DNA from: Acidobacteriaceae bacterium | GTDB taxonomy: Bacteria > Acidobacteriota > Terriglobia > Bryobacterales > Bryobacteraceae | Assembly (NCBI GenBank): GCA_019244055.1 | Contig: JAFATG010000228.1 | Span: 1 to 64,000 of the forward strand | Direction of reading: 5' to 3' | Length of the DNA stretch: 64,000 bases | Shown: positions 1 through 64,000 of the stretch, one piece after another | Numbering within the stretch: position 1 is the stretch's first letter | How the letters are laid out: every line of letters begins with the position of its first letter | Notes under the pieces: model-generated | What the model was told of the DNA's origin: nothing | The model's database searches: none | Seen by the model: the letters and a program-made list of their open reading frames with translations, nothing else | Made by a program: the position numbers and the translations under genes

Positions 1-1828
1 CGCCGTCGCAATAGATGGGCTTCGATTTGAGTACCGCGGCGCTGCCGTTGCCGTCGTGGAGCGGCGATCGTTTTAGCGCAACGGGCTGTGTCCGCGAGAT
101 CATGCGCACGCGCGCGCTGACGATTTCAACTGGCCTGCTTGCATCCGAATAGCCATATTTCGAGGCGTGCTTGCGGTGAAAATTCGCTAAATAGTCTGGG
201 CACCAATCGATAGTGACTTCGTAGGCCTGACCCGCGTATCGCAAGTCGACAGATCGCATCGCGGTCGCCTGCACGCCTTCTGCATGCATCTCTCGGCTTC
301 CTGCAGCTTCCAGTTCGGCAAAGTGCTGGTGAAGAGAGTCATCGCCGGGGCGAAGCATGACAGTTCGGGAATAATCACGGATGAGATCCGAAACAAGGAT
401 GCCGTAGGCCGAGAGAGCCCCCGGAAAGTTCGGAATCAGGACGGTAGGTACCTGCAATGCGCGTGCAAGAGCGCAGGCATGAAGCGGCCCAGCGCCACCG
501 AAACTGACCAGCACGGATTGGCGCGGATCGTGACCTTGCTCGATCGAAATTTTCCGCAACGCTTTTTCCATATGAGCATTCGCCAGGCGAATAATTCCTT
601 CAGCAAGGACTTCACTGCTGGCAAGATTCCCTCTCACCTGCGCAAATCGAGTGCGCACGCGCTGTTCGTCCAGCATCATCGCTCCGACGAGGAAGTGCTC
701 CGGATCAAGACGGCCGAGGAGCAGATTTGCGTCCGTAACGGTGGGTTCGTCACCCTGTCCGTAGCAGAGCGGACCAGGATCCGCGCCCGCCGATTCCGGG
801 CCCACTTTCAACGCGCCACCACGATCGAAACTCGCGATCGAACCTCCGCCCGCGCCTACTGTGTGAATGTTCAACATCGGCACGGCTACGGGCATGCCTA
901 GCACCCGTGACTCGGTTGTGATCTCGAGTCCGGCATCGGTTCTAACAAAAGCGACGTCAGTCGAGGTTCCTCCCATGTCGAAGGTCAGAGCGCTGTTGAA
1001 GCCCGCCATCTGTGCCATGGCGAACGCGCCGACCACGCCCCCAGCGGGGCCGGAAAGAATTGTGCGCACTGGCTCTCGTGCCGCGATCCGCGCCGGAATG
1101 ATTCCTCCGGACGATTGCATGACGTGAAGTTGAGAACCGGCGCGTTCGAGCGACACGTCCAGGCGGCCTAAGTACGTCTGCATCTTCGGAGCGAGGTATG
1201 CGTTGATGAGAACGGTGGAACCGCGCTCGTACTCGCGGAACTCGGGCAGAATCTCGTGTGAAACAGATACCGGGATACCGAGCTCGCGGAGAGCCGCAGC
1301 TACTTGCCGCTCGTTGAACGGGTTTGCGAAGGCATAGAGCAGGGAAATAGCCACCGCTTCGGGACGCGCTGCCGCAACCGCTTCTTTAATCCTGGCCAGT
1401 TCGTTCGAATCCAGGGCGCAGAGAATGGTGCCATCGCACCCAGTCCGCTCGGCGACACCGAAGCAAAGATCGGGGGGCGCGAGCGGAGGTTCTTTTTGAA
1501 AGAAGAGATCGTACAGCTTGGGGCGCGTTTGCCTGCCGATTGCGATACTGTCTTCAAATCCTGCAGTGGTGACGAATGCCACACGGGCTCCTTTGCGCTC
1601 GAGCAGCGCATTGGTGCCTACGGTCGTACCATGGCGGATATCCCGCCCACCACGATTGCATCCGCCGGACGCAAAGGGGGTTGCGGGCGCGATCTGTTCG
1701 ATTCCCTGCAGGACCGCTCGTTCCGGATCTTGCGGCGTCGACGGCAGCTTCACAATCTCCGGGCGATCCCCGACGAGACACACGCAATCGGTAAAAGTTC
1801 CGCCTGTGTCCACCGCGATGCGCATCAT
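1..1828 (-). CDS. Hydantoinase A / 5-oxoprolinase family protein, 3' end outside window
   Basis: The reading frame is open from an ATG at 1828 to the left edge (609 codons), so only the C-terminus is missing. Residues 5-12 hold the phosphate-binding DTGGTFTD motif of the ASKHA fold; further on come HGTTVGTNALLERKGA and a second phosphate motif, FDMGGTSTD, preceded by PVRTILSGPAGGVVGA. These are the hallmarks of HyuA-type subunits, which carry out ATP-dependent opening of hydantoins, 5-oxoproline or related substrates, or acetone carboxylation, usually with a B subunit. The B subunit would be expected beyond the left edge. The gene is divergent from the MFS transporter at 1871 with 42 bp between them, so the two may share a control region. 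Family assignment is secure; the substrate cannot be told from the sequence. Confidence 0.9.
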   Translation of the reverse strand, partial: MMRIAVDTGGTFTDCVCLVGDRPEIVKLPSTPQDPERAVLQGIEQIAPATPFASGGCNRGGRDIRHGTTVGTNALLERKGARVAFVTTAGFEDSIAIGRQTRPKLYDLFFQKEPPLAPPDLCFGVAERTGCDGTILCALDSNELARIKEAVAAARPEAVAISLLYAFANPFNERQVAAALRELGIPVSVSHEILPEFREYERGSTVLINAYLAPKMQTYLGRLDVSLERAGSQLHVMQSSGGIIPARIAAREPVRTILSGPAGGVVGAFAMAQMAGFNSALTFDMGGTSTDVAFVRTDAGLEITTESRVLGMPVAVPMLNIHTVGAGGGSIASFDRGGALKVGPESAGADPGPLCYGQGDEPTVTDANLLLGRLDPEHFLVGAMMLDEQRVRTRFAQVRGNLASSEVLAEGIIRLANAHMEKALRKISIEQGHDPRQSVLVSFGGAGPLHACALARALQVPTVLIPNFPGALSAYGILVSDLIRDYSRTVMLRPGDDSLHQHFAELEAAGSREMHAEGVQATAMRSVDLRYAGQAYEVTIDWCPDYLANFHRKHASKYGYSDASRPVEIVSARVRMISRTQPVALKRSPLHDGNGSAAVLKSKPIYCDG

Positions 1829-1870
1829 GCAAGGTTCATGCCTATCCTAAACTCAAGGCACGATCCTTGA

Positions 1871-3130
1871 ATGAGTAATCCTGCCATCGAGGTTAGCCAG
1901 CCGTCGCCGCCACCCTTCCGATGGCGCGAGACCACCGTGGCTCAGAGGCGCACAGTTGTGGCCGCGGGCCTTGGCTGGATGCTCGATGCGTTTGATGTTC
2001 TTCTCTACTCGATTGTGTTGGCTACGCTTATGCGCCAGTTCGGCATGTCGAAGAGCACAGCCGGCCTACTGAACACGCTTACTTTGGTCGCGTCTGCGAT
2101 CGGCAGCTTCGGATTCGGTCTGCTGGCAGATCGATTCGGGCGCCGGCGTATGCTCAGCCTGAGCATTCTCACATATTCGATCTTCACGTTCGCCTGCGGT
2201 TTCTCTGGTTCGATCACGATGCTCGCGGTGTTCCGGTTCCTATTGGGCCTCGGAATGGGCGGTGAATGGAACTCGGGCGCAACATTAGTGGCTGAGACAT
2301 GGCCCAGCGCCTGGCGGGGGCGCGCACTCGGAATTGTGCAGAGTAGTTGGGCAATCGGTTATGCACTGGCAGCCGTAGTCGCCGGCGTGGTCCTAAGATA
2401 TGCGAGTTGGCGGTGGGTGTTTTTCGTCGGAGTGCTGCCTGCTGCCATCACTTTGTGGATTCAACACGGCGTTCCGGAACCGGCGGTCTGGCAAAGCCAT
2501 ATAGGCCATCGACCGAGCCGTTCGGAAAGAAAGAAATTATGGCGGGGTTGTTTCCCGAGGCTGCTTGCCCTACTGCTGATGAATACGTTCGGCATGTTTG
2601 CCTGGTGGGGCTTGTTCACCTGGATACCGGCCTATCTCGTGCTTCCCGCGGCTAGCGGCGGTCGGAACTTCAGCGCTCTAGGGTTCACGGCCTTCCTGGT
2701 TGTTCTCAATCTCTGCGGCATGCTGCCCGGGTACTTGCTGTTCGGCGTATTCGCTGATAGGTTCGGGCGCAAGCGCACGGTGATTCTCTATCTCGCGCTG
2801 GCCGCCGCTTCCGTTCCGCTATTCGCTAGCGCTCGCCGGCCCGGCCTCATTCTGCTGACAGCGGGCGTCGCGGCGTTCTTCGGGACTGGCTTCTTCACCG
2901 GCTCCGGTGTTATTGGCAGCGAGTTGTTTCCTACCGCAATTCGTGCGACCGCGCTCGGAGTTTCCTACAATGCCGCGCGAGGCCTCAGCGCGCTGGCGCC
3001 GTTCGCGATCGGAGCCATAGGTGAAACGCACGGCCTCTCTTGGGGATTCGCCGCTTGTGCTGTTGCGTTCGCTCTCGCGGCCGTCAGCGCGACTCTGCTT
3101 CCCGAAACGCGTGGGACTGAGCTCGGGTAA
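1871..3130 (+). CDS. MFS transporter, metabolite:H+ symporter type
   Basis: This is a 419-residue major facilitator superfamily protein with about 12 hydrophobic segments. The first helix contains GWMLDAFD, typical of the organic-anion and sialate/shikimate-like branches, followed by loop motif A as GLLADRFGRRR near residue 85 and its half-repeat FADRFGRKR in the second half. The central GGEWNSGATLVAETWP segment is also typical of the NanT/ShiA-like group. It probably imports a carboxylate or sugar acid by proton symport at the inner membrane. It is followed after 14 bp by an isomerase-like gene and faces hydantoinase A, so a catabolic role for all three is possible but unproven. Confidence 0.88.
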   Translation: MSNPAIEVSQPSPPPFRWRETTVAQRRTVVAAGLGWMLDAFDVLLYSIVLATLMRQFGMSKSTAGLLNTLTLVASAIGSFGFGLLADRFGRRRMLSLSILTYSIFTFACGFSGSITMLAVFRFLLGLGMGGEWNSGATLVAETWPSAWRGRALGIVQSSWAIGYALAAVVAGVVLRYASWRWVFFVGVLPAAITLWIQHGVPEPAVWQSHIGHRPSRSERKKLWRGCFPRLLALLLMNTFGMFAWWGLFTWIPAYLVLPAASGGRNFSALGFTAFLVVLNLCGMLPGYLLFGVFADRFGRKRTVILYLALAAASVPLFASARRPGLILLTAGVAAFFGTGFFTGSGVIGSELFPTAIRATALGVSYNAARGLSALAPFAIGAIGETHGLSWGFAACAVAFALAAVSATLLPETRGTELG

Positions 3131-3144
3131 TACACTGTTCAATC

Positions 3145-4185
3145 ATGACTCGACGAGAACTGGTTCGCTCTCTGGCGGCCGCCGCTACTCTGCAGGCGGG
3201 ATCCGCGCAAACGGGACAGGGGAATGCGCAGCAGGGTGAGCAAGAATCTTCGGCGCATCGTGAACCTCCCAAGGAATGGACGCCTCGACTGGGTGTGCTC
3301 GGCCGTTACACTCCTGCGAATGTCGAGTTCGCGAAAACCCAAGGATTCACGAACATGATCCTGAGCGCCGGGCCGCGCTCGACCCTCGATGCGAACTCCG
3401 TAACCGATTCACAAATACAGGACCTCAAGGGCGTCCTGCAGAAATTCGACATGCACGTGTCCGCACTGCAAATTGATGGCAACCATATCGCCTCCGACAC
3501 GGAACGCCGGAAATCTGTCAATGACGATTTTGTGAAGGCGATTGAACTGGCGGGCAAATTGAGAATTCCGTACATTGGAACGCAGTCAGGCCGGGATTCG
3601 AATATGCCTTTTCAGGATCAGGTGAACGAAATCGTTCGCGTCTATAACGAAGAGTATTTCCCTGCTTGCGAGCGCAACCACGTGCGAATTCTTTGGGAGC
3701 CGTATCCGAATGAAGCGAATTTGGCGACGAGTCCAGTCGGTTTCTCCGCCCTGTTTAAGGGATTCGGAGATTCTCCTTATGTCGGCCTGCAATTCGATCC
3801 GTCGCACGCCGTGCGCCAGTTTATGGACCCGATCGATACAGCGCGCGAATTCATACATAAGATCTACGACGTTCATCTGAAAGATACCGAGATATTGTGG
3901 CCCGTGCTCCGCGCGGGCGGTATCAACCCGGTAAATCGCGCGCGCTGGTGGCGCTACCGCATACCAGGCATGGGCTCGATCAATTGGCGTGAGTTCTTCT
4001 CTGTTTTGCAAAGCGTCGGCTATAGCGGAGCGATGAGTATCGAGCAGGAAGACCCGCTGTACGGCGCAGGGAACAATCCCGGTCCGGATTTCAGTGATGA
4101 ATTCAAAATGGGCTTTATCATGGCGAAGAAATATCTTGCGCAGTATGTGCCCGAAATTCCCCGGCCGCACAATTATTCGGATTGA
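3145..4185 (+). CDS. Sugar phosphate isomerase/epimerase-like TIM barrel, exported
   Basis: A 346-residue protein of the xylose isomerase-like / AP endonuclease 2 superfamily. The N-terminus TRRELVRSLAAAATLQAGSAQ has twin arginines, a short hydrophobic stretch and an AxA-like cleavage site, so export by the Tat pathway is likely. In the barrel, metal-ligand-like segments are visible: WEPYPNE, LQFDPSHAV and VHLKDTE, in the order expected for this fold. It follows the MFS gene by 14 bp and is probably co-transcribed. Proteins of this type are very common in Acidobacteriota and Planctomycetota and often act on sugars or inositols, but the substrate here is unknown. Confidence 0.85.
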   Translation: MTRRELVRSLAAAATLQAGSAQTGQGNAQQGEQESSAHREPPKEWTPRLGVLGRYTPANVEFAKTQGFTNMILSAGPRSTLDANSVTDSQIQDLKGVLQKFDMHVSALQIDGNHIASDTERRKSVNDDFVKAIELAGKLRIPYIGTQSGRDSNMPFQDQVNEIVRVYNEEYFPACERNHVRILWEPYPNEANLATSPVGFSALFKGFGDSPYVGLQFDPSHAVRQFMDPIDTAREFIHKIYDVHLKDTEILWPVLRAGGINPVNRARWWRYRIPGMGSINWREFFSVLQSVGYSGAMSIEQEDPLYGAGNNPGPDFSDEFKMGFIMAKKYLAQYVPEIPRPHNYSD

Positions 4186-4218
4186 CACAAGGGTGTGACG
4201 TGATTGCGATTCCGGATC

Positions 4219-4247
4219 TTTTCAACGTCCACCAAAGGGCGTATACT
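4219..4247 (+). promoter_or_regulatory. Possible sigma-70 promoter for the Oar-type receptor
   Basis: TATACT at 4242-4247 is a good -10 box, with TTTTCA at 4219-4224 as a weak -35 box 17 bp upstream. It lies about 90 bp before the receptor start. This is pattern matching only, and the -35 matches only four of six consensus positions. Confidence 0.3.
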
Positions 4248-4339
4248 TTCTGAACAGGTGGGTTGGTTATTAGGGTTCATAGGAACCATTCGGTTCCGAT
4301 GGAATTCTCAAAATTCATTTCTTTCAAGTTGAGGGATCT

Positions 4340-7300
4340 ATGCACAACGCATGGCTTGCAAGGAAGGCACGCCTCTACCTGGCGCTCGCAGTCTGTTTTG
4401 CTCTGTCAATTGTCGCCTTCGCCCAGTCGGACGTAGGTTCTATTACGGGTTTCATTCGGGATCAGAGCGGGGCTGTCATTCCGAACGCGCACGTAGTAAT
4501 CACAAATGAGGGTACGGGGCAGCAACATCCCGTCACCTCCGATGCCCAGGGACACTACACGGTCCCAAACCTTTTACCGGGTTTTTACGCATTATCCGCC
4601 GAGGCGTCCGGATTCAAGAAATTCGAGAGTACGCACAACAAGCTCAATGCGGCAACCGCTCTTTCGCTCGATGCGAGTCTGGCCGTCGGTCAGACGTCGG
4701 AAACCGTCGAGGTGTCGGCGTCCGCATCACAACTGCAGACAGAGTCCGGTATGGTACAGAAGAATGTCACAGCGCAGCAGATTCAGGCGCAGGAGTTGAA
4801 TGGCCGCAATCCGTTGTATATGGCTTCTCTCGTCCCTGGCGTCCGGAGCGGTACGAACCTGGGCGATTTCAATTTCAGCCTGACCAACGGCGGGTATTCG
4901 ATTAACGGTGCACGCTCTCAAGACACGCTGATCACCATGGATGGCGCAACCGCGGTCCGAACCCGGGCTAACGGTACGGGTATCGCGGTGCCGAACGTCG
5001 ACGCCACACAGGAAATTCAAGTGCTCACCGCGGACTATTCGGCTGAATATGGGCGCGCCGCGGGCGGACAGATTCGAATTATTACGAAGAGCGGCACCAC
5101 CGATTTTCATGGCGGGGCGTTCGAATATTTCCGCAACTCGGCGCTGAACGCAAATAGTTGGGGCCGTAACCTGAGCACGACTACAAACTTCACTTCTCCG
5201 TTCCGCTACAACGATTTCGGCTTCGATGTCGGCGGCCCGATGTGGGTTCCCGGGCTTCCCAAATCGATGCGGCAGAAGATGTTTTTCTTTGTTGGCGAGG
5301 AATGGACGCGCTATCGCTTTACCGATACCCAAACGCAAGCGGTCCCGACGGTGTTGATGCGGCAGGGAAACTTTAGCGAATTACTTGCGCCTAATCCCTG
5401 GTACAAGGGAGTCACCCAACTCTACGATCCGACGACGGCTCAAAGCGTGAAGAACGGTGTGTGCACGCCGAAACCCGGCTTTGCAGCTTGCGTGCCAATT
5501 CCGAATAACAATATCCTGGCTTACAACCCAAGTCTGCTGAGTCCCAATGGACTCGCGATCTTGAACGCTTACCCGGCTCCGACCCCAGGCTATCTGCAGG
5601 GTACTCAGAACTGGATCGCGCAGGCCGCGCATCCGATTAATCAACGCAAGGGCACGCTAAACGGCGATTTTCTTCCGACTGAGACGAACCACATTGCGTT
5701 CCGCCGGACTGATTTCTCTTACGACGAATATCAGCCGTTCGATCAAGGCTCCGGCGAAACCGGAAAGTACTTCATTCGCCCGAATCAGACGAATACACTA
5801 TCGTGGACGTATACCATCAATCCCACGACGATTAACGAGGCCATGGCGACCATCAGCTTGGATGATGTGTACATTCCCGTGAACACCTCATTGATAGGCT
5901 TCAATCGGCAGAACTTTAACCCGCCGATCACGTATCCGTATCTATTCGGCGGCAAAGATATCAATGGCAAAATACCGACCGTAAACGTGCCGAATTTTTA
6001 CGGTTTGGCCGGAGGTCCTTATCCGTCGCATTCTTCGGGTCCAATCTACGCGGTTTCCGACAGCCTGACCAAAGTCTGGGGCAATCACACCTTCAAGTTC
6101 GGTTTCAATTTCGAATACTCGGGTGAAAATGATGAGGACCAGATTAACGTCGCCACAGTGCCCGGCGGGAGCAACAACCAGAACGGCACATTCACTTTCA
6201 CGGATACCGGAACGGGCACCACGACCGGTGTCGGTCTCGCAAACCTGGCGACTGGATATGCCGACAGCTATACCGAAATAGGGCCGCGCGCATACACGAT
6301 ATGGCGAGGGCAGATGTATGAGGCGTTTGCGCAGGACTCGTGGAAAGTCAATTCGAAGTTGCACATCGACTACGGTGTTCGCGAGACAACGACGGTTCCT
6401 TATTACCCGCTGTGGGGCAATGCCGACTATTTCGATGGCAAGCTCTATAATCCGTCGCAAGCCGTCTCCGTTGACCCCAAAACGGGAAATGTGATTCTCG
6501 GCACGGGCAACCCGTATAACGGTGTGGTCATTCCAGGGTTCGGTAACTTCCCAACTTCTGCTCAGGGACGTGTGCTCGCCGCAACATCTCCGGCCTGCGC
6601 CGGCGCTTCCTGCTCGGGTTTATTCAATCCGAATCTCCCGGTTTCGTACGTGCACCACACGTATCAGTTCCAGCCGCGGTTAGGCATCGCTTACCAACTG
6701 ACTGACAAGACCGTCATTCGCGCCGGAGGCGGCCGATTTCTGACTCACATGGGCTTGCTCGACAACATCTTCCCCGGTGGCAACTCTCCGTTTCAACCAT
6801 TTGTCACGGTCACCAACGTGAGAGTAGATAATCCCACGGCAGCACTGACCACAGGCACGGCCGCGCCTCTCACGATCACTACTTTGAACCCGAACCTCAA
6901 GCCGCCGGAGTCCTGGAACTGGAACTTTACAGTAGAGCGGGAACTGTTCTGGAAAACGGTGTTGAACGTTGGTTACGTCGGACATCGGGGCCTCCACGGC
7001 TGGGATGTCTATGACATCAATCAGCCGGCCCCCGGCAGCGTACAAGCGAATCCAGGTGTCGCCACGAATGCGCTTCGTCCCTACAAAGGATTCGCGGCCA
7101 TTCAGGAAGAGGAACCCGTCGTGAACTCGACGTACAACGCTTTGCAGGTTACCTGGGGCAGGCGGTTCACGCAGGGCTCCACCTTCTCGTTTGCTTACAC
7201 GCTATCGAAGAGCTGGGATAACAGCTCGAATTATCGTGATATCGTTCCGTACACTTACAACACGAGCAACTTATGGGCGCCGTCGGAGTACGACACGCGT

Positions 7301-7879
7301 CACGTAGTGCTGATCACCTACACTTACCAACTCCCGTTCTTCAAATCGCAAAGCACGCTGGCAGGAAAGCTGCTCGGCGGCTGGTCGATCACGGGAATCG
7401 CCCAGTTTCAGACCGGTACTCCTTGCGGCATCGCCACGAATAATGATTACGCCGGGGTCGGGGAATTCGGCAGCTTCGGTTGCGCATCAAACGAAGGACA
7501 ATTCTGGGTTTTGAGCGGCACGCCGACGGTAGTTGGCGGGTTTGCAGGGCCGACCGGCACCGGGGCAAAATGGTTCACCGCGAATGCAACGGCTCCGCCG
7601 GCCGGAACCTTTAACCTCCAGCCGGGGATCCGTGATTCTGTGTACGGTCCGGGCTTCCAGAATTGGAATATCGGGCTATTTAAGACCTTCCCAGTTACGG
7701 AGAAGATGGGCTTCGAGTTCCGTGCAGAAGCGTTCGATTTCATTAACCATCCGAACTGGGCGGGCACGAACCAGACGGGGGGGCCGAATTTCAATCCGAC
7801 CGCCACTCAATTCGGAGAAGTGACCGGCAAGACATCAACCGCGCGAAACCTGCAACTCTCGCTGCGGTTCTTCTTCTAA
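4340..7879 (+). CDS. Oar-type TonB-dependent receptor-like outer membrane protein
   Basis: A 1179-residue protein. Residues 1-29 form a Sec signal peptide ending in AFAQ. Residues about 33-110 are a carboxypeptidase-regulatory / CNA-B-like beta sandwich (GSITGFIRDQSGAVIPNA ... GHYTVPNLLPG). A plug domain follows (INGARSQD ... SAEYGRAAGGQIRIITKSGT), then a long beta barrel with many aromatic repeats, ending LSLRFFF, where the terminal Phe fits a BAM insertion signal. This architecture is greatly expanded in Acidobacteriota and is usually annotated as a TonB-dependent receptor or Oar-like protein, with presumed roles in uptake of oligosaccharides or adhesion. An intrinsic terminator follows at 7903. 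Confidence 0.9.
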   Translation: MHNAWLARKARLYLALAVCFALSIVAFAQSDVGSITGFIRDQSGAVIPNAHVVITNEGTGQQHPVTSDAQGHYTVPNLLPGFYALSAEASGFKKFESTHNKLNAATALSLDASLAVGQTSETVEVSASASQLQTESGMVQKNVTAQQIQAQELNGRNPLYMASLVPGVRSGTNLGDFNFSLTNGGYSINGARSQDTLITMDGATAVRTRANGTGIAVPNVDATQEIQVLTADYSAEYGRAAGGQIRIITKSGTTDFHGGAFEYFRNSALNANSWGRNLSTTTNFTSPFRYNDFGFDVGGPMWVPGLPKSMRQKMFFFVGEEWTRYRFTDTQTQAVPTVLMRQGNFSELLAPNPWYKGVTQLYDPTTAQSVKNGVCTPKPGFAACVPIPNNNILAYNPSLLSPNGLAILNAYPAPTPGYLQGTQNWIAQAAHPINQRKGTLNGDFLPTETNHIAFRRTDFSYDEYQPFDQGSGETGKYFIRPNQTNTLSWTYTINPTTINEAMATISLDDVYIPVNTSLIGFNRQNFNPPITYPYLFGGKDINGKIPTVNVPNFYGLAGGPYPSHSSGPIYAVSDSLTKVWGNHTFKFGFNFEYSGENDEDQINVATVPGGSNNQNGTFTFTDTGTGTTTGVGLANLATGYADSYTEIGPRAYTIWRGQMYEAFAQDSWKVNSKLHIDYGVRETTTVPYYPLWGNADYFDGKLYNPSQAVSVDPKTGNVILGTGNPYNGVVIPGFGNFPTSAQGRVLAATSPACAGASCSGLFNPNLPVSYVHHTYQFQPRLGIAYQLTDKTVIRAGGGRFLTHMGLLDNIFPGGNSPFQPFVTVTNVRVDNPTAALTTGTAAPLTITTLNPNLKPPESWNWNFTVERELFWKTVLNVGYVGHRGLHGWDVYDINQPAPGSVQANPGVATNALRPYKGFAAIQEEEPVVNSTYNALQVTWGRRFTQGSTFSFAYTLSKSWDNSSNYRDIVPYTYNTSNLWAPSEYDTRHVVLITYTYQLPFFKSQSTLAGKLLGGWSITGIAQFQTGTPCGIATNNDYAGVGEFGSFGCASNEGQFWVLSGTPTVVGGFAGPTGTGAKWFTANATAPPAGTFNLQPGIRDSVYGPGFQNWNIGLFKTFPVTEKMGFEFRAEAFDFINHPNWAGTNQTGGPNFNPTATQFGEVTGKTSTARNLQLSLRFFF

Positions 7880-7902
7880 GCTTTCGGGCTAATTACTCAA
7901 GT

Positions 7903-7938
7903 CCCGCGCGGCGCGAAAGCGTTGCGCGGGTTTTTCTT
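7903..7938 (+). terminator. Intrinsic terminator of the Oar-type receptor gene
   Basis: CCCGCGC at 7903-7909 pairs with GCGCGGG at 7924-7930. Inside it, GG pairs with TT by wobble and CGC with GCG around a GAAA tetraloop, giving a 12-bp stem. The run TTTTTCTT follows directly. It lies 23 bp after the receptor stop codon and is the insertion target of the group II intron that begins right after it. Confidence 0.9.
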
Positions 7939-8360
7939 GTGTGCCGAGCATGTTCGACAGCTTGGAGGTGTAAGTCCTCTTCACAACCTGATGGAGGTGA
8001 AGTGATAGCGAAGCGCAAGGGCGTCGTCGCGAGGCGGGGTCTGAAAGAAGCGTGGAGCAAACGTACGAGCCGATGAACAAGAACCGGATCAGAGGCATAC
8101 GGTGCCGGACGAGTTGGCAAGTGACAACGAAGTCCATGTCCATCAAAGGCACTGGTTGTAAATTCGGCGGTTGCGTGCGGAAGGCGGTCGAACTTACCTC
8201 GGGAGATCTGTTGCGCGTCCTGGATACAGGACTGAGAAGCGAGCGATCGCTTCTGACCGCGCAGCCGAAGTCAGCAGAGGGCATAGTAGTCGCGAGAGTG
8301 ACGAAGGCCCGAACGGTCCCCGCAAGGGGTTAATGGAGCGGCAAGTAAGCAGCGCGACTC

Positions 8361-9755
8361 ATGAGCGACAAGCGGCAGAATAACCAGCTAGAGTTGGCCT
8401 TCGAGCAGGAGTATAGGGGTGAAGCCCCGAAGGGCCTGTCTGAAGGGACCGAATCGCTTGCGGTGAAGCGCGGGACGGAAAGCCGGGCTAACGAACAGTT
8501 AATGGAAGAAGTCTGCGAGCGGGAAAACTGCAAGCAGGCATTGGCACGAGTCAAGGCGAACAAGGGGAGTGCTGGCGTGGATGGGATGACTGTTCACGAA
8601 TTACCAGACTTTCTGAAAGAGCACTGGCCAGCGATCCGGCAACAGTTGTTGAGTGGAACTTACAAACCGCAACCGGTGAAACGGGTGGAAATCCCGAAGC
8701 CGGACGGAAATCGCTTTAGCGCAGGGGTGCGCAAGCTTGGTATCCCGACGGTGCTGGATCGATTTATCCAGCAAGCGGTGATGCAGGTTCTGCAACGCAG
8801 ATGGGACCGGACGTTTTCCGATCACAGCTACGGGTTTCGACCCGGACGCTCGGCGCATCAGGCGATAGAAGCGGCACAGCGGTATGTGACCGAAGGATAT
8901 CGCTGGGTGGTGGACCTGGATTTGGAGAAGTTCTTCGACCGGGTGAACCACGACAAGCTGATGGCGAGGATCGCGAAACGGATCAGCGATAAGCGCATGC
9001 TGAAGCTGATTCGAGCGTTTCTCGAAGCCGGAGTGATGGAAGGCGGGCTAGTGGGTCCGGTGGATGAAGGGACACCGCAGGGTGGGCCATTATCACCATT
9101 GCTGTCGAACATCGTACTCGACGAGCTGGACCAGGAGTTAGAGCAGCGCGGCCACAAGTTCGCGCGGTATGCGGACGATTGCAACATTTACGTTCGTAGC
9201 GAGCGGGCGGGTGAGCGCGTGATGGAAAGCGTCACGCAATTCATCGCGGCAAAGCTCAAGCTCAAGGTCAACAGCGAGAAGAGCGCGGTGGCTCGGCCAT
9301 GGGAACGCAAGTTTCTGGGCTTCAGCTTTACGAACGCAGGCGTACCAAAACGGCGGATCGCGCCGAAAGCGGTGGACCGGTTCAAGGAACGAGTGCGGGA
9401 CCTGACGTGCCGGACACGAGGGATAAGCGTCGAGCGGATGGCCGAACAACTGACAGGCTATCTGCGTGGCTGGATCGGCTACTTCGGTCGATGTCAAACG
9501 CCCTCGGTATTGCAGGGTCTTGAGGAGTGGATCAGACGCAGACTGCGGTCTGCGATCTGGAAGCAGTGGAAACGAGGGTCGGTGCGGTTTGCCGAATTAA
9601 CCGCCCGTGGGGTCGGCGTTGACCTTGCCGCTCAAACGGCGGGCAGTGCTCACGGTCCCTGGCGCCTGGCTTGCAGCCCGGCACTATCGTTTGCGCTGCC
9701 CAATGCTTACTTCGACTCGCTTGGGATTCCCAGGTTGATTGTATGCGGCAGCTAA
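8361..9755 (+). CDS. ltrA: Group II intron-encoded reverse transcriptase/maturase
   Basis: A 464-residue protein. The reverse transcriptase domain contains LGIPTVLDRFIQQAV, SYGFRPGRSAHQA, DLDLEKFFDRVNHD, GTPQGGPLSPLLSN (237-250) and the catalytic YADD (270-273). It is followed by a maturase/thumb region around LTGYLRGWIGYF. No HNH endonuclease domain is seen, as expected for class C proteins. A short extra stretch (residues about 117-121, NRFSA) interrupts the otherwise conserved KPDG-GVRKLGIPT segment. The protein is expected to bind the intron RNA, help it splice, and copy it during retrohoming to terminator sites. The gene lies wholly inside the intron. Confidence 0.95.
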   Translation: MSDKRQNNQLELAFEQEYRGEAPKGLSEGTESLAVKRGTESRANEQLMEEVCERENCKQALARVKANKGSAGVDGMTVHELPDFLKEHWPAIRQQLLSGTYKPQPVKRVEIPKPDGNRFSAGVRKLGIPTVLDRFIQQAVMQVLQRRWDRTFSDHSYGFRPGRSAHQAIEAAQRYVTEGYRWVVDLDLEKFFDRVNHDKLMARIAKRISDKRMLKLIRAFLEAGVMEGGLVGPVDEGTPQGGPLSPLLSNIVLDELDQELEQRGHKFARYADDCNIYVRSERAGERVMESVTQFIAAKLKLKVNSEKSAVARPWERKFLGFSFTNAGVPKRRIAPKAVDRFKERVRDLTCRTRGISVERMAEQLTGYLRGWIGYFGRCQTPSVLQGLEEWIRRRLRSAIWKQWKRGSVRFAELTARGVGVDLAAQTAGSAHGPWRLACSPALSFALPNAYFDSLGIPRLIVCGS

Positions 9756-9764
9756 ACCCACCGA

Positions 9765-9796
9765 ACCGCCGTATACGGACCCGTACGTACGGTGGT
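9765..9796 (+). ncRNA. Group II intron domain V hairpin
   Basis: ACCGCCGTA at 9765-9773 pairs perfectly (one G-U wobble) with TACGGTGGT at 9788-9796. A second short helix, TACG with CGTA, sits above a two-base CG bulge. The CGC at the third to fifth positions with its wobble pair fits the catalytic triad, in the CGC form found in class C introns. Confidence 0.85.
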
Positions 9797-9883
9797 GTAA
9801 CAGGGAAAGCGGGCGACCGCCTACCTATGTAAATTTATCCGCGATTCTACAATCCAGGTGTAGATTTATATTGAAGTTGATCC

Positions 9884-11599
9884 ATGGCTCAAGTCAAGGC
9901 ATCCCCCAAACAATATGACGTCGTTATTGTGGGCTCGGGCGCTGGGGGCGGCGTCGCTGGGCAGGTGCTCGCCAACGCCGGGGCGAAAACGTGCGTGCTC
10001 GAAGCGGGCGACTGGTACGACTGCACGAAAAATTCCAAGATGTTCGATTGGCCGTACAACGTGCCACATCGTGGCGCCGGTACGAAAGACAAGCCTTGGG
10101 GATTTTTTGACGCCACAACTGTAGGCGGCTGGCGCGTGCCGGGCGAGCCGTACACCAATGCGCCTGGATCGGATTGGATGTGGTGGCGTGCCCGTATGCT
10201 GGGTGGGCGCACGAATCACTATGGCCGTATTTCACTGCGCATGGGTCCTTACGACTTTAAGCCGTACAGCCGGGACGGTAAAGGATTCGATTGGCCGTTC
10301 ACCTACGAAGAGCTCGCGCCCTATTACGATAAAGCGGAAGAACTGATCGGCGTGTTCGGTTCGGCTGAGAACTTGGAAAACACCCCAGACGGAAAATTCC
10401 AGCCACCACCCGCGCCGCGCGGTTATGAACGGCTGATCAAAATCGCTTGCGACAAGCTTAAGATTTCCTGCATTCCTTCTCGTTTAGCCATCCTGACGAA
10501 GTCTATAAATGGACGCCCGGCTTGCCATTACTGCGCGCAGTGCGGAAGGTCGTGCGGCGTGAACGCCAATTTCAACTCGCCAGGCGTGCACCTGTTGCCG
10601 GCGATGAAAACCGGAAATCTAGAGATCCGCACGAGCGCCATGGTCCGCGAAGTTCTCGTAGGGCCCGACGGGTTGGCCAGCGGCGTTTCCTATATCGACA
10701 AAAAGACGCGAAACGATGTGCAGGTAAGAGCCAAAATTGTCGTACTCGCTGCCAGTTGCTGTGAGACCGCCCGCATCATGCTGAACTCGAAGAGCAGTCA
10801 ATTCCCGAATGGGATTGCGAACTCGTCGGGGCTGGTCGGCAGATATGTAATGGATACGGTCGGGTCCGCGGTTTCGGGGTTCCTCCCTATCTTGCAAGAC
10901 CTGCCGCCGCAGAACGAAGATGGTGTCGGCGGCATGCATTTGTACATGCCGTGGTGGCTTTACAAGGAGCAGGCGGCGAAAAAACTTCCGTTTGCGCGCG
11001 GATACCATATTGAAATCGGCGGCGGGCGCGAAATGCCCGGAGTGGGCGCGTTAGGTGGATACGCGACGCATTTCCTCGATGGCGGATACGGCGCCGAAAT
11101 GAAGCAGAATCTACGAAAACTCTACGGCTGCCAAGTGTATTTCTCCGGCCGTGGTGAAATGATTCCCAACGAGGACAGCTACTGCGAGATCGATCCTGAG
11201 GTGGTGGACGAGTGGGGCATCCCGGTCCTTCAGTTCCATTTCAAGTGGAGCCAGGACGAGATTCTTCAGGCCAAGCACATGCAGGAGACGTTCCAGGAGA
11301 TCATTGAGACTATGGGCGGCACTGTCACCCATAAGAGCGGCGCGGACACGAATTGGGGAATTTCGCGGGGCGGCGAAATCATTCATGAGGTGGGAGCAAC
11401 CAAGATCGGAGATAATCCGAAAACGTCCGTTCTAAACAAATACTGCCAGGCTTGGGACGTGAAGAACCTTTTCATCACCGATGCCGCTCCGTTCGTCAGC
11501 AACGCGGATAAGAATCCTACGCTGACGATTTCGGCGCTAGGCTGGCGCACTTCTGAATACATTGCCGATCAGGTAAAAAAGCTGAACGTGAAGGTCTAA
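9884..11599 (+). CDS. GMC family oxidoreductase (FAD-dependent dehydrogenase)
   Basis: A 571-residue flavoenzyme. Residues 12-22 carry the FAD-binding Rossmann motif IVGSGAGGG, followed by the acidic residue in VLEAG. A cluster of cysteines at 214, 217, 220 and 224 (CHYCAQCGRSC) resembles that of large subunits of membrane-linked sugar or alcohol dehydrogenases. The C-terminal part has DAAPFVSNADKNPTLTISAL, the usual GMC end with the active-site Asn. The next gene, 17 bp on, encodes a gluconate 2-dehydrogenase subunit 3-like protein, so this is probably the catalytic subunit of a periplasmic dehydrogenase. No cytochrome subunit is adjacent. The exact sugar or polyol substrate is unknown. Confidence 0.92.
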   Translation: MAQVKASPKQYDVVIVGSGAGGGVAGQVLANAGAKTCVLEAGDWYDCTKNSKMFDWPYNVPHRGAGTKDKPWGFFDATTVGGWRVPGEPYTNAPGSDWMWWRARMLGGRTNHYGRISLRMGPYDFKPYSRDGKGFDWPFTYEELAPYYDKAEELIGVFGSAENLENTPDGKFQPPPAPRGYERLIKIACDKLKISCIPSRLAILTKSINGRPACHYCAQCGRSCGVNANFNSPGVHLLPAMKTGNLEIRTSAMVREVLVGPDGLASGVSYIDKKTRNDVQVRAKIVVLAASCCETARIMLNSKSSQFPNGIANSSGLVGRYVMDTVGSAVSGFLPILQDLPPQNEDGVGGMHLYMPWWLYKEQAAKKLPFARGYHIEIGGGREMPGVGALGGYATHFLDGGYGAEMKQNLRKLYGCQVYFSGRGEMIPNEDSYCEIDPEVVDEWGIPVLQFHFKWSQDEILQAKHMQETFQEIIETMGGTVTHKSGADTNWGISRGGEIIHEVGATKIGDNPKTSVLNKYCQAWDVKNLFITDAAPFVSNADKNPTLTISALGWRTSEYIADQVKKLNVKV

Positions 11600-11616
11600 A
11601 CCCGGAGGAAAAGGCG

Positions 11617-12318
11617 ATGGCAGAGAACGAGAGCAAGACTACTCAAGAGAACGCGCCGGCGACCACGGTCAGCCGCCGTAACCTGTTCCAGATCCTCGGC
11701 TCGGTACCGGCTGTGGCCGCGCTGGCCGGAGGCGCTACTGCGCAAACGCATGATCACGCGCACATGGCCCCGCAGGCCGCAGCAAGCACGGGACCGTATA
11801 AGCGCCAGACTTTCGATGATCATCAATGGAAGACTGTCGGCTTGCTCTGCGATTTAATTATTCCCGCCGACGAGCACAGTGGAAGCGCGACGCAGGCCGG
11901 CGTACCGGAGTTTATCGACGACTGGATCGCGTTCCGCACAGATCAGGGTGGGAACGAGGATCTGAAGGCGCAGATCTTCGGCGGCTTGATGTGGCTAGAC
12001 CGGGAATCGAGCGCTAAATTTCAGAAGGACTTCGCCGACGCGGCGCCGGATCAGCAGAAGCAGATTTTGGATCGCATCGCTTATCCAAAACGGGCCGCCA
12101 AAGAGGATCACGCCTGGGTGGCTTTTTTTAGCGAGTTTCGGAGCCTGACGGTAAGCGGTTATTTCTCGAGCAAGATGGGAGTGGCGGCGCTCCCGTATCT
12201 CGGAAACACGGCCGTGGAACATTGGACGGGCTGCGATCCGAAGGTTTGGGCGATTATCGAAGACCGGATGAAGAACGGATACAATGGTATCCTCGAATCC
12301 AAACCCTGGACCACGTAA
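11617..12318 (+). CDS. Gluconate 2-dehydrogenase subunit 3 family protein
   Basis: A 233-residue small subunit. The N-terminus has a twin-arginine signal (SRRNLFQILGSVPAVAALAGG) ending near ATAQ, and the mature part starts with TFDDHQWKTVGLLCDLIIPADEHSGSA, the family signature. In known flavin dehydrogenases the small subunit carries the Tat signal and takes the folded catalytic subunit across the membrane with it; the catalytic gene upstream lacks its own signal, which fits. A strong ribosome binding site (GGAGG) precedes the ATG. It converges on the site-2 protease gene with 11 bp between the stops. Confidence 0.9.
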   Translation: MAENESKTTQENAPATTVSRRNLFQILGSVPAVAALAGGATAQTHDHAHMAPQAAASTGPYKRQTFDDHQWKTVGLLCDLIIPADEHSGSATQAGVPEFIDDWIAFRTDQGGNEDLKAQIFGGLMWLDRESSAKFQKDFADAAPDQQKQILDRIAYPKRAAKEDHAWVAFFSEFRSLTVSGYFSSKMGVAALPYLGNTAVEHWTGCDPKVWAIIEDRMKNGYNGILESKPWTT

Positions 12319-12329
12319 AAACTGAGATT

Positions 12330-13445
12330 TCAGGTTCGTGGCGGAGCCGCAGAAGGAATTTTCGTACTCCTTCTCTGAAGCGCATTCTGCACCATCAGAT
12401 ATTCGCCCAAGTTCTCGAGGGTCACTAGGCCGGCAAGCTTGCCATCCTGCATCACCGGCATGCAACGCGTTTTGGAACCGGCGAGTCTGTTCAGGACGAG
12501 CTCCAACATTTCCTTCGGCTCGGCTGTCTCGAACTCTCTCGTCATCGCTTTGGTGACTGGCTCGTCGGGACCGAATTCCTGCAATCCGGCTAGCAGATTG
12601 CCGCGAGTCAGAATGCCCATCACGGTCTCGCCCCACATCACGGGGAAATCGTGCTGCGCGCCGTCCAATAGGATCTTCACGGCGTCGCCGAGCGTATTAC
12701 TGGTTTGCAGAACGGTCACATTCGTCTGCATCGCATTACGAATTGGAATACCGGAGAAAGCCTCTTTGATCTGAACGGAATGCGATTCGTGCGCGGCGCC
12801 GATCCAGACGAAGAAGGCAATGAACAATAGGAACGGATTGGCGAAGAGGCCTATTAGACCGAAAACGAGCGCAAGCGCTTGACCGATTGCAGCGGCAGCT
12901 TGCGTCGCGCGCACGTGATCCATGCGCAGGGCAAGCAAGGCGCGCAGGATGCGGCCCCCGTCCATCGGGAACGCGGGAATGATGTTGAACACGGCCAGGG
13001 CGAAATTCGCAACCATCATGCGTTCGAGGAACGGGCCGTTGGTCAGGTTCAGCGTGGTTACCGGCTTGAATCCGCTTGTCAGGAATAAGCCCAGCCAGAT
13101 TGCACACCCGATCACGACATTGACAATCGGGCCGGCAATCGCCATCCAAAATTCCTGCCACGGCTTTTCGGGCAGACGCTCGAATCGAGAAACGCCTCCG
13201 ATCGGAAGCAGCGTGATGTCTTTTGTAGGAATTCCAAAGCGGCGCGCTGTCAGAGCGTGGCCGAACTCATGCAGCACGACACAGGCAAAGAGAACGATGA
13301 CAAACAGAACACCGCTTATGACGCCCTGAATTGTCCTTCCGCCAATCCAGTGGAGAATGACCACCCAGGCAATCAACAGAAGGAAGGTTGCATGTACGTA
13401 GAGGTCGATGCCCGCAAACCTGCCAATTCGCCAAGACCAGCGCAT
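12330..13445 (-). CDS. Site-2 protease (M50B) with CBS domain pair
   Basis: A 371-residue intramembrane zinc metalloprotease. HEFGH at residues 59-63 gives the two His ligands and catalytic Glu; the third ligand lies in FPMDGGRILRA (Asp162). Several membrane helices surround them. The C-terminal part, residues about 230-350, is a tandem CBS pair (MQTNVTVLQTSNTLGDAVKILLDG and a second copy), a nucleotide-sensing module. Members of this group, like SpoIVFB-type proteases, cleave membrane-bound regulators such as anti-sigma factors or pro-sigma factors; the substrate here is not known. The gene stands alone between convergent neighbours on the left and the metallothionein-like gene on the right. 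Confidence 0.92.
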   Translation of the reverse strand: MRWSWRIGRFAGIDLYVHATFLLLIAWVVILHWIGGRTIQGVISGVLFVIVLFACVVLHEFGHALTARRFGIPTKDITLLPIGGVSRFERLPEKPWQEFWMAIAGPIVNVVIGCAIWLGLFLTSGFKPVTTLNLTNGPFLERMMVANFALAVFNIIPAFPMDGGRILRALLALRMDHVRATQAAAAIGQALALVFGLIGLFANPFLLFIAFFVWIGAAHESHSVQIKEAFSGIPIRNAMQTNVTVLQTSNTLGDAVKILLDGAQHDFPVMWGETVMGILTRGNLLAGLQEFGPDEPVTKAMTREFETAEPKEMLELVLNRLAGSKTRCMPVMQDGKLAGLVTLENLGEYLMVQNALQRRSTKIPSAAPPRT

Positions 13446-13491
13446 TTACGCTCCCATTAGCGGGTCGCGGCTGTTCTGGCGCGGAAGATGA

Positions 13492-13647
13492 TTACACTTT
13501 CGCGGTCTGAGAACATTCCGGGTGACCACAGGTACATTGAATGTCCGGGGTCTTGCCAGCGGCCTCGCAATGCGGAGAGCAGTACTCGCTGCCTTCTCGT
13601 GCCTGGCAATTGCACGGCGGGTGGCCACATTTCTTCTGTTCGGGCAC
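13492..13647 (-). CDS. Small metallothionein-like Cys-rich protein
   Basis: A 51-residue protein read from a GTG at 13647 to a TAA at 13492. It has eight Cys (7, 12, 14, 23, 27, 38, 40, 45) and several His, arranged as KKCGHPPCNC, YCSPHCE and CTCGHPEC, which matches the layout of bacterial BmtA/SmtA-like metallothioneins that bind Zn(II), Cd(II) or Cu(I) in thiolate clusters. GGGAGAGG lies just upstream of the GTG; a second in-frame GTG eight codons earlier (13671) is an alternative start. The frame stays open far upstream, but that part has no resemblance to a protein and overlaps the ankyrin gene. Metal binding is inferred from the motif pattern. Confidence 0.72.
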   Translation of the reverse strand: MPEQKKCGHPPCNCQAREGSEYCSPHCEAAGKTPDIQCTCGHPECSQTAKV

Positions 13648-13774
13648 AATCCTCTCCCGAACAATTGACACGCGGAAGGGGAAAAAGATATCACGCTGCT
13701 TTAGTGAACAGTCGACAGAGTGTTGATGCTCGGTTGCTTTCTTATGGCAGCTAGACTGGGGCGGACACGCGATT

Positions 13775-15106
13775 TCATGTTTGCATTTCGCCTCGAAGCG
13801 ACGCTTGCATGCGTGAGTCGGACCGCACTTTTTGAACTGCGTGGCACCGCTCTTCGTCCCCTTCCTCGAACCAACGGGAGTCGAGCTTCGCTCCTGCACG
13901 AACAAGCAGGGCGACGACCTCGTAATAATGTCCGCGCTCGATCCTCCCGGGCGAATTGCCCCATGCGTACAGCGCCCAATCAAGCGGTGTTCCATCAAAG
14001 CTCCCATCCTTGGCATTAACGGGCGAGCCGCGCTCCAGTAGCAGCTTGACTGTGTTCGCGTGCCCGCCAGCAGCGGCCCAATGAAGGCCGATTTGCCCAT
14101 GATGGGGAAGCCGTGCATCCACTTGCATTCCCTTCTGCAAGAGGAAATCGACTACAGCAGTGCGGCCGAATTCGCAGGCCCAGGCAAATCCATTCATCAT
14201 CTGTTCAGGTGTTGCCGGTGGCCTCAGGCTGCCATCGTCATTAAAGAAGCTCTTGACAATGTCAAGCCGCCCTACTCCGGCTGCACCTTCCAGATCCAAT
14301 CGAGCGCCATGCTTCGCGAAGAATTCAGCTGCTTCGCCGCGTCCGTTCCGAAGAGAGCCAACGACCGCACTTCCGCCATCGGGACCGTCGATAACGGCTC
14401 CTCGATTGATCAGAAGGTCCATGAGAGCAATTTGTACTCCCGCCTCTTCAGGATGGCAACTCGTTGCTGTCAATCCCAGAGTTGCGGATCTGCCGCCATA
14501 TGCGTTCGACTCCGCATTGACATCCGCGCCGGCCTGCAGCAAGACGTTCGCGATATCGACGATGTTATTAGGCGTTTTCTGACGGAAGTCCTCGATTCCG
14601 TTTGCGGAGATGTAGTGGAGCAGGGTCGAGCGATGCTCGCGAGTAGAACGGGCGCGCACCAGTTCCGGGTTCTCGCTCAGGAGGTTCGACAGTGTCCCCA
14701 CCTCGCCGTTGACGATTGCGTCAACTGCTCTTTCAAACTTCGATACCGGCGAATTAGTGCGCGTGAGCCCTTCCAGGTGTTTGACGAACTTCGGCCAACT
14801 CGCGAAGCCATGACAGCGTGCCACAAAGAACTGCGCGCGCGCCAGCGTGCAGCGTGCCACATCCTGATTCGCGTTGTGGATATTGTGCCACTGCCGCTCA
14901 ACTCGCTGCTCATTTCGATGGATTTCTCTTCGAACCTCCGGAGTGATTTCCAGGCCTTGCAGACGGGCAAGCGTTTCCGCCCAGCCTGCGGCCCAATTGC
15001 AGATGGCGCTCCGCTCGCCCGACTTGCAAGCCTGCTGGAGATCTTTGGCCAGCTTCTTGTACTGTCCGAGGTTTGGACGGGGCGGTAAGGGAAGTGCGTC
15101 TGACAT
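13775..15106 (-). CDS. Ankyrin repeat protein
   Basis: A 443-residue soluble protein without a signal peptide. The first 120 residues are a helical region rich in Arg and Trp (NLGQYKKLAKDLQQA, ARAQFFVARCHGFASWPKFVKHLE) that is common in acidobacterial ankyrin proteins. After it come at least five ankyrin-like repeats, for example NVLLQAGADVNAESNAYGG, MDLLINRGAVIDGPDGGS, FLLQKGMQVDARLPHHGQ, GLHWAAAGGHANTVKLLLERGSPVNAKD and VALLVRAGAKLDSRW. These form a protein-binding solenoid. The partner is unknown. An AAAGGAGA-like ribosome binding site precedes the ATG. Confidence 0.88.
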   Translation of the reverse strand: MSDALPLPPRPNLGQYKKLAKDLQQACKSGERSAICNWAAGWAETLARLQGLEITPEVRREIHRNEQRVERQWHNIHNANQDVARCTLARAQFFVARCHGFASWPKFVKHLEGLTRTNSPVSKFERAVDAIVNGEVGTLSNLLSENPELVRARSTREHRSTLLHYISANGIEDFRQKTPNNIVDIANVLLQAGADVNAESNAYGGRSATLGLTATSCHPEEAGVQIALMDLLINRGAVIDGPDGGSAVVGSLRNGRGEAAEFFAKHGARLDLEGAAGVGRLDIVKSFFNDDGSLRPPATPEQMMNGFAWACEFGRTAVVDFLLQKGMQVDARLPHHGQIGLHWAAAGGHANTVKLLLERGSPVNAKDGSFDGTPLDWALYAWGNSPGRIERGHYYEVVALLVRAGAKLDSRWFEEGDEERCHAVQKVRSDSRMQASLRGEMQT

Positions 15107-15270
15107 ACGAATCTCCTTTCACTGCATGCCTGGAGTCCGCACAGATCAGGCTGAAAGAAGGTTCGCTTACCTTCGATACATTTCTCGCTGGGTGGGCACG
15201 GCCCTTTCCGCGGACTGGATGCGCCCCTCGCGCTCCTCTCTTATATCAAAGCCACATCTGGACTGCATCG

Positions 15271-18200
15271 CTAAGCAGTCGAGGCTATTTGCTTTATTGC
15301 CCGTAAATCCACCTTGCCGGTGCCGAGCATTGGTAGTGTTTCAAGCATCCGGATGTCGTCGGGCTTAGGAATCCAGAGCTTCGGCAAGCCGGAAGCCATG
15401 AGCAGTTGCCAAATCTGTTGGGGCGTTGTGCTGTTCCCGGCAATGAAGGCCACCAGCCTCTCTCCTCGCCGATCGTCGGCAACGGCGGTTACGACGCACG
15501 GAGCGCCGGAAATCGCGGATTGTAGAACGTCTTCGATCTTTCCATGAGGCACCATCTCGCCGCCGATCTTGCTGAAGCGTGACTGACGGTCCACTATCTT
15601 AATGAACCCGTCTTCGTCTAGGATCACGATGTCTCCTGTGATATACCAGCGATCGCTTAAGGCCGCTTCCGTTTCAGCGGGCCTGTTCAGGTAACCGATC
15701 ATGCGATTGGGACCCTTCACGTGCAGCAGTCCTTCCTCGCCATTCCTTAGAATTTTTCCAGTCTCGCGGTCGACAACTCTAGCAGCAACGTTCGGAACCG
15801 GCCGCCCAACCGAGCCCGCTCGAACGCCGATTTGCTTGACACCTGCGCGTTCGCGATTGGGAACGTTTACCGAGATGACGGGCGCCATTTCGGTTGCGCC
15901 ATAGCCTTCGAGAAGTTGCAGTCCGAATTTTTCTTCAAACGCTTGCGCGAGCGCCGGGTGCAGTTTCTCAGCGCCGACCAAGACATATCGCAAAGACGCA
16001 AACTGCTCTTTCGAACAGCCGCGCACGTATGCCTGACAGAACGTGGGAGAAGCCGGCAGAAAAGTTGCCTTGGACCGTTGAACGAGGTCTCCCAATCCCT
16101 TCGCGTCGAGGGGCTGGGCGTGATAGGCTGCGGTCGCACCATTGAGCAGAGGGAACCACAACGTATAGGTAAACCCGAAGGAGTGAAAGAAAGGCAGCAC
16201 TCCCGCGATGGTGTCGGTTTCGTCTACCTGAAGGAGATGGTTCACCGATTCGGCATTCGAGATCAGATTGCGGTGAGAGAGCATCACGCCTTTGGGAGTG
16301 CCGGAACTGCCGCTGGAGAAGAGTACGGCGGCCATTTCATCCGCTCTGATTCCTGAAGGCGCCAGCATACGGCTCGGCAGTAAACGAGCAGATAGGAAGC
16401 CAGCCAGTTTGGCCGATTTTCCAAACGAAAGAATGTCTTCGACGAAGATCATCTCCGGCCGCTGTTCGATTTTCCCTTTTGCGAGAAATTGTTTGGAAGT
16501 AAGAATCGTTCGAAGGGCGCATTGCTCGATGGCAGAGTCGAGGGATTCGCGGCCAACCGTAAAATTCAAGTTCACGGGGACTTGGCCAGAGAGCACGATG
16601 GCGAGATTCGCAATAGCGCCAGCAACGGACGCGGGCAGCATGACGCCGATCATCTCTTGTTCGGAAAAATTCGTATGAATGTATTTCGCAAACAGCCGGC
16701 TGGCAATCAGAGTTTCGCCGTATGTCAGAGTCCGTCCTGTTGAGTCGGTGACTGCTCTGTGAGACCAGTGCTGTTTAGGGGTACGGACGAAGCTTCTGGC
16801 GAGCGTGTTGCCGGCGTCCACGGAATCCTGAGCTGCGTCAGCACCAAGTTCAGCGACGGCTTGCCGGACTTCGAACGCGGTGGGTTGGATCATCGGAGCG
16901 CCAAACGAGACGCTGATGGGGAACGGCAATTTTCGTAACGAGCGCCAAAGAGAGGCTCGGCGGTCCAGACTGAAGATGCTGCCCCAAACGCCGCCCAGAT
17001 GAACGGGAACGACAGGCACATCCAAACCTTGCACGATCTTTTCGAGACCACGATGAAATTCCCCGATATTGCCACTCAGCGTGAGAGCGCCTTCCGCAAA
17101 GATGCACACCACATGACCTCTCTCGAGTTCCTGGCGCGCCAGCTCGATGGCTTTGAGAATCGTGCGGCGACCCCCGCTCGGAACGCGGATCGCATGGAAG
17201 AGGGAGAGGACGCGTGCGAACCGATCATAATACTCCTCGGCGACCATGAACCGCACAAAACGGCGTACACAGGCTCCGATCAGAAATCCGTCTACGTATG
17301 ACACGTGATTCGCGACCAAAAGCGCTGGACCGCGTTGAGGAACGTTATCCTTACCGTACAAGCGGATGCGATAGATCGCATGCGTCAGCACGTAGAGAAG
17401 AAAACGGACGGTAAAGTTGGGGACGAGTTGGAGAGCGTAGAGGCTTGCAAGGACAGTCAAGATTGCACTGACCCCAATGACGCCCGCGGCGGAAAAGTGC
17501 AGAGCTTCATGGAAGAGCCAAACGACGCCGGAGGCCAGCATGATGCCGAGGGTATTGACGAAATTGGCAGTTGCGAGAATCCGTCCTTTTTCATCCTGAG
17601 GCGGGCGATGCTGCAGAATTGCGTTGAGCGGCACGATGAATAATCCGCCCATGAATCCGAGCACCGCCAACACGATCAGGGCCGGAACCAGGCTGTGAGC
17701 TGGGAATGCCAGCAAGAAGGCGGCGATTGCCATTCCGGCTGCTCCGATGGGAATCAGGCCAGGCTCGATCTTGTCACCGGATAGGCGCCCCGCCGCCATG
17801 CTGCCGACGCCGATGCCGATAGCCAGGCTCATCAAGAGAAGACCAATCTGCGTTTCGGTGCAGTTCAACGTTTCCTTCCCGAATAAGAGAAGAATCATCT
17901 GAAAGAGCGCGCCGAGAAACCAGAAAAACGTTGTGCCCACTACGGTAAGCGCTAAAGCTCGGTCCGTCGTGAGCCGCTTGATCCCCGCGAAAACGTCGCC
18001 GAATGGATTCCACGAGAATGGCCTTTGAGTGGCCGGAGGGGGTGTACGCGCGATCCGCAGGCTGGTCAGGGTACCGAGAATAGCGATCGCGATCAGGACG
18101 ACGCCAATCAGCGCCGGCTCATTTTTCCACGCGGCGACCAAGGCGGTTCCCGCCACGGTACCAAGGATAATCGCTACGAACGTACTCATTTCAAGGAGCC

Positions 18201-18644
18201 CGTTGGCACGCGCCAGATGTTTCTCTTCGACCAATTCGGGTACGATGCCGTATTTCGCCGGGCTGAAAAACGCTGCCTGAGTAGCGGTAAAAAACAACAC
18301 GGCGAGCATCCACTCGATGCGCCCGCTCAGAAGCGCAAACAATGCAAACGTCATGGCGGCGATCTCAATCGCTTTGGTGATGATAACCACCGTTCGCTTC
18401 TCGAACTTGTCGGCAAGCTGTCCGGCGTACGCGGAGAAGAGCAAGAAGGGCGCAATGAAGATGAATCCGGCAAGCGAGAGATACGTGCCGCTGCTGGCCC
18501 TGTTGGTCGTTACGAGCACGGCCAAAAGAGAAACAACCAGCTTATATACGTTGTCGTTGAAAGCGTTCAGAACTGCATCCAAAGGAATGGCTGAACGCCT
18601 TTTACCTTCAGAACCGCGGCGTAGGTGCTGGTGTTCGTCATCAT
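15271..18644 (-). CDS. LplT-Aas-like fusion: MFS, acyltransferase and acyl-ACP ligase, frameshifted near N-terminus
   Basis: More than 1100 residues with three parts. First comes an MFS domain of about 400 residues (LNAFNDNVYKLVVSLLAV onward) like lysophospholipid flippase LplT. Then a PlsC-type acyltransferase with HVSYVD (the HX4D motif) and EGALTLSGNIGEFHRG. Last is an AMP-forming ligase with LFSSGSSGTPKGVMLSHRN and GYGATEMAPV. E. coli does this job with separate LplT and Aas: flipping lysophosphatidylethanolamine inward and re-acylating it. The family-like N-terminus (MTNTSTYAAVLKVKGVQPF...) starts at ATG 18644 behind GGAGG at 18654-18658, but runs into TGA at 18567-18569; reading one base back restores FLNAFNDN. 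An uninterrupted frame also extends up to an ATG at 18771, but its first 65 residues do not resemble MFS proteins. A sigma-54-like promoter lies just upstream. Confidence 0.85.
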
Positions 18645-18669
18645 CTTCTTGGTCCTCCGCAGGTGGAAT

Positions 18670-18686
18670 GGCAACTTGCAACCCAA
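18670..18686 (-). promoter_or_regulatory. Candidate sigma-54 promoter of the LplT-Aas-like gene
   Basis: TTGGGTTGCAAGTTGCC on the minus strand has TTGG and TTGC separated by eight bases, the exact -24/-12 spacing of sigma-54 promoters (GG-N10-GC). Transcription would begin near 18659, just upstream of GGAGG and the ATG at 18644. The divergent neighbour at 18786 encodes a sigma-54 activator, which supports the call. Confidence 0.55.
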
Positions 18687-18785
18687 CGCTTAGCTTATGT
18701 TTTTTCAACGGTATACTCGCGAGCGGCGACCCGGAATAGAAATTAACTGTACATTTGCTGCCTGGCCCCATACAATGAATGAACA

Positions 18786-20354
18786 GTGGCCTTCCTCAAC
18801 CCCGCCAACCGACGATTTCTTACGGCGGTATCAAAGCTGCTGTACGCGGACCCGTTCCTGCCGGACATTTTGGTCTACGAGCGCGAGGCGCTGGGAGGGG
18901 AGGCGATTGAGGAAGAGCCGATCTGGAGCATGACCGTCAGCGATCCCGATCGCGTGCGGGCTAATATTTGGCGTATCGTCGGGCGGCTCGAGCCGTTGCT
19001 AAAAACGCTTCGGACAGCGCTCGCCGCATCAGGCGAAGTGCGAGAGGCCGATCTGATTCTCTACGAAGACGGGCTGCTGTACTACCTTTACTACCGCTAC
19101 TATCAACAACTTGTTCTCTCGACATTTCGGCAGCAGGGTAAGGAGAAGTCGCGGTGGGCCTTTTACCGGGAATTTCGGGACGAGTGGAGCCATTTTTTTC
19201 AGATCGCCGGCGTGAGATTTCCAACGGGTCACGAGCCGAAGCACACGTTCGCCTGCTATTACCAGGTCGTTCGCGCGTTTCACCACATTTTCGAGCAGAT
19301 CATCGGCAACTCACGACCGGCGGCGCGATTGCGGGCAGCGATCTGGCAGTCGATCTTTACGCATGATATCCGCCGCTATCGCAGAACGCTCTTTTCACGC
19401 ATGAGCGAGTTTGCAACGTTGATTACGGGTCCTTCCGGCACCGGCAAAGAGCTGGTGGCACGCTCGATTGCGCTGTCACGCTACGTCCCGTTTGACGAGG
19501 GCCGCCTGAGTTTCGAAGAAGATCTCACGGGCCTCTTCTTTCCACTCAACATCGCAGCGCTTCCTGGAACACTGGTCGAATCTGAGCTGTTCGGGCATAA
19601 GAGAGGTTCGTTCACGGGAGCTGTGCAGGACAAACGAGGATGGCTGGAAGCGTGTCCTCCTCTTGGGGCGGTGTTCTTAGATGAGATTGGAGATCTTGAC
19701 CCGGAGATCCAAGTAAAACTCCTTCGCGTAATTGAGACCCGGACCTTTCAGGCGTTGGGCGAGAGCAATGCCCAATCCCGCCATTTTCAAGGAAAGCTGA
19801 TCGCGGCCACCAACCGGAACCTGGCTTTAGCCATTCGAAAGGGACGCTTTCGGGAGGACCTTTATTACCGGTTGTGCTCGGATCAGATTGTGACTCCGTC
19901 GCTACGGCAACAGATAGATGAATCTCCGGGGGTACTTCGTGATTTGATTCTCTTCATGGCGCGGCGAGTGGCCGGCGAAGAAGCAAGCGTTCTGGCGAAA
20001 GAAACGGAGGAGTGGATTGAAAAGAACCTCGATCCCCAGTACCCTTGGCCGGGAAACTATCGCGAGTTAGAACAATGCGTGCGAAACATTCTCATTCGGA
20101 AGGAGTACCAAACATCACGACTGGCCAGAGAACTAACTAATCGCGACGTCTTCGCCGAAGCACGCTCCGGAAATCTAACCGCAAACGAGCTGTTGAAGCG
20201 GTACTGCACGCTGGTTTACTCGCAGACGCGGAGTTACGAGGAGACCGCCAGGCGCTTGGGCATCGATCGTCGCACCGTAAAGGCAAAGGTAAGCCCAGAG
20301 CTTCTGGCGGATCTTGACACTACCAAACGGGCTGCTGGGAGGGGTCCAACGTGA
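18786..20354 (+). CDS. Sigma-54-dependent transcriptional activator
   Basis: A 522-residue AAA+ enhancer-binding protein starting at GTG 18786. Residues 1-200 are a helical, Tyr/Arg-rich region that I cannot match to REC, PAS or GAF sensor domains. The AAA+ core has Walker A GPSGTGK (215-221), the sigma-54 contact segment ESELFGHKRGSFTGA (265-279) with GSFTGA in place of GAFTGA, Walker B FLDEIGD and an arginine-rich sensor region (FREDLYYRL). The C-terminus carries a Fis-like helix-turn-helix (YEETARRLGIDRRTVKAKV). It is divergent from the LplT-Aas-like gene, which has a sigma-54-like promoter, so that gene is its most likely target. The last 35 bp overlap the convergent gene at 20320. Confidence 0.9.
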   Translation: MAFLNPANRRFLTAVSKLLYADPFLPDILVYEREALGGEAIEEEPIWSMTVSDPDRVRANIWRIVGRLEPLLKTLRTALAASGEVREADLILYEDGLLYYLYYRYYQQLVLSTFRQQGKEKSRWAFYREFRDEWSHFFQIAGVRFPTGHEPKHTFACYYQVVRAFHHIFEQIIGNSRPAARLRAAIWQSIFTHDIRRYRRTLFSRMSEFATLITGPSGTGKELVARSIALSRYVPFDEGRLSFEEDLTGLFFPLNIAALPGTLVESELFGHKRGSFTGAVQDKRGWLEACPPLGAVFLDEIGDLDPEIQVKLLRVIETRTFQALGESNAQSRHFQGKLIAATNRNLALAIRKGRFREDLYYRLCSDQIVTPSLRQQIDESPGVLRDLILFMARRVAGEEASVLAKETEEWIEKNLDPQYPWPGNYRELEQCVRNILIRKEYQTSRLARELTNRDVFAEARSGNLTANELLKRYCTLVYSQTRSYEETARRLGIDRRTVKAKVSPELLADLDTTKRAAGRGPT

Positions 20355-21426
20355 AGCATGTCAGTCCCTCGCCGTGATGCCAGAACTGCGTTCCTGGGAC
20401 CTGGTCCGACTCCTCCGCGCCGGAAAACGTAGCGCAAAGGTCATACCTCATATCCGCCCTGACGCGATATTCATACGGCGTCTTTGTCTCCGGGTCGAGT
20501 GTCTGCGACTGACTGATTCCTTTTCCGATTAGCTCAGAAAGGGTGGCGGGCAATTGCTTGCCCGATTGGTTCGATAAAGGCTGGTTCAGGGCCGCGCGCT
20601 GGTGCCAGGACTGAACAGCCTGGGCGATTGCCCTGAGGTCCTGGACTCTTCGGCTATCCGCTTCGATACGACGCTGCGCGGAAGGAGTGCCGGCGACTCC
20701 GATGCCGATACAGAAACTGATGACGACCACGGCGGCAGTGCCAATCCCGAATTTGAGGCTGCGGCTTCTGGCGGCTGCGACATTCGTATTTCGGTCCCAG
20801 CGCAAGGAGCCAAGATAGTAGACAAAGATGGCCCCACAGATAACCATCACTACCAGCGCTTTCAGTACGAAGCGGGACGTCAGTTCACCGTTCAAGAAAT
20901 AGTTTAAGAACCAAATCAGATCGCAAATCATAGCGCCAGCCGTGAGCAGCAGGGCGATGTAGGTCAGCCACTTCCGCACGCTTGACTGCAGCCGCTCCGG
21001 ATGATTTTGCGCCTCGCGCAGGATGGTACGCATGACGAGCAGAAAGATAGGGAACGCAACTGCAATGCTGGCCATCTGCCAGGTAACTGCGTTCCGCAAG
21101 TTGTAAACCTGATCTCTGGCGACGGGATCGGGAAACCAGTGTTCAATGAAGCGAAACAGCATGGACCCGAGTGCGCTACTCCACGTCGCTAGGGTCGAAA
21201 ACGACAGTAAGTAGAGAAACGCGTCGCGTGAGGATTCGCCACCCGCGGTGCGCTCGGGAATGGAAACGCCTGTGGTCCGTTCCCAGTAATTACCCAAGGC
21301 GGCGTAGACGTCATCCTGAGGCCAGCCACGGCGCGCCAAGAACGAAGCCAAGAATTCGTCTGATGCCCCTTTTGCTTTGCTCGCCTCTATGAACTCCATA
21401 AGCTTGACAGCATCTGCTTGTTGCAT
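20320..21426 (-). CDS. DUF5671-like membrane protein with soluble C-terminal domain
   Basis: A 368-residue protein; the ATG at 21426 is chosen because GAAGGAG lies seven bases before it, although the frame is open 47 codons further up. Residues about 1-50 form a small helical region (VKLMEFIEASKAKGASDEFLASFLARRGWPQDDVYAAL). About five to six membrane helices follow, beginning FLYLLSFSTLATWSSALGSMLF, which resembles DUF5671. After the last helix, the C-terminal 100 residues (ADSRRVQDLRAIAQAVQSWHQR ... TLDPETKTPYEYRV) look like the soluble part of type II pseudopilins. Function is unknown. Its end overlaps the sigma-54 activator by 35 bp, tail to tail. Confidence 0.8.
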   Translation of the reverse strand: MQQADAVKLMEFIEASKAKGASDEFLASFLARRGWPQDDVYAALGNYWERTTGVSIPERTAGGESSRDAFLYLLSFSTLATWSSALGSMLFRFIEHWFPDPVARDQVYNLRNAVTWQMASIAVAFPIFLLVMRTILREAQNHPERLQSSVRKWLTYIALLLTAGAMICDLIWFLNYFLNGELTSRFVLKALVVMVICGAIFVYYLGSLRWDRNTNVAAARSRSLKFGIGTAAVVVISFCIGIGVAGTPSAQRRIEADSRRVQDLRAIAQAVQSWHQRAALNQPLSNQSGKQLPATLSELIGKGISQSQTLDPETKTPYEYRVRADMRYDLCATFSGAEESDQVPGTQFWHHGEGLTCFTLDPSQQPVW

Positions 21427-21548
21427 AAGTGCTCCTTCGGGACAGCGTGTGGCAATCCTGTGGCCCGAAGGGAATTGTACTGAGGCCAATGACTTAAATC
21501 GACGGGAGACCGAGAGCTTCGATTGTGGAGTACAATTGATGATCAACG

Positions 21549-21567
21549 ATGTACATTGAATGTACAT
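21549..21567. promoter_or_regulatory. Perfect 19-bp palindrome, possible operator
   Basis: ATGTACATTGAATGTACAT has 9-bp perfect arms around one central base. It lies 123 bp upstream of the DUF5671-like gene start at 21426 and about 107 bp downstream of the end of the hypothetical gene at 21674. A related half-site, GTACA, occurs at 21533. The size and symmetry fit a binding site for a dimeric repressor, but the regulator is unknown. Confidence 0.45.
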
Positions 21568-21673
21568 AGGGTCCGCCTAATACGAGCGCTGTGCAACAGT
21601 TCCCAGCCTGAGGTGGCATCTGTAACGATACGTAAGGCGCTGTGACGTAAGTCATCTCAGGCACAGATTGAGA

Positions 21674-22432
21674 TTACGCGTTCGTTGGCCGTCCTTCAAA
21701 CCATGCACGAGAGGCGTTCGACGCCTGAGGATTCTTGATATTACGACGTTGGAATGCGGCCACCACCCAGAACAAGATGACGCCGCTAATGAACAGCGCA
21801 AGGCGGTGATGAACCCATGGAATACGCGCAAGACGATAGCTCATATGACCATTCCCGATTCGAAATGATTCCAAGATCCCGGACCACACCTCACCAAGCA
21901 TTAGGCCGGCAGTGCTGGCGAGAAGCGAGGCGATGGTTATCATGACCGCCACAGTCGTTCGTTCCTCGCGCGGTCCATAGAGGCGATGAAGGCGTCGCGC
22001 GAACACACTTGTCAGGCAGGTATAAAACAGGGTAAACGACAAAATGACCGCGGAATCGAAACCATGGCGACGATGCCCCAGAGATCGCCGGACCTCCTGC
22101 TCCTTAACATCATGGCTGGTTCCAATGGTCTCGAACAGAGCCGCCATGCATTCATCTCTGGCCCGCTCATACTCCTCGATCCCTTCAAAGTGACTCGTGT
22201 GCAGCCCCCTGTGTGTATCGGCATATCGAATCGCGAGATCTTCGGCGAATTCCGCGTCGTCGCTGAGATGTTGTCGTTGTGATGCCAGTTTGAGATTCAG
22301 CGGTTTGGCCCCAGTCTCACTCGGCCATCTGCAGTCAGAGTTGGGTTCACGATGCCGTACGCATGCTGTCAGACAACTGAGCACGAGAACCAGAAATCCT
22401 GACAGGCGCACAGCTATGTAGCATTCTACCAT
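21674..22432 (-). CDS. Hypothetical membrane protein with lipoprotein-like N-terminus
   Basis: A 252-residue protein I do not recognise. The N-terminus (RLSGFLVLVLSCLTAC) ends in a lipobox-like LTAC. The middle is charged and helical (residues about 40-110), and three further hydrophobic segments follow: AVILSFTLFYTCLTSVFA, VAVMITIASLLASTAGLMLG and LALFISGVILFWVVAAF. A lipoprotein with later membrane helices is unusual, so the first segment may instead be an ordinary membrane anchor. No clear ribosome binding site precedes the ATG at 22432; the start could be slightly further in. It is separated from neighbours on both sides by about 200 bp. Confidence 0.6.
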   Translation of the reverse strand: MVECYIAVRLSGFLVLVLSCLTACVRHREPNSDCRWPSETGAKPLNLKLASQRQHLSDDAEFAEDLAIRYADTHRGLHTSHFEGIEEYERARDECMAALFETIGTSHDVKEQEVRRSLGHRRHGFDSAVILSFTLFYTCLTSVFARRLHRLYGPREERTTVAVMITIASLLASTAGLMLGEVWSGILESFRIGNGHMSYRLARIPWVHHRLALFISGVILFWVVAAFQRRNIKNPQASNASRAWFEGRPTNA

Positions 22433-22566
22433 TTAGGTGGATTTACGAAAAGGAGTTGTGAACCGGGGAATATGTCGAAAAACGTCTGCGAGCGGCTGAG
22501 GCGGTATCTATAGCATCTGCTGAGCGGACCAGAATGCCGCGTGAGAGCCGGATCTGGAGCCGCTAA

Positions 22567-22606
22567 AGCCCGTTCCGGAGGGAATTTCTCGCCTCTAGAA
22601 CGGGCT
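22567..22606 (-). terminator. Inverted repeat, possible terminator after the small secreted protein gene
   Basis: AGCCCGTTC at 22567-22575 and GAACGGGCT at 22598-22606 are perfect 9-bp arms with a 22-base loop. On the minus strand only three T residues follow the stem, so it would be a weak intrinsic terminator. It lies about 40 bp after the stop of the gene at 22645. The remaining sequence between 22433 and 22644 shows no gene. Confidence 0.4.
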
Positions 22607-22644
22607 CGTTGCGTTGCTCTCTTGCAAAAGTTAGTGCGCCGCAG

Positions 22645-22974
22645 CTAGTAGGGACATCCGTTATAAGACGGATAGTTGCTGTACGGCGCGCCGTAGTAGT
22701 ACGGACTCGAGTATGCGGGCGCGTAATACCTCGGAGTTGGAGCGTAGTTGAAGTACATATAGTTTCGATCGCGCCAGCCGCGGTCCCAATCTCTTCGGAC
22801 GTGCCAGTCGTGATCTTCGCGGCCCCAACCTCGCCTTTCGCGGCCCCGATCGCGATCGTGGCGTTCATGCGATTCTCCCCGATCGTGCCAATCCGCCGCC
22901 TTTGCCGCGTTCGGCGATACCACTGCGAGCGCGCCAGCCAACACCAAACTAAATAACCCAACCCTTTTCAACAT
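22645..22974 (-). CDS. Small secreted protein rich in Arg, Asp, His and Tyr
   Basis: A 109-residue protein from ATG 22974, preceded by AGAGG. The first 25 residues are a Sec signal peptide (LKRVGLFSLVLAGALAVVSP, cleaved near AAKA). The mature part has a highly charged first half with repeated Arg-Asp and His-Arg pairs (HDRGESHERHDRDRGRERRG) and a Tyr/Pro-rich second half with YYAPAYSSPYYYGAPY. Low-complexity secreted proteins of this type are common in soil bacteria but have no assigned function. Metal or surface binding is conceivable from the composition only. Confidence 0.7.
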   Translation of the reverse strand: MLKRVGLFSLVLAGALAVVSPNAAKAADWHDRGESHERHDRDRGRERRGWGREDHDWHVRRDWDRGWRDRNYMYFNYAPTPRYYAPAYSSPYYYGAPYSNYPSYNGCPY

Positions 22975-23197
22975 GGGAACCTCTCTTTGAGTCTTTTCAA
23001 AAGCCTCTTTGGGCTTTCCTGAAGGTTCGATGTGCTTCATGCTGTGTCTGGTTGCGCCGAGAGCCAGTGAGATGGGATGAAGCTTTGATTAACACGCATC
23101 AGGGCTGGTTTCAATCGATCATCTACTGTGGAATGCAACCGGCATGAGCTGCTCAGGTTCCGTTTCTCGGCCCATGCTCCGGTCGATCATCTATGGG

Positions 23198-23563
23198 ATG
23201 CTAGAGAAGATGCCAAGCCCCCAGGGACATCCGCTCGAAGGCGAGATGCTCCAAGGCACTCTCGATTTGCTGATTTTGCAAACCCTAGTGCTTGGCCCCG
23301 CGCACGGCCACACCATCGCACATGTTATTGAGCAGCGCTCGGAGGAGGTTCTACAGGTCGAGCATGGCTCGTTATATCCAGCGCTGCATCGTTTGGAAAA
23401 CCGTGGCTGGATCGCGTCCTTCTGGGGCACCTCGGAAAACAACCGTAAGGCCCGATATTACCGGCTCACCGCAGCGGGCCGTAAACAGCTTCTCGAGCAC
23501 ACGAGCCGTTGGGACCGGCTGGTGCGCGCGGTGAATCGGGTCCTTCGACCAGCTGAAGAGTAG
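23198..23563 (+). CDS. PadR family transcriptional regulator
   Basis: About 121 residues from ATG 23198; the frame is open back to 23144 and an ATG at 23210 is another option. It contains the PadR winged-helix signature [39 protein letters not shown] and [13 protein letters not shown]. It is followed after 6 bp by an ADOP-type permease gene, the usual partner in Acidobacteriota, and probably represses that operon in response to an unknown ligand. The TCGATCATCTA repeat at 23115 and 23183 might be part of its control region. Confidence 0.9.
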
Positions 23564-23569
23564 GTCGAG

Positions 23570-26266
23570 ATGCGCTGCAACCGTTTCTTTCGCCGTAAGC
23601 ATTGGGACCAGGAGCGCGCCCGCGAACTGGAGGCGTATCTCGAAATCGAAACGGACGAAAACCTCGCGCGCGGTATGTCTCCCGTGCGGGCGCGTCAGGC
23701 CGCGCGACACAAACTCGGAAATTCCACCCTGATTCGCGAGGAGATCTATCACATGAACAGCATCCTGTTCTTTGAAACTGTGTGGCAAGACGTTTGCTAC
23801 GCCGTGCGAACGCTCGCAAGGAGTCGCGCCTTCGCGTTCGTCGTAATCGCATCGCTGGCGCTCGGCATCGGAGCAAACACCGCCATTTTTAGCTTGATTA
23901 ACGCGGCTCTGTTGAAAATGCTTCCGGTGAAGAATCCCGAGCAACTGATCCAATTCAAGAATGTCAATCCGGCATTCGAAAACGACATATTTGCCTATTC
24001 GGCTCTCAAAGAATTCCGGGATCGCAATCGAGTGTTTTCTGGGATGCTCGCGTTCTGCAACTTAGAGTTCAAGCTGGACGTTGAAGTAAACGGCCAAGGC
24101 GGCGTCGCTCGAGGGCAGGCAGTTTCCGGCGATTATTTTTCCACGCTCGGTGTCAATGCCGCACTTGGGCGCACGATCGAGCCCGGCGATGAGAAGACCG
24201 CGAATCCCGTGGCCGTCATCACTTACAAGTACTGGCGCGAGCGCTTCGCATCAAATCCCGCGGTCGTGGGAAAGAACGTACTCATTAATAACTCTCCTTT
24301 CACGATCATCGGAGTGACGCCGCCCGAGTTTTTCGGTGTCGAGCCCGGCAGTCCGATTGATGTCTCATTTCCACTTACGACGATGGCGGAGGTGAACCCG
24401 GGGCTGGCGATGGCCGGAACGCGCGCCGACATTCTGACCGCACCTTTTCGCACCTGGCTGAGCATTATGGGCCGCCTGCAGCCGGCTGTCACAAGGGAAA
24501 AAGCACTAGCCAATCTGCAGCCGGTTTTCCGGCAAGCCATGCGCGAGGCGGTTGCAGGGCTGGCGGGTTTGCCATTTGATTCTCCCGCGTTCCGGCGGTC
24601 TTACCTGGCAAGCACCTTTAGATTGGAGTCCGGCGGCAAAGGACTCGCCGCGTTGCGCCAGAAATATTCAAAACCGCTTTGGATCTTGTTGGCCATCACC
24701 GGCCTGCTGCTTCTTGTGACGTGTGCGAACGTTGCCAATCTGATGCTCGCGCGAGCGAATGCCCGCCACAGAGAAATTGCTGTACGGCTGACTGTGGGCG
24801 CCGGAAGCATGCGACTGATCCGTCAATTCTTTACTGAAAGCGTTTTGCTCGCGGTATCCGGCGGCGCTCTCGGGCTAATCGCCGCCTTCTTCGCGTGTAG
24901 ATCTCTTTTGGCTCTGATGTCGCGTGCGGGCGCACCTCTTTCGCTAAGCGTTCAACCTGATACCGGCGTGCTCGGCTTCACGCTCCTTGTCTCCGTGTTT
25001 ACAGCCCTTGCATTCGGATTGGCACCCGGGTGGCGAGCGGCCCGGCTCAAGATTGAGAGCACGCGGACCCCCGGTATATCAGGCAGCCGCTCGAGAGTCG
25101 GAAAGGCGCTCATCGTTATGCAGATCGCTGCCTCTCTGGTCCTCATGATCGCCGCCGGCCTCTTGGTGCGCAGCCTGGAAAATTTAAAGGACTTCTATCC
25201 GGGTTTTAACAAAGATAATGTTCTTTTGTTCTCCGTCGATCCTGGCACGATTGGCTATAAGGGAGACTTGGTTATTCCAGTGGACAAGCGTCTGCTTGAC
25301 CGGATCAATCGAATCCCTGGCGTTCGCTCGGCAACCTTTTCCTTTTTCAGCCCTCTAAGTCTTCACGGCTCCACCTCGCCAAGAGTTGAGGAGACGATGT
25401 CACAGTCCGTCAAGGCAACAGAGTCGGTCGGCATAAACGAGGTCGGACCGAAGTATTTCACAACGCTCCAGATTCCCGTGCTGTACGGCAGGGACTTTAC
25501 CGACGCCGATCAAGCCGGAGCTCCAAAAGTGGCCATCATCAATGAAACGATGGCGGACGATTATTTCGGCGAATCAAACCCGATGGGGCGCCATATCAGC
25601 GTGCCGGACTGGAACGGCGATCCGAGCTGGCGCACAATCGTCGGCGTGATGAAAGATGTGAAGAATAGCGATCTGCGGGAATCGCCAACTCCGATGGTTT
25701 ACTTGCCGCTGTTCCAGTCGGTGGAGGGCGCGGTGACATTCGAGGTCCGCACCGCGATGGACCCTCATCGCATCGTGAAAGCCATTTTGAAAGCTGTCAA
25801 AGCTACCGAGGGCCGCTTACCGGTCTCGGATGTCAAGGGACTAACCGAGCAGATGGATCAATCGTTGATGCAGGAGCGTCTGGTCGCTTCGCTTTCGAGC
25901 CTGTTCGGTGTGCTAGCGTTACTTCTGGCAGCTGGCGGGTTGTATGGCCTGATGACCTACGCGGTGAATCGAAGGACGGGAGAGATCGGGGTTCGCATGG
26001 CGCTGGGCGCCGCGCGCGGACAGATCGCCGGCATGATCCTGCGCGAAACGCTGCAGCTTGTCTTTATTGGTCTCGGGATCGGAATTCCGGTGGCAATTGT
26101 TACATCGCGGTTGATTAAGAGCGAGCTGTACGGGCTGAAATCTGACGACCCCGCTATCTTATTCATTGCGATTTCCATCATGGCAGGCGTTGCCTTTTTG
26201 GCGGCCTATCTCCCGGCGAGGCGAGCATCGCGAGTAGAAGCGATGGTGGCGCTGCGAACCGAATAG
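23570..26266 (+). CDS. ADOP-type ABC permease (MacB/FtsX-like)
   Basis: An 898-residue permease. The first 75 residues form a soluble helical region (ARELEAYLEIETDENLARGMSPVRARQAARHKLGN) typical of the acidobacterial duplicated orphan permease group. A MacB-like periplasmic core domain follows the first membrane helix (AFAFVVIASLALGIGANTAIFSLINAALL), then an FtsX domain near residue 380 (LWILLAITGLLLLVTCANVANLMLARA), and the whole arrangement is repeated, ending in a second FtsX domain. There is no ATPase gene next to it. These proteins probably work as mechanotransmission or export components; the role is not established. It forms an operon with the PadR gene upstream. Confidence 0.92.
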   Translation: MRCNRFFRRKHWDQERARELEAYLEIETDENLARGMSPVRARQAARHKLGNSTLIREEIYHMNSILFFETVWQDVCYAVRTLARSRAFAFVVIASLALGIGANTAIFSLINAALLKMLPVKNPEQLIQFKNVNPAFENDIFAYSALKEFRDRNRVFSGMLAFCNLEFKLDVEVNGQGGVARGQAVSGDYFSTLGVNAALGRTIEPGDEKTANPVAVITYKYWRERFASNPAVVGKNVLINNSPFTIIGVTPPEFFGVEPGSPIDVSFPLTTMAEVNPGLAMAGTRADILTAPFRTWLSIMGRLQPAVTREKALANLQPVFRQAMREAVAGLAGLPFDSPAFRRSYLASTFRLESGGKGLAALRQKYSKPLWILLAITGLLLLVTCANVANLMLARANARHREIAVRLTVGAGSMRLIRQFFTESVLLAVSGGALGLIAAFFACRSLLALMSRAGAPLSLSVQPDTGVLGFTLLVSVFTALAFGLAPGWRAARLKIESTRTPGISGSRSRVGKALIVMQIAASLVLMIAAGLLVRSLENLKDFYPGFNKDNVLLFSVDPGTIGYKGDLVIPVDKRLLDRINRIPGVRSATFSFFSPLSLHGSTSPRVEETMSQSVKATESVGINEVGPKYFTTLQIPVLYGRDFTDADQAGAPKVAIINETMADDYFGESNPMGRHISVPDWNGDPSWRTIVGVMKDVKNSDLRESPTPMVYLPLFQSVEGAVTFEVRTAMDPHRIVKAILKAVKATEGRLPVSDVKGLTEQMDQSLMQERLVASLSSLFGVLALLLAAGGLYGLMTYAVNRRTGEIGVRMALGAARGQIAGMILRETLQLVFIGLGIGIPVAIVTSRLIKSELYGLKSDDPAILFIAISIMAGVAFLAAYLPARRASRVEAMVALRTE

Positions 26267-26354
26267 TCTGTGCTGCAACCGTGGCTACTCGCGAAACTCT
26301 GAAAACTACTTGGCGCAGCAACGCGCTCGAAGAGAGTCCATGTAAGCGAGCACA

Positions 26355-27203
26355 ATGTCATCCTCTTCCACGGACCACATCGAGTTTCCAACCGAGACGC
26401 TTTCAATGGAGGCCATCGCGCCAGGTTTGCAAGGGCTGCGGATCGCCTTCGTGAATGTCTTCTCTGTAAGCCATCAGGATGGCTCTTGGACATTGATAGA
26501 TGCCGGCCTGCCATTTAGCGAGAAGCTGATACGCAACTGGGCGGAAAAGAATTTCAGGACGGCTCCGAAAGCGATCGTACTCACCCACGGCCATTTCGAC
26601 CACGTCAGCGCGGCTCGCAGTCTAGCTGAGGAATGGGACGTACCCATCTACGCGCATTCCCTCGAGTTTCCTTATCTGACCGGGAAACAGGAGTATCCTG
26701 CTCCTAATCCCGGCGCTGGTGGAGGATTGATGAGCGCGCTTTCGCCGATTTATCCCCGGGGTCCTGTCGATCTCGGCAACCGTCTGCGCGCAATTCCTCT
26801 GCGGGACGGATCGCCTGCTTTCGCTGAGTTGCCTGAATGGCAGGTCTTGCACACTCCCGGTCATACGCCGGGGCACGTCTCGTTCTTCCGACCTCAAGAC
26901 AGAGCGCTGCTCGTAGGAGACGCGTTCTGCACCACGAAGCCGGAGTCGTTCTTTGAAGCCGCACTAGCGCAACCGCCCGAACTCCATGGGCCTCCGGCCT
27001 ATTTCACGTGGGACTGGAGTCTGGCCGGGAAATCAGTTGAGCAGCTTGCGAAACTCGATCCAAACGTAGTCGCACCGGGGCACGGGAAACCGCTATCGGG
27101 GGCGGATCTTCCGGATGCGCTGAAAAAACTCGCAGCACACTTCGGCGAAATCGCAGTTCCTGACAACAAGAAAAGAGCGAGAGCAGTGTCTGAGTCGCGC
27201 TAA
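26355..27203 (+). CDS. MBL fold metallohydrolase
   Basis: A 282-residue metallo-beta-lactamase-fold enzyme. THGHFDH at residues 77-83 provides the first metal ligands; HTPGHTPGHVS, LLVGDAF and VAPGHGKPL supply the remaining His and Asp. The binuclear zinc site is therefore complete. No signal peptide is seen, so it acts in the cytoplasm. The fold covers hydrolysis of thioesters, lactones and phosphodiesters, and the specific substrate cannot be named. It ends 4 bp past the stop of the convergent gene at 27200. Confidence 0.9.
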   Translation: MSSSSTDHIEFPTETLSMEAIAPGLQGLRIAFVNVFSVSHQDGSWTLIDAGLPFSEKLIRNWAEKNFRTAPKAIVLTHGHFDHVSAARSLAEEWDVPIYAHSLEFPYLTGKQEYPAPNPGAGGGLMSALSPIYPRGPVDLGNRLRAIPLRDGSPAFAELPEWQVLHTPGHTPGHVSFFRPQDRALLVGDAFCTTKPESFFEAALAQPPELHGPPAYFTWDWSLAGKSVEQLAKLDPNVVAPGHGKPLSGADLPDALKKLAAHFGEIAVPDNKKRARAVSESR

Positions 27204-27685
27204 ACTCCCGGAGGCCGCGGAGTATAGGTTGCCTGAGGTTGGTACGGGGCCGGCTGAGGATGGACGGGAGCCGGCTGACCTAGATAGGCTCCGCCACTTT
27301 CAAGTATTCGGCGCGCCTCCTCGCTGAACAGAACCCATAAGCCGTACATCCCGAGCGCGGTACCAAGGGGAATGTGGAATAGATGCAGCACGGAAACGAC
27401 GATCATCAGAATGCGCGACCACGGCTTGTAATTAATTAGTCCCCAGCCGCCCAGAATCGATGGCAACGAAAGTACTAGGAAAAAGATCGCCAGGGCGAGG
27501 CCAATGGTCGCTATGATCGGCGCAGCCATCGCGGCACCAGGATCTGTGTTGTAACCTCTCCTGACCTGTTGCGAGACGAACGCGGCCACGCCACCCATGA
27601 CGAACAGGAGAAAGACGCCCACCATCGCGGTAAGCGACCCCATGATTATGTTCAAGATCCCGAGAATCCGGATGTGCTGCTGCAT
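27200..27685 (-). CDS. Small membrane protein with Pro-rich tail
   Basis: A 161-residue protein read from ATG 27685, chosen because GGAGG lies just upstream. It has four hydrophobic segments (IRILGILNIIMGSLTAMVGVFLLFV, APIIATIGLALAIFFLVLSLPSILGGWGL, SRILMIVVSVLHLFHIPLGTALGMYGLWVLF) and a C-terminal tail of Pro, Gln and Ala (QPAPVHPQPAPYQPQ). Proteins of this outline are widespread and unassigned in Acidobacteriota. Function unknown. Confidence 0.7.
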   Translation of the reverse strand: MQQHIRILGILNIIMGSLTAMVGVFLLFVMGGVAAFVSQQVRRGYNTDPGAAMAAPIIATIGLALAIFFLVLSLPSILGGWGLINYKPWSRILMIVVSVLHLFHIPLGTALGMYGLWVLFSEEARRILESGGAYLGQPAPVHPQPAPYQPQATYTPRPPGV

Positions 27686-27899
27686 TGTTCCTCCAGCCCA
27701 AGGGCTTACGTTGAATGATACGTCAAAATCGATAGACGCGTTCATTCGCCCGAACGTAATATCAGCAGCTTAGCCGCCTGATTAGTTCAGAGTCCGGTAC
27801 TAGGGATTCTGCCGTAATCCTGGATCAGACGCTGTAAGCTACAGAAAACACGATAGACTGGGAGTAGGTGGCCCTTCACCGCCGTTGGCCTGAACGCTG

Positions 27900-29507
27900 A
27901 TGATCCTTAGCCTGCCATTTGCTTGGCTCTTTGCCCAACCGACGCTCGGTGCGCGCATTGCGACCAGCCTGTTCGACGATACGTTTTCAGGGATTTACCG
28001 GCTTTCGCCGTTCGATTGGGCGCTCCTGGTCCCTTACTTTGGGATCCTGACGATTCTCTCGGTTTACGGTTTGCACCGCTATGAAACCATGCGGAGATAT
28101 CGGAAATATCGGAAGAATCTGCCCAGCCAGCCAGCGCGGCGGTTCGAGCAGCTTCCGAAGATCACGGTTCAGTTGCCGCTTTATAACGAACGGTTCGTAG
28201 TGGCTCGCCTTCTCGAGGAAGTCAGTAAGATCGACTACCCATGCGAATTACTGCAGATTCAGGTTCTGGATGATTCGACTGACGAAACTCATCCCTATAC
28301 AGAACGGCTCTGCAACGAGTACCGGGCGGCCGGGCTTGCTATCGAATATCGCCATCGAACAAACCGGCACGGCTACAAGGCCGGGGCGCTACAGGAAGGC
28401 TTAGAAACCGCAACGGGCGAGTTCATCGCAATTTTTGACGCCGATTTTATTCCTCCACCTGATTTCCTGTTGAGCACGGTGCATTACTTTACTGATGCCG
28501 ATGTGGGCGTGGTGCAGACGCGCTGGAGTTACCTGAACAAGGAGTACAGCATCCTAACGCAGGTTGAGGCCATGCTGCTAGATGGCCATTTCGTTCTGGA
28601 GCATGGGGCGCGCTGCGGATCGGGGCTCTTTTTTAATTTCAATGGGACGGCCGGAATCCTGCGGCGCAAGATGATTGATGATGCTGGCGGGTGGCAGCAC
28701 GAAACTCTGACGGAAGATTCTGATTTAAGTTACCGGGCGCAATTGAATGGCTGGCGATTCGTATACGTTCCACGGGTGGACTGCCCATCGGAGCTTCCGG
28801 TTGAGACGTATGGATTTCAAGTTCAGCAGGCACGCTGGGCTAAAGGCTTGACTCAGGTCGCGAAAAAACTGCTGCCTCGAATCTTCAAAGCCGACCTGCC
28901 GTTGCGGGTGAAGGTGGAAGCGTTCATGCACTTGACGCCGAACATCTCCTATCCGCTGATGATCGCAGTTTCATTGCTGCTGTTGCCTGTGATGATCGTC
29001 CGGTTCTACATGGGCGTGTTCCAGATGGTCGTCATTGATCTCCCGCTGATCATCGCCTCCTTTTGGTCGATTTCAGCGTTCTACCTGTATGCTCAACGGG
29101 AGCTGTATCCCAAATCCTGGTGGAAATCGATTGCGTTTCTGCCAATGCTCATGGCTGCGGGGGTGGCTCTGACGGTCAGCAATAGCAAGGGCGTAATCGA
29201 GGCGCTCTTCGGCATTCAAAGCAGCTTTGCGCGCACAGCCAAGTACGCTTTGGGAACGCAGAAGGTTAAGCTCCGAGCGGCAGCATACCGGCGCAAGAGC
29301 GGATGGCTACCCTACGTAGAAATCCTGATTGGCGGCTATTTCGTCTTCATGGTGGACTTTGCGTTCCAGACGCTGAACTTCTTTGCGATTCCGTTTCTTC
29401 TGCTGTTTGTGTGCGGCTACTGGTGGGCAGGCTTCACCACCTTATACGAGGAATATCGCGACAAGCTGCAATGGCAGCGGGCGCGGAAGTTGGCGGAAGT
29501 GCAGTAG
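27900..29507 (+). CDS. Processive glycosyltransferase family 2, cellulose-synthase/CslA-like
   Basis: A 535-residue inner-membrane GT-A enzyme. A membrane helix near residue 45 precedes the catalytic domain, which has LPLYNE, LDDSTDE (first Asp), FDADF (DXD) , LTEDSDLSYR (catalytic base region) and QQARWAKG, the QXXRW motif of processive beta-glycosyltransferases. Four or more helices follow, from residue about 345. The pattern is closest to glucomannan/mannan synthases and to bacterial beta-glucan synthases, so it probably makes and extrudes a beta-linked polysaccharide. No PilZ domain or partner cellulose gene is next to it. The downstream ABC-2 exporter is on the opposite strand. Confidence 0.9.
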   Translation: MILSLPFAWLFAQPTLGARIATSLFDDTFSGIYRLSPFDWALLVPYFGILTILSVYGLHRYETMRRYRKYRKNLPSQPARRFEQLPKITVQLPLYNERFVVARLLEEVSKIDYPCELLQIQVLDDSTDETHPYTERLCNEYRAAGLAIEYRHRTNRHGYKAGALQEGLETATGEFIAIFDADFIPPPDFLLSTVHYFTDADVGVVQTRWSYLNKEYSILTQVEAMLLDGHFVLEHGARCGSGLFFNFNGTAGILRRKMIDDAGGWQHETLTEDSDLSYRAQLNGWRFVYVPRVDCPSELPVETYGFQVQQARWAKGLTQVAKKLLPRIFKADLPLRVKVEAFMHLTPNISYPLMIAVSLLLLPVMIVRFYMGVFQMVVIDLPLIIASFWSISAFYLYAQRELYPKSWWKSIAFLPMLMAAGVALTVSNSKGVIEALFGIQSSFARTAKYALGTQKVKLRAAAYRRKSGWLPYVEILIGGYFVFMVDFAFQTLNFFAIPFLLLFVCGYWWAGFTTLYEEYRDKLQWQRARKLAEVQ

Positions 29508-29532
29508 CGTAAATACGTCGAGGCCGGGGCTC

Positions 29533-30612
29533 TTATCGCCAGCGGAACAGACGCAGTGCCAGGAAGAACGGGATCAAACACCAGGCGGCGATCACAACCA
29601 ATTGCCACTGTAGTTTCGTAAAGCCGGCCCCTTGCAGCATGTTCCCGCGTAAAGCGTCGATCACGGCCGTCAGGGGAAGCGCTCGGATAACAGGCTGCAC
29701 AACGGCCGGAAACCGATCGGCTGAGAAAAAGATCCCGGATAGAATCCACATAGGCAGCATTACCAGATTCATGAGGCCTGATACTGCCTCGATCGTCCGG
29801 GCACGGCAGGCGGTCAGCAGCCCCAGCGCGCTAAAGCACAGGGAAGAAACTACGCACAGGGCCGCCAGTTCCCAGAGCGAGCCGCGAAGGGGCACACCAA
29901 AAACCAGCGCCGCGAAAGCGAGGAAGACGATCACTTCAACCGGCAGCATGACCAGACGAGACAGAATGAACGACGCCAGGTACTCCCAGCGGCGCATTGG
30001 AGAGGCGATCAATCTCTTCAGCAGCTTTTTCTGACGGAAATCAACGATCGCTAGTCCCAAGCCCCATATCGAGCTGCCCATCAAGTTCATCCCAAGTAGA
30101 CCGGGCACTACGAAATCGATATAGCGCGAGCCGGTCTCACGTACCAAATCGTTCTGTGTACGAAACGAATCCGAGCGGCCAGCGCTGTGTTGAAGCGCGT
30201 TGTCGGTGAGAAGCCGTGCGGTGCGGGCATCGGGATTTGTATCGTCGTAACGGTAAGTGACGCCATACGGACCAGCAATGGCGAGCAATTCTATTCGCCC
30301 AGTTTTCAATGCGAGTTCGCCACTGGCCTGGTCCGTGGTCGCGACCGACAAATTCTTATCGTTCCCCAGCATCTTTGCCAAATTCGGCCCGACGACACCG
30401 ATTTTCAAAACGTCCGGAGGGCGGTTTCGGAAAGCGATCCCGAGTCCTAGAGCCAGCAGGATCGGGAACACGAATATCCAAAAAATCGCATCCGGCTCAC
30501 GGAAAAACAGATGGAAACGCGAGAGCGTCAACTGAACAAGCGAGCGCTCTACAAAACGCTGCTCGTCCGGCTCGGTGCGGCCAGGATGGGTGGCGACGGC
30601 CTGTTCAATCAT
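29533..30612 (-). CDS. ABC-2 type transporter permease
   Basis: A 359-residue permease starting at ATG 30612, which overlaps the last 8 bases of the ATPase gene. The first helix (AIFWIFVFPILLALGLGIAF) is followed by a periplasmic domain of about 150 residues (VVGPNLAKML ... DLVRETGSRYIDFVVPGLLG), then five helices with the ABC-2 signature FRQKKLLKRLIASPMRRWEYLASFILSRL and a conserved end (IRALPLTAVIDALRGNML). This is the daunorubicin-resistance / drug exporter type. With the ATPase it makes a two-gene exporter; the substrate is unknown. Confidence 0.9.
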   Translation of the reverse strand: MIEQAVATHPGRTEPDEQRFVERSLVQLTLSRFHLFFREPDAIFWIFVFPILLALGLGIAFRNRPPDVLKIGVVGPNLAKMLGNDKNLSVATTDQASGELALKTGRIELLAIAGPYGVTYRYDDTNPDARTARLLTDNALQHSAGRSDSFRTQNDLVRETGSRYIDFVVPGLLGMNLMGSSIWGLGLAIVDFRQKKLLKRLIASPMRRWEYLASFILSRLVMLPVEVIVFLAFAALVFGVPLRGSLWELAALCVVSSLCFSALGLLTACRARTIEAVSGLMNLVMLPMWILSGIFFSADRFPAVVQPVIRALPLTAVIDALRGNMLQGAGFTKLQWQLVVIAAWCLIPFFLALRLFRWR

Positions 30613-31540
30613 CGCGCAGATTCCTTCCTGTGAGCGAGACGAACACATCTTCCAGTGTCGCCGAATGCGTCCGGAGTTCTGTGAGTTTCACACCCCGGCG
30701 CGCAAGATCCCCGAAGACAAGCGGGACAGATGTGTGCAGCTCGGAGACTGACAGGTGATACCGCCCGTCACCAGAATGTGTGCAGTGGAATCCTGCTACT
30801 GTCTCCAGTGCTGGCCATGCGGTGTCTCCCTCGACGGCAAACTCGACGATGTTTTCCGCGCCGAGTGAGCTGACGAGTTCGCGCGGTGTCCCGAGCGCGA
30901 TAATCCGGCCATGATCCATGACCGCGACGCGGTCACACAGCCTTTCTGCTTCATCCATGTAATGCGTTGTGAGAATGATTGTTCGGCCTGCTCTTTTCAG
31001 CTCTTCCACGAGGTCCCACAGGTGCCGGCGCGCTTGGGGATCTAGACCTGTTGTCGGCTCGTCCAGGAAAAGGAGTTCCGGGTCTCCGACCAGCGCGCAC
31101 GCCATCGCAAGCCGTTGTTTCTGTCCGCCAGATAAGGTACCCGCGCGCGCAGACTTCTTCTCATGTAGCTGGACCGTTTCGATGATCTGGCTCACGGAGA
31201 TGCCGCGCTGGTAGAAACTGCGAAAGAGCCGGACGATCTCTTCGACGGTGAGCTTTTCGGGGAACTGTGTTTCCTGGAGCTGGATGCCGATCCGTTCGCG
31301 CAACTCCCTGGCGTTTTTTCGCCAGCTCAGGCCCAGTAGTTCCACGCTTCCGGTGTCCGGCTCGGTCAATCCTTCACAGATCTCGATAGTGGTCGTCTTT
31401 CCGGCACCGTTTGGGCCCAAGAGTCCAAAGCACTCGCCTGGATACGCCTCGAGGTCGAGACTATCAACGGCCTGGACATTGCCGTAGGCCTTACGAAGAT
31501 TGCGAATCGAAAGGGGCAGGGGAGCGTTCGAAGGCAACAT
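30605..31540 (-). CDS. ABC transporter ATP-binding protein (DrrA-like)
   Basis: A 311-residue ATPase. Walker A GPNGAGKTT at 42-50, Q-loop around QLQETQFPEKLT, signature LSGGQ at 136-140, Walker B LLFLDEP at 156-162 and the switch His in ILTTHYMDEAE are all present. The C-terminal 80 residues are a regulatory extension as in DrrA-type exporters. Its stop overlaps the start of the permease gene, so the two are translationally coupled. The gene diverges from the glycosyltransferase at 31621, and the exporter might act on a product of that pair, but this is only suggested by position. Confidence 0.93.
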   Translation of the reverse strand: MLPSNAPLPLSIRNLRKAYGNVQAVDSLDLEAYPGECFGLLGPNGAGKTTTIEICEGLTEPDTGSVELLGLSWRKNARELRERIGIQLQETQFPEKLTVEEIVRLFRSFYQRGISVSQIIETVQLHEKKSARAGTLSGGQKQRLAMACALVGDPELLFLDEPTTGLDPQARRHLWDLVEELKRAGRTIILTTHYMDEAERLCDRVAVMDHGRIIALGTPRELVSSLGAENIVEFAVEGDTAWPALETVAGFHCTHSGDGRYHLSVSELHTSVPLVFGDLARRGVKLTELRTHSATLEDVFVSLTGRNLRDD

Positions 31541-31620
31541 TTCCTAGTATGAAGGCATGTTGTGGGGACGTTCAACCCGCGTGCAAACAGCCGCTGCCAA
31601 TGTGAGATAAAAGCAGAATC

Positions 31621-32937
31621 ATGGCCCATATAGGTGTCTTCAGCCTTCCGATGCGCAGCCATGTGAACCTTTTCGTGGCGCTAGCGGAAGCGCTGGCCCG
31701 TCGGGGACACCGGCTTACATTCTTCGGCATATCTGAAACCGCGAGTAGAATCCTGAACGCCGGCTTCAATTTCCGTTCCACAGAACCGGATGATCTGCCG
31801 CCCGGGACTCTAGGAAACATGATGCGCGAGATGGGCAATCTGGGACCGATTAAGGCCATGCGCCTCCAGGGACGGTTCGATGAACTTCGCTACGAGGCCA
31901 TTCTGAAAAAAGGCCCTGGATTGATCGCGCAGAGCGAGCTCGACGCTATGATTGTCGATCAAGCGGAGGCTTGCAGCGGCTCGCTTGCGGAAGCGGTGGG
32001 GTTACCTTGGGTGAGCGTTGCCAACGGGCTTTGCATGAATGCGGAGCCCGGGGTTCCACCCTTCTTTACTTCCTGGAACTACAGCGAGAATGCATGGGCT
32101 ATCGCTCGAAACCGGCTCGCTTACGCAGGCATGCGATGGGCAGCGAGATCAATTGCGGCGAAAATCAACCAGTATAGAAGAAGCTGGGGCCTGAAAGCTT
32201 ATGAGTGCATGGATGATTCATTCTCTCCGTTTGCTCAAATTGCTCAGCAGAACCGAGAATTCGATTTCCCACGCCAGGAATTACCGAACTGCTTTCATTA
32301 TGTGGGGCCGATTCGTGCCGCTTCCAGACCCGCGGGTTCTTTTCCCTGGGACCGCCTGGACGGTCGTCCATTGATTTATTCATCCTTCGGTACATTGTTG
32401 AATCGTCACAAGCATTTGTACAAGACTGTGGCGGAGAGCTGTCAGGGGCTCGCCGCCCAATTAGTGGTTTCGCTGGGCGGCGGGGCGAGTGATCGTAATG
32501 AATTCACGTCCTTGCCAGGCCGTCCCTTAGTCCTCGAATTTGCGCCGCAAAGCGAGGTGTTACGCCATGCCGCGCTCACGGTCACCCATGGGGGGCTGAA
32601 TACAACGCTCGAATGCCTGAGCGAAGGAGTTCCCCTCGTCGCAGTTCCAATCGCCTTCGAACAGCCCGGGATTGCGGCAAGGATCCGCTGGAGCGGAACA
32701 GGAGAGTTGGTTCGGTTTAGGAGCGCCACGTCGGCAAAGCTCCGAAGTGCGATAGTCAAAGTCCTCGGGGAGCCGCGCTATCGCGAATCCGCAGCCCGCA
32801 TGGCCGCCGCGATCGCCCGCACGGGCGGGTGCGAGGAGGCGGCCGACATAGTCGAGGAAGTCATTCGCACGAAACGGCCTGTCCCCGGCAATTCTAATCA
32901 CCTCCCGCTGGAGCGGACCGCAGCAAGGGCGAATTGA
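31621..32937 (+). CDS. UGT-like glycosyltransferase (family 1), copy 1
   Basis: A 438-residue GT-B enzyme starting with MAHIGVFSLPMRSHVNLFVALAEALARRGH, the acceptor-binding domain. The donor-binding signature is in the C-terminal half: THGGLNTTLECLSEGVPLVAVPI, with FAPQSEVLRHAALTVTHGG before it. This is the MGT/erythromycin CIII-like group, which moves sugars from nucleotide donors to lipids, macrolides or carotenoids. Its TGA overlaps the start of a close paralogue by one base; the two are collinear throughout, so they arose by tandem duplication. Acceptor and donor are unknown. Confidence 0.92.
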   Translation: MAHIGVFSLPMRSHVNLFVALAEALARRGHRLTFFGISETASRILNAGFNFRSTEPDDLPPGTLGNMMREMGNLGPIKAMRLQGRFDELRYEAILKKGPGLIAQSELDAMIVDQAEACSGSLAEAVGLPWVSVANGLCMNAEPGVPPFFTSWNYSENAWAIARNRLAYAGMRWAARSIAAKINQYRRSWGLKAYECMDDSFSPFAQIAQQNREFDFPRQELPNCFHYVGPIRAASRPAGSFPWDRLDGRPLIYSSFGTLLNRHKHLYKTVAESCQGLAAQLVVSLGGGASDRNEFTSLPGRPLVLEFAPQSEVLRHAALTVTHGGLNTTLECLSEGVPLVAVPIAFEQPGIAARIRWSGTGELVRFRSATSAKLRSAIVKVLGEPRYRESAARMAAAIARTGGCEEAADIVEEVIRTKRPVPGNSNHLPLERTAARAN

Positions 32938-34202
32938 TGGCGCACATCGGCATCTTCTGTCTGCCGATGCCGAGCCACCTGGCGCTCTTTCTGGCGCTTG
33001 CCGAGACGCTCGCCGGCCGTGGCTACCGGATCACGATGTTCGGGATTTCCGAAAACAAGAGCAGAATTCAGGAGGCTGGATTCGAGTTTCAACCGACCGA
33101 TCCTGATTCGGTGCCGCCCGGAACTCTTGGCCAGATGATACGGAAGATAGGCCAAGTTCCACCGCTCGCGGCGATGCGCCTTCAAGGCCGGATCGATGAG
33201 CTCCGCTATGAAGCGGTTCTACACAAGGGTGCTGCGGCCGTCAAAGAGGTGAAACTCGACGGAATGATTGTGGATCAGGCCGAGGCTTGTAGCGGCTCGA
33301 TTGCGGAAGCAGCGGGCTTGCCGTGGGTGGGTGTTGCGAGCGGGCTCTGTATGAATGCGGAACCTGCCGTTCCCCCTTTGTTGACGCCTTGGAGCTACAG
33401 CGAGAATCTCTGGTGTCTCGTCCGTAACCGCGTCGCGTATGCCGGCCTGGAGCTTGCCGCCATCAAAACGAAAAGCATAATAAATCGTTACCGCAAGCGG
33501 TGGGGCTTACCACCGCTGTGCCTAAATAATGAGGCGTTCTCACCGTTCGCTCAAATCGCGCAACAGAACCGGGAATTCGACTTCCCGCGCCACCAATTGC
33601 CTAAGTGGTTCCATTATGTAGGTCCAATTCATGCCAAGTCTCGTCACCTGGTGGATTTCCCCTGGAATCGTCTAAACGGCCGACCCATGATCTACGCGTC
33701 CTTAGGAACGGTGAATCGTCATAAGAACGTTTTCACAGCGATCGCCGAAGCATGTTCAGACTTGCATGTTCAATTGGTACTCTCGCTTGGCGGCGGCGAA
33801 GATGTTCCGGAGTTGACCAACCTGACCGGCTCGCCTCTCATTGTGAGATTCGCTCCGCAACCGGATCTTCTCAAACGGGCTTCGCTGACCATCACTCATG
33901 GCGGACTTAACACCACACTCGAGAGCCTAACGAATGGAGTTCCGCTAGTAGCGATTCCCATCAACTTCGACCAGTTCGGCGTCGCCGCCAGGATTCGCTG
34001 GACCGGAACGGGAGAGTTTGTAAAAGCTTCGGGAATTCGATCTGAAGACTTGAAGAGCGCCGTTACAAAAGTGTTGAGGGAACCAAGCTACCGCGAACAT
34101 GCCAATAAAATGCGGGACGCTATAGCTCGCACAGGCGGCTCCGAACAGGCGGCTGACATTATCACAGAAGTGATTCGCACCCGTAGGCCGGTGCTCTCCT
34201 GA
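32937..34202 (+). CDS. UGT-like glycosyltransferase (family 1), copy 2
   Basis: A 421-residue paralogue of the preceding gene, from ATG 32937 (MAHIGIFCLPMPSHLALF), which fits the other copy's start better than the TTG three bases before. It keeps SFSPFAQIAQQNREFDFPR-type and THGGLNTTLESLTNGVPLVAIPI segments in the same places as copy 1; YSENLW replaces YSENAW and the LASLGTVNRHK-like loop differs slightly. All GT-B features are intact in both copies. Tandem copies with conserved cores suggest related acceptors or two successive sugar additions. It is co-transcribed with copy 1. Confidence 0.92.
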   Translation: MAHIGIFCLPMPSHLALFLALAETLAGRGYRITMFGISENKSRIQEAGFEFQPTDPDSVPPGTLGQMIRKIGQVPPLAAMRLQGRIDELRYEAVLHKGAAAVKEVKLDGMIVDQAEACSGSIAEAAGLPWVGVASGLCMNAEPAVPPLLTPWSYSENLWCLVRNRVAYAGLELAAIKTKSIINRYRKRWGLPPLCLNNEAFSPFAQIAQQNREFDFPRHQLPKWFHYVGPIHAKSRHLVDFPWNRLNGRPMIYASLGTVNRHKNVFTAIAEACSDLHVQLVLSLGGGEDVPELTNLTGSPLIVRFAPQPDLLKRASLTITHGGLNTTLESLTNGVPLVAIPINFDQFGVAARIRWTGTGEFVKASGIRSEDLKSAVTKVLREPSYREHANKMRDAIARTGGSEQAADIITEVIRTRRPVLS

Positions 34203-34225
34203 AGGCTGCGATATCGTGAGGGACT

Positions 34226-34723
34226 GTGGGTCTAAGCGAAGATCTTGCGGTCATTGCCAGACAGGAACAGCGGCTGAGATTTTCGGTGTTCGACGAAGAG
34301 TCGGCGTGGAAACTGGGTTGCCGGCTCCGGGGCATGGCGCTGGCGCGGAGTGCGCCGCTGGTGATCGAGGTACAGCGATTCGGGCAGCCGCTCTTTTTGT
34401 GCGCACTGGCGGGCAGCACGCCCGATAACATCGCTTGGGTCCGGCGAAAGGGAAACGTGGTCGCGCGATTTCATCGGAGCTCCTATGGAATGGGCCTTGA
34501 ACTGCACCAGAAGAACACCAGCTTGGCGGACCGCTTCGGGCTGATTCTCACGGAATTCGCAGCGCACGGCGGATCGTTTCCGATTACGATCGCAGGCTCG
34601 GGCGTGATTGGATCGGTAGGGGTTTCAGGACTGCCGCAGCGCGATGACCATGAACTGGTGGTAGAAGCGCTGTGTGGAGAACTGGGACTCGCATATGCCG
34701 AACTCAAGCTCCCCGCCGCATGA
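34226..34723 (+). CDS. UPF0303 / GlcG-like (DUF336) heme-binding domain protein
   Basis: A 165-residue protein starting at GTG 34226. The pattern ESAWKLGCRLRGMALA, PLVIEVQRFGQPLFLCALAG, DNIAWVRRKGNVVARFHRSSYGMG and FPITIAGSGVIGSVGVSGLPQRDDHELVVEAL identifies the UPF0303 branch of the DUF336 superfamily, which includes heme-associated proteins such as HbpS. The glycine-rich SGVIGSVGVSGLPQ segment is the family core. It is cytoplasmic and its biochemical role is unsettled. It sits between the glycosyltransferases and ilvD with short spacers. Confidence 0.85.
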   Translation: MGLSEDLAVIARQEQRLRFSVFDEESAWKLGCRLRGMALARSAPLVIEVQRFGQPLFLCALAGSTPDNIAWVRRKGNVVARFHRSSYGMGLELHQKNTSLADRFGLILTEFAAHGGSFPITIAGSGVIGSVGVSGLPQRDDHELVVEALCGELGLAYAELKLPAA

Positions 34724-34766
34724 AATGGCGTTCCCGCGTCCTGCTTACGCTTAAATAGGAATTTCT

Positions 34767-36443
34767 ATGAAGCTTCAGAGCTACACGATTACCCAGGGAA
34801 AAGACCGCGCCCCGGCTCGCTCGTACCTCAAGTCGATTGGCTATACCGATGAGGATTTGAAGAAGCCGATCATCGGGATCGCAAACACCTGGATCGGCAC
34901 CATGCCTTGCAATTACAACCTCCGCGAGCTGGCGGTCGATGTTGCGCGCGGTATCCGCGAAGCGGGCGGAACGCCGATGGAGTTCAACACCATCGCTATC
35001 AGCGACGGCATAACGATGGGCACCGAAGGAATGAAGACTTCGCTCGTGAGCCGTGAAGTGATCGCCGATTCTATCGAGCTGGTCGCGCGCGGTCACATGT
35101 TCGATGGAATTGTCGCCCTTGTTGCCTGCGACAAAACGATTCCTGGCGCTGCCATGGCGCTGCTGCGGTTGAATCTTCCCGGCGTTGTTCTTTATGGCGG
35201 GACGATTCTGCCGGGCAAATATAACGACAAAGACATCACCATCCAGGATGTTTTCGAAGCCGTCGGCGCCAATGCGGTCGGGCGGCTGAGCGATCAGGAA
35301 CTGCTTGCAATGGAGAATGCGGCATGCCCCGGACCGGGCGCTTGCGGCGGCCAATACACTGCCAATACCATGGCGACTGTCATGGAAGTGATTGGCCTTT
35401 CCCCGATGGGCGTGAATGCTATCCCGCAGGTCGACGAAAGAAAGCACGAAGCGGCCCACTACTGCGGCGAAGTGATCCTCAGCGCGGTGAAGAACAATCT
35501 GCGGCCGCGAGATATAGTTACACGCGCGGCCATCGATAACGCCATCGCCAGTGTAGCGGCTTCCGGCGGATCGACCAATGCCGTTCTCCATTTGCTGGCA
35601 TTCGCTCGCGAGGCCAACATCCCTCTCACCATTGACGATTTTCAGGAGTTGAGTGAAAGGACACCGTTGCTCGCGGATCTCAAACCGGCAGGTAGGTACA
35701 CTGCCGCGGACGTCGATAAAGCCGGTGGTATTCCGGTGATTTCGAAACGCCTGCACGATGGAGGATTCGCCCGGTCCTCGGCCATGACGATAACCGGCAA
35801 GACCTTTGGCGAGCAGGTGAACTTAGTCGTCAAAGAAACACCGGGGCAGGATGTCATCCGCCCGCTCGATAATCCGATCAAGAAATCCGGCGGACTCGTG
35901 ATTCTGAAAGGGTCTCTGGCGCCGGAGGGCTGCGTGATCAAAGTGACCGGACTGAACCGTACGGAGCAAACGGGACCTGCGCGAGTATTTGATAGCGAAG
36001 AGGCCGCGATGGCGGCTGTACTCGGCGGCAAAATTCAGCCAGGAGACATTGTGATCATCCGATACGAAGGACCTAGAGGGGGCCCCGGGATGCGCGAAAT
36101 GCTCGGAGTGACAAGCGCGATTGTCGGTGAGGGCCTCTCGGAGAGCGTAGCACTGGTCACCGACGGCCGGTTCAGCGGCGCTACTCGGGGTTTTATGGTT
36201 GGCCACGTCGCTCCCGAAGCCGCGGTCGGTGGACCCATTGCCGCCGTTCGCGAAGGCGATTCGATCACCATCGATGTAAAAGCGCGCCGGATCGGTCTGG
36301 ACATTTCTGTCTCCGAACTGCATGAGCGCCTGGCCGGATTCGAGCGGCCCGCTCCCAAGTACACGACCGGCGTAATGGCGAAATATGTCGCACTGGTGGG
36401 CTCCGCTTCCGATGGCGCCGTTACCTCGCGCCCGACACTCTAG
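34767..36443 (+). CDS. ilvD: Dihydroxy-acid dehydratase
   Basis: A 558-residue IlvD, the usual length. It dehydrates 2,3-dihydroxy-isovalerate and -methylvalerate in branched-chain amino acid synthesis. The three Fe-S cysteines are at 48 (MPCNYN), 121 (ACDKTIPG) and 193 ([15 protein letters not shown]), and the C-terminal half has [29 protein letters not shown] gives a good ribosome binding site before the ATG. No other ilv gene is adjacent; ruvA follows after 17 bp. Confidence 0.97.
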
Positions 36444-36460
36444 GTGCTTGGCGACTGCGA

Positions 36461-37063
36461 ATGATTGGACATCTCCGTGGAACGCTGATCGAAAAACATC
36501 CGAATCAGGTGATCATCGAGGCAGCCGGTGTCGGATACGACATCCAGATCCCAATTTCCACGTACACCTCGCTTCCTGATCTCGGCCAATCGGTGGCACT
36601 TCGTATCCATACGCACGTCCGCGAAGACGCGCTGCTGTTATTCGGTTTTACTAGCGCCGAAGAGAAGGCGCTGTTCGAAAAACTCATCTCGGTAACGGGC
36701 ATTGGGCCGAAGCTCGGGATCACCGTTCTGTCCGGCTTGGCGACCCATGATCTGCTCGACGCGATCCGCACTGGAGATGTGCAGCGGCTGGTGCGCATCC
36801 CTGGCGTCGGTAAGAAAACCGCCGAACGTATTGTGCTCGAGTTGAAGGACAAGGTCGCTGCTATACAAGTGGAAGGCAAAACGCCCGAAGCTGTGTCGCC
36901 CCAGCCCGCATTCTCCGCGCTCGAAATGGACGTTCTCTCCGCTCTTCAGAATCTCGGTTGCAGCCGTCCAGCCGCCGAGGAGGCACTTAGAAAAGTGAAG
37001 AGTCGCGGAGCCCCGGATACGTTTGAGCCGTACTTCCGTGCCGCCATGGCGGTGGTGCGCTAA
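36461..37063 (+). CDS. ruvA: Holliday junction branch migration protein RuvA
   Basis: A 200-residue RuvA of normal length. The N-terminal OB domain starts MIGHLRGTLIEKHPNQVIIEAAGVGYD; the two helix-hairpin-helix motifs are TGIGPK (79-84) and PGVGKKTAERI (114-124); the C-terminal RuvB-binding domain (SALEMDVLSALQNLGC ... AAEEALRKV) is complete. It binds four-way junctions as a tetramer and recruits RuvB. It lies between ilvD and ruvB; ruvC is not in the window next to it. Confidence 0.97.
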   Translation: MIGHLRGTLIEKHPNQVIIEAAGVGYDIQIPISTYTSLPDLGQSVALRIHTHVREDALLLFGFTSAEEKALFEKLISVTGIGPKLGITVLSGLATHDLLDAIRTGDVQRLVRIPGVGKKTAERIVLELKDKVAAIQVEGKTPEAVSPQPAFSALEMDVLSALQNLGCSRPAAEEALRKVKSRGAPDTFEPYFRAAMAVVR

Positions 37064-37078
37064 CCTTGATCCTGAAAC

Positions 37079-37112
37079 TGAGCGGGAACCGATAGCCGCT
37101 CAGAAGTTTTTT
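37079..37112 (+). terminator. Hairpin plus T-run between ruvA and ruvB
   Basis: TGAGCGG at 37079-37085 pairs with CCGCTCA at 37096-37102 (7 bp, 10-base loop), followed by GAAG and six T at 37107-37112. This looks like an intrinsic terminator or attenuator placed immediately before the ruvB start. The four-base gap before the T-run weakens the case. Confidence 0.45.
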
Positions 37113-37113
37113 G

Positions 37114-38145
37114 ATGCGCGCCCAAAGCACCGTTTCATCCGCCCAGCAGGAAGACGAACGTCAGTTTGAAGCTGCCCTGCGCCCCACCCGTCTCGAGGAT
37201 TTCGCGGGGCAGCCTCATGCGCGTGAGCAACTCGCGATTGCGATCGAAGCCGCGAAGCACCGCGGCGAGGCCATGGATCACGTGCTTCTCTGCGGTCCGC
37301 CCGGACTCGGCAAAACGACTCTCGCCGGCATCATCGCCCAGGAACTCGGCGTCACTCTCGACCAGACCGCTGGTCCGGTCCTGCAAAAGAAGCTTGATCT
37401 CACCGGCATCCTGAGCAGCGTTCGGGCTCGCCAGGTCTTCTTCATCGATGAGATTCATCGCCTGCTGCCCGACATTGAGGAGATTCTCTACGCGGCGCTG
37501 GAGGACTTTCGGCTCGATATTCTAATTGGCACAGGACCAGGCGCGCGGACGCACTCGCTTCCTCTTCCCAGGTTCACTGCGGTTGGCGCAACTACCCGGC
37601 AAGGCTTGCTGAGCGCTCCTCTACGCAGCCGGTTTGGCATTGTGCTCAGGCTCGATCCGTATGACGAGGAGACGCTTGCAAGTATCGTTCAACGGTCCGC
37701 GGGTCTGCTCGAAATCGGAATCGATCGAGACGCAGCACGAGAGATCGCCCGCCGCGGGCGGGGCACGCCCCGAATTGCGAATCGGCTTCTTCGGAGGGTT
37801 CGCGATTATGCGCAGGTTCGCGCCGATGGCCGCATTGACTTCGCTGTTGCGGAAGCAGCTCTCAATCTTCTCAAAGTGGATCGCCACGGTCTCGACGAAA
37901 TCGACCAGAAGATCGTGATCACCATAGCGTCGAAGTATGGCGGTGGCCCCGTCGGCCTGAGCACCATCGCCGCTTCGATCGACGAGCAGGCCGACACTAT
38001 CGAAGAGGTCTACGAGCCGTATCTAATGCAGCTTGGCTTTCTCGATCGAACTCCGCGCGGCCGCGTCGCCACCGATCGCGCCTTCGAGTATTTCCAGATT
38101 CCGCGCCGCCAACGTCTCGTAGGCGCTCAAAATAGTCTGTTTTGA
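37114..38145 (+). CDS. ruvB: Holliday junction DNA helicase RuvB
   Basis: A 343-residue AAA+ motor. Walker [10 protein letters not shown] is at 61-69, Walker B FIDEIH near 110-115, sensor and arginine-finger regions in [18 protein letters not shown], and the C-terminal winged helix ends [21 protein letters not shown]. It drives branch migration with RuvA. The ATG at 37114 is preferred; a TTG three bases before is in frame. A hairpin with a T-run covers the region just upstream, which is unusual inside a ruvAB operon. Confidence 0.97.
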
Positions 38146-38172
38146 CGCTGGTTGTGATATCGTTCACTTGCG

Positions 38173-39033
38173 ATGTCCAGAAGTACCGATCTTTCTCGCC
38201 GCAACCTTCTGAAATTGATTGCGGCTTCCGCACCACTTGCCGTCCTCGCGAAAGGAAAGCAAATACCGATCGGCCTCGAGCTTTACTCCGTCCGCGACGA
38301 GCTGAAAAAAGACCGCACGGCCACACTTCAAGCCGTAAGCAAGATGGGCTACGAATGCGTCGAGTTCTACGCGCCCTACTATGAATGGACCACCGAAGAG
38401 GCCAAGCAGGTTCGCAAGCAACTCGACGATCTCAAGCTGCGATGCTATTCCACGCACAATGACCGGCAATTCCTCACGCCCGAGGGCCTGACGAAAGCGA
38501 TCGAGCTGAATAAGATTCTGGGAACGCGTTTCATCGTGCTGGCGCATCCGGGCAAGGAACCGGCCAGCATTGACGAGTGCAAACAGCTTGCGGATTTCTT
38601 GAACCGGGCCAATCGCACCATGGAATCCGAGGGACTCCATGCCGGCTATCACAATCACGACCTCGAATGGAAGCCCATCGATGGGCAAGTGCCTTTGCAG
38701 GTGATTGCCGCGAACACGGACAAGAGCATTATGCTGCAGCTCGACGTCGGCACCTGCGTTTCCACCGGGAGCGATCCCGTTGCCTGGGTCAACAGCCATC
38801 CGGGACGCATCAAGTCAATGCACTTGAAAGACTGGTCGCCGGATCAGGGTTATAAGGTTTTGTTTGGCGAAGGCGTTGTCCCTTGGAAGAAACTTTTCGC
38901 GGCCGCGGAGAGTAAAGGGGGTGTTGAGTACTACCTCATCGAGCAGGAAGGCAGCAGGTATCCCGAACTGGAAACGGCTGAGCGCTGCATAGTCGCTTAT
39001 CGGGACTTGCAGAACGGCAAATCAAGTTCCTGA
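38173..39033 (+). CDS. Sugar phosphate isomerase/epimerase-like TIM barrel with Tat signal
   Basis: A 286-residue protein of the xylose isomerase-like superfamily. The N-terminus SRRNLLKLIAASAPLAVLAKG is a twin-arginine signal. The barrel begins IPIGLELYSVRDELKKD and contains YHNHDLEWKPIDG, LQLDVGTC, SMHLKDW and IEQEGSRYPELE, which supply the usual metal ligands (Glu, Asp, His, Glu). It is only distantly related to the protein at 3145. It probably acts on a sugar or inositol in the periplasm. It overlaps the convergent crotonase gene by 12 bp at its end. Confidence 0.88.
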   Translation: MSRSTDLSRRNLLKLIAASAPLAVLAKGKQIPIGLELYSVRDELKKDRTATLQAVSKMGYECVEFYAPYYEWTTEEAKQVRKQLDDLKLRCYSTHNDRQFLTPEGLTKAIELNKILGTRFIVLAHPGKEPASIDECKQLADFLNRANRTMESEGLHAGYHNHDLEWKPIDGQVPLQVIAANTDKSIMLQLDVGTCVSTGSDPVAWVNSHPGRIKSMHLKDWSPDQGYKVLFGEGVVPWKKLFAAAESKGGVEYYLIEQEGSRYPELETAERCIVAYRDLQNGKSSS

Positions 39034-39798
39034 CCAGCAGGCCACCCGCTTTTCGAGGAAAGCTGAAATTCCTTCCCGCGCGTCGCCGGCGAGCGCATTG
39101 GTCGTCATGACTTCTTTCGCGTACGCATACGCCTTCTGCTGATCCAAATCGATTTGCGTGTAGAAGGCCTGCTTGCCGATGCTCACCGTGAGAGGACTCG
39201 CGTCGCCCACCCGAGCCGCGAGTTCAAGCGCACGGGCGCGCAGTTCCGCTGAGGCTACAACTTGATTGACTAACCCCCACTCTGCGGCCCTGCATGCCGG
39301 GATTGCCTCTCCCGTTAACAGCATTTCGAGCGCCCGCTTCCGCCCGATCGACCGGGTCAACGCGACCATAGGCGTGGTACAAAACAGGCCAATGCGCACG
39401 CCCGGAGTCGCAAACGAAGCATCTTCAGAGGCTACCGCCAGATCGCAAGTCGCAGCTAGTTGACAGCCCGCCGCGGTCGCCATTCCCTGCACCTCTGCGA
39501 TAACCGGTTGCGGGATCGACTGAATCTGTTCCATCAGTTCGACGCAAGCATCGAAAATTTCGCGGTACTCGGCCACGGTGCGTCCAACCATTTCGCTGAG
39601 ATCGTGTCCCGAGCAGAACACTTTTCCGCTTGCAGCCAGAATCACTGCCGCAATCGAGCGGTCCTTTCCCAATTCCTCAAAACACGCCGTCAGCTCGCGC
39701 ATCAGGTCGAGCGACAAGGCGTTGCGCCGGTTCGGCCGGTTTAGAGTGACAATGGCGGTCCGGTTCTCGATCTCGAAGAGCAGATTTTGGTAGGTCAT
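39022..39798 (-). CDS. Enoyl-CoA hydratase/isomerase (crotonase) family protein
   Basis: A 258-residue crotonase. The oxyanion-hole segments are FCSGHDLSEM and GMATAAGCQLAATCDLAVAS; RIGLFCTTPMVALTRSIGRKRALEMLLTGEAI and EWGLVNQVV complete the fold. FCTTPMVAL replaces the usual glutamate-bearing PE/G stretch, as in the ECHDC3-like branch, so hydratase activity is uncertain. It stands alone on this strand. A damaged copy of its first 30 codons and upstream region lies about 0.9 kb away at 40660-40760. Confidence 0.9.
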   Translation of the reverse strand: MTYQNLLFEIENRTAIVTLNRPNRRNALSLDLMRELTACFEELGKDRSIAAVILAASGKVFCSGHDLSEMVGRTVAEYREIFDACVELMEQIQSIPQPVIAEVQGMATAAGCQLAATCDLAVASEDASFATPGVRIGLFCTTPMVALTRSIGRKRALEMLLTGEAIPACRAAEWGLVNQVVASAELRARALELAARVGDASPLTVSIGKQAFYTQIDLDQQKAYAYAKEVMTTNALAGDAREGISAFLEKRVACWSGT

Positions 39799-39841
39799 AT
39801 CGTCCTAGTCCTAGTCAACCACTTATCGTCAAACGCCAGAG

Positions 39842-40103
39842 GTGCGCGTTATTCAGCGGATTTTGCTGCTACACTTTGTGCTAATCAGGCGAGAGGTACT
39901 GCCCAAAGAGCAACAGAACCAGACTCAGCGTGCGATATCGGCTGAGACCGGGCTACGGATCGGGAACTTATTTGATGCTGCATTGGCAGAGTCTCTTGAG
40001 CAGCGCGCCGACTTTGTAGAGAAGAATTGTCCTGGAGACCCCGAGATCCGGCAGGAAGTCTTACCGCTCCTCGCATCTGCGGAAAGGGCTGGCTCGTTTT
40101 ACA
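39842..40103 (+). pseudogene. Fragment of a Ser/Thr protein kinase N-terminus
   Basis: The translation contains GLRIGNLFDAALAESLEQRADFVEKNCPGDPEIRQEVLPLLASAERAGSF. This is the characteristic short helical region that precedes the kinase domain in acidobacterial Ser/Thr kinases (pattern LFDAAL..P.E.R..FL...C..DPE.R.EV..LL...ERAGSF). The kinase domain itself is absent: the sequence joins an unrelated fragment near 40100. I infer that a deletion removed the rest. Confidence 0.55.
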
Positions 40104-40521
40104 GTGCAACCCTTTGGTACAGCCAGCATGCAAGGCGACTATGCGCTCGTCGGTACCTATGGTGCTAATGTCGCTCGCCTGCTTGGGACGTATCACGCCG
40201 ATGGCTTAGGCAATCTGAAGGGAACCGCCAAGGTCAATCTACCGGGCGCTGGAACAGAACGAGTAGTGGTCAGCCTACGTATGGAAGGTACTTACACGAT
40301 TAGTGAAGATGGCACTGGTATCGTCTATGTCACGGTGATTTTCCCCGACGGCAGGACTAGCGACGTCACACTCGACCTCCTTATAAAAAAGGCCGAGGTG
40401 ATCGATGGTCTCAAAAATCGCGACCGAAACCACGACCGCGCAGCGCGAGCCCAGTCCCGTCGTCGACGGGGAGTTTGTCACTCACGTGGCGACCAGGCGA
40501 CCCGACACCGCACACGATTGA
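40104..40521 (+). pseudogene. Fragment of a hypothetical beta-rich protein, frameshifted
   Basis: From about 40104 the frame reads SMQGDYALVGTYGANVARLL, GTYHADGLGNLKGTAKVNLP and continues with a regular beta-strand pattern (TYTISEDGTGIVYVTVIFPDGRTSDVTLDLL). At about 40405 this frame becomes disordered, while the frame one base on gives SKIATETTTAQREPSPVVDG and ends at TGA 40519-40521. A single-base loss would explain this. I know no function for this protein. Whether 40128 (ATG) was the real start is unclear because the upstream side joins the kinase remnant. Confidence 0.5.
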
Positions 40522-40659
40522 GCCCTTTTGAGGTTCACACCAAGAACTGTTGCGAGGATTGGTTGGGGAAGGGCGAACCAAGTCGTCTCCTCATCCGTTC
40601 TCTGAAACGGTTCTACAAATTCCGCAGATGGCGATTGTGCTTGCAGCTCTTCCATGGGT

Positions 40660-40760
40660 GCGCCGGCTTGGCCGGTTTAGGGTGACGATGGCAGTTTGTT
40701 CTCGATCTCAAAGAGAAGATTCTGGTAACTGATGATGCCCTGACTGTAGTCAACCGCCTT
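40660..40760 (-). pseudogene. Partial copy of the crotonase gene 5' end
   Basis: This stretch is a diverged copy of 39724-39822, which covers the first codons of the crotonase gene and its upstream region. Both share GGCCGGTTTAG, TTCTCGATCTC and TAGTCAACC at matching spacing. In this copy the start codon has changed and one base is missing, so it encodes nothing. It ends about 30 bp before the hydrolase gene at 40789. The stretch 40522-40660 shows no recognisable gene. Confidence 0.6.
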
Positions 40761-40788
40761 TCAGAGCCGTTCTTTGGATGATAGGCAT

Positions 40789-41760
40789 ATGACCCGCCAG
40801 CGCCTATCCGAACCGGCTTCGAGACAAGCCCTGATCCTGAGCCTCTGCCTCCTGTTTGCTTCTGGCAGTCTGTTCGCCCAGAAGTCTGGCTGGCAGCCAT
40901 CGCCGGGCCACACGCAGACGCCGATATGGGCAGGCACGGCACCAGACGCGCAGTTTGGCCCGCCGGCCAATACTGAAACGGTGCCGGAAGCAGGAGAGGT
41001 CGACAACGTCTCACGACCGACCATCACGGTCTATTCGCCAAACGGAAAGAATACGGGCGCTGCCGTAATCGTCTTTCCGGGCGGAGGCTATTTCGTTCTG
41101 GCTATCGATCTTGAAGGCACGGAGGTCTGTGACTGGCTGACGTCAAAAGGGATTACTTGCGTGCTCTTGAAGTATCGCGTTCCGAACACGGGGCCGCATT
41201 GGGATGGACGATGCAAGTGTCAGGTGAATCCGAAAGCCCCGATGGCCCTCGAAGATGCTCAGAGGACAGTAGGGCTGGTCCGCTTCCACGCTGCCGAGTA
41301 CCATGTCGATCCGCACAAGATCGGCGTGCTTGGATTCTCGGCAGGCGGCCATCTGGTCACGGATATCAGCACGCATTTTGATAAGCGTGCGTATCCTCCT
41401 GTAGATGCCGCCGACAAAGTAAGCTGCCGCCCGGATTTCGCGGTGGCCCTTTATCCGGGGCATCTTTGGCTTTCCGCCTACAAGAAACTTGAGTTGAATC
41501 CGGATGTTCCTGTCACGCGCCGGACGCCGCCTACCTTCTTGCTGCAGGCCGAGAATGATCCGGTGGACAGCGTCAATAACTCGCTGGTTTACTACATTGC
41601 GCTGAAGAACGCTGGGGTTCCAGTAGAGATGCACCTATACGCGGAAGGCAAGCATGCGTTCGGGCTGCGTCGCACGAAGTTTCCGATAACGCGATGGCCT
41701 TCGCTGGTGGAAACGTGGCTGGCGACGATCAGGATGATTCCGGAGCAGGACGGGCGATGA
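40789..41760 (+). CDS. Secreted alpha/beta hydrolase, acetyl-xylan-esterase-like
   Basis: A 323-residue enzyme from ATG 40789 (an in-frame TTG lies 15 bases before). A signal peptide (ALILSLCLLFASGSLFAQ) opens it. The nucleophile elbow is GFSAGGH; FPGGGYFVLAIDLEG is the oxyanion-hole region (HGGG-like); the acid is in LLQAENDPVD and the catalytic His in EGKHAFGLR. The arrangement is that of BD-FAE / acetyl esterase-like enzymes that remove acyl groups from polysaccharides such as xylan. It is periplasmic or extracellular. The gene starts right after a decayed region. Confidence 0.9.
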   Translation: MTRQRLSEPASRQALILSLCLLFASGSLFAQKSGWQPSPGHTQTPIWAGTAPDAQFGPPANTETVPEAGEVDNVSRPTITVYSPNGKNTGAAVIVFPGGGYFVLAIDLEGTEVCDWLTSKGITCVLLKYRVPNTGPHWDGRCKCQVNPKAPMALEDAQRTVGLVRFHAAEYHVDPHKIGVLGFSAGGHLVTDISTHFDKRAYPPVDAADKVSCRPDFAVALYPGHLWLSAYKKLELNPDVPVTRRTPPTFLLQAENDPVDSVNNSLVYYIALKNAGVPVEMHLYAEGKHAFGLRRTKFPITRWPSLVETWLATIRMIPEQDGR

Positions 41761-41802
41761 TTTGGACATTCGCCAGCACTATGCTGCGGTACAGTACTGA
41801 CG

Positions 41803-42108
41803 ATGCAGATCGTTCACGTCCACGTACAGGTCAAGCCGGAATCCATCGAAGCGTTCCGCGAAGCGACGGTGGAAAACGCCCGGAACAGCGTTCGCGAGCC
41901 GGGAATAGCGCGATTCGATGTGATGCAGGACGCATCGAACCCAGCGCACTTCGTACTCGTTGAGGTCTATCGAACTCCCGACGCTCCTGCGCAGCATAAA
42001 GCCACAGCTCATTACCAGAAATGGCGCGATGCAGTTGCGGATATGATGGCCGCGCCGCGCACTAGCGCGCAGTTCCACAACATCTTTCCAAACGATGAAG
42101 GCTGGTGA
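41803..42108 (+). CDS. Antibiotic biosynthesis monooxygenase (ABM) domain protein
   Basis: A 101-residue ferredoxin-like fold protein with [50 protein letters not shown] and [14 protein letters not shown], which is the LsrG / YgiN-type ABM pattern. Small members act as cofactor-free monooxygenases or isomerases on quinols and signalling compounds. Its TGA overlaps the start of the iron alcohol dehydrogenase gene, so the pair is translationally coupled and likely acts in one catabolic route. Confidence 0.9.
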
Positions 42109-43259
42109 TGCACTTCGAATTCGCAACGGCTGCGAGGATTGTCTTCGCTTCCGGCGCTCTGAGCCGTGCGCCGAACATAGTCCGCGAATTTGGTACACGC
42201 GCGCTAGTGATCACAGGCCGCAATCGCACTAGAGCTGCGCCGTTGATCGAGGGGTTGGAACGTGCCGGTTGCAAAACCTCGCTGTTCGCGACCAATGGCG
42301 AGCCTACGTTAGAGATTGTTCGGAAAGGAGCACAGATAGCGCGCCAGGATTGCGAGCTTGTCATCGGATTTGGAGGCGGCAGCGCTATAGATACGGCGAA
42401 GGCTGTTGCGGCTCTAGCTCCTAATTCCGGCGAACCGCTCGACTATTTGGAAGTAATCGGGAAGGGCAAGCCGCTCGAACACGCTCCTCTGCCGGTGATC
42501 GCCATTCCTACGACTGCCGGAACGGGAGCTGAAGTGACCCGGAACGCAGTCCTCGGCTCGCCGGAACATCGAGTGAAAGCCTCTTTGCGAAGCCCTCTCA
42601 TGCCCCCCAGAGCGGCTATCGTGGATCCAGACTTGACGCTCGACCTGCCCGAGAACATAACGGCTAGCACTGGTCTCGACACCCTCACGCAACTCATCGA
42701 ACCGTACGTATCCAAACGCGCGAATCTAATGACGGATCTCTTCTGCAGAGAGGGCTTGAAGCGCGTTTCGCAAGCATTGCCGCAGGCATTTCGCAACGGC
42801 GGCGACCGCGGCGCCCGCGACTCGATGTCGTTCGCCAGTTTACTAAGCGGACTGGCGCTCGCGAATGCGGGTCTGGGTGTGGTCCACGGCTTTGCAGCGC
42901 CCTTGGGTGGAATGTTGGAGGCTCCGCACGGCGCGTTGTGCGCGGCGGTTCTTCCTTACGGAATGGCAATGAACATTCGTGCGCTTCGCGAACGAGCTCC
43001 GGAAAGCGATGCGCTTGCCCGCTACGCCGAAATCGCCGGCATTCTCACGGGCAGCGCCGATGCCGAGCCGGAGGACGGCACAGCGTGGGTCCGCAAACTG
43101 TGCAAGCAACTGGCGATTCCACCACTGCGCACGTATGGACTCCGTTCTGAACAAATTCCGCAGCTCGTCGAGCAGGCATTGAGAGCCAATAGCATGAAGG
43201 CCAATCCAATCCCGCTCACGATGAAGGAGTCGATGGAGATTGCCCGCCTCGCCCTTTAG
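42108..43259 (+). CDS. Iron-containing alcohol dehydrogenase / maleylacetate reductase-like
   Basis: A 383-residue group III dehydrogenase from ATG 42108 (GTG 42105 is possible). NAD(P)-binding GFGGGSAIDTAKAVA, the metal site TGLDTLTQLIEPYVS, GVVHGFAAPLGG and APHGALCAAVLP with conserved Asp and His ligands are present. The IPTTAGTGAEVTRNAVL segment is standard. It probably reduces or oxidises an alcohol or a maleylacetate-type compound in the cytoplasm. It overlaps the ABM gene and is followed at once by the asparaginase-domain gene. Confidence 0.93.
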   Translation: MHFEFATAARIVFASGALSRAPNIVREFGTRALVITGRNRTRAAPLIEGLERAGCKTSLFATNGEPTLEIVRKGAQIARQDCELVIGFGGGSAIDTAKAVAALAPNSGEPLDYLEVIGKGKPLEHAPLPVIAIPTTAGTGAEVTRNAVLGSPEHRVKASLRSPLMPPRAAIVDPDLTLDLPENITASTGLDTLTQLIEPYVSKRANLMTDLFCREGLKRVSQALPQAFRNGGDRGARDSMSFASLLSGLALANAGLGVVHGFAAPLGGMLEAPHGALCAAVLPYGMAMNIRALRERAPESDALARYAEIAGILTGSADAEPEDGTAWVRKLCKQLAIPPLRTYGLRSEQIPQLVEQALRANSMKANPIPLTMKESMEIARLAL

Positions 43260-43272
43260 ACATGCAACCTGG

Positions 43273-43806
43273 ATGCCCGACAATACAGGCGTGGCCTCTC
43301 CCAGCGACCGCATTCGGATCCTGATCACAGGCGGCACCTTCGACAAGGAGTACGACGAGATCGCGGGCCGGCTCTTCTTCAAAGACTCACATCTCTCAGA
43401 GATGCTTGCGCTCGGCCGCTGCGAGCTGGACGTGGAACTTCGCACGTTGATGATGATCGACAGCCTGGAAATGACGGATGCCGACCGCAGGATCATCCTC
43501 GAGCAGTGCCGCGCCACTCCTGAGAACCGGATCGTGATCACTCACGGTACCGACACCATGGACGTCACTGCTCGCTTACTCGCCGACAACGTCGGGGGGA
43601 AAACGATTGTCCTTACAGGCGCCATGATCCCTTACAAATTCGGCAGCTCCGATGGGCTCTTCAATTTGGGCAGCGCGCTTGCCTTCGTACAAATACTTCC
43701 GCCGGGAGTGTACGTTGCGATGAACGGCCGCTATTTCGATGGCCGCCGCGTCTACAAAAACCGGCAGGCCGGAACCTTTGAAGAGCCTGGCGAGACAGGA
43801 GGGTGA
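43273..43806 (+). CDS. Short asparaginase-domain protein
   Basis: A 177-residue protein from ATG 43273 (TTG 43240 is in frame upstream, but inside the previous gene). It has only the N-terminal asparaginase domain: ILITGGTFDKEYDE with the nucleophilic Thr and THGTDTMDVTARLLAD with the second Thr-Asp pair. Full asparaginases are about 330 residues with a second domain; short forms are known in several bacteria. Amidohydrolase activity is possible but not certain without the second domain. The stop at 43804-43806 lies just before the apparent CTG start of the next gene. Confidence 0.8.
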   Translation: MPDNTGVASPSDRIRILITGGTFDKEYDEIAGRLFFKDSHLSEMLALGRCELDVELRTLMMIDSLEMTDADRRIILEQCRATPENRIVITHGTDTMDVTARLLADNVGGKTIVLTGAMIPYKFGSSDGLFNLGSALAFVQILPPGVYVAMNGRYFDGRRVYKNRQAGTFEEPGETGG

Positions 43807-43809
43807 ACC

Positions 43810-45129
43810 CTGCCTGTTTTTGACACCGATGTTGCGATTCTCGGAGCTGGCGTAGCGGGCCTCGTGGCACTTCGTGAGCTGGATCGTGCGGGTCTCAATG
43901 TCCTATGCCTGGAGGCGCGTGACTATATCGGCGGCCGGATCCTGACGTTGCATGATCCGCTTTCGCCCATCCCGCTCGAGCTCGGCGCCGAGTTCATCCA
44001 CGGCCGTCCGCCCGAACTCTGGAATTTCATTCGCGACGCAAATCTGGGAGTGTATGATTGCGGCGACCGTGCCGTTCACATTAAGGACGGCAAAGTCCAA
44101 AGTGATACCGATGCCTGGGTTCCGGTCGATCGCGTCATGAGCGACATGCAGGAAGCAGCCGAGCGGCTTCCCGACCAGCCCTTTTCGGTATTTCTCGAGA
44201 ACTCCAGTCATTCAGAAGAAGCCAAACGCCTGAGCGCGAACTTCGTGGAGGGCTTCAACGCCGCGCGGAAAGAGATCGTCGGAATCCACTCTTTGGCGCA
44301 GGATACAAAAGCCTCCGATGAGATTGACGGCGATCGCTCGTTCCGCTTTATCGGCGGCTACGATTCTCTTGCGCACGCGCTGATTAATGGTGTTTCGGAC
44401 CCAGCTTCGAAGCTTCGCCTCAACTCAGTTGTTCAAACCATTTCCTGGAGCAGCGGCTCTGTCACTGTTCGCGTTCGGTCTAGCATCACCGGGCGAAAGG
44501 ATACTGTTCATTGCCGTCGCGTGCTCATAACGGTGCCCCTCGGCGTGCTTCAGGCTGAGCCGGACGAATCGGGCGCGATTCGATTTGATCCCGAACCCAA
44601 AGAAGTTCTCGCTGCCGCGCGACGCCTGGAATTCGGGCAGGTCTTCCGTGTCGTCTTACGATTCCAGGAGCCGTTCTGGGAAAAGAACCCTGACCTCGCC
44701 GATGCCGGATTTCTGTTCTCCGACGAGCCACTGTTTCCGACCTGGTGGACTCCGCTACCTCGCCGTGTTCCGATCCTCACGGGCTGGAGCGCCGGCCCCC
44801 ACGCGGACGCACTTCAGGGCCGATCGCGACAAGAGGTCGTACGAGCAGCTACAGCATCGCTCGCGAAAATCGTAGGAATCGGCAACGACGCCCTGAATCG
44901 CCTGCTCGTGTCCGCCCACTTTCACGACTGGCATGCCGATCCGTTCGCCCGCGGGGCTTACAGCTACGTTCCAGCCTGCGCGTTGCCCGCGCGGGAAATA
45001 CTCGCGCGACCGGTGGAGAATACCCTCTATTTCGCGGGTGAAGCAATCGACCTGCACGGCCACAGTGCGACCGTACACGGCGCGATCGCCTCCGCCCTGG
45101 AAGCCGCCAGCCTCATCGGGAATGCCTAG
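43810..45129 (+). CDS. Flavin amine oxidase (NAD(P)/FAD-dependent), probable CTG start
   Basis: A 439-residue flavoprotein of the monoamine oxidase family. The FAD motif VAILGAGVAGLVALRELDRAGLNV is followed by EARDYIGGRI, and the C-terminal substrate/FAD segment is YFAGEAIDLHGHSATVHGAIASALEAA. These show that the N-terminus must lie upstream of the first ATG/GTG. The only start that keeps the FAD site is CTG at 43810; AGGAGG at 43797-43802 sits seven bases before it. Alternatively a one-base change in the run of T at 43817-43821 would join a GTG at 43803. It oxidises an amine or polyamine of unknown identity. It is the last gene of a compact cluster. Confidence 0.9.
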   Translation: MPVFDTDVAILGAGVAGLVALRELDRAGLNVLCLEARDYIGGRILTLHDPLSPIPLELGAEFIHGRPPELWNFIRDANLGVYDCGDRAVHIKDGKVQSDTDAWVPVDRVMSDMQEAAERLPDQPFSVFLENSSHSEEAKRLSANFVEGFNAARKEIVGIHSLAQDTKASDEIDGDRSFRFIGGYDSLAHALINGVSDPASKLRLNSVVQTISWSSGSVTVRVRSSITGRKDTVHCRRVLITVPLGVLQAEPDESGAIRFDPEPKEVLAAARRLEFGQVFRVVLRFQEPFWEKNPDLADAGFLFSDEPLFPTWWTPLPRRVPILTGWSAGPHADALQGRSRQEVVRAATASLAKIVGIGNDALNRLLVSAHFHDWHADPFARGAYSYVPACALPAREILARPVENTLYFAGEAIDLHGHSATVHGAIASALEAASLIGNA

Positions 45130-45161
45130 GTTAGCTAGCGGCTGCAGCCCTCATCAAGTGC

Positions 45162-45638
45162 TCAGAACGTAAAGCGCAAGCCGAACTCGCCCCAGATCGA
45201 AAGTGGAACGATCGTACTGGCGGGATTAATGAATCCTGCCGGGTGGCCGAAGGTATCCGGGCTGGCGATGTCGTTGTTGAAATCGTTGCCGTAGTTCGCG
45301 CGATTGGTCAGGTTGAAGGCCTACACGATCAATTGCGGGTTCATCCTTTCACCGAATTTGAAGTCCTTTGCCAGTCGCATGTCCAGCTCAAAGAAGGGGT
45401 CTCCCCGAAGCGCGTCGTACTTGGCGATCATGCAATCCGGTGCGACTCCATTCAGGCCATAGAAGCAGTTCTGAGCACCTGTGTTGTCGCCCGCAAAGGC
45501 AAACCAGTCTGTAGGGTTACTCTTCAGAACTACCACGGCACCGTTTAGAATGCCGCTACCGCTAGCAGTGCCGCCGCCGGTATTCAGCGTATTAGTAAAT
45601 GCTGGCGAAACGCGGGTGAGAGGTAGAGGTCGATACAC
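45162..45638 (-). pseudogene. C-terminal remnant of an Oar-type TonB-dependent receptor
   Basis: On the minus strand the translation reads PFFELDMRLAKDFKFGERMNPQLIV, then TAG at 45321-45323, then AFNLTNRANYGNDFNNDI and ends GEFGLRFTF at a TGA at 45162-45164. This is the end of an acidobacterial receptor barrel with its terminal Phe. A CAG to TAG change would account for the stop, since the family has QAFNL there. The rest of the gene is gone: the fragment stops where the fucosidase gene begins at 45646. Confidence 0.8.
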
Positions 45639-45645
45639 TCACGAC

Positions 45646-47190
45646 ATGGGGATTTCCCGTCGCAGTGCTCTCGGTCTATTTGCAGGCGGTATTTCGCTGG
45701 CTCGCGCTCAAACCGTTAAACCACAGCTCCCTGCTGGAATCGAGATCGCGCAAGGTCCTTTCCAGGGCACTCGTGAGTCGCTACGTAATTACCAGATTCC
45801 TGACTGGTTCCGCGACGCCAAATTCGGCATATGGGCGCACTGGGGTCCGCAATCGGCTGTGGAGGATGGGGACTGGTACGCCCGCAACATGTATATGGAG
45901 GGCAGCCCGCAGTACAACTATCATGTCCAGACCTATGGTCACCCCTCGAAGTTCGGTTATAAAGACACAATCCCGCATTGGAAAGCTGAGAAGTTCGAAC
46001 CTGCCGAACTGATCGCTCTGTATAAGAAAGCCGGCGCGAAGTACTTCGTGAGCATGGGCGTTCACCATGACAACTTCGACATGTGGAACTCGAAGTACCA
46101 GCGCTGGAACGTCACGAAAATGGGTCCGCAGAAGGATGTCGTGGGCCTGTGGAGTAAAGCCGCTCGCGATGCTGGCCTCCGGTTCGGAGTCACCGAGCAC
46201 CTGTGGATCACATATAAGTGGTTTTCTACCAGCCACGGCCACGATCAGAGCGGGCCCTATGCAGGCGTGCCTTATGACGGCTCCAACCCCGACTACTCAG
46301 ACCTTTATGTCGATTCCGACGAAGTCGACCTCAAGCTCGACTGGAACGAAAGCAACATCCCCGTTTGGTGGAAACACTACTGGTATCAACGGATCAAAGA
46401 TCTGGTCGATCAGTACGAGCCGGATCTGCTTTACACCGACGGCGCTTTGCCGTTCGAAGAATATGGCCTGAATTTAGTTGCACATCACTATAACCTGAGT
46501 GCCCGCAAGCATGGTGGGAAGACCGAAGCTGTTTACACCAGTAAGCGTCCGGAGGATAGCGAGAAGGGGGTGGCTGTCCTGGATGTCGAGCGCGGCCTTG
46601 TCGATAAGATCTGGCCTCGACCCTGGCAAACCGACACCTGCATTGGCGAATGGCACTACAAGCGGGGCGAAAAGTACAAGACCGCAAAGACAGTTATCGA
46701 TATGCTCGTCGATATTGTCAGCCGGAATGGCAACCTGCTTTTGAATTTTCCGCTCCCCGCCAGCGGCCAACTTGATCTCGAAGAACGCGCGGTCCTTGCT
46801 GGCATTACGGGCTGGACGGCGGTAAATAGCGAAGCCATATACGAAACGCGACCGTGGAAAATCTTTGGTGAAGGGCCCAGCACGGCTGCCTCGGCTCAGG
46901 ACTCTGCCTTCAATGAAGAGAAGCGCAAGGACCTCACGGCGGAAGACGTACGATTCACTACTAAGGGCAATATTCTTTACGCAGCCGTTATGGGTGCTCC
47001 CGATTACCAGGCGGTCATCAAGCCTCTCGCGCAGGAAACGGGGCTTAGAGTCGGCAAGATTCAAAACGTGACGCTGCTTGGCTACAGCGGCCGCCTTGAA
47101 TGGACGCAAGACAAGGCCGGGCTTCGTGTGCTCGTTCCTGAGAAATTGCCCTCCGAATACGCCATCGTATTCAAGATCGAAGGAGCATAA
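45646..47190 (+). CDS. Alpha-L-fucosidase, GH29 family
   Basis: A 514-residue enzyme from ATG 45646; the frame is open further upstream but that part overlaps the receptor remnant. The N-terminus GISRRSALGLFAGGISLARAQ is a Tat signal. The GH29 catalytic domain has WFRDAKFGIWAHWGPQS, YFVSMGVHHDNFDMWNSKY, LWITYKWFSTSHGHDQSG and the nucleophile region DLLYTDGALPFEEYGLN. A C-terminal beta region follows. It removes alpha-linked L-fucose from glycans in the periplasm. The RhaT-like symporter 9 bp downstream would import a released 6-deoxyhexose. Confidence 0.93.
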   Translation: MGISRRSALGLFAGGISLARAQTVKPQLPAGIEIAQGPFQGTRESLRNYQIPDWFRDAKFGIWAHWGPQSAVEDGDWYARNMYMEGSPQYNYHVQTYGHPSKFGYKDTIPHWKAEKFEPAELIALYKKAGAKYFVSMGVHHDNFDMWNSKYQRWNVTKMGPQKDVVGLWSKAARDAGLRFGVTEHLWITYKWFSTSHGHDQSGPYAGVPYDGSNPDYSDLYVDSDEVDLKLDWNESNIPVWWKHYWYQRIKDLVDQYEPDLLYTDGALPFEEYGLNLVAHHYNLSARKHGGKTEAVYTSKRPEDSEKGVAVLDVERGLVDKIWPRPWQTDTCIGEWHYKRGEKYKTAKTVIDMLVDIVSRNGNLLLNFPLPASGQLDLEERAVLAGITGWTAVNSEAIYETRPWKIFGEGPSTAASAQDSAFNEEKRKDLTAEDVRFTTKGNILYAAVMGAPDYQAVIKPLAQETGLRVGKIQNVTLLGYSGRLEWTQDKAGLRVLVPEKLPSEYAIVFKIEGA

Positions 47191-47199
47191 TCAGAGCGA

Positions 47200-48381
47200 A
47201 TGGTGCCGAACCCCGCGTTAGGAGTCGTTTACCACTGGCTCGGTGGGCTCGCTTCCGGCAGCTTTTACGTTCCCTATCGATTTGTGAAGCGCTGGTCTTG
47301 GGAGACGTACTGGCTGGTCGGAGGCGTATTCAGTTGGATCATCGCGCCCTGGATCATCGCCTCTGTGATGACCCGGAATCTGCCTGCTGTTCTTGCGGGC
47401 ACGTCCGGCAAGACCTGGTTCTGGTGCTTTTTCTTCGGAGCGTTGTGGGGAATCGGCGGGCTCACTTTCGGTTTGACGATGCGCTATCTCGGGTTATCGC
47501 TCGGTATGGCCATCGTGATGGGACTGTGCGCCGCATTCGGCACCTTGATGCCGCCGATCTTCAAGGGCGAATTTCTCAGCGAGGTCTTGGGCACAACGTC
47601 GGGCCGGGTCATTCTCGTTGGCATCGCGGTGTGCCTGCTAGGCCTCGGAATCGCTGGTTTAGCGGGCATCTGCAAAGAACGGGCGATGCCGCCCGAGGAG
47701 CGTCAGCTTGCGATCAAAGAATTCGACCTACGAAAGGGCTTTCTCGTGGCGCTCTTGTCGGGTGTGATGAGCGCTTGTTTTGCGTATGGCCTCGCTGCCG
47801 GAGATCCGATCCGCATTCTGACCATGCGTTACGGAACACCGCCCCTCTGGCAAGGACTTCCTGTTCTCGTGATTGTTCTTCTAGGAGGTTTCACAACCAA
47901 TTTCATCTGGACAGTGTTGTTGAATACCAAGAACAAGACCGGACATGAGTACCTCAGCCGTGAGTTGCCTCAACCTCCGCAAGAAATTGCGCTCCCGCAG
48001 CCGATAGAGGAGACAGCTATTACCGGGCCGACTACCAGCGTGCTCACCACCGCTCCCGCCCAGGTTCTACGTGAGAGCGTGCGCGTCCCGATGACGGCAA
48101 ATTACCTCTTCTGCGCGCTCGCGGGCGTCACCTGGTATATGCAGTTTTTCTTTTACACCATGGGCGAAACTCAGATGGGTACCTATAAATTTTCGAGCTG
48201 GACCATTCACATGGCCAGCATCGTGATCTTCAGCTCGCTCTGGGGAATCGGCTTAAAGGAATGGAGAGGCGCGGGTCGGCGCGCCCACACGTTGCTCGCG
48301 CTGGGCCTCGCCATTCTGATCGGATCGACCGTGATCGTTGGCTACGGCAACTATCTCGCAACGCTCTCACCGGCCGGTTAG
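47200..48381 (+). CDS. rhaT: L-rhamnose/proton symporter RhaT-like transporter
   Basis: A 393-residue membrane protein of the RhaT family in the drug/metabolite transporter superfamily. It opens NPALGVVYHWLGGLASGSFYVPYRFVKRWSWE, a RhaT hallmark, and has about ten hydrophobic segments with a hydrophilic loop at residues about 250-295. It imports a 6-deoxyhexose by proton symport. The position next to a GH29 fucosidase suggests L-fucose as well as, or instead of, L-rhamnose; the gene symbol refers to the family. No rhamnose or fucose isomerase, kinase or aldolase is nearby. Confidence 0.88.
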   Translation: MVPNPALGVVYHWLGGLASGSFYVPYRFVKRWSWETYWLVGGVFSWIIAPWIIASVMTRNLPAVLAGTSGKTWFWCFFFGALWGIGGLTFGLTMRYLGLSLGMAIVMGLCAAFGTLMPPIFKGEFLSEVLGTTSGRVILVGIAVCLLGLGIAGLAGICKERAMPPEERQLAIKEFDLRKGFLVALLSGVMSACFAYGLAAGDPIRILTMRYGTPPLWQGLPVLVIVLLGGFTTNFIWTVLLNTKNKTGHEYLSRELPQPPQEIALPQPIEETAITGPTTSVLTTAPAQVLRESVRVPMTANYLFCALAGVTWYMQFFFYTMGETQMGTYKFSSWTIHMASIVIFSSLWGIGLKEWRGAGRRAHTLLALGLAILIGSTVIVGYGNYLATLSPAG

Positions 48382-48517
48382 CCGAATCAAGCAATGGTGG
48401 GCGAGAAACCACTGCGAGTATTGCGAGCACTTTGCTTCGCAGCGGAAATTTTCTCCCTGCGGCTTAAACTCCGCAATTAAGTCAAAATCGAAAGGCTTTA
48501 GCTTCCCACGGCGTCTA

Positions 48518-48556
48518 CCAGGCAACTGAATGGTGGTGCGATTTTTCACCGCCTGG
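48518..48556 (+). promoter_or_regulatory. Leader hairpin before the second Oar-type receptor
   Basis: GGTGGTG at 48532-48538 can pair with CACCGCC at 48547-48553 around an 8-base loop, or CCAGGC at 48518-48523 with GCCTGG at 48551-48556. The two pairings exclude each other. They lie 22-60 bp before the receptor ATG. A regulatory switch is only a possibility. The rest of the 196-bp spacer after the RhaT-like gene shows nothing clear. Confidence 0.25.
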
Positions 48557-48577
48557 AACGTAGAAGGGAGTTGAGCT

Positions 48578-51500
48578 ATGCAAGTAAGGTCTAAGAAGAC
48601 TTTTGCGCGTGGGTTATTGTTCTCCTTTTCTGCGGTGTGGCTTCTAATAGCAATTACATCGCCGATAAATGCGCAGTACCGAGGTAGTTTCCAGGGCACC
48701 GTAACAGATGCGACAGGTGCGGTTGTTCAAGATGCGACCGTCACGCTGACTAGCAAAGAGACGAACATTTCGAAGACCGCCACAACGTCGAGTTCCGGCA
48801 CGTATAGCATCCAGGGGCTGGCGCCCGGGACGTATAGTCTCTCGGTCGAGAAAACCGGTTTCGCGAAAAAGGTTCTGGATACCGTCACCCTAGCGTCGGA
48901 GCAAGCTCAGACGCAAGATGTCCAGCTCGAGCTCCCTCAACAGGTGACGACTACCGTCACCGTGAGCGCAGAATCAGCGCCGGTGCTCGACACGGAAAGC
49001 GCGACCATATCGAGTACGATTTCGGCCAAGGAGATCCAGGCGTTACCCACGTTTAGCCGCGATCCGTTCCAGGCCGCGGTATTAGCGCCGGGATCATTTG
49101 GTGATAACGCTAGAGGAGCAAGTGGTTCTGCTGCACAAAACCTGCCTGGAAGCGCTGGGCCGGGTGGAACGAGCGGCAGCAACAGCATTTTCCAGACAGA
49201 AAATCAGGTGCAGGTGGTCGCGAACGGAACCCGGAACAACTCGAACAGCTACCAAATCGACGGAGTCGAAGTGAACAGCCTTGCCTGGGGCGGCGCAGCG
49301 GTGATTACGCCCAACGAGGAGTCGGTAAAGGAAGTGACCGTTCAGTCCAGCCCCTACAGCGCGGAGAACGGACGCAACAGCGGTGCGGAGGTGTTGCTGG
49401 TATCGAAGAATGGCACAAATAGTTTCCATGGAAGTGCGCTATTTAGGGCCACTCGGCCGGGACTGAATGCTTACCAGCGCTGGAATGGGCCGAACAACGC
49501 TCCGGTCCAGAGAGACACAGACCGGTTCAACCAATGGGCAGGGAGTATAGGTGGCCCGATCCTGAAGAACCATCTGTTCTTTTTCTTCTCGTATGAAACC
49601 CTGCGGAACTCCACATCTACCCTTGCACAAGGGTGGTATGAGACGCCACAGTTTCTTTCGTCGGTAACGAACCCGAACAGCATCGCCGCCAAGGTCGCTG
49701 GATACCCTGGAGAGGGACCATCGTTTAACGCGATCGTCCCGAAGAGTTGCGCCGACATCGGACTTACCAGTCCGGGGCAATGCCAGGCGATCTTTAGCGG
49801 CGGCCAATACCAGGGATTAGATGTTGGATCGCCACTAAAGACCCCACTGGGCACGCCCGATCCTACGTACGGCGGCAGCAGCGGAACCCCAGGGGTTGGA
49901 AGTGGTCTGGATGGCATCCCCGACATCTTTTTTGTTCAGAGTGTGAATCCGACCACCACTGCCCCGCAGCAGTACAATGGCCGACTTGACTATCAGGCAA
50001 CGAGCAAAGATCTAATCACGTTCAGTGAATATTGGGTACCAAATGACAGCACCTTCTATAACGGTCCGGTGCGTGCGGCCAATTTCTGGCATAGCGATCG
50101 ACTCAATTACGCTGCGACGCTGGTGTGGGATCACACGATCTCTGCAAAGTGGCTGAATGAAGCGCGCGGCGGCGTGACGCGATGGTATTTCAATGAGATC
50201 TCGAGCAACCCACAGGAACCCTGGGGGTTGCCTCAGGAGAATATCGATAACCTGGGCACGGCAAATCCGCAGTTCCTGGGTGCGCCGGGACCGGGCGTTT
50301 TCTATCAGACAACCTACAACTTTCGCGATACGGCCAGCGCCGCATTGGGCAAACACTCATTAAAGCTCGGCTTCGACCTTTATAAGGAGCAGGACAACGA
50401 CAATGAAGTTGGGGCAGGGCGCCCCCAATACAGTTTCCGAAATCTCTGGGATTTCGCGAATGACGCGCCGTATACGGAGAGTGGGAATTTCAATCCGAGC
50501 ACCGGAATGCCGACGAGCGCGACGAAGTACATCCGCTCCAATATCTACGCGTTTTTCGTGCAGGACGACTACAAGGTGAAACCCAATCTGACCCTGAATC
50601 TCGGCCTGCGTTGGGAGTACTTCAGCCCGGTGCGGGAAAAATACGGCAACATCAGCAACGTGATCTTGGGCTCGGGTCCTGACCCCTTGTTAGGGGTCCA
50701 CATGAAGGTCGGTGGTGATCTTTACAACGCCAGCAAAAACAACTGGGGTCCGCAGATCGGTTTCGCGTGGACGCCGCCAAATAGCCAGCGGTTTGTCGTG
50801 CGCGGCGGTTTCGGGATCGGCTACAACCGAATGGAGGAAGCAATCACGCTCAACGGCCGAAGCAACCCACCGCTCGTGACAAGCCTCAATCTGTTCGGAA
50901 CAGATATCCTCTATGCGGTTCCAAGCAACGTGCATCAGTTTAGTGGCTGGCCGGTCAATCCCGTTGCTATACAGACGTTCAATCCAACTACCGGGCTTCC
51001 AGCCAATGGAGCCCCCGTCAGTTTGACGGGGTTCCCGCTCAATCTGGCGACACCTTTGGTCTATCGTTACTCCCTGGGTACGGAATACAACGTTGCAGGA
51101 AACTGGGTGGCGAAACTGGGATACCAGGGCAGCTTGAGCCGGCACTATACGTATCAGAACAACCTGAACTGGGTTTATTTCCCGCGGAACCCGGCGGTCC
51201 AAAACCTGAGTTTTTACTTTAACGACGCAAATGCCAGCTACAACGCCCTCCTGGCCGAGGTTGAGCATCGCTTCTCGCAATCGTTCCAGATCGACGCGCA
51301 GTATCGTTGGAGTCACACGATCGACGACGGCTCTAGCGACTATTACATCGATCCGTATCCCTACGGCCTGCAGTACATGAAAGGGAACGCGGACTTCGAT
51401 GTGAGGCAGAATTTTAAGCTGTATGGCCTGTGGAGTCCCACTTTTTATCGAGGCCACGGTTGGGTAGGCAAGGTTTTTGGGAACTGGCAGATCAGCGGAA

Positions 51501-52036
51501 TCCTGAATTGGCACACGGGCTTTCCCTGGACGCCGTTCTACACTGCGACCGGCTGTAATGTGGTTTACACAAACAGCGGATATTGCAATCTGCGACCGGA
51601 TGCGTATCTTGGCGGCGCTGGAACCAGCTACAGCAATTCCATGTTCCAAAGGGCCGGTGGCAACTTTCTGAACGGTGCCCTCGCCTATTTCACCGTCCCG
51701 GTGTTTCCAGCTTCCGGCATTCCTCCAGCTCCTTCTGTGGGACGTAACGTCTTGCGCGGACCGGGTTATTTCGATACCGACTTCACGCTCCAAAAATCAT
51801 TTCGCCTTCCGAAGATGCCTTTTTTGGGGGAGAATGCGCAATTCGAGTTCCGCGCCGACTTCTTCAACATCTTTAACAAGCTGAACCTTTCGCCGCTCAG
51901 CAATGGGGGCAGCGTCAGCCCATTTGCAGGCAATATCATCAGCACCAACGGTACAACTAGCAACCCGTTGTTCGGACAGGCACAGAGTGCACTCTCTGGA
52001 CGCGTGATCAATCTGCAAGCACGGTTTAGCTTTTAG
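48578..52036 (+). CDS. Oar-type TonB-dependent receptor-like outer membrane protein
   Basis: A 1152-residue protein. The signal peptide (LLFSFSAVWLLIAITSPINAQ) is followed by a carboxypeptidase-regulatory domain (GSFQGTVTDATGAVVQDATV ... SIQGLAPGTYSLSVEKTGF), a plug region (NSYQIDGVEVNSLAWGGAAV ... NGRNSGAEVLLVSKNGTN) and a barrel of about 800 residues ending INLQARFSF. GAAGGGAG precedes the ATG. It is similar in outline but not closely alike to the receptor at 4340. Its placement beside the fucosidase and RhaT-like genes suggests uptake of fucosylated or rhamnosylated oligosaccharides. Confidence 0.9.
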   Translation: MQVRSKKTFARGLLFSFSAVWLLIAITSPINAQYRGSFQGTVTDATGAVVQDATVTLTSKETNISKTATTSSSGTYSIQGLAPGTYSLSVEKTGFAKKVLDTVTLASEQAQTQDVQLELPQQVTTTVTVSAESAPVLDTESATISSTISAKEIQALPTFSRDPFQAAVLAPGSFGDNARGASGSAAQNLPGSAGPGGTSGSNSIFQTENQVQVVANGTRNNSNSYQIDGVEVNSLAWGGAAVITPNEESVKEVTVQSSPYSAENGRNSGAEVLLVSKNGTNSFHGSALFRATRPGLNAYQRWNGPNNAPVQRDTDRFNQWAGSIGGPILKNHLFFFFSYETLRNSTSTLAQGWYETPQFLSSVTNPNSIAAKVAGYPGEGPSFNAIVPKSCADIGLTSPGQCQAIFSGGQYQGLDVGSPLKTPLGTPDPTYGGSSGTPGVGSGLDGIPDIFFVQSVNPTTTAPQQYNGRLDYQATSKDLITFSEYWVPNDSTFYNGPVRAANFWHSDRLNYAATLVWDHTISAKWLNEARGGVTRWYFNEISSNPQEPWGLPQENIDNLGTANPQFLGAPGPGVFYQTTYNFRDTASAALGKHSLKLGFDLYKEQDNDNEVGAGRPQYSFRNLWDFANDAPYTESGNFNPSTGMPTSATKYIRSNIYAFFVQDDYKVKPNLTLNLGLRWEYFSPVREKYGNISNVILGSGPDPLLGVHMKVGGDLYNASKNNWGPQIGFAWTPPNSQRFVVRGGFGIGYNRMEEAITLNGRSNPPLVTSLNLFGTDILYAVPSNVHQFSGWPVNPVAIQTFNPTTGLPANGAPVSLTGFPLNLATPLVYRYSLGTEYNVAGNWVAKLGYQGSLSRHYTYQNNLNWVYFPRNPAVQNLSFYFNDANASYNALLAEVEHRFSQSFQIDAQYRWSHTIDDGSSDYYIDPYPYGLQYMKGNADFDVRQNFKLYGLWSPTFYRGHGWVGKVFGNWQISGILNWHTGFPWTPFYTATGCNVVYTNSGYCNLRPDAYLGGAGTSYSNSMFQRAGGNFLNGALAYFTVPVFPASGIPPAPSVGRNVLRGPGYFDTDFTLQKSFRLPKMPFLGENAQFEFRADFFNIFNKLNLSPLSNGGSVSPFAGNIISTNGTTSNPLFGQAQSALSGRVINLQARFSF

Positions 52037-52181
52037 CGAGGCGGGCAAAAAACCGGTCACTTGGTTCCCGGCTCCGTGACTGGCCTAAGATCACAGTGTT
52101 CGCCGGAAACTCGCAAGCGTTTTTGGACGCATCACGGAAGTACGCGTTACCTTTGGAATGAGACGAGTCTTGCCGCCGCAA

Positions 52182-52788
52182 ATGAATACGTCCTCAAGGG
52201 GCAAGGGCGAAAGTTGGCTTGGTATAGCAAGATCCGTCACTTCGTTCCAGGCTCTGAATCAGCGATATTCTCTTCTGCTGGCGGTCGTTTGTGCTTCATT
52301 TACGGCGATTGCACAAAGCACACCTCAGGCCCTGTTCGAACGCGGCTAACAGTACTGGCATCTTTCGCCAGAAGCGTATAACGAACTTCAAAAGACCGCT
52401 CCCGAATCTGCGTATGCGTTGGCCTTGGTCGGTGAGGATCGGGTCAAAAGACGCCGGTACTCACCTGCGCTTGAGGCGCTTAACGAGGCGGCGCGGCGAA
52501 TGCCTGAGCTTCGCGGCGTGCACGCAGCGATCGCAAACATTCACGTTGCCGAAGGGAAGGCTGCGGAAGCCTCGAAGCCGAAGCGGCCCAGCGGAAGCTG
52601 GGGCCGCCCAATTGCCTGAAAGGCTGCAATGCGATTTCTCTGCAGGGCAATTCCAGGACGTAGTGAACGCCGTCAAACTGAAGCAAGGCGCCGAGAGCCT
52701 GTACTGGCGTGTGCACGGCTACCATGAATTAGCGCTTCAGTCTTTCGCCGAACTGAACAACCTGCGAGAGGAGCATAACACCTCGTGA
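52182..52788 (+). pseudogene. Broken secreted TPR protein gene
   Basis: A signal peptide (YSLLLAVVCASFTAIAQS) and TPQALFERG are followed in frame by TAA at 52347-52349, then the frame continues YWHLSPEAYNELQKTAPESA and ALVGEDRVKRRRYSPALEAL (a TPR). Near 52570 the coding signal moves to another frame and near 52640 to a third, where DVVNAVKLKQGAESLYWRVHG follows and then stops. Acidobacteria have intact proteins with this SLYWR-containing TPR layout, often near Oar receptors. At least one nonsense change and two frameshifts are present, and the C-terminal repeats are missing. Confidence 0.65.
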
Positions 52789-52962
52789 AGTCGCAACCTG
52801 ACTCGGCGAATCTTAACGTTTTGGTTGGAGATAGCCTCCTTAGAAACTGAGCAGAAATCCAACGGGCATCGGCACGAGTGTCCGCTCGGTAACATCCATT
52901 GAGGCAGGCACTCGCAGTCGAAAATTCCGTCTACAATAGTAACGGGTCTTCCCACTACATAG

Positions 52963-54348
52963 TTGAAGGTTGTGAATCGCGAGCGTTCCGGCTCCTCGCG
53001 CCGGGAATTTCTTTGGTTGTCGGCAGGCGCTGTCTTGGCCGCCCGTTCAGCACTGAGTGCACCTCTGCACCCAGGTACTCCCAAGCCGCTTAGGCCGCAG
53101 GAGAAAGCCTTCCTCGAAGATTACGAAAGGCGCTGTTTTCGTTACTTTTGGGAACAGTGGGACAGTCATACCGGCCTGTTCATGGATCGGGCCCGTCTGG
53201 ACGGCCGCGGCTCGGGAAACAATGTTGGCAGTTCGGCGGCGACAGGCTTCGGGTTGACCGCTCTCTGCATCGGAGCGAGCCATGGATGGGTGCCTCGGGA
53301 GCAGGCGCGCACTCGTGTTCTCACTAGCCTCCGGTACATTTGGAGTCACGCCTTCCATGATCATGGTTGGTTTTACCACTTCATGGATGCCAACACCGGT
53401 GCCCGCCGACTGAATTCAGAGATCTCCAGTGTCGATTCCGCACTGCTTCTAGCCGGCGCTCTTACTGCGCAAGGATATTTCTCAAACGATCGGGAAATTC
53501 GTTTGCTCGCAAAACAGATTTTCGAGCGCGTCGATTTCGTTTGGATGCTGAATGGAAGTCCGCTGATACTTACGCATGGTGTTAACCCGGGAAGTGGATT
53601 TCTGAAATCCAGGTGGGTTGCCTACAGCGAGGCTTCGATTCTCTACCTCATGGCGATCGGTTCGCCTCGGCATCCCATCCCCGCCGACAGTTGGTATGCG
53701 TGGCTGCGGCCGCAAGTCAAGTATCAGGATTGGAAGTTCATCAGCGGTGGTCCGCTATTTACGCATCAGTACGCCCACGCTTGGGTGGATTTCCGGCATC
53801 AGAAAGACGGCGATCCATCCTACATCGACTATTTTGAAAACTCACAAATCGCGACTTACGCGCATCGCGACTTCTGTATCAGCCTGCAATCGCAGTATTC
53901 CGGTTATGGTCCCAACATGTGGGGCATCACGGTTTCCGACGGTCCGGGCGGGTACGTTTCGTGGGGCGGTCCGCCTTACAATGGGCCGATCAACGGCACG
54001 CTGGTTCCCTGCGCGGCAGCCGGTTCGGTGATGTTCGCCCCTGAGATATGCGTTCCGGTTCTTCAGCAAATGCGCGAGGTCTACGGAGACAAAATCTATG
54101 GCCGGTACGGTTTCGCAGATTCGTTCAACCCGAACTGGAAAGACGAAAAGCTGTGGGTCGATCAGGATGTAATCGGCATCGATGTGGGCATTTCTCTATT
54201 GAGTATTGAGAACGCGGTAACGGGAAATGTTTGGCGCTGGTTTATGGCGAATCAATATGTTCGAAACGCGATGGAGCGTGTCGGCTTCCGCCTGGCGACG
54301 CCTGGAATTGGCATTCGAGAGGTCACCACTCGAGCCAGCCGGATTTAG
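52963..54348 (+). CDS. Glucoamylase-like family protein (PF10091 type), Tat-exported
   Basis: A 461-residue protein. The start is TTG 52963 or GTG 52972; the latter leaves NRERSGSSRREFLWLSAGAV, a Tat signal. The domain has FLEDYERRCFRYFWEQWDSHTGLFMDR, SAATGFGLTALCIGA, SEISSVDSALLLAGAL, AYSEASILYLMAIGSP and YGRYGFADSFNPN, which define the (alpha/alpha)6-barrel glucoamylase-like family found beside cyclic glucan synthases and in many soil bacteria. The likely role is hydrolysis or phosphorolysis of beta- or alpha-glucans in the periplasm; the bond cut is unknown. It follows the TPR pseudogene. Confidence 0.88.
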   Translation: MKVVNRERSGSSRREFLWLSAGAVLAARSALSAPLHPGTPKPLRPQEKAFLEDYERRCFRYFWEQWDSHTGLFMDRARLDGRGSGNNVGSSAATGFGLTALCIGASHGWVPREQARTRVLTSLRYIWSHAFHDHGWFYHFMDANTGARRLNSEISSVDSALLLAGALTAQGYFSNDREIRLLAKQIFERVDFVWMLNGSPLILTHGVNPGSGFLKSRWVAYSEASILYLMAIGSPRHPIPADSWYAWLRPQVKYQDWKFISGGPLFTHQYAHAWVDFRHQKDGDPSYIDYFENSQIATYAHRDFCISLQSQYSGYGPNMWGITVSDGPGGYVSWGGPPYNGPINGTLVPCAAAGSVMFAPEICVPVLQQMREVYGDKIYGRYGFADSFNPNWKDEKLWVDQDVIGIDVGISLLSIENAVTGNVWRWFMANQYVRNAMERVGFRLATPGIGIREVTTRASRI

Positions 54349-54366
54349 TTCTCCCCATAATCCATA

Positions 54367-57045
54367 TCATTCGGCCCGTAACGCGTTGATGGGATCGCTG
54401 TGCGTAGCGCGTAGCGCTGGGATGTAACTGGCTACGGCCGCGGCGGCAAGCGCGACCAGACAGGCGATAGCGATTGAAAGCGGGTCCCTCGCACTCACGT
54501 CGTACAGTAGACTGCCGAGAAGACTGCCGAGCGCCAATCCGAATGCGACACCTGCGAGAACGCCCGCCAGAGCGAGTCGCATTCCTTCGCTCAACACTGA
54601 AGTGACGACATCACTCGGTTTGGCGCCGAGGGCCATTCTCACGCCGAACTCGTGCTCACGCCGGTTGACTGCATAGGAGATGACTCCGAAAGTCCCGATC
54701 GCTGCCAGCGTAAGTGCGAGACACGCGAACAATCCCACCAAAAACAGCGCGAAGCGAGGCGCAGAGTAGGAGCGATCAGCCACGTCCTCCATGAGGTGAA
54801 CATTAGCTACGGCGAGGTCCGGATCCAGTTTGTGAACGGACGCTCGAAGCCGGTTCGCAAGCAGGCGCGCGTCGGCAGCGCCTCGGATTGCAATTGCCGC
54901 ATCACCCGAAAGCGGTCCGGGCCGCTGCAGCAACGGCCACCAGAACGCCGGCTCAGCTCCGTTGCTGGCGGGTGTGTCCTTTACGTCACCCACGATGCCA
55001 ACGATCGTCAGCCAATCCTTTTCTTTTGGCTGGTCTTCAAAGGAAACTCGCCTGCCCAGCGCATCTTCACCCGGCCAGTACCGGCGTGCCATGCTTTCAT
55101 TGATGATCAGAACCGGAGCGCCATCTTTGTTATCATGCGCGTCGAAGAAACGGCCGCGTAGGAGGGGAATGCCTAGAGCGCGGAAGTAATCGGCGCTTGC
55201 GACGTGATACCGCGCATGGAAATCCTGGTGGGGTGGCGGCTTCTTACCTTCGATGTTGAAGCCGCCCAGGTTTTCGTCGTATCCGGTCCAAGGGAGATCT
55301 GTTCCCACGCCGGCTGCTCGTACTTCCGGGGCGGAGGCAAGGTTTGTCAGGACGCGATCGTAAAATTGCTCGACAGCGGCCCGCGTCTTATAGCGCACGT
55401 CTGGCAGCGAAATACTGGCCGTCAGGACGCGATCGGCGCGAAAACCGGGATCCGTGTGCAAAAGGTTGACGAAGCTGTGCAGCATCAAACCGGCGCCGAT
55501 CAGTAGAATGCAAGCGAGCGCGACTTCGCTCACCACCAGGATATTGCGTAGACGGAGAGAGCCGGAGCTGCTCGTGGTGCTACGTCCGCTCTCATGAAGG
55601 GATCCGCGCAGATCGCTTCGCGATCCTTGCAGCGCTGGCGCAAGGCCGAAAAGAATGCCTGTTGCCAGAGCGATGGCGAGTGTGAATAAGAAAACGGCTG
55701 TATTCACGTGAATATCGGAACCGCGTGGGAAGTCGGCGGGCAGGAGCGAGACTAAGACCTTGACGCCACCAATCGCGATGGCAACGCCGAACACAGCGCC
55801 AATAAACGAGATGAGCACGCTCTCGGTAAGCATTTGGCGAATCAGGCGAGATCTTTTCGCGCCCAACGCCGCCCGGACCGCGATTTCCCGCTGCCGCGCT
55901 GTGGCTCGCGCCAGAAGTAGATTCGCCGCGTTGACACAAGCGATCAGCAGCACCATTGCGACTGCGCCCAAGAGGACGAGAAGCATTCGCTGGCTTCTGC
56001 CCACGATTTCGCGCTGCAGTGGTATCACCATGACGTGCCATCCTCGATCGCCTTCATGTTCACGGCCGAGTTGCGCCATGATCGCTTCGAGCTCGCCTTG
56101 CGCCTGGGACGCGGTGATTCCGTTCTTCAGCCTTGCGATCACGTCCATGTAATGTGAGCCGCGATTAGTCGGATTGCCCTCAAAGGTGAATGGCGTCCAG
56201 ACATCCACTGTTTCGCCGTAAGTGACGGCATGATACATGTTTCCGGGATGCTGCACACCGCGCGGCATCACGCCGACGATGGTGAGCGGCACTCCCGCGA
56301 GAATGATTCTTCGGCCGACGATATCGCGCCGCGCGCCAAAACGGGTTCGCCAAAGATTATTGCTAATGATCACCTGGTGACCGTTTCCCGGCAGTTCGTC
56401 TCGCGTGGAGAATTCGCGTCCTATTGCGGGATGCAAGCCCAGGACGTGAAAGAATTCGGCAGTAATCGAGAATCCAGAAAGTCGAATTGGCTCTCCGGTT
56501 CCGGAGAGTTGTTGGTCGTTTCGCGTGTAAGCAGCGAGAGACTCGAAAGCACGCGAGCGGCTTCGGTAATCGCGAAAATCGAAGCGGTTGATTGGAAACT
56601 TCGGATAATCGGGGTTGGTCAGGAAAAATCGAACCAGACGATCGGGTTGCGGATAGGGGAGGGGCTTCAAGAGAACGCCATCGATCACGCTGAAGATCGC
56701 GCTGTTCGCGCCGATGCTCAGAGCCATCGTCAGAATGATGACCGTTGCAAATCCAGGACTGCGGCCGAGCGTGCGGACCGCATACCGAACATCCTGCACG
56801 AAGTCTTCCCAATGATTTGTCCGACGCATATCGCGGCACTCCTCCTGAATCTGCGCGACCCCGCCCAACTCGCGTGATGCTGCCAGTCGCGCTTCGGATA
56901 GCGGCATGCCGTGCGCGAGATGTTCTTCCGTTTGTTGATCGAGATGAAAACGCAGCTCCTTATTGAGCTCTTCTTCTACTCGCGCTCGTTGCAGTAATGA
57001 GCGAAAACGGTTGCGAAGAATTTCCTTCCAGCGAGAAAGGTTCAT
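54367..57045 (-). CDS. ADOP-type ABC permease (MacB/FtsX-like)
   Basis: An 892-residue permease with the same two-fold layout as the one at 23570: a soluble N-terminal region (ARVEEELNKELRFHLDQQTEEHLAHGMPLSEARLAASRELGG), first helix FATVIILTMALSIGANSAIFSVIDGVLLKPLPYP, a MacB-type periplasmic core, an FtsX domain (MLLVLLGAVAMVLLIACVNAANLLLARATAR) and a second core plus FtsX domain ending SYIPALRATHSDPINALRAE. No ATPase is adjacent. It forms an operon with the PadR gene 9 bp upstream. It is not especially close to the first copy, so the two pairs are probably old paralogues. Confidence 0.92.
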   Translation of the reverse strand: MNLSRWKEILRNRFRSLLQRARVEEELNKELRFHLDQQTEEHLAHGMPLSEARLAASRELGGVAQIQEECRDMRRTNHWEDFVQDVRYAVRTLGRSPGFATVIILTMALSIGANSAIFSVIDGVLLKPLPYPQPDRLVRFFLTNPDYPKFPINRFDFRDYRSRSRAFESLAAYTRNDQQLSGTGEPIRLSGFSITAEFFHVLGLHPAIGREFSTRDELPGNGHQVIISNNLWRTRFGARRDIVGRRIILAGVPLTIVGVMPRGVQHPGNMYHAVTYGETVDVWTPFTFEGNPTNRGSHYMDVIARLKNGITASQAQGELEAIMAQLGREHEGDRGWHVMVIPLQREIVGRSQRMLLVLLGAVAMVLLIACVNAANLLLARATARQREIAVRAALGAKRSRLIRQMLTESVLISFIGAVFGVAIAIGGVKVLVSLLPADFPRGSDIHVNTAVFLFTLAIALATGILFGLAPALQGSRSDLRGSLHESGRSTTSSSGSLRLRNILVVSEVALACILLIGAGLMLHSFVNLLHTDPGFRADRVLTASISLPDVRYKTRAAVEQFYDRVLTNLASAPEVRAAGVGTDLPWTGYDENLGGFNIEGKKPPPHQDFHARYHVASADYFRALGIPLLRGRFFDAHDNKDGAPVLIINESMARRYWPGEDALGRRVSFEDQPKEKDWLTIVGIVGDVKDTPASNGAEPAFWWPLLQRPGPLSGDAAIAIRGAADARLLANRLRASVHKLDPDLAVANVHLMEDVADRSYSAPRFALFLVGLFACLALTLAAIGTFGVISYAVNRREHEFGVRMALGAKPSDVVTSVLSEGMRLALAGVLAGVAFGLALGSLLGSLLYDVSARDPLSIAIACLVALAAAAVASYIPALRATHSDPINALRAE

Positions 57046-57054
57046 GCCCGTTCC

Positions 57055-57384
57055 TCACGCCATGCGAATGACCAATCCGACAGCATTCGACAACCGCTCC
57101 CACTGAGAGAGTTCCTTCTTAAGCTGCGCGTCGCCTGCGCGCGTGAGCGAATAGAATTTCGCCTCGCGACCGGTTTCGGTCAGACGCCATTCGGAGCGGA
57201 TCCAACCCTGTTGTTCCAGGCGATGGAGCGCGGGATAGAGGGCGCCTTGTGTCACCTGAAGCACCTCCTCCGTCACCTGCTGGATCCTTTTGGCAATCGC
57301 CCAGCCATGCTTCGGTTCGATGGAAAGAGTTTTAAGAATCAGCAAGTCGAGGGTTCCTTGGATCAGGTCAGATGGTTTACTCAT
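57055..57384 (-). CDS. PadR family transcriptional regulator
   Basis: A 109-residue regulator with [53 protein letters not shown] and GREAKFYSLTRAGDAQLKKE, the PadR winged helix followed by the dimerisation helix. It is co-transcribed with the ADOP-type permease and probably represses itself and that gene. An imperfect palindrome of 23 bp lies 10-32 bp before its start codon. Confidence 0.93.
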   Translation of the reverse strand: MSKPSDLIQGTLDLLILKTLSIEPKHGWAIAKRIQQVTEEVLQVTQGALYPALHRLEQQGWIRSEWRLTETGREAKFYSLTRAGDAQLKKELSQWERLSNAVGLVIRMA

Positions 57385-57393
57385 GTGCGCTCC

Positions 57394-57416
57394 GATACCT
57401 AAATAACTTATATATC
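57394..57416 (-). promoter_or_regulatory. Imperfect AT-rich palindrome, likely PadR operator
   Basis: The 23-bp stretch starts GATA and ends TATC, with inner TAA and TTA pairs; 16 of 22 non-central positions are symmetric. It is 9 bp upstream of the padR start and contains TATATA, a plausible -10 element on the minus strand, so a bound dimer would block transcription. Autoregulation through such sites is usual for PadR proteins. Confidence 0.45.
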
Positions 57417-57528
57417 ACGCCTAAACGGTTACAACTTGGATTTCGCCCAGGGTAAAACCCTTGTTTTAAAAAGCCCCAGAGTACGGCGATCGGAGGTTGA
57501 ACAAGCTTTCGTTCAAAAAGGAGAAAAA

Positions 57529-57981
57529 ATGAAGAAGAAGAGCTTAACTTTTATTTTGGGAGGACTGCTCCTCGCACTGCCCGTCGCGAATGCAAGTGGC
57601 CAGGAGCAGCATGCTTCCGATTTCTATGACGTGCTTCCGGTTGGTTATGACAACTGCACGGTATCAGTAGGATTCCAAGAACGCTTTCTGGGAAGCAGGT
57701 CAGCATCATCGCAATTCATCGAGAGGACCCTGGAACAGCAACGGGCCTCTTTCAATGCCGGATTTCAGCTTCGGCTTTCTGCTCCGCCGAACAGAGCACT
57801 GATTTCTTTCACATCACGGATCAGGGCCTGCATCGGCGTGTTGTCATCGCCACCACAGCTTAAGTCCGGCGTCTTTTCACCGTTAAACTCCACGGTCAAA
57901 ATAAAGCCGAAAGAAGCGGGTTTCATACAACGCGGTTCAGGCAGAGCCGAAAGAGGCTTCGCCGCATCGAGATCCGAATAG
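57529..57981 (+). CDS. Hypothetical secreted protein, probably truncated
   Basis: A 150-residue frame from ATG 57529, with AAGGAG five bases before it. The first 25 residues are a clear Sec signal peptide (KKKSLTFILGGLLLALPVANA). Residues about 26-80 are not recognisable (DFYDVLPVGYDNCTVSVGFQ). After about 57765 the frame runs antisense through the 3' end of the convergent hypothetical gene for 217 bases, and that part is unlikely to have evolved as protein. I infer that a secreted protein gene lost its 3' end and reads through. Base composition around 57430-57560 is richer in A and T than its surroundings. Confidence 0.5.
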   Translation: MKKKSLTFILGGLLLALPVANASGQEQHASDFYDVLPVGYDNCTVSVGFQERFLGSRSASSQFIERTLEQQRASFNAGFQLRLSAPPNRALISFTSRIRACIGVLSSPPQLKSGVFSPLNSTVKIKPKEAGFIQRGSGRAERGFAASRSE

Positions 57982-58253
57982 AGCCGCTGTAATAAGGCGT
58001 GTGGAACCTGCTTTTGGACCGTGCTCGGCGCTTCATGATCCTGTGCAGAAAACCGGCGCCGTGTGGCCGTGTACCGAGCCTGACCCGATCGCTCCACTAC
58101 GATGCGAAATCCCGCCGTATTAGTAGAACCGGAATTGACGATCAGTACCGAATCTGTGTCGTGATCCGGCGATGCTGTTCCGTTAGCCGAGGCGCCGCAG
58201 GCCATTGCAGAAAACAGGGTAGCGATCCAGAGGCATCGATATGCATGGAGCAT
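57765..58253 (-). CDS. Hypothetical secreted protein with one conserved domain
   Basis: A 162-residue protein from ATG 58253 (GTG 58256 is in frame). A signal peptide (YRCLWIATLFSAMACGASA) may be a lipoprotein signal because of the Cys after AMA. The mature part has VLIVNSGSTNTAGFRIVVER, SGQARYTATRR, LLQRLYSDLDAAKPLSALPE and CMKPASFGFILTVEFNGEKT with CGGDD, a layout I associate with a family of unknown function in Acidobacteriota. Two Cys (in RCMKP and LSCGG) may form a disulfide. Its 3' end overlaps the frame at 57529-57981. Confidence 0.72.
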   Translation of the reverse strand: MLHAYRCLWIATLFSAMACGASANGTASPDHDTDSVLIVNSGSTNTAGFRIVVERSGQARYTATRRRFSAQDHEAPSTVQKQVPHALLQRLYSDLDAAKPLSALPEPRCMKPASFGFILTVEFNGEKTPDLSCGGDDNTPMQALIRDVKEISALFGGAESRS

Positions 58254-58328
58254 CACGCTGCCATTCTAGCCCCGGCGAAGCGATCGAGAAAAATTCAGCT
58301 CCCGTCCCGCGGCGTGGCTGTTCTTGCT

Positions 58329-58487
58329 TTAGCGCTTGCGCTGGCCCTTCGCCATTTTCTTTACTTTGCGCTTGTTGGAACCGCGTGCCACTCCCGAAGC
58401 GCGTTTCGCCTTGGGTGCTGCCTTTTTGCGGGCTGCACGCTTCAGCCGCTTGCGTTCTGTCTTGTCTTCAACGTGCTTGGTGTTCAT
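58329..58487 (-). CDS. 52-residue highly basic protein coupled to the helicase gene
   Basis: Read from ATG 58487 to TAA 58329. The product begins MNTKHVEDKTERKRLKRAAR and ends KKMAKGQRKR; about 22 of 52 residues are Lys or Arg, with almost no hydrophobic core. Its ATG overlaps the TGA of the PcrA/UvrD-like gene (ATGA), so it is translated by coupling. The composition suggests a nucleic-acid-binding or ribosome-associated protein, but I know no assigned function. Position and overlap argue that it is real despite its size. Confidence 0.65.
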   Translation of the reverse strand: MNTKHVEDKTERKRLKRAARKKAAPKAKRASGVARGSNKRKVKKMAKGQRKR

Positions 58488-60877
58488 TCGTCGATTCTTA
58501 TTCCTGCGTATTTTTCAACAATCTTTTTCAATCCGTAGCTCGGGAAACTTACAGTTAGTTTCGCATCCTCCCCGTCGCCTTCGCGGCGAAGAATGGTTCC
58601 GCGCCCGTACTTCGGGTGCTGAATGACGGCGCCTGCGGAGAATCCGGCAGTCCGGTGCGGGGGCTTAGGACGGTTCTGTGGCAGAGATCGCGATTGTTGG
58701 GGAGGGGCGGTCCGCGCTCTATCGGGCTTTGGCGCGGGTTGAGCATTTGGTGCGGAACGCGCTGTCTCCGGTCGCCGTGTAAAGCCCGAGGGCGGCGGCA
58801 TGCCACGTTCAGCAAAAAACTGCGCGATGTTTTCCACGAAGTTGTATGTCCGGCCTGTATATAGATTTCGCTTGACCGACTCACGGACATCGTGCTGTTC
58901 CGAGAACAAATCCACTTCCTCGGTGCGTGGTTCCGAATAAGGAGAGAGTCTTTCACGCAGGCTCGGCGGAACCTCATTGAGGAAGCGCGACGGCAAACAC
59001 GCTTCCGGTTGGCCACCTCCAAATCGGCGCCGATAGCGTGCCCAACTCAGGTACAATCGCTTTTCCGCGCGCGTCATGCCAACGTAGCAGAGGCGCCTTT
59101 CTTCCTCCATGGCCGCTTCGGACGCGAGTGAGCGGCTATGTGGGAACAGACCCTCTTCCATGCCCGCTAAAAAAACATTCGGGAATTCCAGGCCTTTCGC
59201 GTTGTGCATCGTTAATAAGGAAACGGCCGCTTGATCATCCAGGGCATCGGAATCGGCCACCAGGGCGGCGTGATCCAGAAACTCAGCCGCCGTTTCACCG
59301 CGTTCCGCGGCTTCCGCGGCAGCGTTGACTAATTCTTCGAGATTCGCAAGCCGCGATTCAGAATCGGGCGACATATCGCTCTTGAGCATCGCTTGATAAC
59401 CCGTTTGCGCCAGGATTTCACGGAGAACTGCGTCAACCCGCGTGTTCTGAGCTGTGTTGCTCAACGCTTCAATCAAAGCGATAAATGACCTCAGCGATGA
59501 CTCCGCACGCGCGGCCAACAGGTGCGCTTCGATCATCTTTGGAATCGCGTTGCAGAAGCTTAGGCTATTTTCGAGCGCGTATTGCTCTATCTGATCGACG
59601 GTGCCCTTGCCGATGCCTCGTGCCGGCGTATTGATAATCCGAAGCAGGCTTATGGAATCGTGCGGACTCAATAATACTTTGAGATAGGCCAGCAGATCCT
59701 TAACTTCGGCACGCTGATAAAAGCTAAAACCGCCAACCACGAGATATTTGCGCCCATAGCGGCGGAGCGCCTCTTCGATCTGACGCGATTGAGAGTTCGT
59801 GCGGTAAAGGACAGCCACGCGCTCCAGCGGATTCTTCGAAAGCAGCTTTTCGATGGTATCGGCGATGAATAAAGCTTCGTTTTCGCCGTCGGGTGCTTCG
59901 TAATACCCGACCTTCGCGCCGGCGTTCGAATCGGTCCAGAGCCACTTCCCCTTGCGTTCCATGTTGTTCGCGACAACGGCACTCGCCGCTTCCAAGATGT
60001 TCTTGGTCGAACGATAATTCTGCTCTAAGCGGATGACGACGGCGTCTGGATAATCGCGTTCGAAGTCGAGGATGTTACGAATGTCAGCGCCGCGCCAACC
60101 GTAAATGGACTGATCCTCATCACCGACAACGCATACGTTATGCCGTACTTCAGTCAGCAGCCGCATTAACTCGTATTGGGTGCGGTTGGTGTCTTGGTAC
60201 TCATCGATCATGACGAATTCGTAACGCCGGTTATAGAGCTGCCGCAAAGCGTCATCATGTCTCAGCAGGCGAACCGACTCAAGCAGGAGATCATCAAAAT
60301 CAAGCGCGTTGGCTTGCCGCAGCCGCTCTTCATAGAGTTCGTAGATTTTCGACAGGCGCGTCAGTTTGGGATCGGTGGCTGCTTTGTACCAATCGAGCGG
60401 CGTCTCGTCATGGCTTTTTCCATGGCTGATGCGAGATAGCGCGCCCCGATATGGCATGAACTTTTCATCCAGGCCAAGCTGCTTGTATATGGACTTCATG
60501 AGCGCAAGCTGATCGTCGTCGTCATAAATGGTGAACCGGCGCGTGAAGCCGGTTCGAATTTCCGCCAGAGTATGCCCATCTCGCCGCAGCAGACGCACGC
60601 AGAACGAATGAAAGGTCGAAACGGCTGGCGTATCGAACGTCGTGTCGCTCGAGAGCAGGCGGTTTACGCGCTCCCGCATCTCGTCGGCAGCTTTGTTGGT
60701 AAATGTGACTGCCAAAATCGCAGGTCCTGGGATGCGATGCGTGTCCACCAAATGCGCGATTCGATGCGTGATGACGCGGGTTTTGCCACTTCCGGCGCCT
60801 GCCAGCAGCAGCAGCGGACCTTCAACATGGGCGACGGCGTCGCGCTGTTGTGGATTTAGACCTGCAAGAAAATCCAT
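58484..60877 (-). CDS. pcrA: ATP-dependent DNA helicase PcrA/UvrD
   Basis: A 797-residue SF1A helicase. Motif I AGAGSGKT (26-33), motif II DEYQDTNRTQ, motif III GDEDQSIYGWRGAD, motif IV LEQNYRST, motif V LLTMHNAKGLEFPNVF and motif VI VGMTRAEKRLYLSWA are all present. The last 120 residues contain a Pro/Arg-rich linker and a C-terminal Tudor-like domain (VIQHPKYGRGTILRREGDG ... LTVSFPSYGLKKIVEKYA) that binds RNA polymerase in PcrA. It works in nucleotide-excision and transcription-coupled repair, unwinding DNA 3' to 5'. Its end overlaps the start of the small basic gene. Confidence 0.97.
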   Translation of the reverse strand: MDFLAGLNPQQRDAVAHVEGPLLLLAGAGSGKTRVITHRIAHLVDTHRIPGPAILAVTFTNKAADEMRERVNRLLSSDTTFDTPAVSTFHSFCVRLLRRDGHTLAEIRTGFTRRFTIYDDDDQLALMKSIYKQLGLDEKFMPYRGALSRISHGKSHDETPLDWYKAATDPKLTRLSKIYELYEERLRQANALDFDDLLLESVRLLRHDDALRQLYNRRYEFVMIDEYQDTNRTQYELMRLLTEVRHNVCVVGDEDQSIYGWRGADIRNILDFERDYPDAVVIRLEQNYRSTKNILEAASAVVANNMERKGKWLWTDSNAGAKVGYYEAPDGENEALFIADTIEKLLSKNPLERVAVLYRTNSQSRQIEEALRRYGRKYLVVGGFSFYQRAEVKDLLAYLKVLLSPHDSISLLRIINTPARGIGKGTVDQIEQYALENSLSFCNAIPKMIEAHLLAARAESSLRSFIALIEALSNTAQNTRVDAVLREILAQTGYQAMLKSDMSPDSESRLANLEELVNAAAEAAERGETAAEFLDHAALVADSDALDDQAAVSLLTMHNAKGLEFPNVFLAGMEEGLFPHSRSLASEAAMEEERRLCYVGMTRAEKRLYLSWARYRRRFGGGQPEACLPSRFLNEVPPSLRERLSPYSEPRTEEVDLFSEQHDVRESVKRNLYTGRTYNFVENIAQFFAERGMPPPSGFTRRPETARSAPNAQPAPKPDRARTAPPQQSRSLPQNRPKPPHRTAGFSAGAVIQHPKYGRGTILRREGDGEDAKLTVSFPSYGLKKIVEKYAGIRIDE

Positions 60878-60957
60878 TGAGTGAAAAGGCAGGGAGAGGC
60901 GATTTCAGAATAGCATCGGAACCGTGCTGTTGCTGCAACACTCTATGCTGGTTGTTC

Positions 60958-61620
60958 ATGGCCGGAGATGCGGTTTTTCAAATCGCCGAGAGCTGTCTCG
61001 TTGTGCTCACGGCTTTGTTCCCTATCGTGAATCCACTGGGCAATACGCCCATTTTTTTAAGCCTCACACCGGGCTACTCCACTGCCACGCGCTCAGCACT
61101 TTCTCGGAAAATCGCACTGAACAGCTATTGGCTACTCGTTGGTTCCATGCTGATCGGCAGTCATATCCTGAGCTTCTTTGGAATCTCTGTGCCGGTTGTG
61201 CAGATCGGAGGAGGGCTGGTGGTTATGTCCACTGGTTGGACTCTATTGCAGCGCGAGCCGGAACAAGCGCGCGAGAGCGTTCAACGGAAAATCACTGCCG
61301 ACGACATTGCCGCTCGGGCATTCTATCCTTTGACGCTGCCGTTGACGGTAGGTCCCGGCTCTATCTCCGTTGCTATTACAATCGGCGCCGATACCGCCCC
61401 CCACGAATCAAACCTGGTTCGCCTGAGTGCCGCCATTGTTGGTCCGGCCTTAGTGGCGATCACTGTGTATTTGAGCTATCGGTTCGCCGAACGGCTCGGC
61501 AAAATACTCGGAGCAACGGCAATGAGCGTAATCGTGCGCCTTGCGTCATTCATTTTGCTGTGCATCGGAGTACAGATCCTTTGGAATGGCGTCCACACTC
61601 TGCTGAAAGCCGGCCATTGA
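60958..61620 (+). CDS. MarC family membrane protein
   Basis: A 220-residue integral membrane protein from ATG 60958; the frame is open upstream to 60850 but that part has a run of Cys and overlaps the helicase gene. Six hydrophobic segments include LVVLTALFPIVNPLGNTPIFLSLTPG, SYWLLVGSMLIGSHILSFFG and YPLTLPLTVGPGSISVAITIGA, which carries the MarC signature PLTxGPG. MarC-type proteins were once linked to multiple antibiotic resistance; later work did not support that and the substrate is unknown. The gene diverges from the helicase. Confidence 0.9.
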   Translation: MAGDAVFQIAESCLVVLTALFPIVNPLGNTPIFLSLTPGYSTATRSALSRKIALNSYWLLVGSMLIGSHILSFFGISVPVVQIGGGLVVMSTGWTLLQREPEQARESVQRKITADDIAARAFYPLTLPLTVGPGSISVAITIGADTAPHESNLVRLSAAIVGPALVAITVYLSYRFAERLGKILGATAMSVIVRLASFILLCIGVQILWNGVHTLLKAGH

Positions 61621-61680
61621 GCTGCGTCGGAGATGCGGTCAGCCCATCTAGCTACTGTAGAAAGAGACGTTCGGCGTTAG

Positions 61681-62979
61681 ATGCACCGAAAAATCCTATC
61701 TGCCGCGCTAGTGATCAGCGCGGTTTTCTGGCTCGTTGCCGCGCGCGACAAGGCCGGCGATGATCCGGCGTTCGCTCAAATTAATGCAATTGTCAAAACC
61801 CTCTCGGAAATAACGGGCCTGAAGGAAGAGCACCCGGTTCCGTATGGGCGAATGTCAAAAGGTCAATTGCGTCATTTCCTGAATAAGCGAATTAAGAAGA
61901 CGCTAAAACCGGAGGAGATTCACGCGGACGAGCTGACCCTTAAAATGTTTGGCCTTGTGCCGCAGAACTATGATCTTCGAAGGTCAACTGTCGACCTACT
62001 TACTGAGCAGGCCGCGGCTTTCTACGATTACGACGTGAAGCGTCTGTTCCTGCTCGAAGATTCCTCTTTCGAGTCGGAAACGACGACTCTGGCTCATGAG
62101 CTGTCGCACGCACTGGCCGATCAGCATTTTGATCTGGAGAACTTCATGGATGAGGCGCCCTCGGACGATGACGAGAATCTCGCGCACACTGCCGTCGTGG
62201 AAGGCCAAGCGTCCTGGCTGATGATTGCTTATGAATTGAAAAAAGCTGGTAAGCCGCCTGAGCCGACACCAGACATGCTGAAGTCGGTAGATGACTCCAG
62301 TGAGGAATCGCTTGCCGATTACCCTGTCCTGAAGGGTTCGCCACTTTATATTCAGCAGTCGCTGCTTTTCCCTTACACGCAGGGCACGATCTTTTTCGAT
62401 GCTGTTTACCGCAAAAAGGGCAAACCTGCTTTCAGCTTGGTGTTTACGAATCCGCCCGTAGACTCGTCGCAAGTCATTCACCCTGATCGCTATTTTGCGC
62501 ATATCAGGCCGGCGAAACCCGCGCTGCCCGCGCTCGGTCTGACGCGCGAAGGAAAAGAGATCACGGAGGGTTCTGTGGGTGAGTTCGACCACCAAATGCT
62601 GCTGAAACAGTACCTGGGGGATGCGAAAGCCACCGAACTGCCGCCGCATCTGCGCGGTGCTCAGTACCGAATCCTAACCAGCGGCAAGAATCACCGGCCG
62701 GTCTTGCAATATGTATCGCAGTGGGACTCAGGTGAAAGCGCGCGTACCTTCTTCGCAGCCTTTAAAAAGGTGTTGCACGCCAAGTGGCGGCACTGCGATG
62801 AGTCCATCGAAAGCGGGACGACGTTTGCCGGCACTGGTGATAACGGCTTTTTCGTCGCACGCTTGAACGGGGACATAGTTTCGAGCGTCGAGGGTATTTC
62901 CGATGCTTCCGACTGGCAGCGGCTCAAGGGCGCTGGGACCGCCGCGGCCGCCTCCGCTCTGGCCTCGCGGGGTCATTAG
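61681..62979 (+). CDS. Zinc metalloprotease-like protein with HELSH motif
   Basis: A 432-residue protein. The N-terminal hydrophobic stretch (KILSAALVISAVFWLVAA) is a signal or anchor. HELSH at 139-143 is the zinc-binding HEXXH, and Glu174 in VVEGQASWL fits the third ligand of gluzincins. The remaining 250 residues have no recognisable domain. The fold resembles those described as DUF-type putative peptidases in Acidobacteriota. It probably acts outside the inner membrane; substrate unknown. The gene lies between marC and the redoxin on the same strand. Confidence 0.8.
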   Translation: MHRKILSAALVISAVFWLVAARDKAGDDPAFAQINAIVKTLSEITGLKEEHPVPYGRMSKGQLRHFLNKRIKKTLKPEEIHADELTLKMFGLVPQNYDLRRSTVDLLTEQAAAFYDYDVKRLFLLEDSSFESETTTLAHELSHALADQHFDLENFMDEAPSDDDENLAHTAVVEGQASWLMIAYELKKAGKPPEPTPDMLKSVDDSSEESLADYPVLKGSPLYIQQSLLFPYTQGTIFFDAVYRKKGKPAFSLVFTNPPVDSSQVIHPDRYFAHIRPAKPALPALGLTREGKEITEGSVGEFDHQMLLKQYLGDAKATELPPHLRGAQYRILTSGKNHRPVLQYVSQWDSGESARTFFAAFKKVLHAKWRHCDESIESGTTFAGTGDNGFFVARLNGDIVSSVEGISDASDWQRLKGAGTAAAASALASRGH

Positions 62980-63011
62980 CCTCAGTTACACTGTTGGATG
63001 GAGTTCCGAAC

Positions 63012-63599
63012 GTGAAGAAGATGTTGGCATCCCTCGCCGGAGTTGTCCTTGGTATGAGTCTGCTAGCCGCGGACGCGGCGAATGTTCGGAAGGCGCCCGA
63101 GCTAGCGTTCACGATTCCGGGTCAGGGACCGAAGCTGCTGAGCCAATATCGGGGAAAGGTAGTGGCGCTGGAATTTATTTTTACTACGTGTCCGCACTGC
63201 CAGGCCGCTTCCCGCCTGATGACGAAACTGCAGAACGAATACGGGCAGCGGGGGCTTCAGGTTCTAGATGTCGCTGTTAACCAGAATGCCGATCTGCTGG
63301 TAGAGAATTTCCAAAAAGATTTTCAAACCAGCTTTCCCGTAGGTTGGACCCAAGCGAGCCAAATGGAAGCGTTCATGGGTTTTAGCCCGGGCCGGTTCGT
63401 TGTCCCACAGTTGGTGCTGATCGACCGAAACGGGTACATTCACTACCAGACTCCGGCAACGGAGGATGCGAACTGGGACAAACTCATGAAGGAAGAGACC
63501 ATTCGCCAGCATATCGATGAACTGTTATCGCTCGGCTCGACGGCTGAGCAGAACGGACACCGGTCTTCGCACGTGGCGAATGCTAAGAAGAGTTCTTAA
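63012..63599 (+). CDS. TlpA-like thiol:disulfide oxidoreductase
   Basis: A 195-residue protein from GTG 63012, eight bases after GGAG; a TTG at 62994 is also in frame. A signal peptide (KKMLASLAGVVLGMSLLAADA) is followed by a thioredoxin fold with the redox motif CPHC at 60-63 inside LEFIFTTCPHCQAASRLM, cis-Pro in FVVPQLVLIDRNG and a helical tail. CPHC is the DsbA-type active site in a TlpA/ResA-like frame. It presumably reduces or forms disulfides in the periplasm. It ends 16 bp before the tRNA gene. Confidence 0.88.
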   Translation: MKKMLASLAGVVLGMSLLAADAANVRKAPELAFTIPGQGPKLLSQYRGKVVALEFIFTTCPHCQAASRLMTKLQNEYGQRGLQVLDVAVNQNADLLVENFQKDFQTSFPVGWTQASQMEAFMGFSPGRFVVPQLVLIDRNGYIHYQTPATEDANWDKLMKEETIRQHIDELLSLGSTAEQNGHRSSHVANAKKSS

Positions 63600-63615
63600 T
63601 TTGTTGTTCACTCGT

Positions 63616-63693
63616 GCGCCCGTAGCTCAGCCTGGATAGAGCGTTTGCCTCCGGAGCAAAAGGCCAGAGGTTCGAATCCTCTCGGGCGTACCA
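63616..63693 (+). tRNA. tRNA-Arg, anticodon CCG
   Basis: A 78-nt tRNA including the encoded CCA. The acceptor stem is GCGCCCG with CGGGCGT (first pair G-U), TA at positions 8-9, D-arm GCTC/GAGC, anticodon stem TTTGC/GCAAA with loop CTCCGGA giving anticodon CCG, and T-arm AGAGGTTCGAATCCTCT with the invariant TTCGAAT. It reads CGG codons as Arg. The integrase remnant begins 47 bp after it. Confidence 0.96.
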
Positions 63694-63739
63694 AAATTTC
63701 GAACGTAAGCCTTTGAAAGCAAAGTTCTTCCGCAAACAC

Positions 63740-64000
63740 TTACGAGGTTCTCAGCTTCTTTGAATTTGGCTGAGTTAGGCCAATTTGGGCCAGTTTTTGC
63801 GACGTAGTTGGCCCAAGAGTTGGCCTGGGCCAACCCTCTACTTGATCTTTTCCGTCCTCGTATTCGAGCAGCATCTTTTCGAGTTCCGGGCCGGGTGTCT
63901 GCATGCCTGCGTACCACTCCATAGCACGGTCCATGTCGGCCTGCGCTGGATGCACATAACGCATCAGAAGGCTGAGATCGGCATGGCCGAGAATCTTTGC
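63740..64000 (-). CDS. Tyrosine recombinase (integrase), 3' end only
   Basis: The frame enters from the right edge and ends at 63740 (86 visible residues). It has ILGHADLSLLMRYVHPAQAD: the GH of the RHRH set and the catalytic Tyr in RYVHP, the usual end of phage-type integrases. A 60-residue hydrophilic tail follows. Its 3' end faces the tRNA-Arg gene, 46 bp away. That is the layout of an element integrated into a tRNA 3' end. The rest of the gene and the island lie beyond the window. Confidence 0.85.
   Translation of the reverse strand, partial: AKILGHADLSLLMRYVHPAQADMDRAMEWYAGMQTPGPELEKMLLEYEDGKDQVEGWPRPTLGPTTSQKLAQIGLTQPNSKKLRTS

Follow-up and report, generated by a model that had tools for sequence, protein, structure and literature searches.

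Positions 63694 onward of the window (the whole stretch of DNA analysed here, 64,000 bp, C304:1-64000) very probably form the integrase end of an integrated conjugative-type (ICE-like) element, inserted at the 3' half of a tRNA-Arg(CCG) gene. The element itself is an ordinary tRNA-integrated element of the conjugative type, a kind that is well known. We offer as the novel part of this analysis the cassettes that occur at the same tRNA in related genera.

The window comes from a draft assembly of 6.2 Mb in 372 contigs. Its contig, C304, is 69,418 bp long, and the further 5.4 kb from the window's edge to the contig end were read too. The tRNA-Arg(CCG) is the sole tRNA that ARAGORN calls across the 64 kb. 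The features around it are listed here.

61681-62979, plus strand: metalloprotease-like gene (Hvo_1808-like, below cut-off), a conserved flank recognised by homologue search.
62994-63599, plus strand: TlpA/ResA-like thioredoxin gene, a conserved chromosomal flank (NCBIfam matches all below cut-off).
63616-63693, plus strand: tRNA-Arg(CCG) with encoded CCA, the integration target (ARAGORN).
63644-63693, plus strand: attachment-site repeat of 50 bp, from the anticodon arm to the CCA, with an exact copy at C258:1334-1383.
63740-64000, minus strand: 3' part of a tyrosine integrase gene (ORF list, Pfam); the whole gene is C304:63740-65092 and encodes 450 aa.
63778-63833, no strand assigned: four TTGGCC/GGCCAA repeats (63778, 63808, 63820 and 63828) inside the 3' end of the integrase ORF.

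The first-pass annotation had placed a tRNA-Arg(CCG) at 63616-63693 with an integrase next to it that reads toward the tRNA. ARAGORN agrees on the tRNA. The minus-strand integrase has its stop codon at 63740, which leaves a spacer of 63694-63739 to the tRNA, the 46 bp that had been proposed. The integrase ORF runs past the window edge and is complete on C304 (PF00589, E 1.7e-17; PF13102, E 2.2e-8). Among solved tyrosine recombinases, it matches HP1 integrase over 50 residues, including 'RHTFA', 'LGH' and the Tyr, and XerD over 221. The His before 'xxRH' has a catalytic role in tyrosine recombinases; in the window integrase a Tyr replaces the His of HP1, as it also does in the homologues from G014 and from an IMG/VR relative. 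Of 257 Bryobacterales genomes, 2 contain the integrase at E <= 1e-60, namely its own and that of G014. Plasmid records gave 50 matches, all below 60% identity and none over 80% of the query. No shift in G+C occurs at the border between tRNA and element, and a promoter and terminator scan there returned 0 promoters and 0 terminators. An ORF at 63627-63917 on the minus strand runs antisense across the tRNA; such ORFs are a familiar type of artefact and this one is probably spurious. A second open integrase is encoded elsewhere in the same genome (G000:C206, L083, 1615-2840), is 36% identical and is accompanied by an xis-like match.

Reading away from the tRNA, the gene order is integrase, xis-like gene, two small ORFs, trbI, trbG, trbF and then the contig end. 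The xis-like gene encodes an excisionase-like HTH_17 protein (NCBIfam score 28.9, cut-off 28.8), and the two small ORFs that follow have no Pfam family. The three conjugation proteins are far above the Pfam cut-off (TrbI/VirB10, PF03743; TrbG/VirB9 CagX, PF03524; TrbF/VirB8, PF04335); the NCBIfam cut-offs are passed by TrbG_Ti and one TrbF model, and by no model for TrbI. The suggestion that the DNA right of 63693 is accessory is thus borne out by its coding content, an integrase, an excisionase-like protein and VirB10/9/8-type conjugation proteins, and this DNA is not to be read as core genome. Two features of an ICE are found here, namely a site-specific integrase with flanking att repeats, though the repeats lie on different contigs, and conjugative type IV secretion genes, represented by VirB10, VirB9 and VirB8 homologues in an incomplete set. 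The VirB4/TrbE profile PF03135 has zero matches in the assembly, in which the middle of the element is not assembled.

Relatives of TrbI occur at E <= 1e-50 in 37 of 257 Bryobacterales genomes, own included. Against plasmids it matches 3140 records, all below 60% identity and none covering 80%. A related cluster in G011, of the same genus, encodes TrbI, TrbG and TrbF proteins that are 77, 80 and 83% identical, and goes on with TrbL, a family-less ORF, VirB4/TrbE, VirB3, TrbC and a VirB11-type ATPase. That cluster (G011:C25, about 36.9-49.4 kb, L125-L126) has a different integrase, which ends 69 bp from a tRNA-Phe(GAA). The secretion module therefore accompanies more than one integrase and lies near more than one tRNA. 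No exact same-strand repeat of at least 18 bases that could mark a second tRNA-Phe end was found in 75 kb of G011.

The direct repeat of the tRNA 3' end that an integration would leave was sought, as the first-pass annotation had proposed, and a second copy is present. An 18-mer from the tRNA 3' end has 2 occurrences in the 6.2-Mb assembly, and its backwards-read control has 0. The exact repeat is 50 bp long (window 63644-63693 = C258:1334-1383), which we take as beyond chance, and the assembly holds no third copy at up to 3 mismatches. C258 is a contig of 5,278 bp, and its tRNA half is not called as a tRNA. To the left of this half lie two ssb (SSB) genes. To the right are integrase fragments that are 77%, 53% and 40% identical to the window integrase, then an SGL-like gene (PF08450 below cut-off) and a partial permease, which from its sequence we take to be of the ADOP type. 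The TTGGCC repeats flank the C258 tRNA half, one per side. The second, decayed integrase beyond the far copy probably reflects a tandem arrangement. Homologues of the SGL-like gene occur in 9 of 60 genomes (own included), with no tRNA beside them in the fetched loci. The repeat copies are on separate contigs, C304 and C258, so the assembly provides no physical link between the two ends.

Comparison with relatives shows genus-wide conservation upstream of the tRNA and none downstream. A TlpA match was obtained in 60 of 60 genomes (own included), many of these being distant paralogues only. Of the 24 loci L014-L037 from relatives, 11 have a tRNA-Arg(CCG) next to the TlpA homologue, and some of the other loci end at contig borders. 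The metalloprotease-like homologue adjoins TlpA in 6 of 20 loci (G001, G006, G007, G010, G011 and G012). For the other side, the ORFs 3' of the tRNA or tRNA half in the 11 relatives, C304 and C258 were compared by all-vs-all blastp (E <= 1e-8). The C304 downstream ORFs match, among the 11, solely G014, the holder of a related element. One downstream gene is common to G014 and G012 (83%), and the remaining pairs are 24-43% identical. An empty site for the window element was sought in ten relatives (G001, G002, G003, G006, G007, G011, G012, G022, G024 and G026), which share no ORF right of the C304 tRNA; because the downstream sides of the relatives are mostly unlike one another, a clean empty site could not be shown among them. 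Ten downstream ORFs were scanned from seven relatives, revealing IS110-type transposases close after the tRNA in G001 (L070) and G024 (L078), another transposase in G001, and elsewhere enzymes or membrane proteins. The tRNA thus forms a one-sided synteny border, as at a hot spot. Right of the tRNA, G011 (L072) encodes a distant homologue (32%) of the C258 permease and G013 (L080) shows a 34-residue match to it, and the old right flank may thus be partly conserved.

The sister element in G014 (same genus, Bryobacteraceae) encodes int, xis and trbI at 82-86%, 88% and 82% identity, and these genes lie between copies of the tRNA half. Contig C399 of G014 carries three such copies in a single orientation. 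Copies 1 and 2 enclose 4.7 kb with an int split over two frames, xis, two small ORFs, a trbI truncated at its N-terminus and a PIN-domain gene. Copies 2 and 3 enclose 1.1 kb (L076, reverse-strand coordinates 4784-5882) that encode UPF0175 and DUF3368 proteins, presumably an antitoxin-toxin pair, and this interval has no integrase similarity. In seven 200-bp att flanks from the window genome and G014, TTGGCC/GGCCAA occurs 17 times, compared with 0.76 in mononucleotide shuffles; elsewhere in the window it averages 0.14 per 200 bp. These repeats are possible arm-type integrase-binding sites. The 1.1-kb interval has three of them at its left end and two at its right, and with repeats at both ends it looks like a non-autonomous relative of the window element.

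A related integrase was also found on the phage-type contig IMGVR_UViG_3300005529_000032 (L124), in the region 10001-11451; it is 62% identical to that of the window. Seven of ten scanned proteins on this contig have a PHROGs match, and phage RecE-like exonuclease and helicase families are among them. Past the 3' end of int lies a tRNA-Arg half that is identical to the G001 tRNA over exactly 50 bp, and no complete tRNA gene is called in the locus. The half thus resembles an attP site, and its limits agree with those in the window. Near this half, GGTGCCCC/GGGGCACC stand in place of TTGGCC.

We infer that C304 and C258 carry the two ends of one element, which may still be mobile. Recombination by the integrase would have taken place between a tRNA half carried by the circular element and the tRNA gene of the chromosome. 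That gene would thereby have remained intact, and the spare 3' half at C258:1334-1383, beside the two ssb genes, would mark the far end. Excision would depend on Int and the xis-like protein, the trb products would make up a mating channel, and transfer would need genes missing from the assembled part. Since remnants of an older, related element lie directly beside the far end, the site appears to have been used at least twice. Like VirB/Trb-type ICEs at tRNA genes, the element combines an integrase near a tRNA, an xis-like gene, trb genes and a direct repeat of the tRNA half; unlike them, it has no VirB4 match and is assembled as one end plus a detached far end.

An alternative that we consider less probable, yet one to be taken seriously, is that only a decayed, immobile remnant survives, with the integrase end and a few trb genes left and the rest lost. 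The missing VirB4 match would agree with this, as would the split int, cut trbI and mere 4.7 kb between tRNA halves in the G014 sister and the int relic that follows the far tRNA-half copy. However, the element's own int, xis-like gene, trbI, trbG and trbF and both ssb ORFs are all open, and C304 ends within the cluster, so the absence could be a gap in assembly or binning. That the element is instead a prophage or phage satellite is very unlikely: the closest integrase found outside the genus does sit on an IMG/VR contig with phage-type recombination genes, but the seven ORFs scanned on C304 beyond the tRNA comprise TrbI, TrbG, TrbF, int, the xis-like protein and two without a Pfam family. 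A chimeric assembly or an unrelated fragment as the origin of the C258 tRNA half is similarly hard to credit. This half does lie on a separate contig of a 372-contig draft, but next to it are TTGGCC repeats and the relic of an integrase from the same family, and a similar layout occurs on one contig of G014. We retain the integrated conjugative-type element as the preferred explanation for the window.

Intervals bounded by tRNA halves also occur in other Bryobacterales. A degenerate pattern found the tRNA half in 202 of 257 genomes, and 35 genomes (own included, counted from tables) have at least two copies; in 15 of these 35 the copies lie on one contig, in the same orientation and within 15 kb. 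Intervals of 6.6-9.4 kb that bear an integrase occur in G075, G077, G228 and G229. The G255 interval measures 14.4 kb, that of G062 2.4 kb with an integrase, that of G184 2.8 kb with an integrase relic and that of G227 1.8 kb with no clear gene. Pfam searches of intervals of 0.3-2.4 kb identified an amidohydrolase (G103), a methyltransferase (G142), a member of the erythromycin-esterase family (G248) and a Cys/Met-metabolism PLP enzyme (G149). A second G149 interval has transposase-like ORFs (by eye), the G097 interval a small family-less ORF, and that of G028, 331 bp long, no credible gene.

Short intervals of 0.3-2.5 kb lie between tRNA-Arg, Pro or Ala 3' halves in these other Bryobacterales. 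Six integrases were used to search 22 intervals below 3 kb, of which G027 and G187 were left out (left bound not verified), leaving 20 accepted. Integrase similarity is absent in 17 of the 20, a count in which diverged relics could be missed; it is present in G062 and G184 and weak in G097 (27 residues). A shared right end is present in 15 of the 17 intervals without such similarity, and G014 and G227 are without it. The same right end is carried by an integrase-bearing interval in G242.

This right end was recognised in seven sequences from six genomes (G103, G142, G149, G248, G097 and G028), which are 74-91% identical over 63-304 bp in BLAST pairs. It extends up to ~290 bp, is noncoding-looking and typically finishes with GTAAGTGATTGAT, a T-rich stretch and the tRNA half. 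A sequence-only model of it has matches at E <= 1e-4 in 88 of 257 genomes and 51 of 84 genera; in the window's genus it has none in 17 genomes under strict filters, which lose weak matches. Among the 43 listed model matches that were examined, mostly the strongest and not counting the seven model-builders, a tRNA 3' half follows in 39, with T-arm and CCA at equal offsets. The anticodon loops of these 39 are Pro(GGG) in 16 (G173 ambiguous), Ala(GGC) in 12, Pro(CGG) in 9, Arg(CCG) in 1 and unlabelled in 1. The four without a tRNA half behind are G246, G161, G159b and G164b. Further examples of right ends, several with toxin-antitoxin or defence-like cargo, are at L214, L229, L216, L230, L231 and L250. 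On the other side, a left-end motif, TTCAAANACTTAC, lies within 50 bp after the tRNA half at 13 of 50 sites (builders included, up to 2 mismatches; shuffles 0.29%), and most of the 50 sites are without it within that distance. Its common form, CACTTAC, is the reverse complement of GTAAGTG. RNAalifold gave 41 pairs in the right end, 5 with double changes, but an unfavourable covariation term of +1.35, and the right end is treated as unstructured.

The cargo between such ends is varied. The 29 cargo ORFs submitted to Pfam were chosen by eye, so no frequencies follow from them. Intervals below 3 kb encode HigB with an HTH protein (G164), YafQ with RelB (G091), HTH_37 (G225 and G035), DUF3800 (G256b) and, in an interval with another right end, UPF0175/DUF3368 (G014). 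Longer intervals encode HicA together with a below-cut-off TIR match (G256), AbiEii (G173), Fic (G106), and ankyrin and DUF433 proteins (G064). A PIN gene lies in the G027 stretch, whose left bound was not verified. In the last cargo scan 5 of 9 ORFs were family-less, and one more had a below-cut-off match only.

A scan of IMG/VR for the right end followed by a tRNA half returned 0 Arg, 0 Pro(GGG), 0 Pro(CGG) and 1 Ala. The single instance, IMGVR_UViG_3300047509_000217 (L272), has the right end (E 1.1e-15) and a tRNA-Ala half at 9184-9400, with phage portal, protease and major head genes before the right end and a RelE-like toxin gene after the tRNA-Ala half. Phage and cassettes may share ends.

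Nine filled cassette sites were compared with 20 fetched loci. An empty sister site that matches both sides was found for 2 of the 9, G103 and G142; G149 has an upstream match only (G148, 78%), and the other six sites have no two-sided match among loci that for several of them included no sister genome. The G103 cassette is 1.9 kb long, encodes the amidohydrolase and lies between tRNA-Arg halves (L166, G103:C284, 902-2864). In G106, of the same genus as G103 (L256, G106:C50), the flanks are 99.1% identical over 901 bp upstream and 97.3% over 1,500 bp downstream, the tRNA is intact and there is no match to the cassette. Over the first 300 bp downstream, 275 of 300 positions are identical and the first ~20 bases differ, and this confinement of the difference places the joint to about 20 bp. 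G104 is likewise without the G103 cassette (downstream 85%). The G142 cassette is absent from G143 (upstream 88.5%, downstream 76.6%) and from G023 (upstream 82%, downstream 82.4%); here divergence over the first 50-150 bp downstream is too great for the joint to be located. Absence was in each case judged in the fetched loci rather than in whole sister genomes.

Homology of the tRNA halves begins at the anticodon arm. In G103 (L166) and G062 (L162), the T-stem of the intact tRNA agrees with that of its relatives but the displaced half carries a different one. In these two cases this suggests that the exchange took place 3' of the T-stem and not in the anticodon loop. The T-loop was dropped as a crossover point, both T-stems in G103 being self-complementary. 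In the part of its description available, Islander lists both T-stem-region and anticodon-centred sites (PMC4383910).

Taken from sequence comparison, our reading of the short intervals, to which we give even chances, is that they would constitute a Bryobacterales family of integrase-less mini-elements of 0.3-2.5 kb that insert at tRNA 3' ends and are moved in trans. With belief just as evenly divided, the targets would be tRNA-Arg(CCG), Pro(CGG), Pro(GGG) and Ala(GGC), with tandem stacking and often one gene or a toxin-antitoxin or defence-like module per unit. It is likewise a balanced call that the integrases would come from phages or larger elements that have this right end too, which would make the cassettes a tRNA-anchored counterpart of integron cassettes. 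As the ends are common and the cargo is not, the cassettes could be acted on in trans by the integrase of a phage, or of a larger element, that carries these ends too.

Integron gene cassettes are short units, often of one gene or a toxin-antitoxin pair, that occur in tandem and have a common recombination end. The Bryobacterales cassettes resemble them in being short tandem units with a single gene or toxin-antitoxin pair and a common end; they differ in that the boundary is a tRNA 3' half and that the shared end shows no evident conserved hairpin. They were not classed as integron cassettes, which have an attC boundary, since a tRNA 3' half comes after 39 of the 43 right ends examined.

The main rival to movement in trans is that the cassettes are decayed remnants of complete elements, kept for a toxin-antitoxin or other gene. 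CIMEs, as defined in the available portion of PMC5704250, are decay products of this kind, DNA without integration or transfer genes between att copies beside another element, which can accrete in tandem. The 1.1-kb toxin-antitoxin-like interval of G014 fits that definition as given there, and the cassettes do have att copies at both ends with, in 17 of the 20 accepted intervals, no similarity to the six integrases and, judged from the ORFs seen, no transfer genes. The integrase relics in G184, and the short ones in G256 and G259, favour decay for part of the cassettes. As the whole story, however, decay sits poorly with the cassettes of other genera, which share one right end despite differing cargo, and with the empty sister sites of two of them; both observations favour mobility.

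Two further descriptions of tRNA-bounded DNA bear on the proposed mobile cassettes. According to the accessible part of its paper, Islander uses a tRNA and a displaced tRNA fragment to mark island ends, tandem arrays being known, and rejects candidates without an integrase or below 2 kb (PMC4383910). By the filters stated there, integrase-less cassettes would be removed. Tycheposons, in the sections available, measure 4-200 kbp and have a tyrosine recombinase, a tRNA border and cargo (PMC10872708; passing mention in PMC11389934). Going by those sections, the cassettes have in common with them the tRNA border, the cargo genes and a tyrosine-recombinase context, and differ in their size of 0.3-2.5 kb and in that none has a recombinase detected with six integrases as queries. 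Assignment to the tycheposons was rejected on this size and this lack of similarity to the six integrases. Among the titles and abstract openings listed from open-licence PubMed Central, we found no description of such cassettes or of Bryobacteraceae elements.

If the reading of the cassettes as mobile units is true, gene exchange in Bryobacterales would run partly through units that island finders reject when they filter by integrase and a 2-kb minimum, as the consulted portion of PMC4383910 describes. Toxin-antitoxin and defence genes would then be traded much as integron cassettes are, without integrons.
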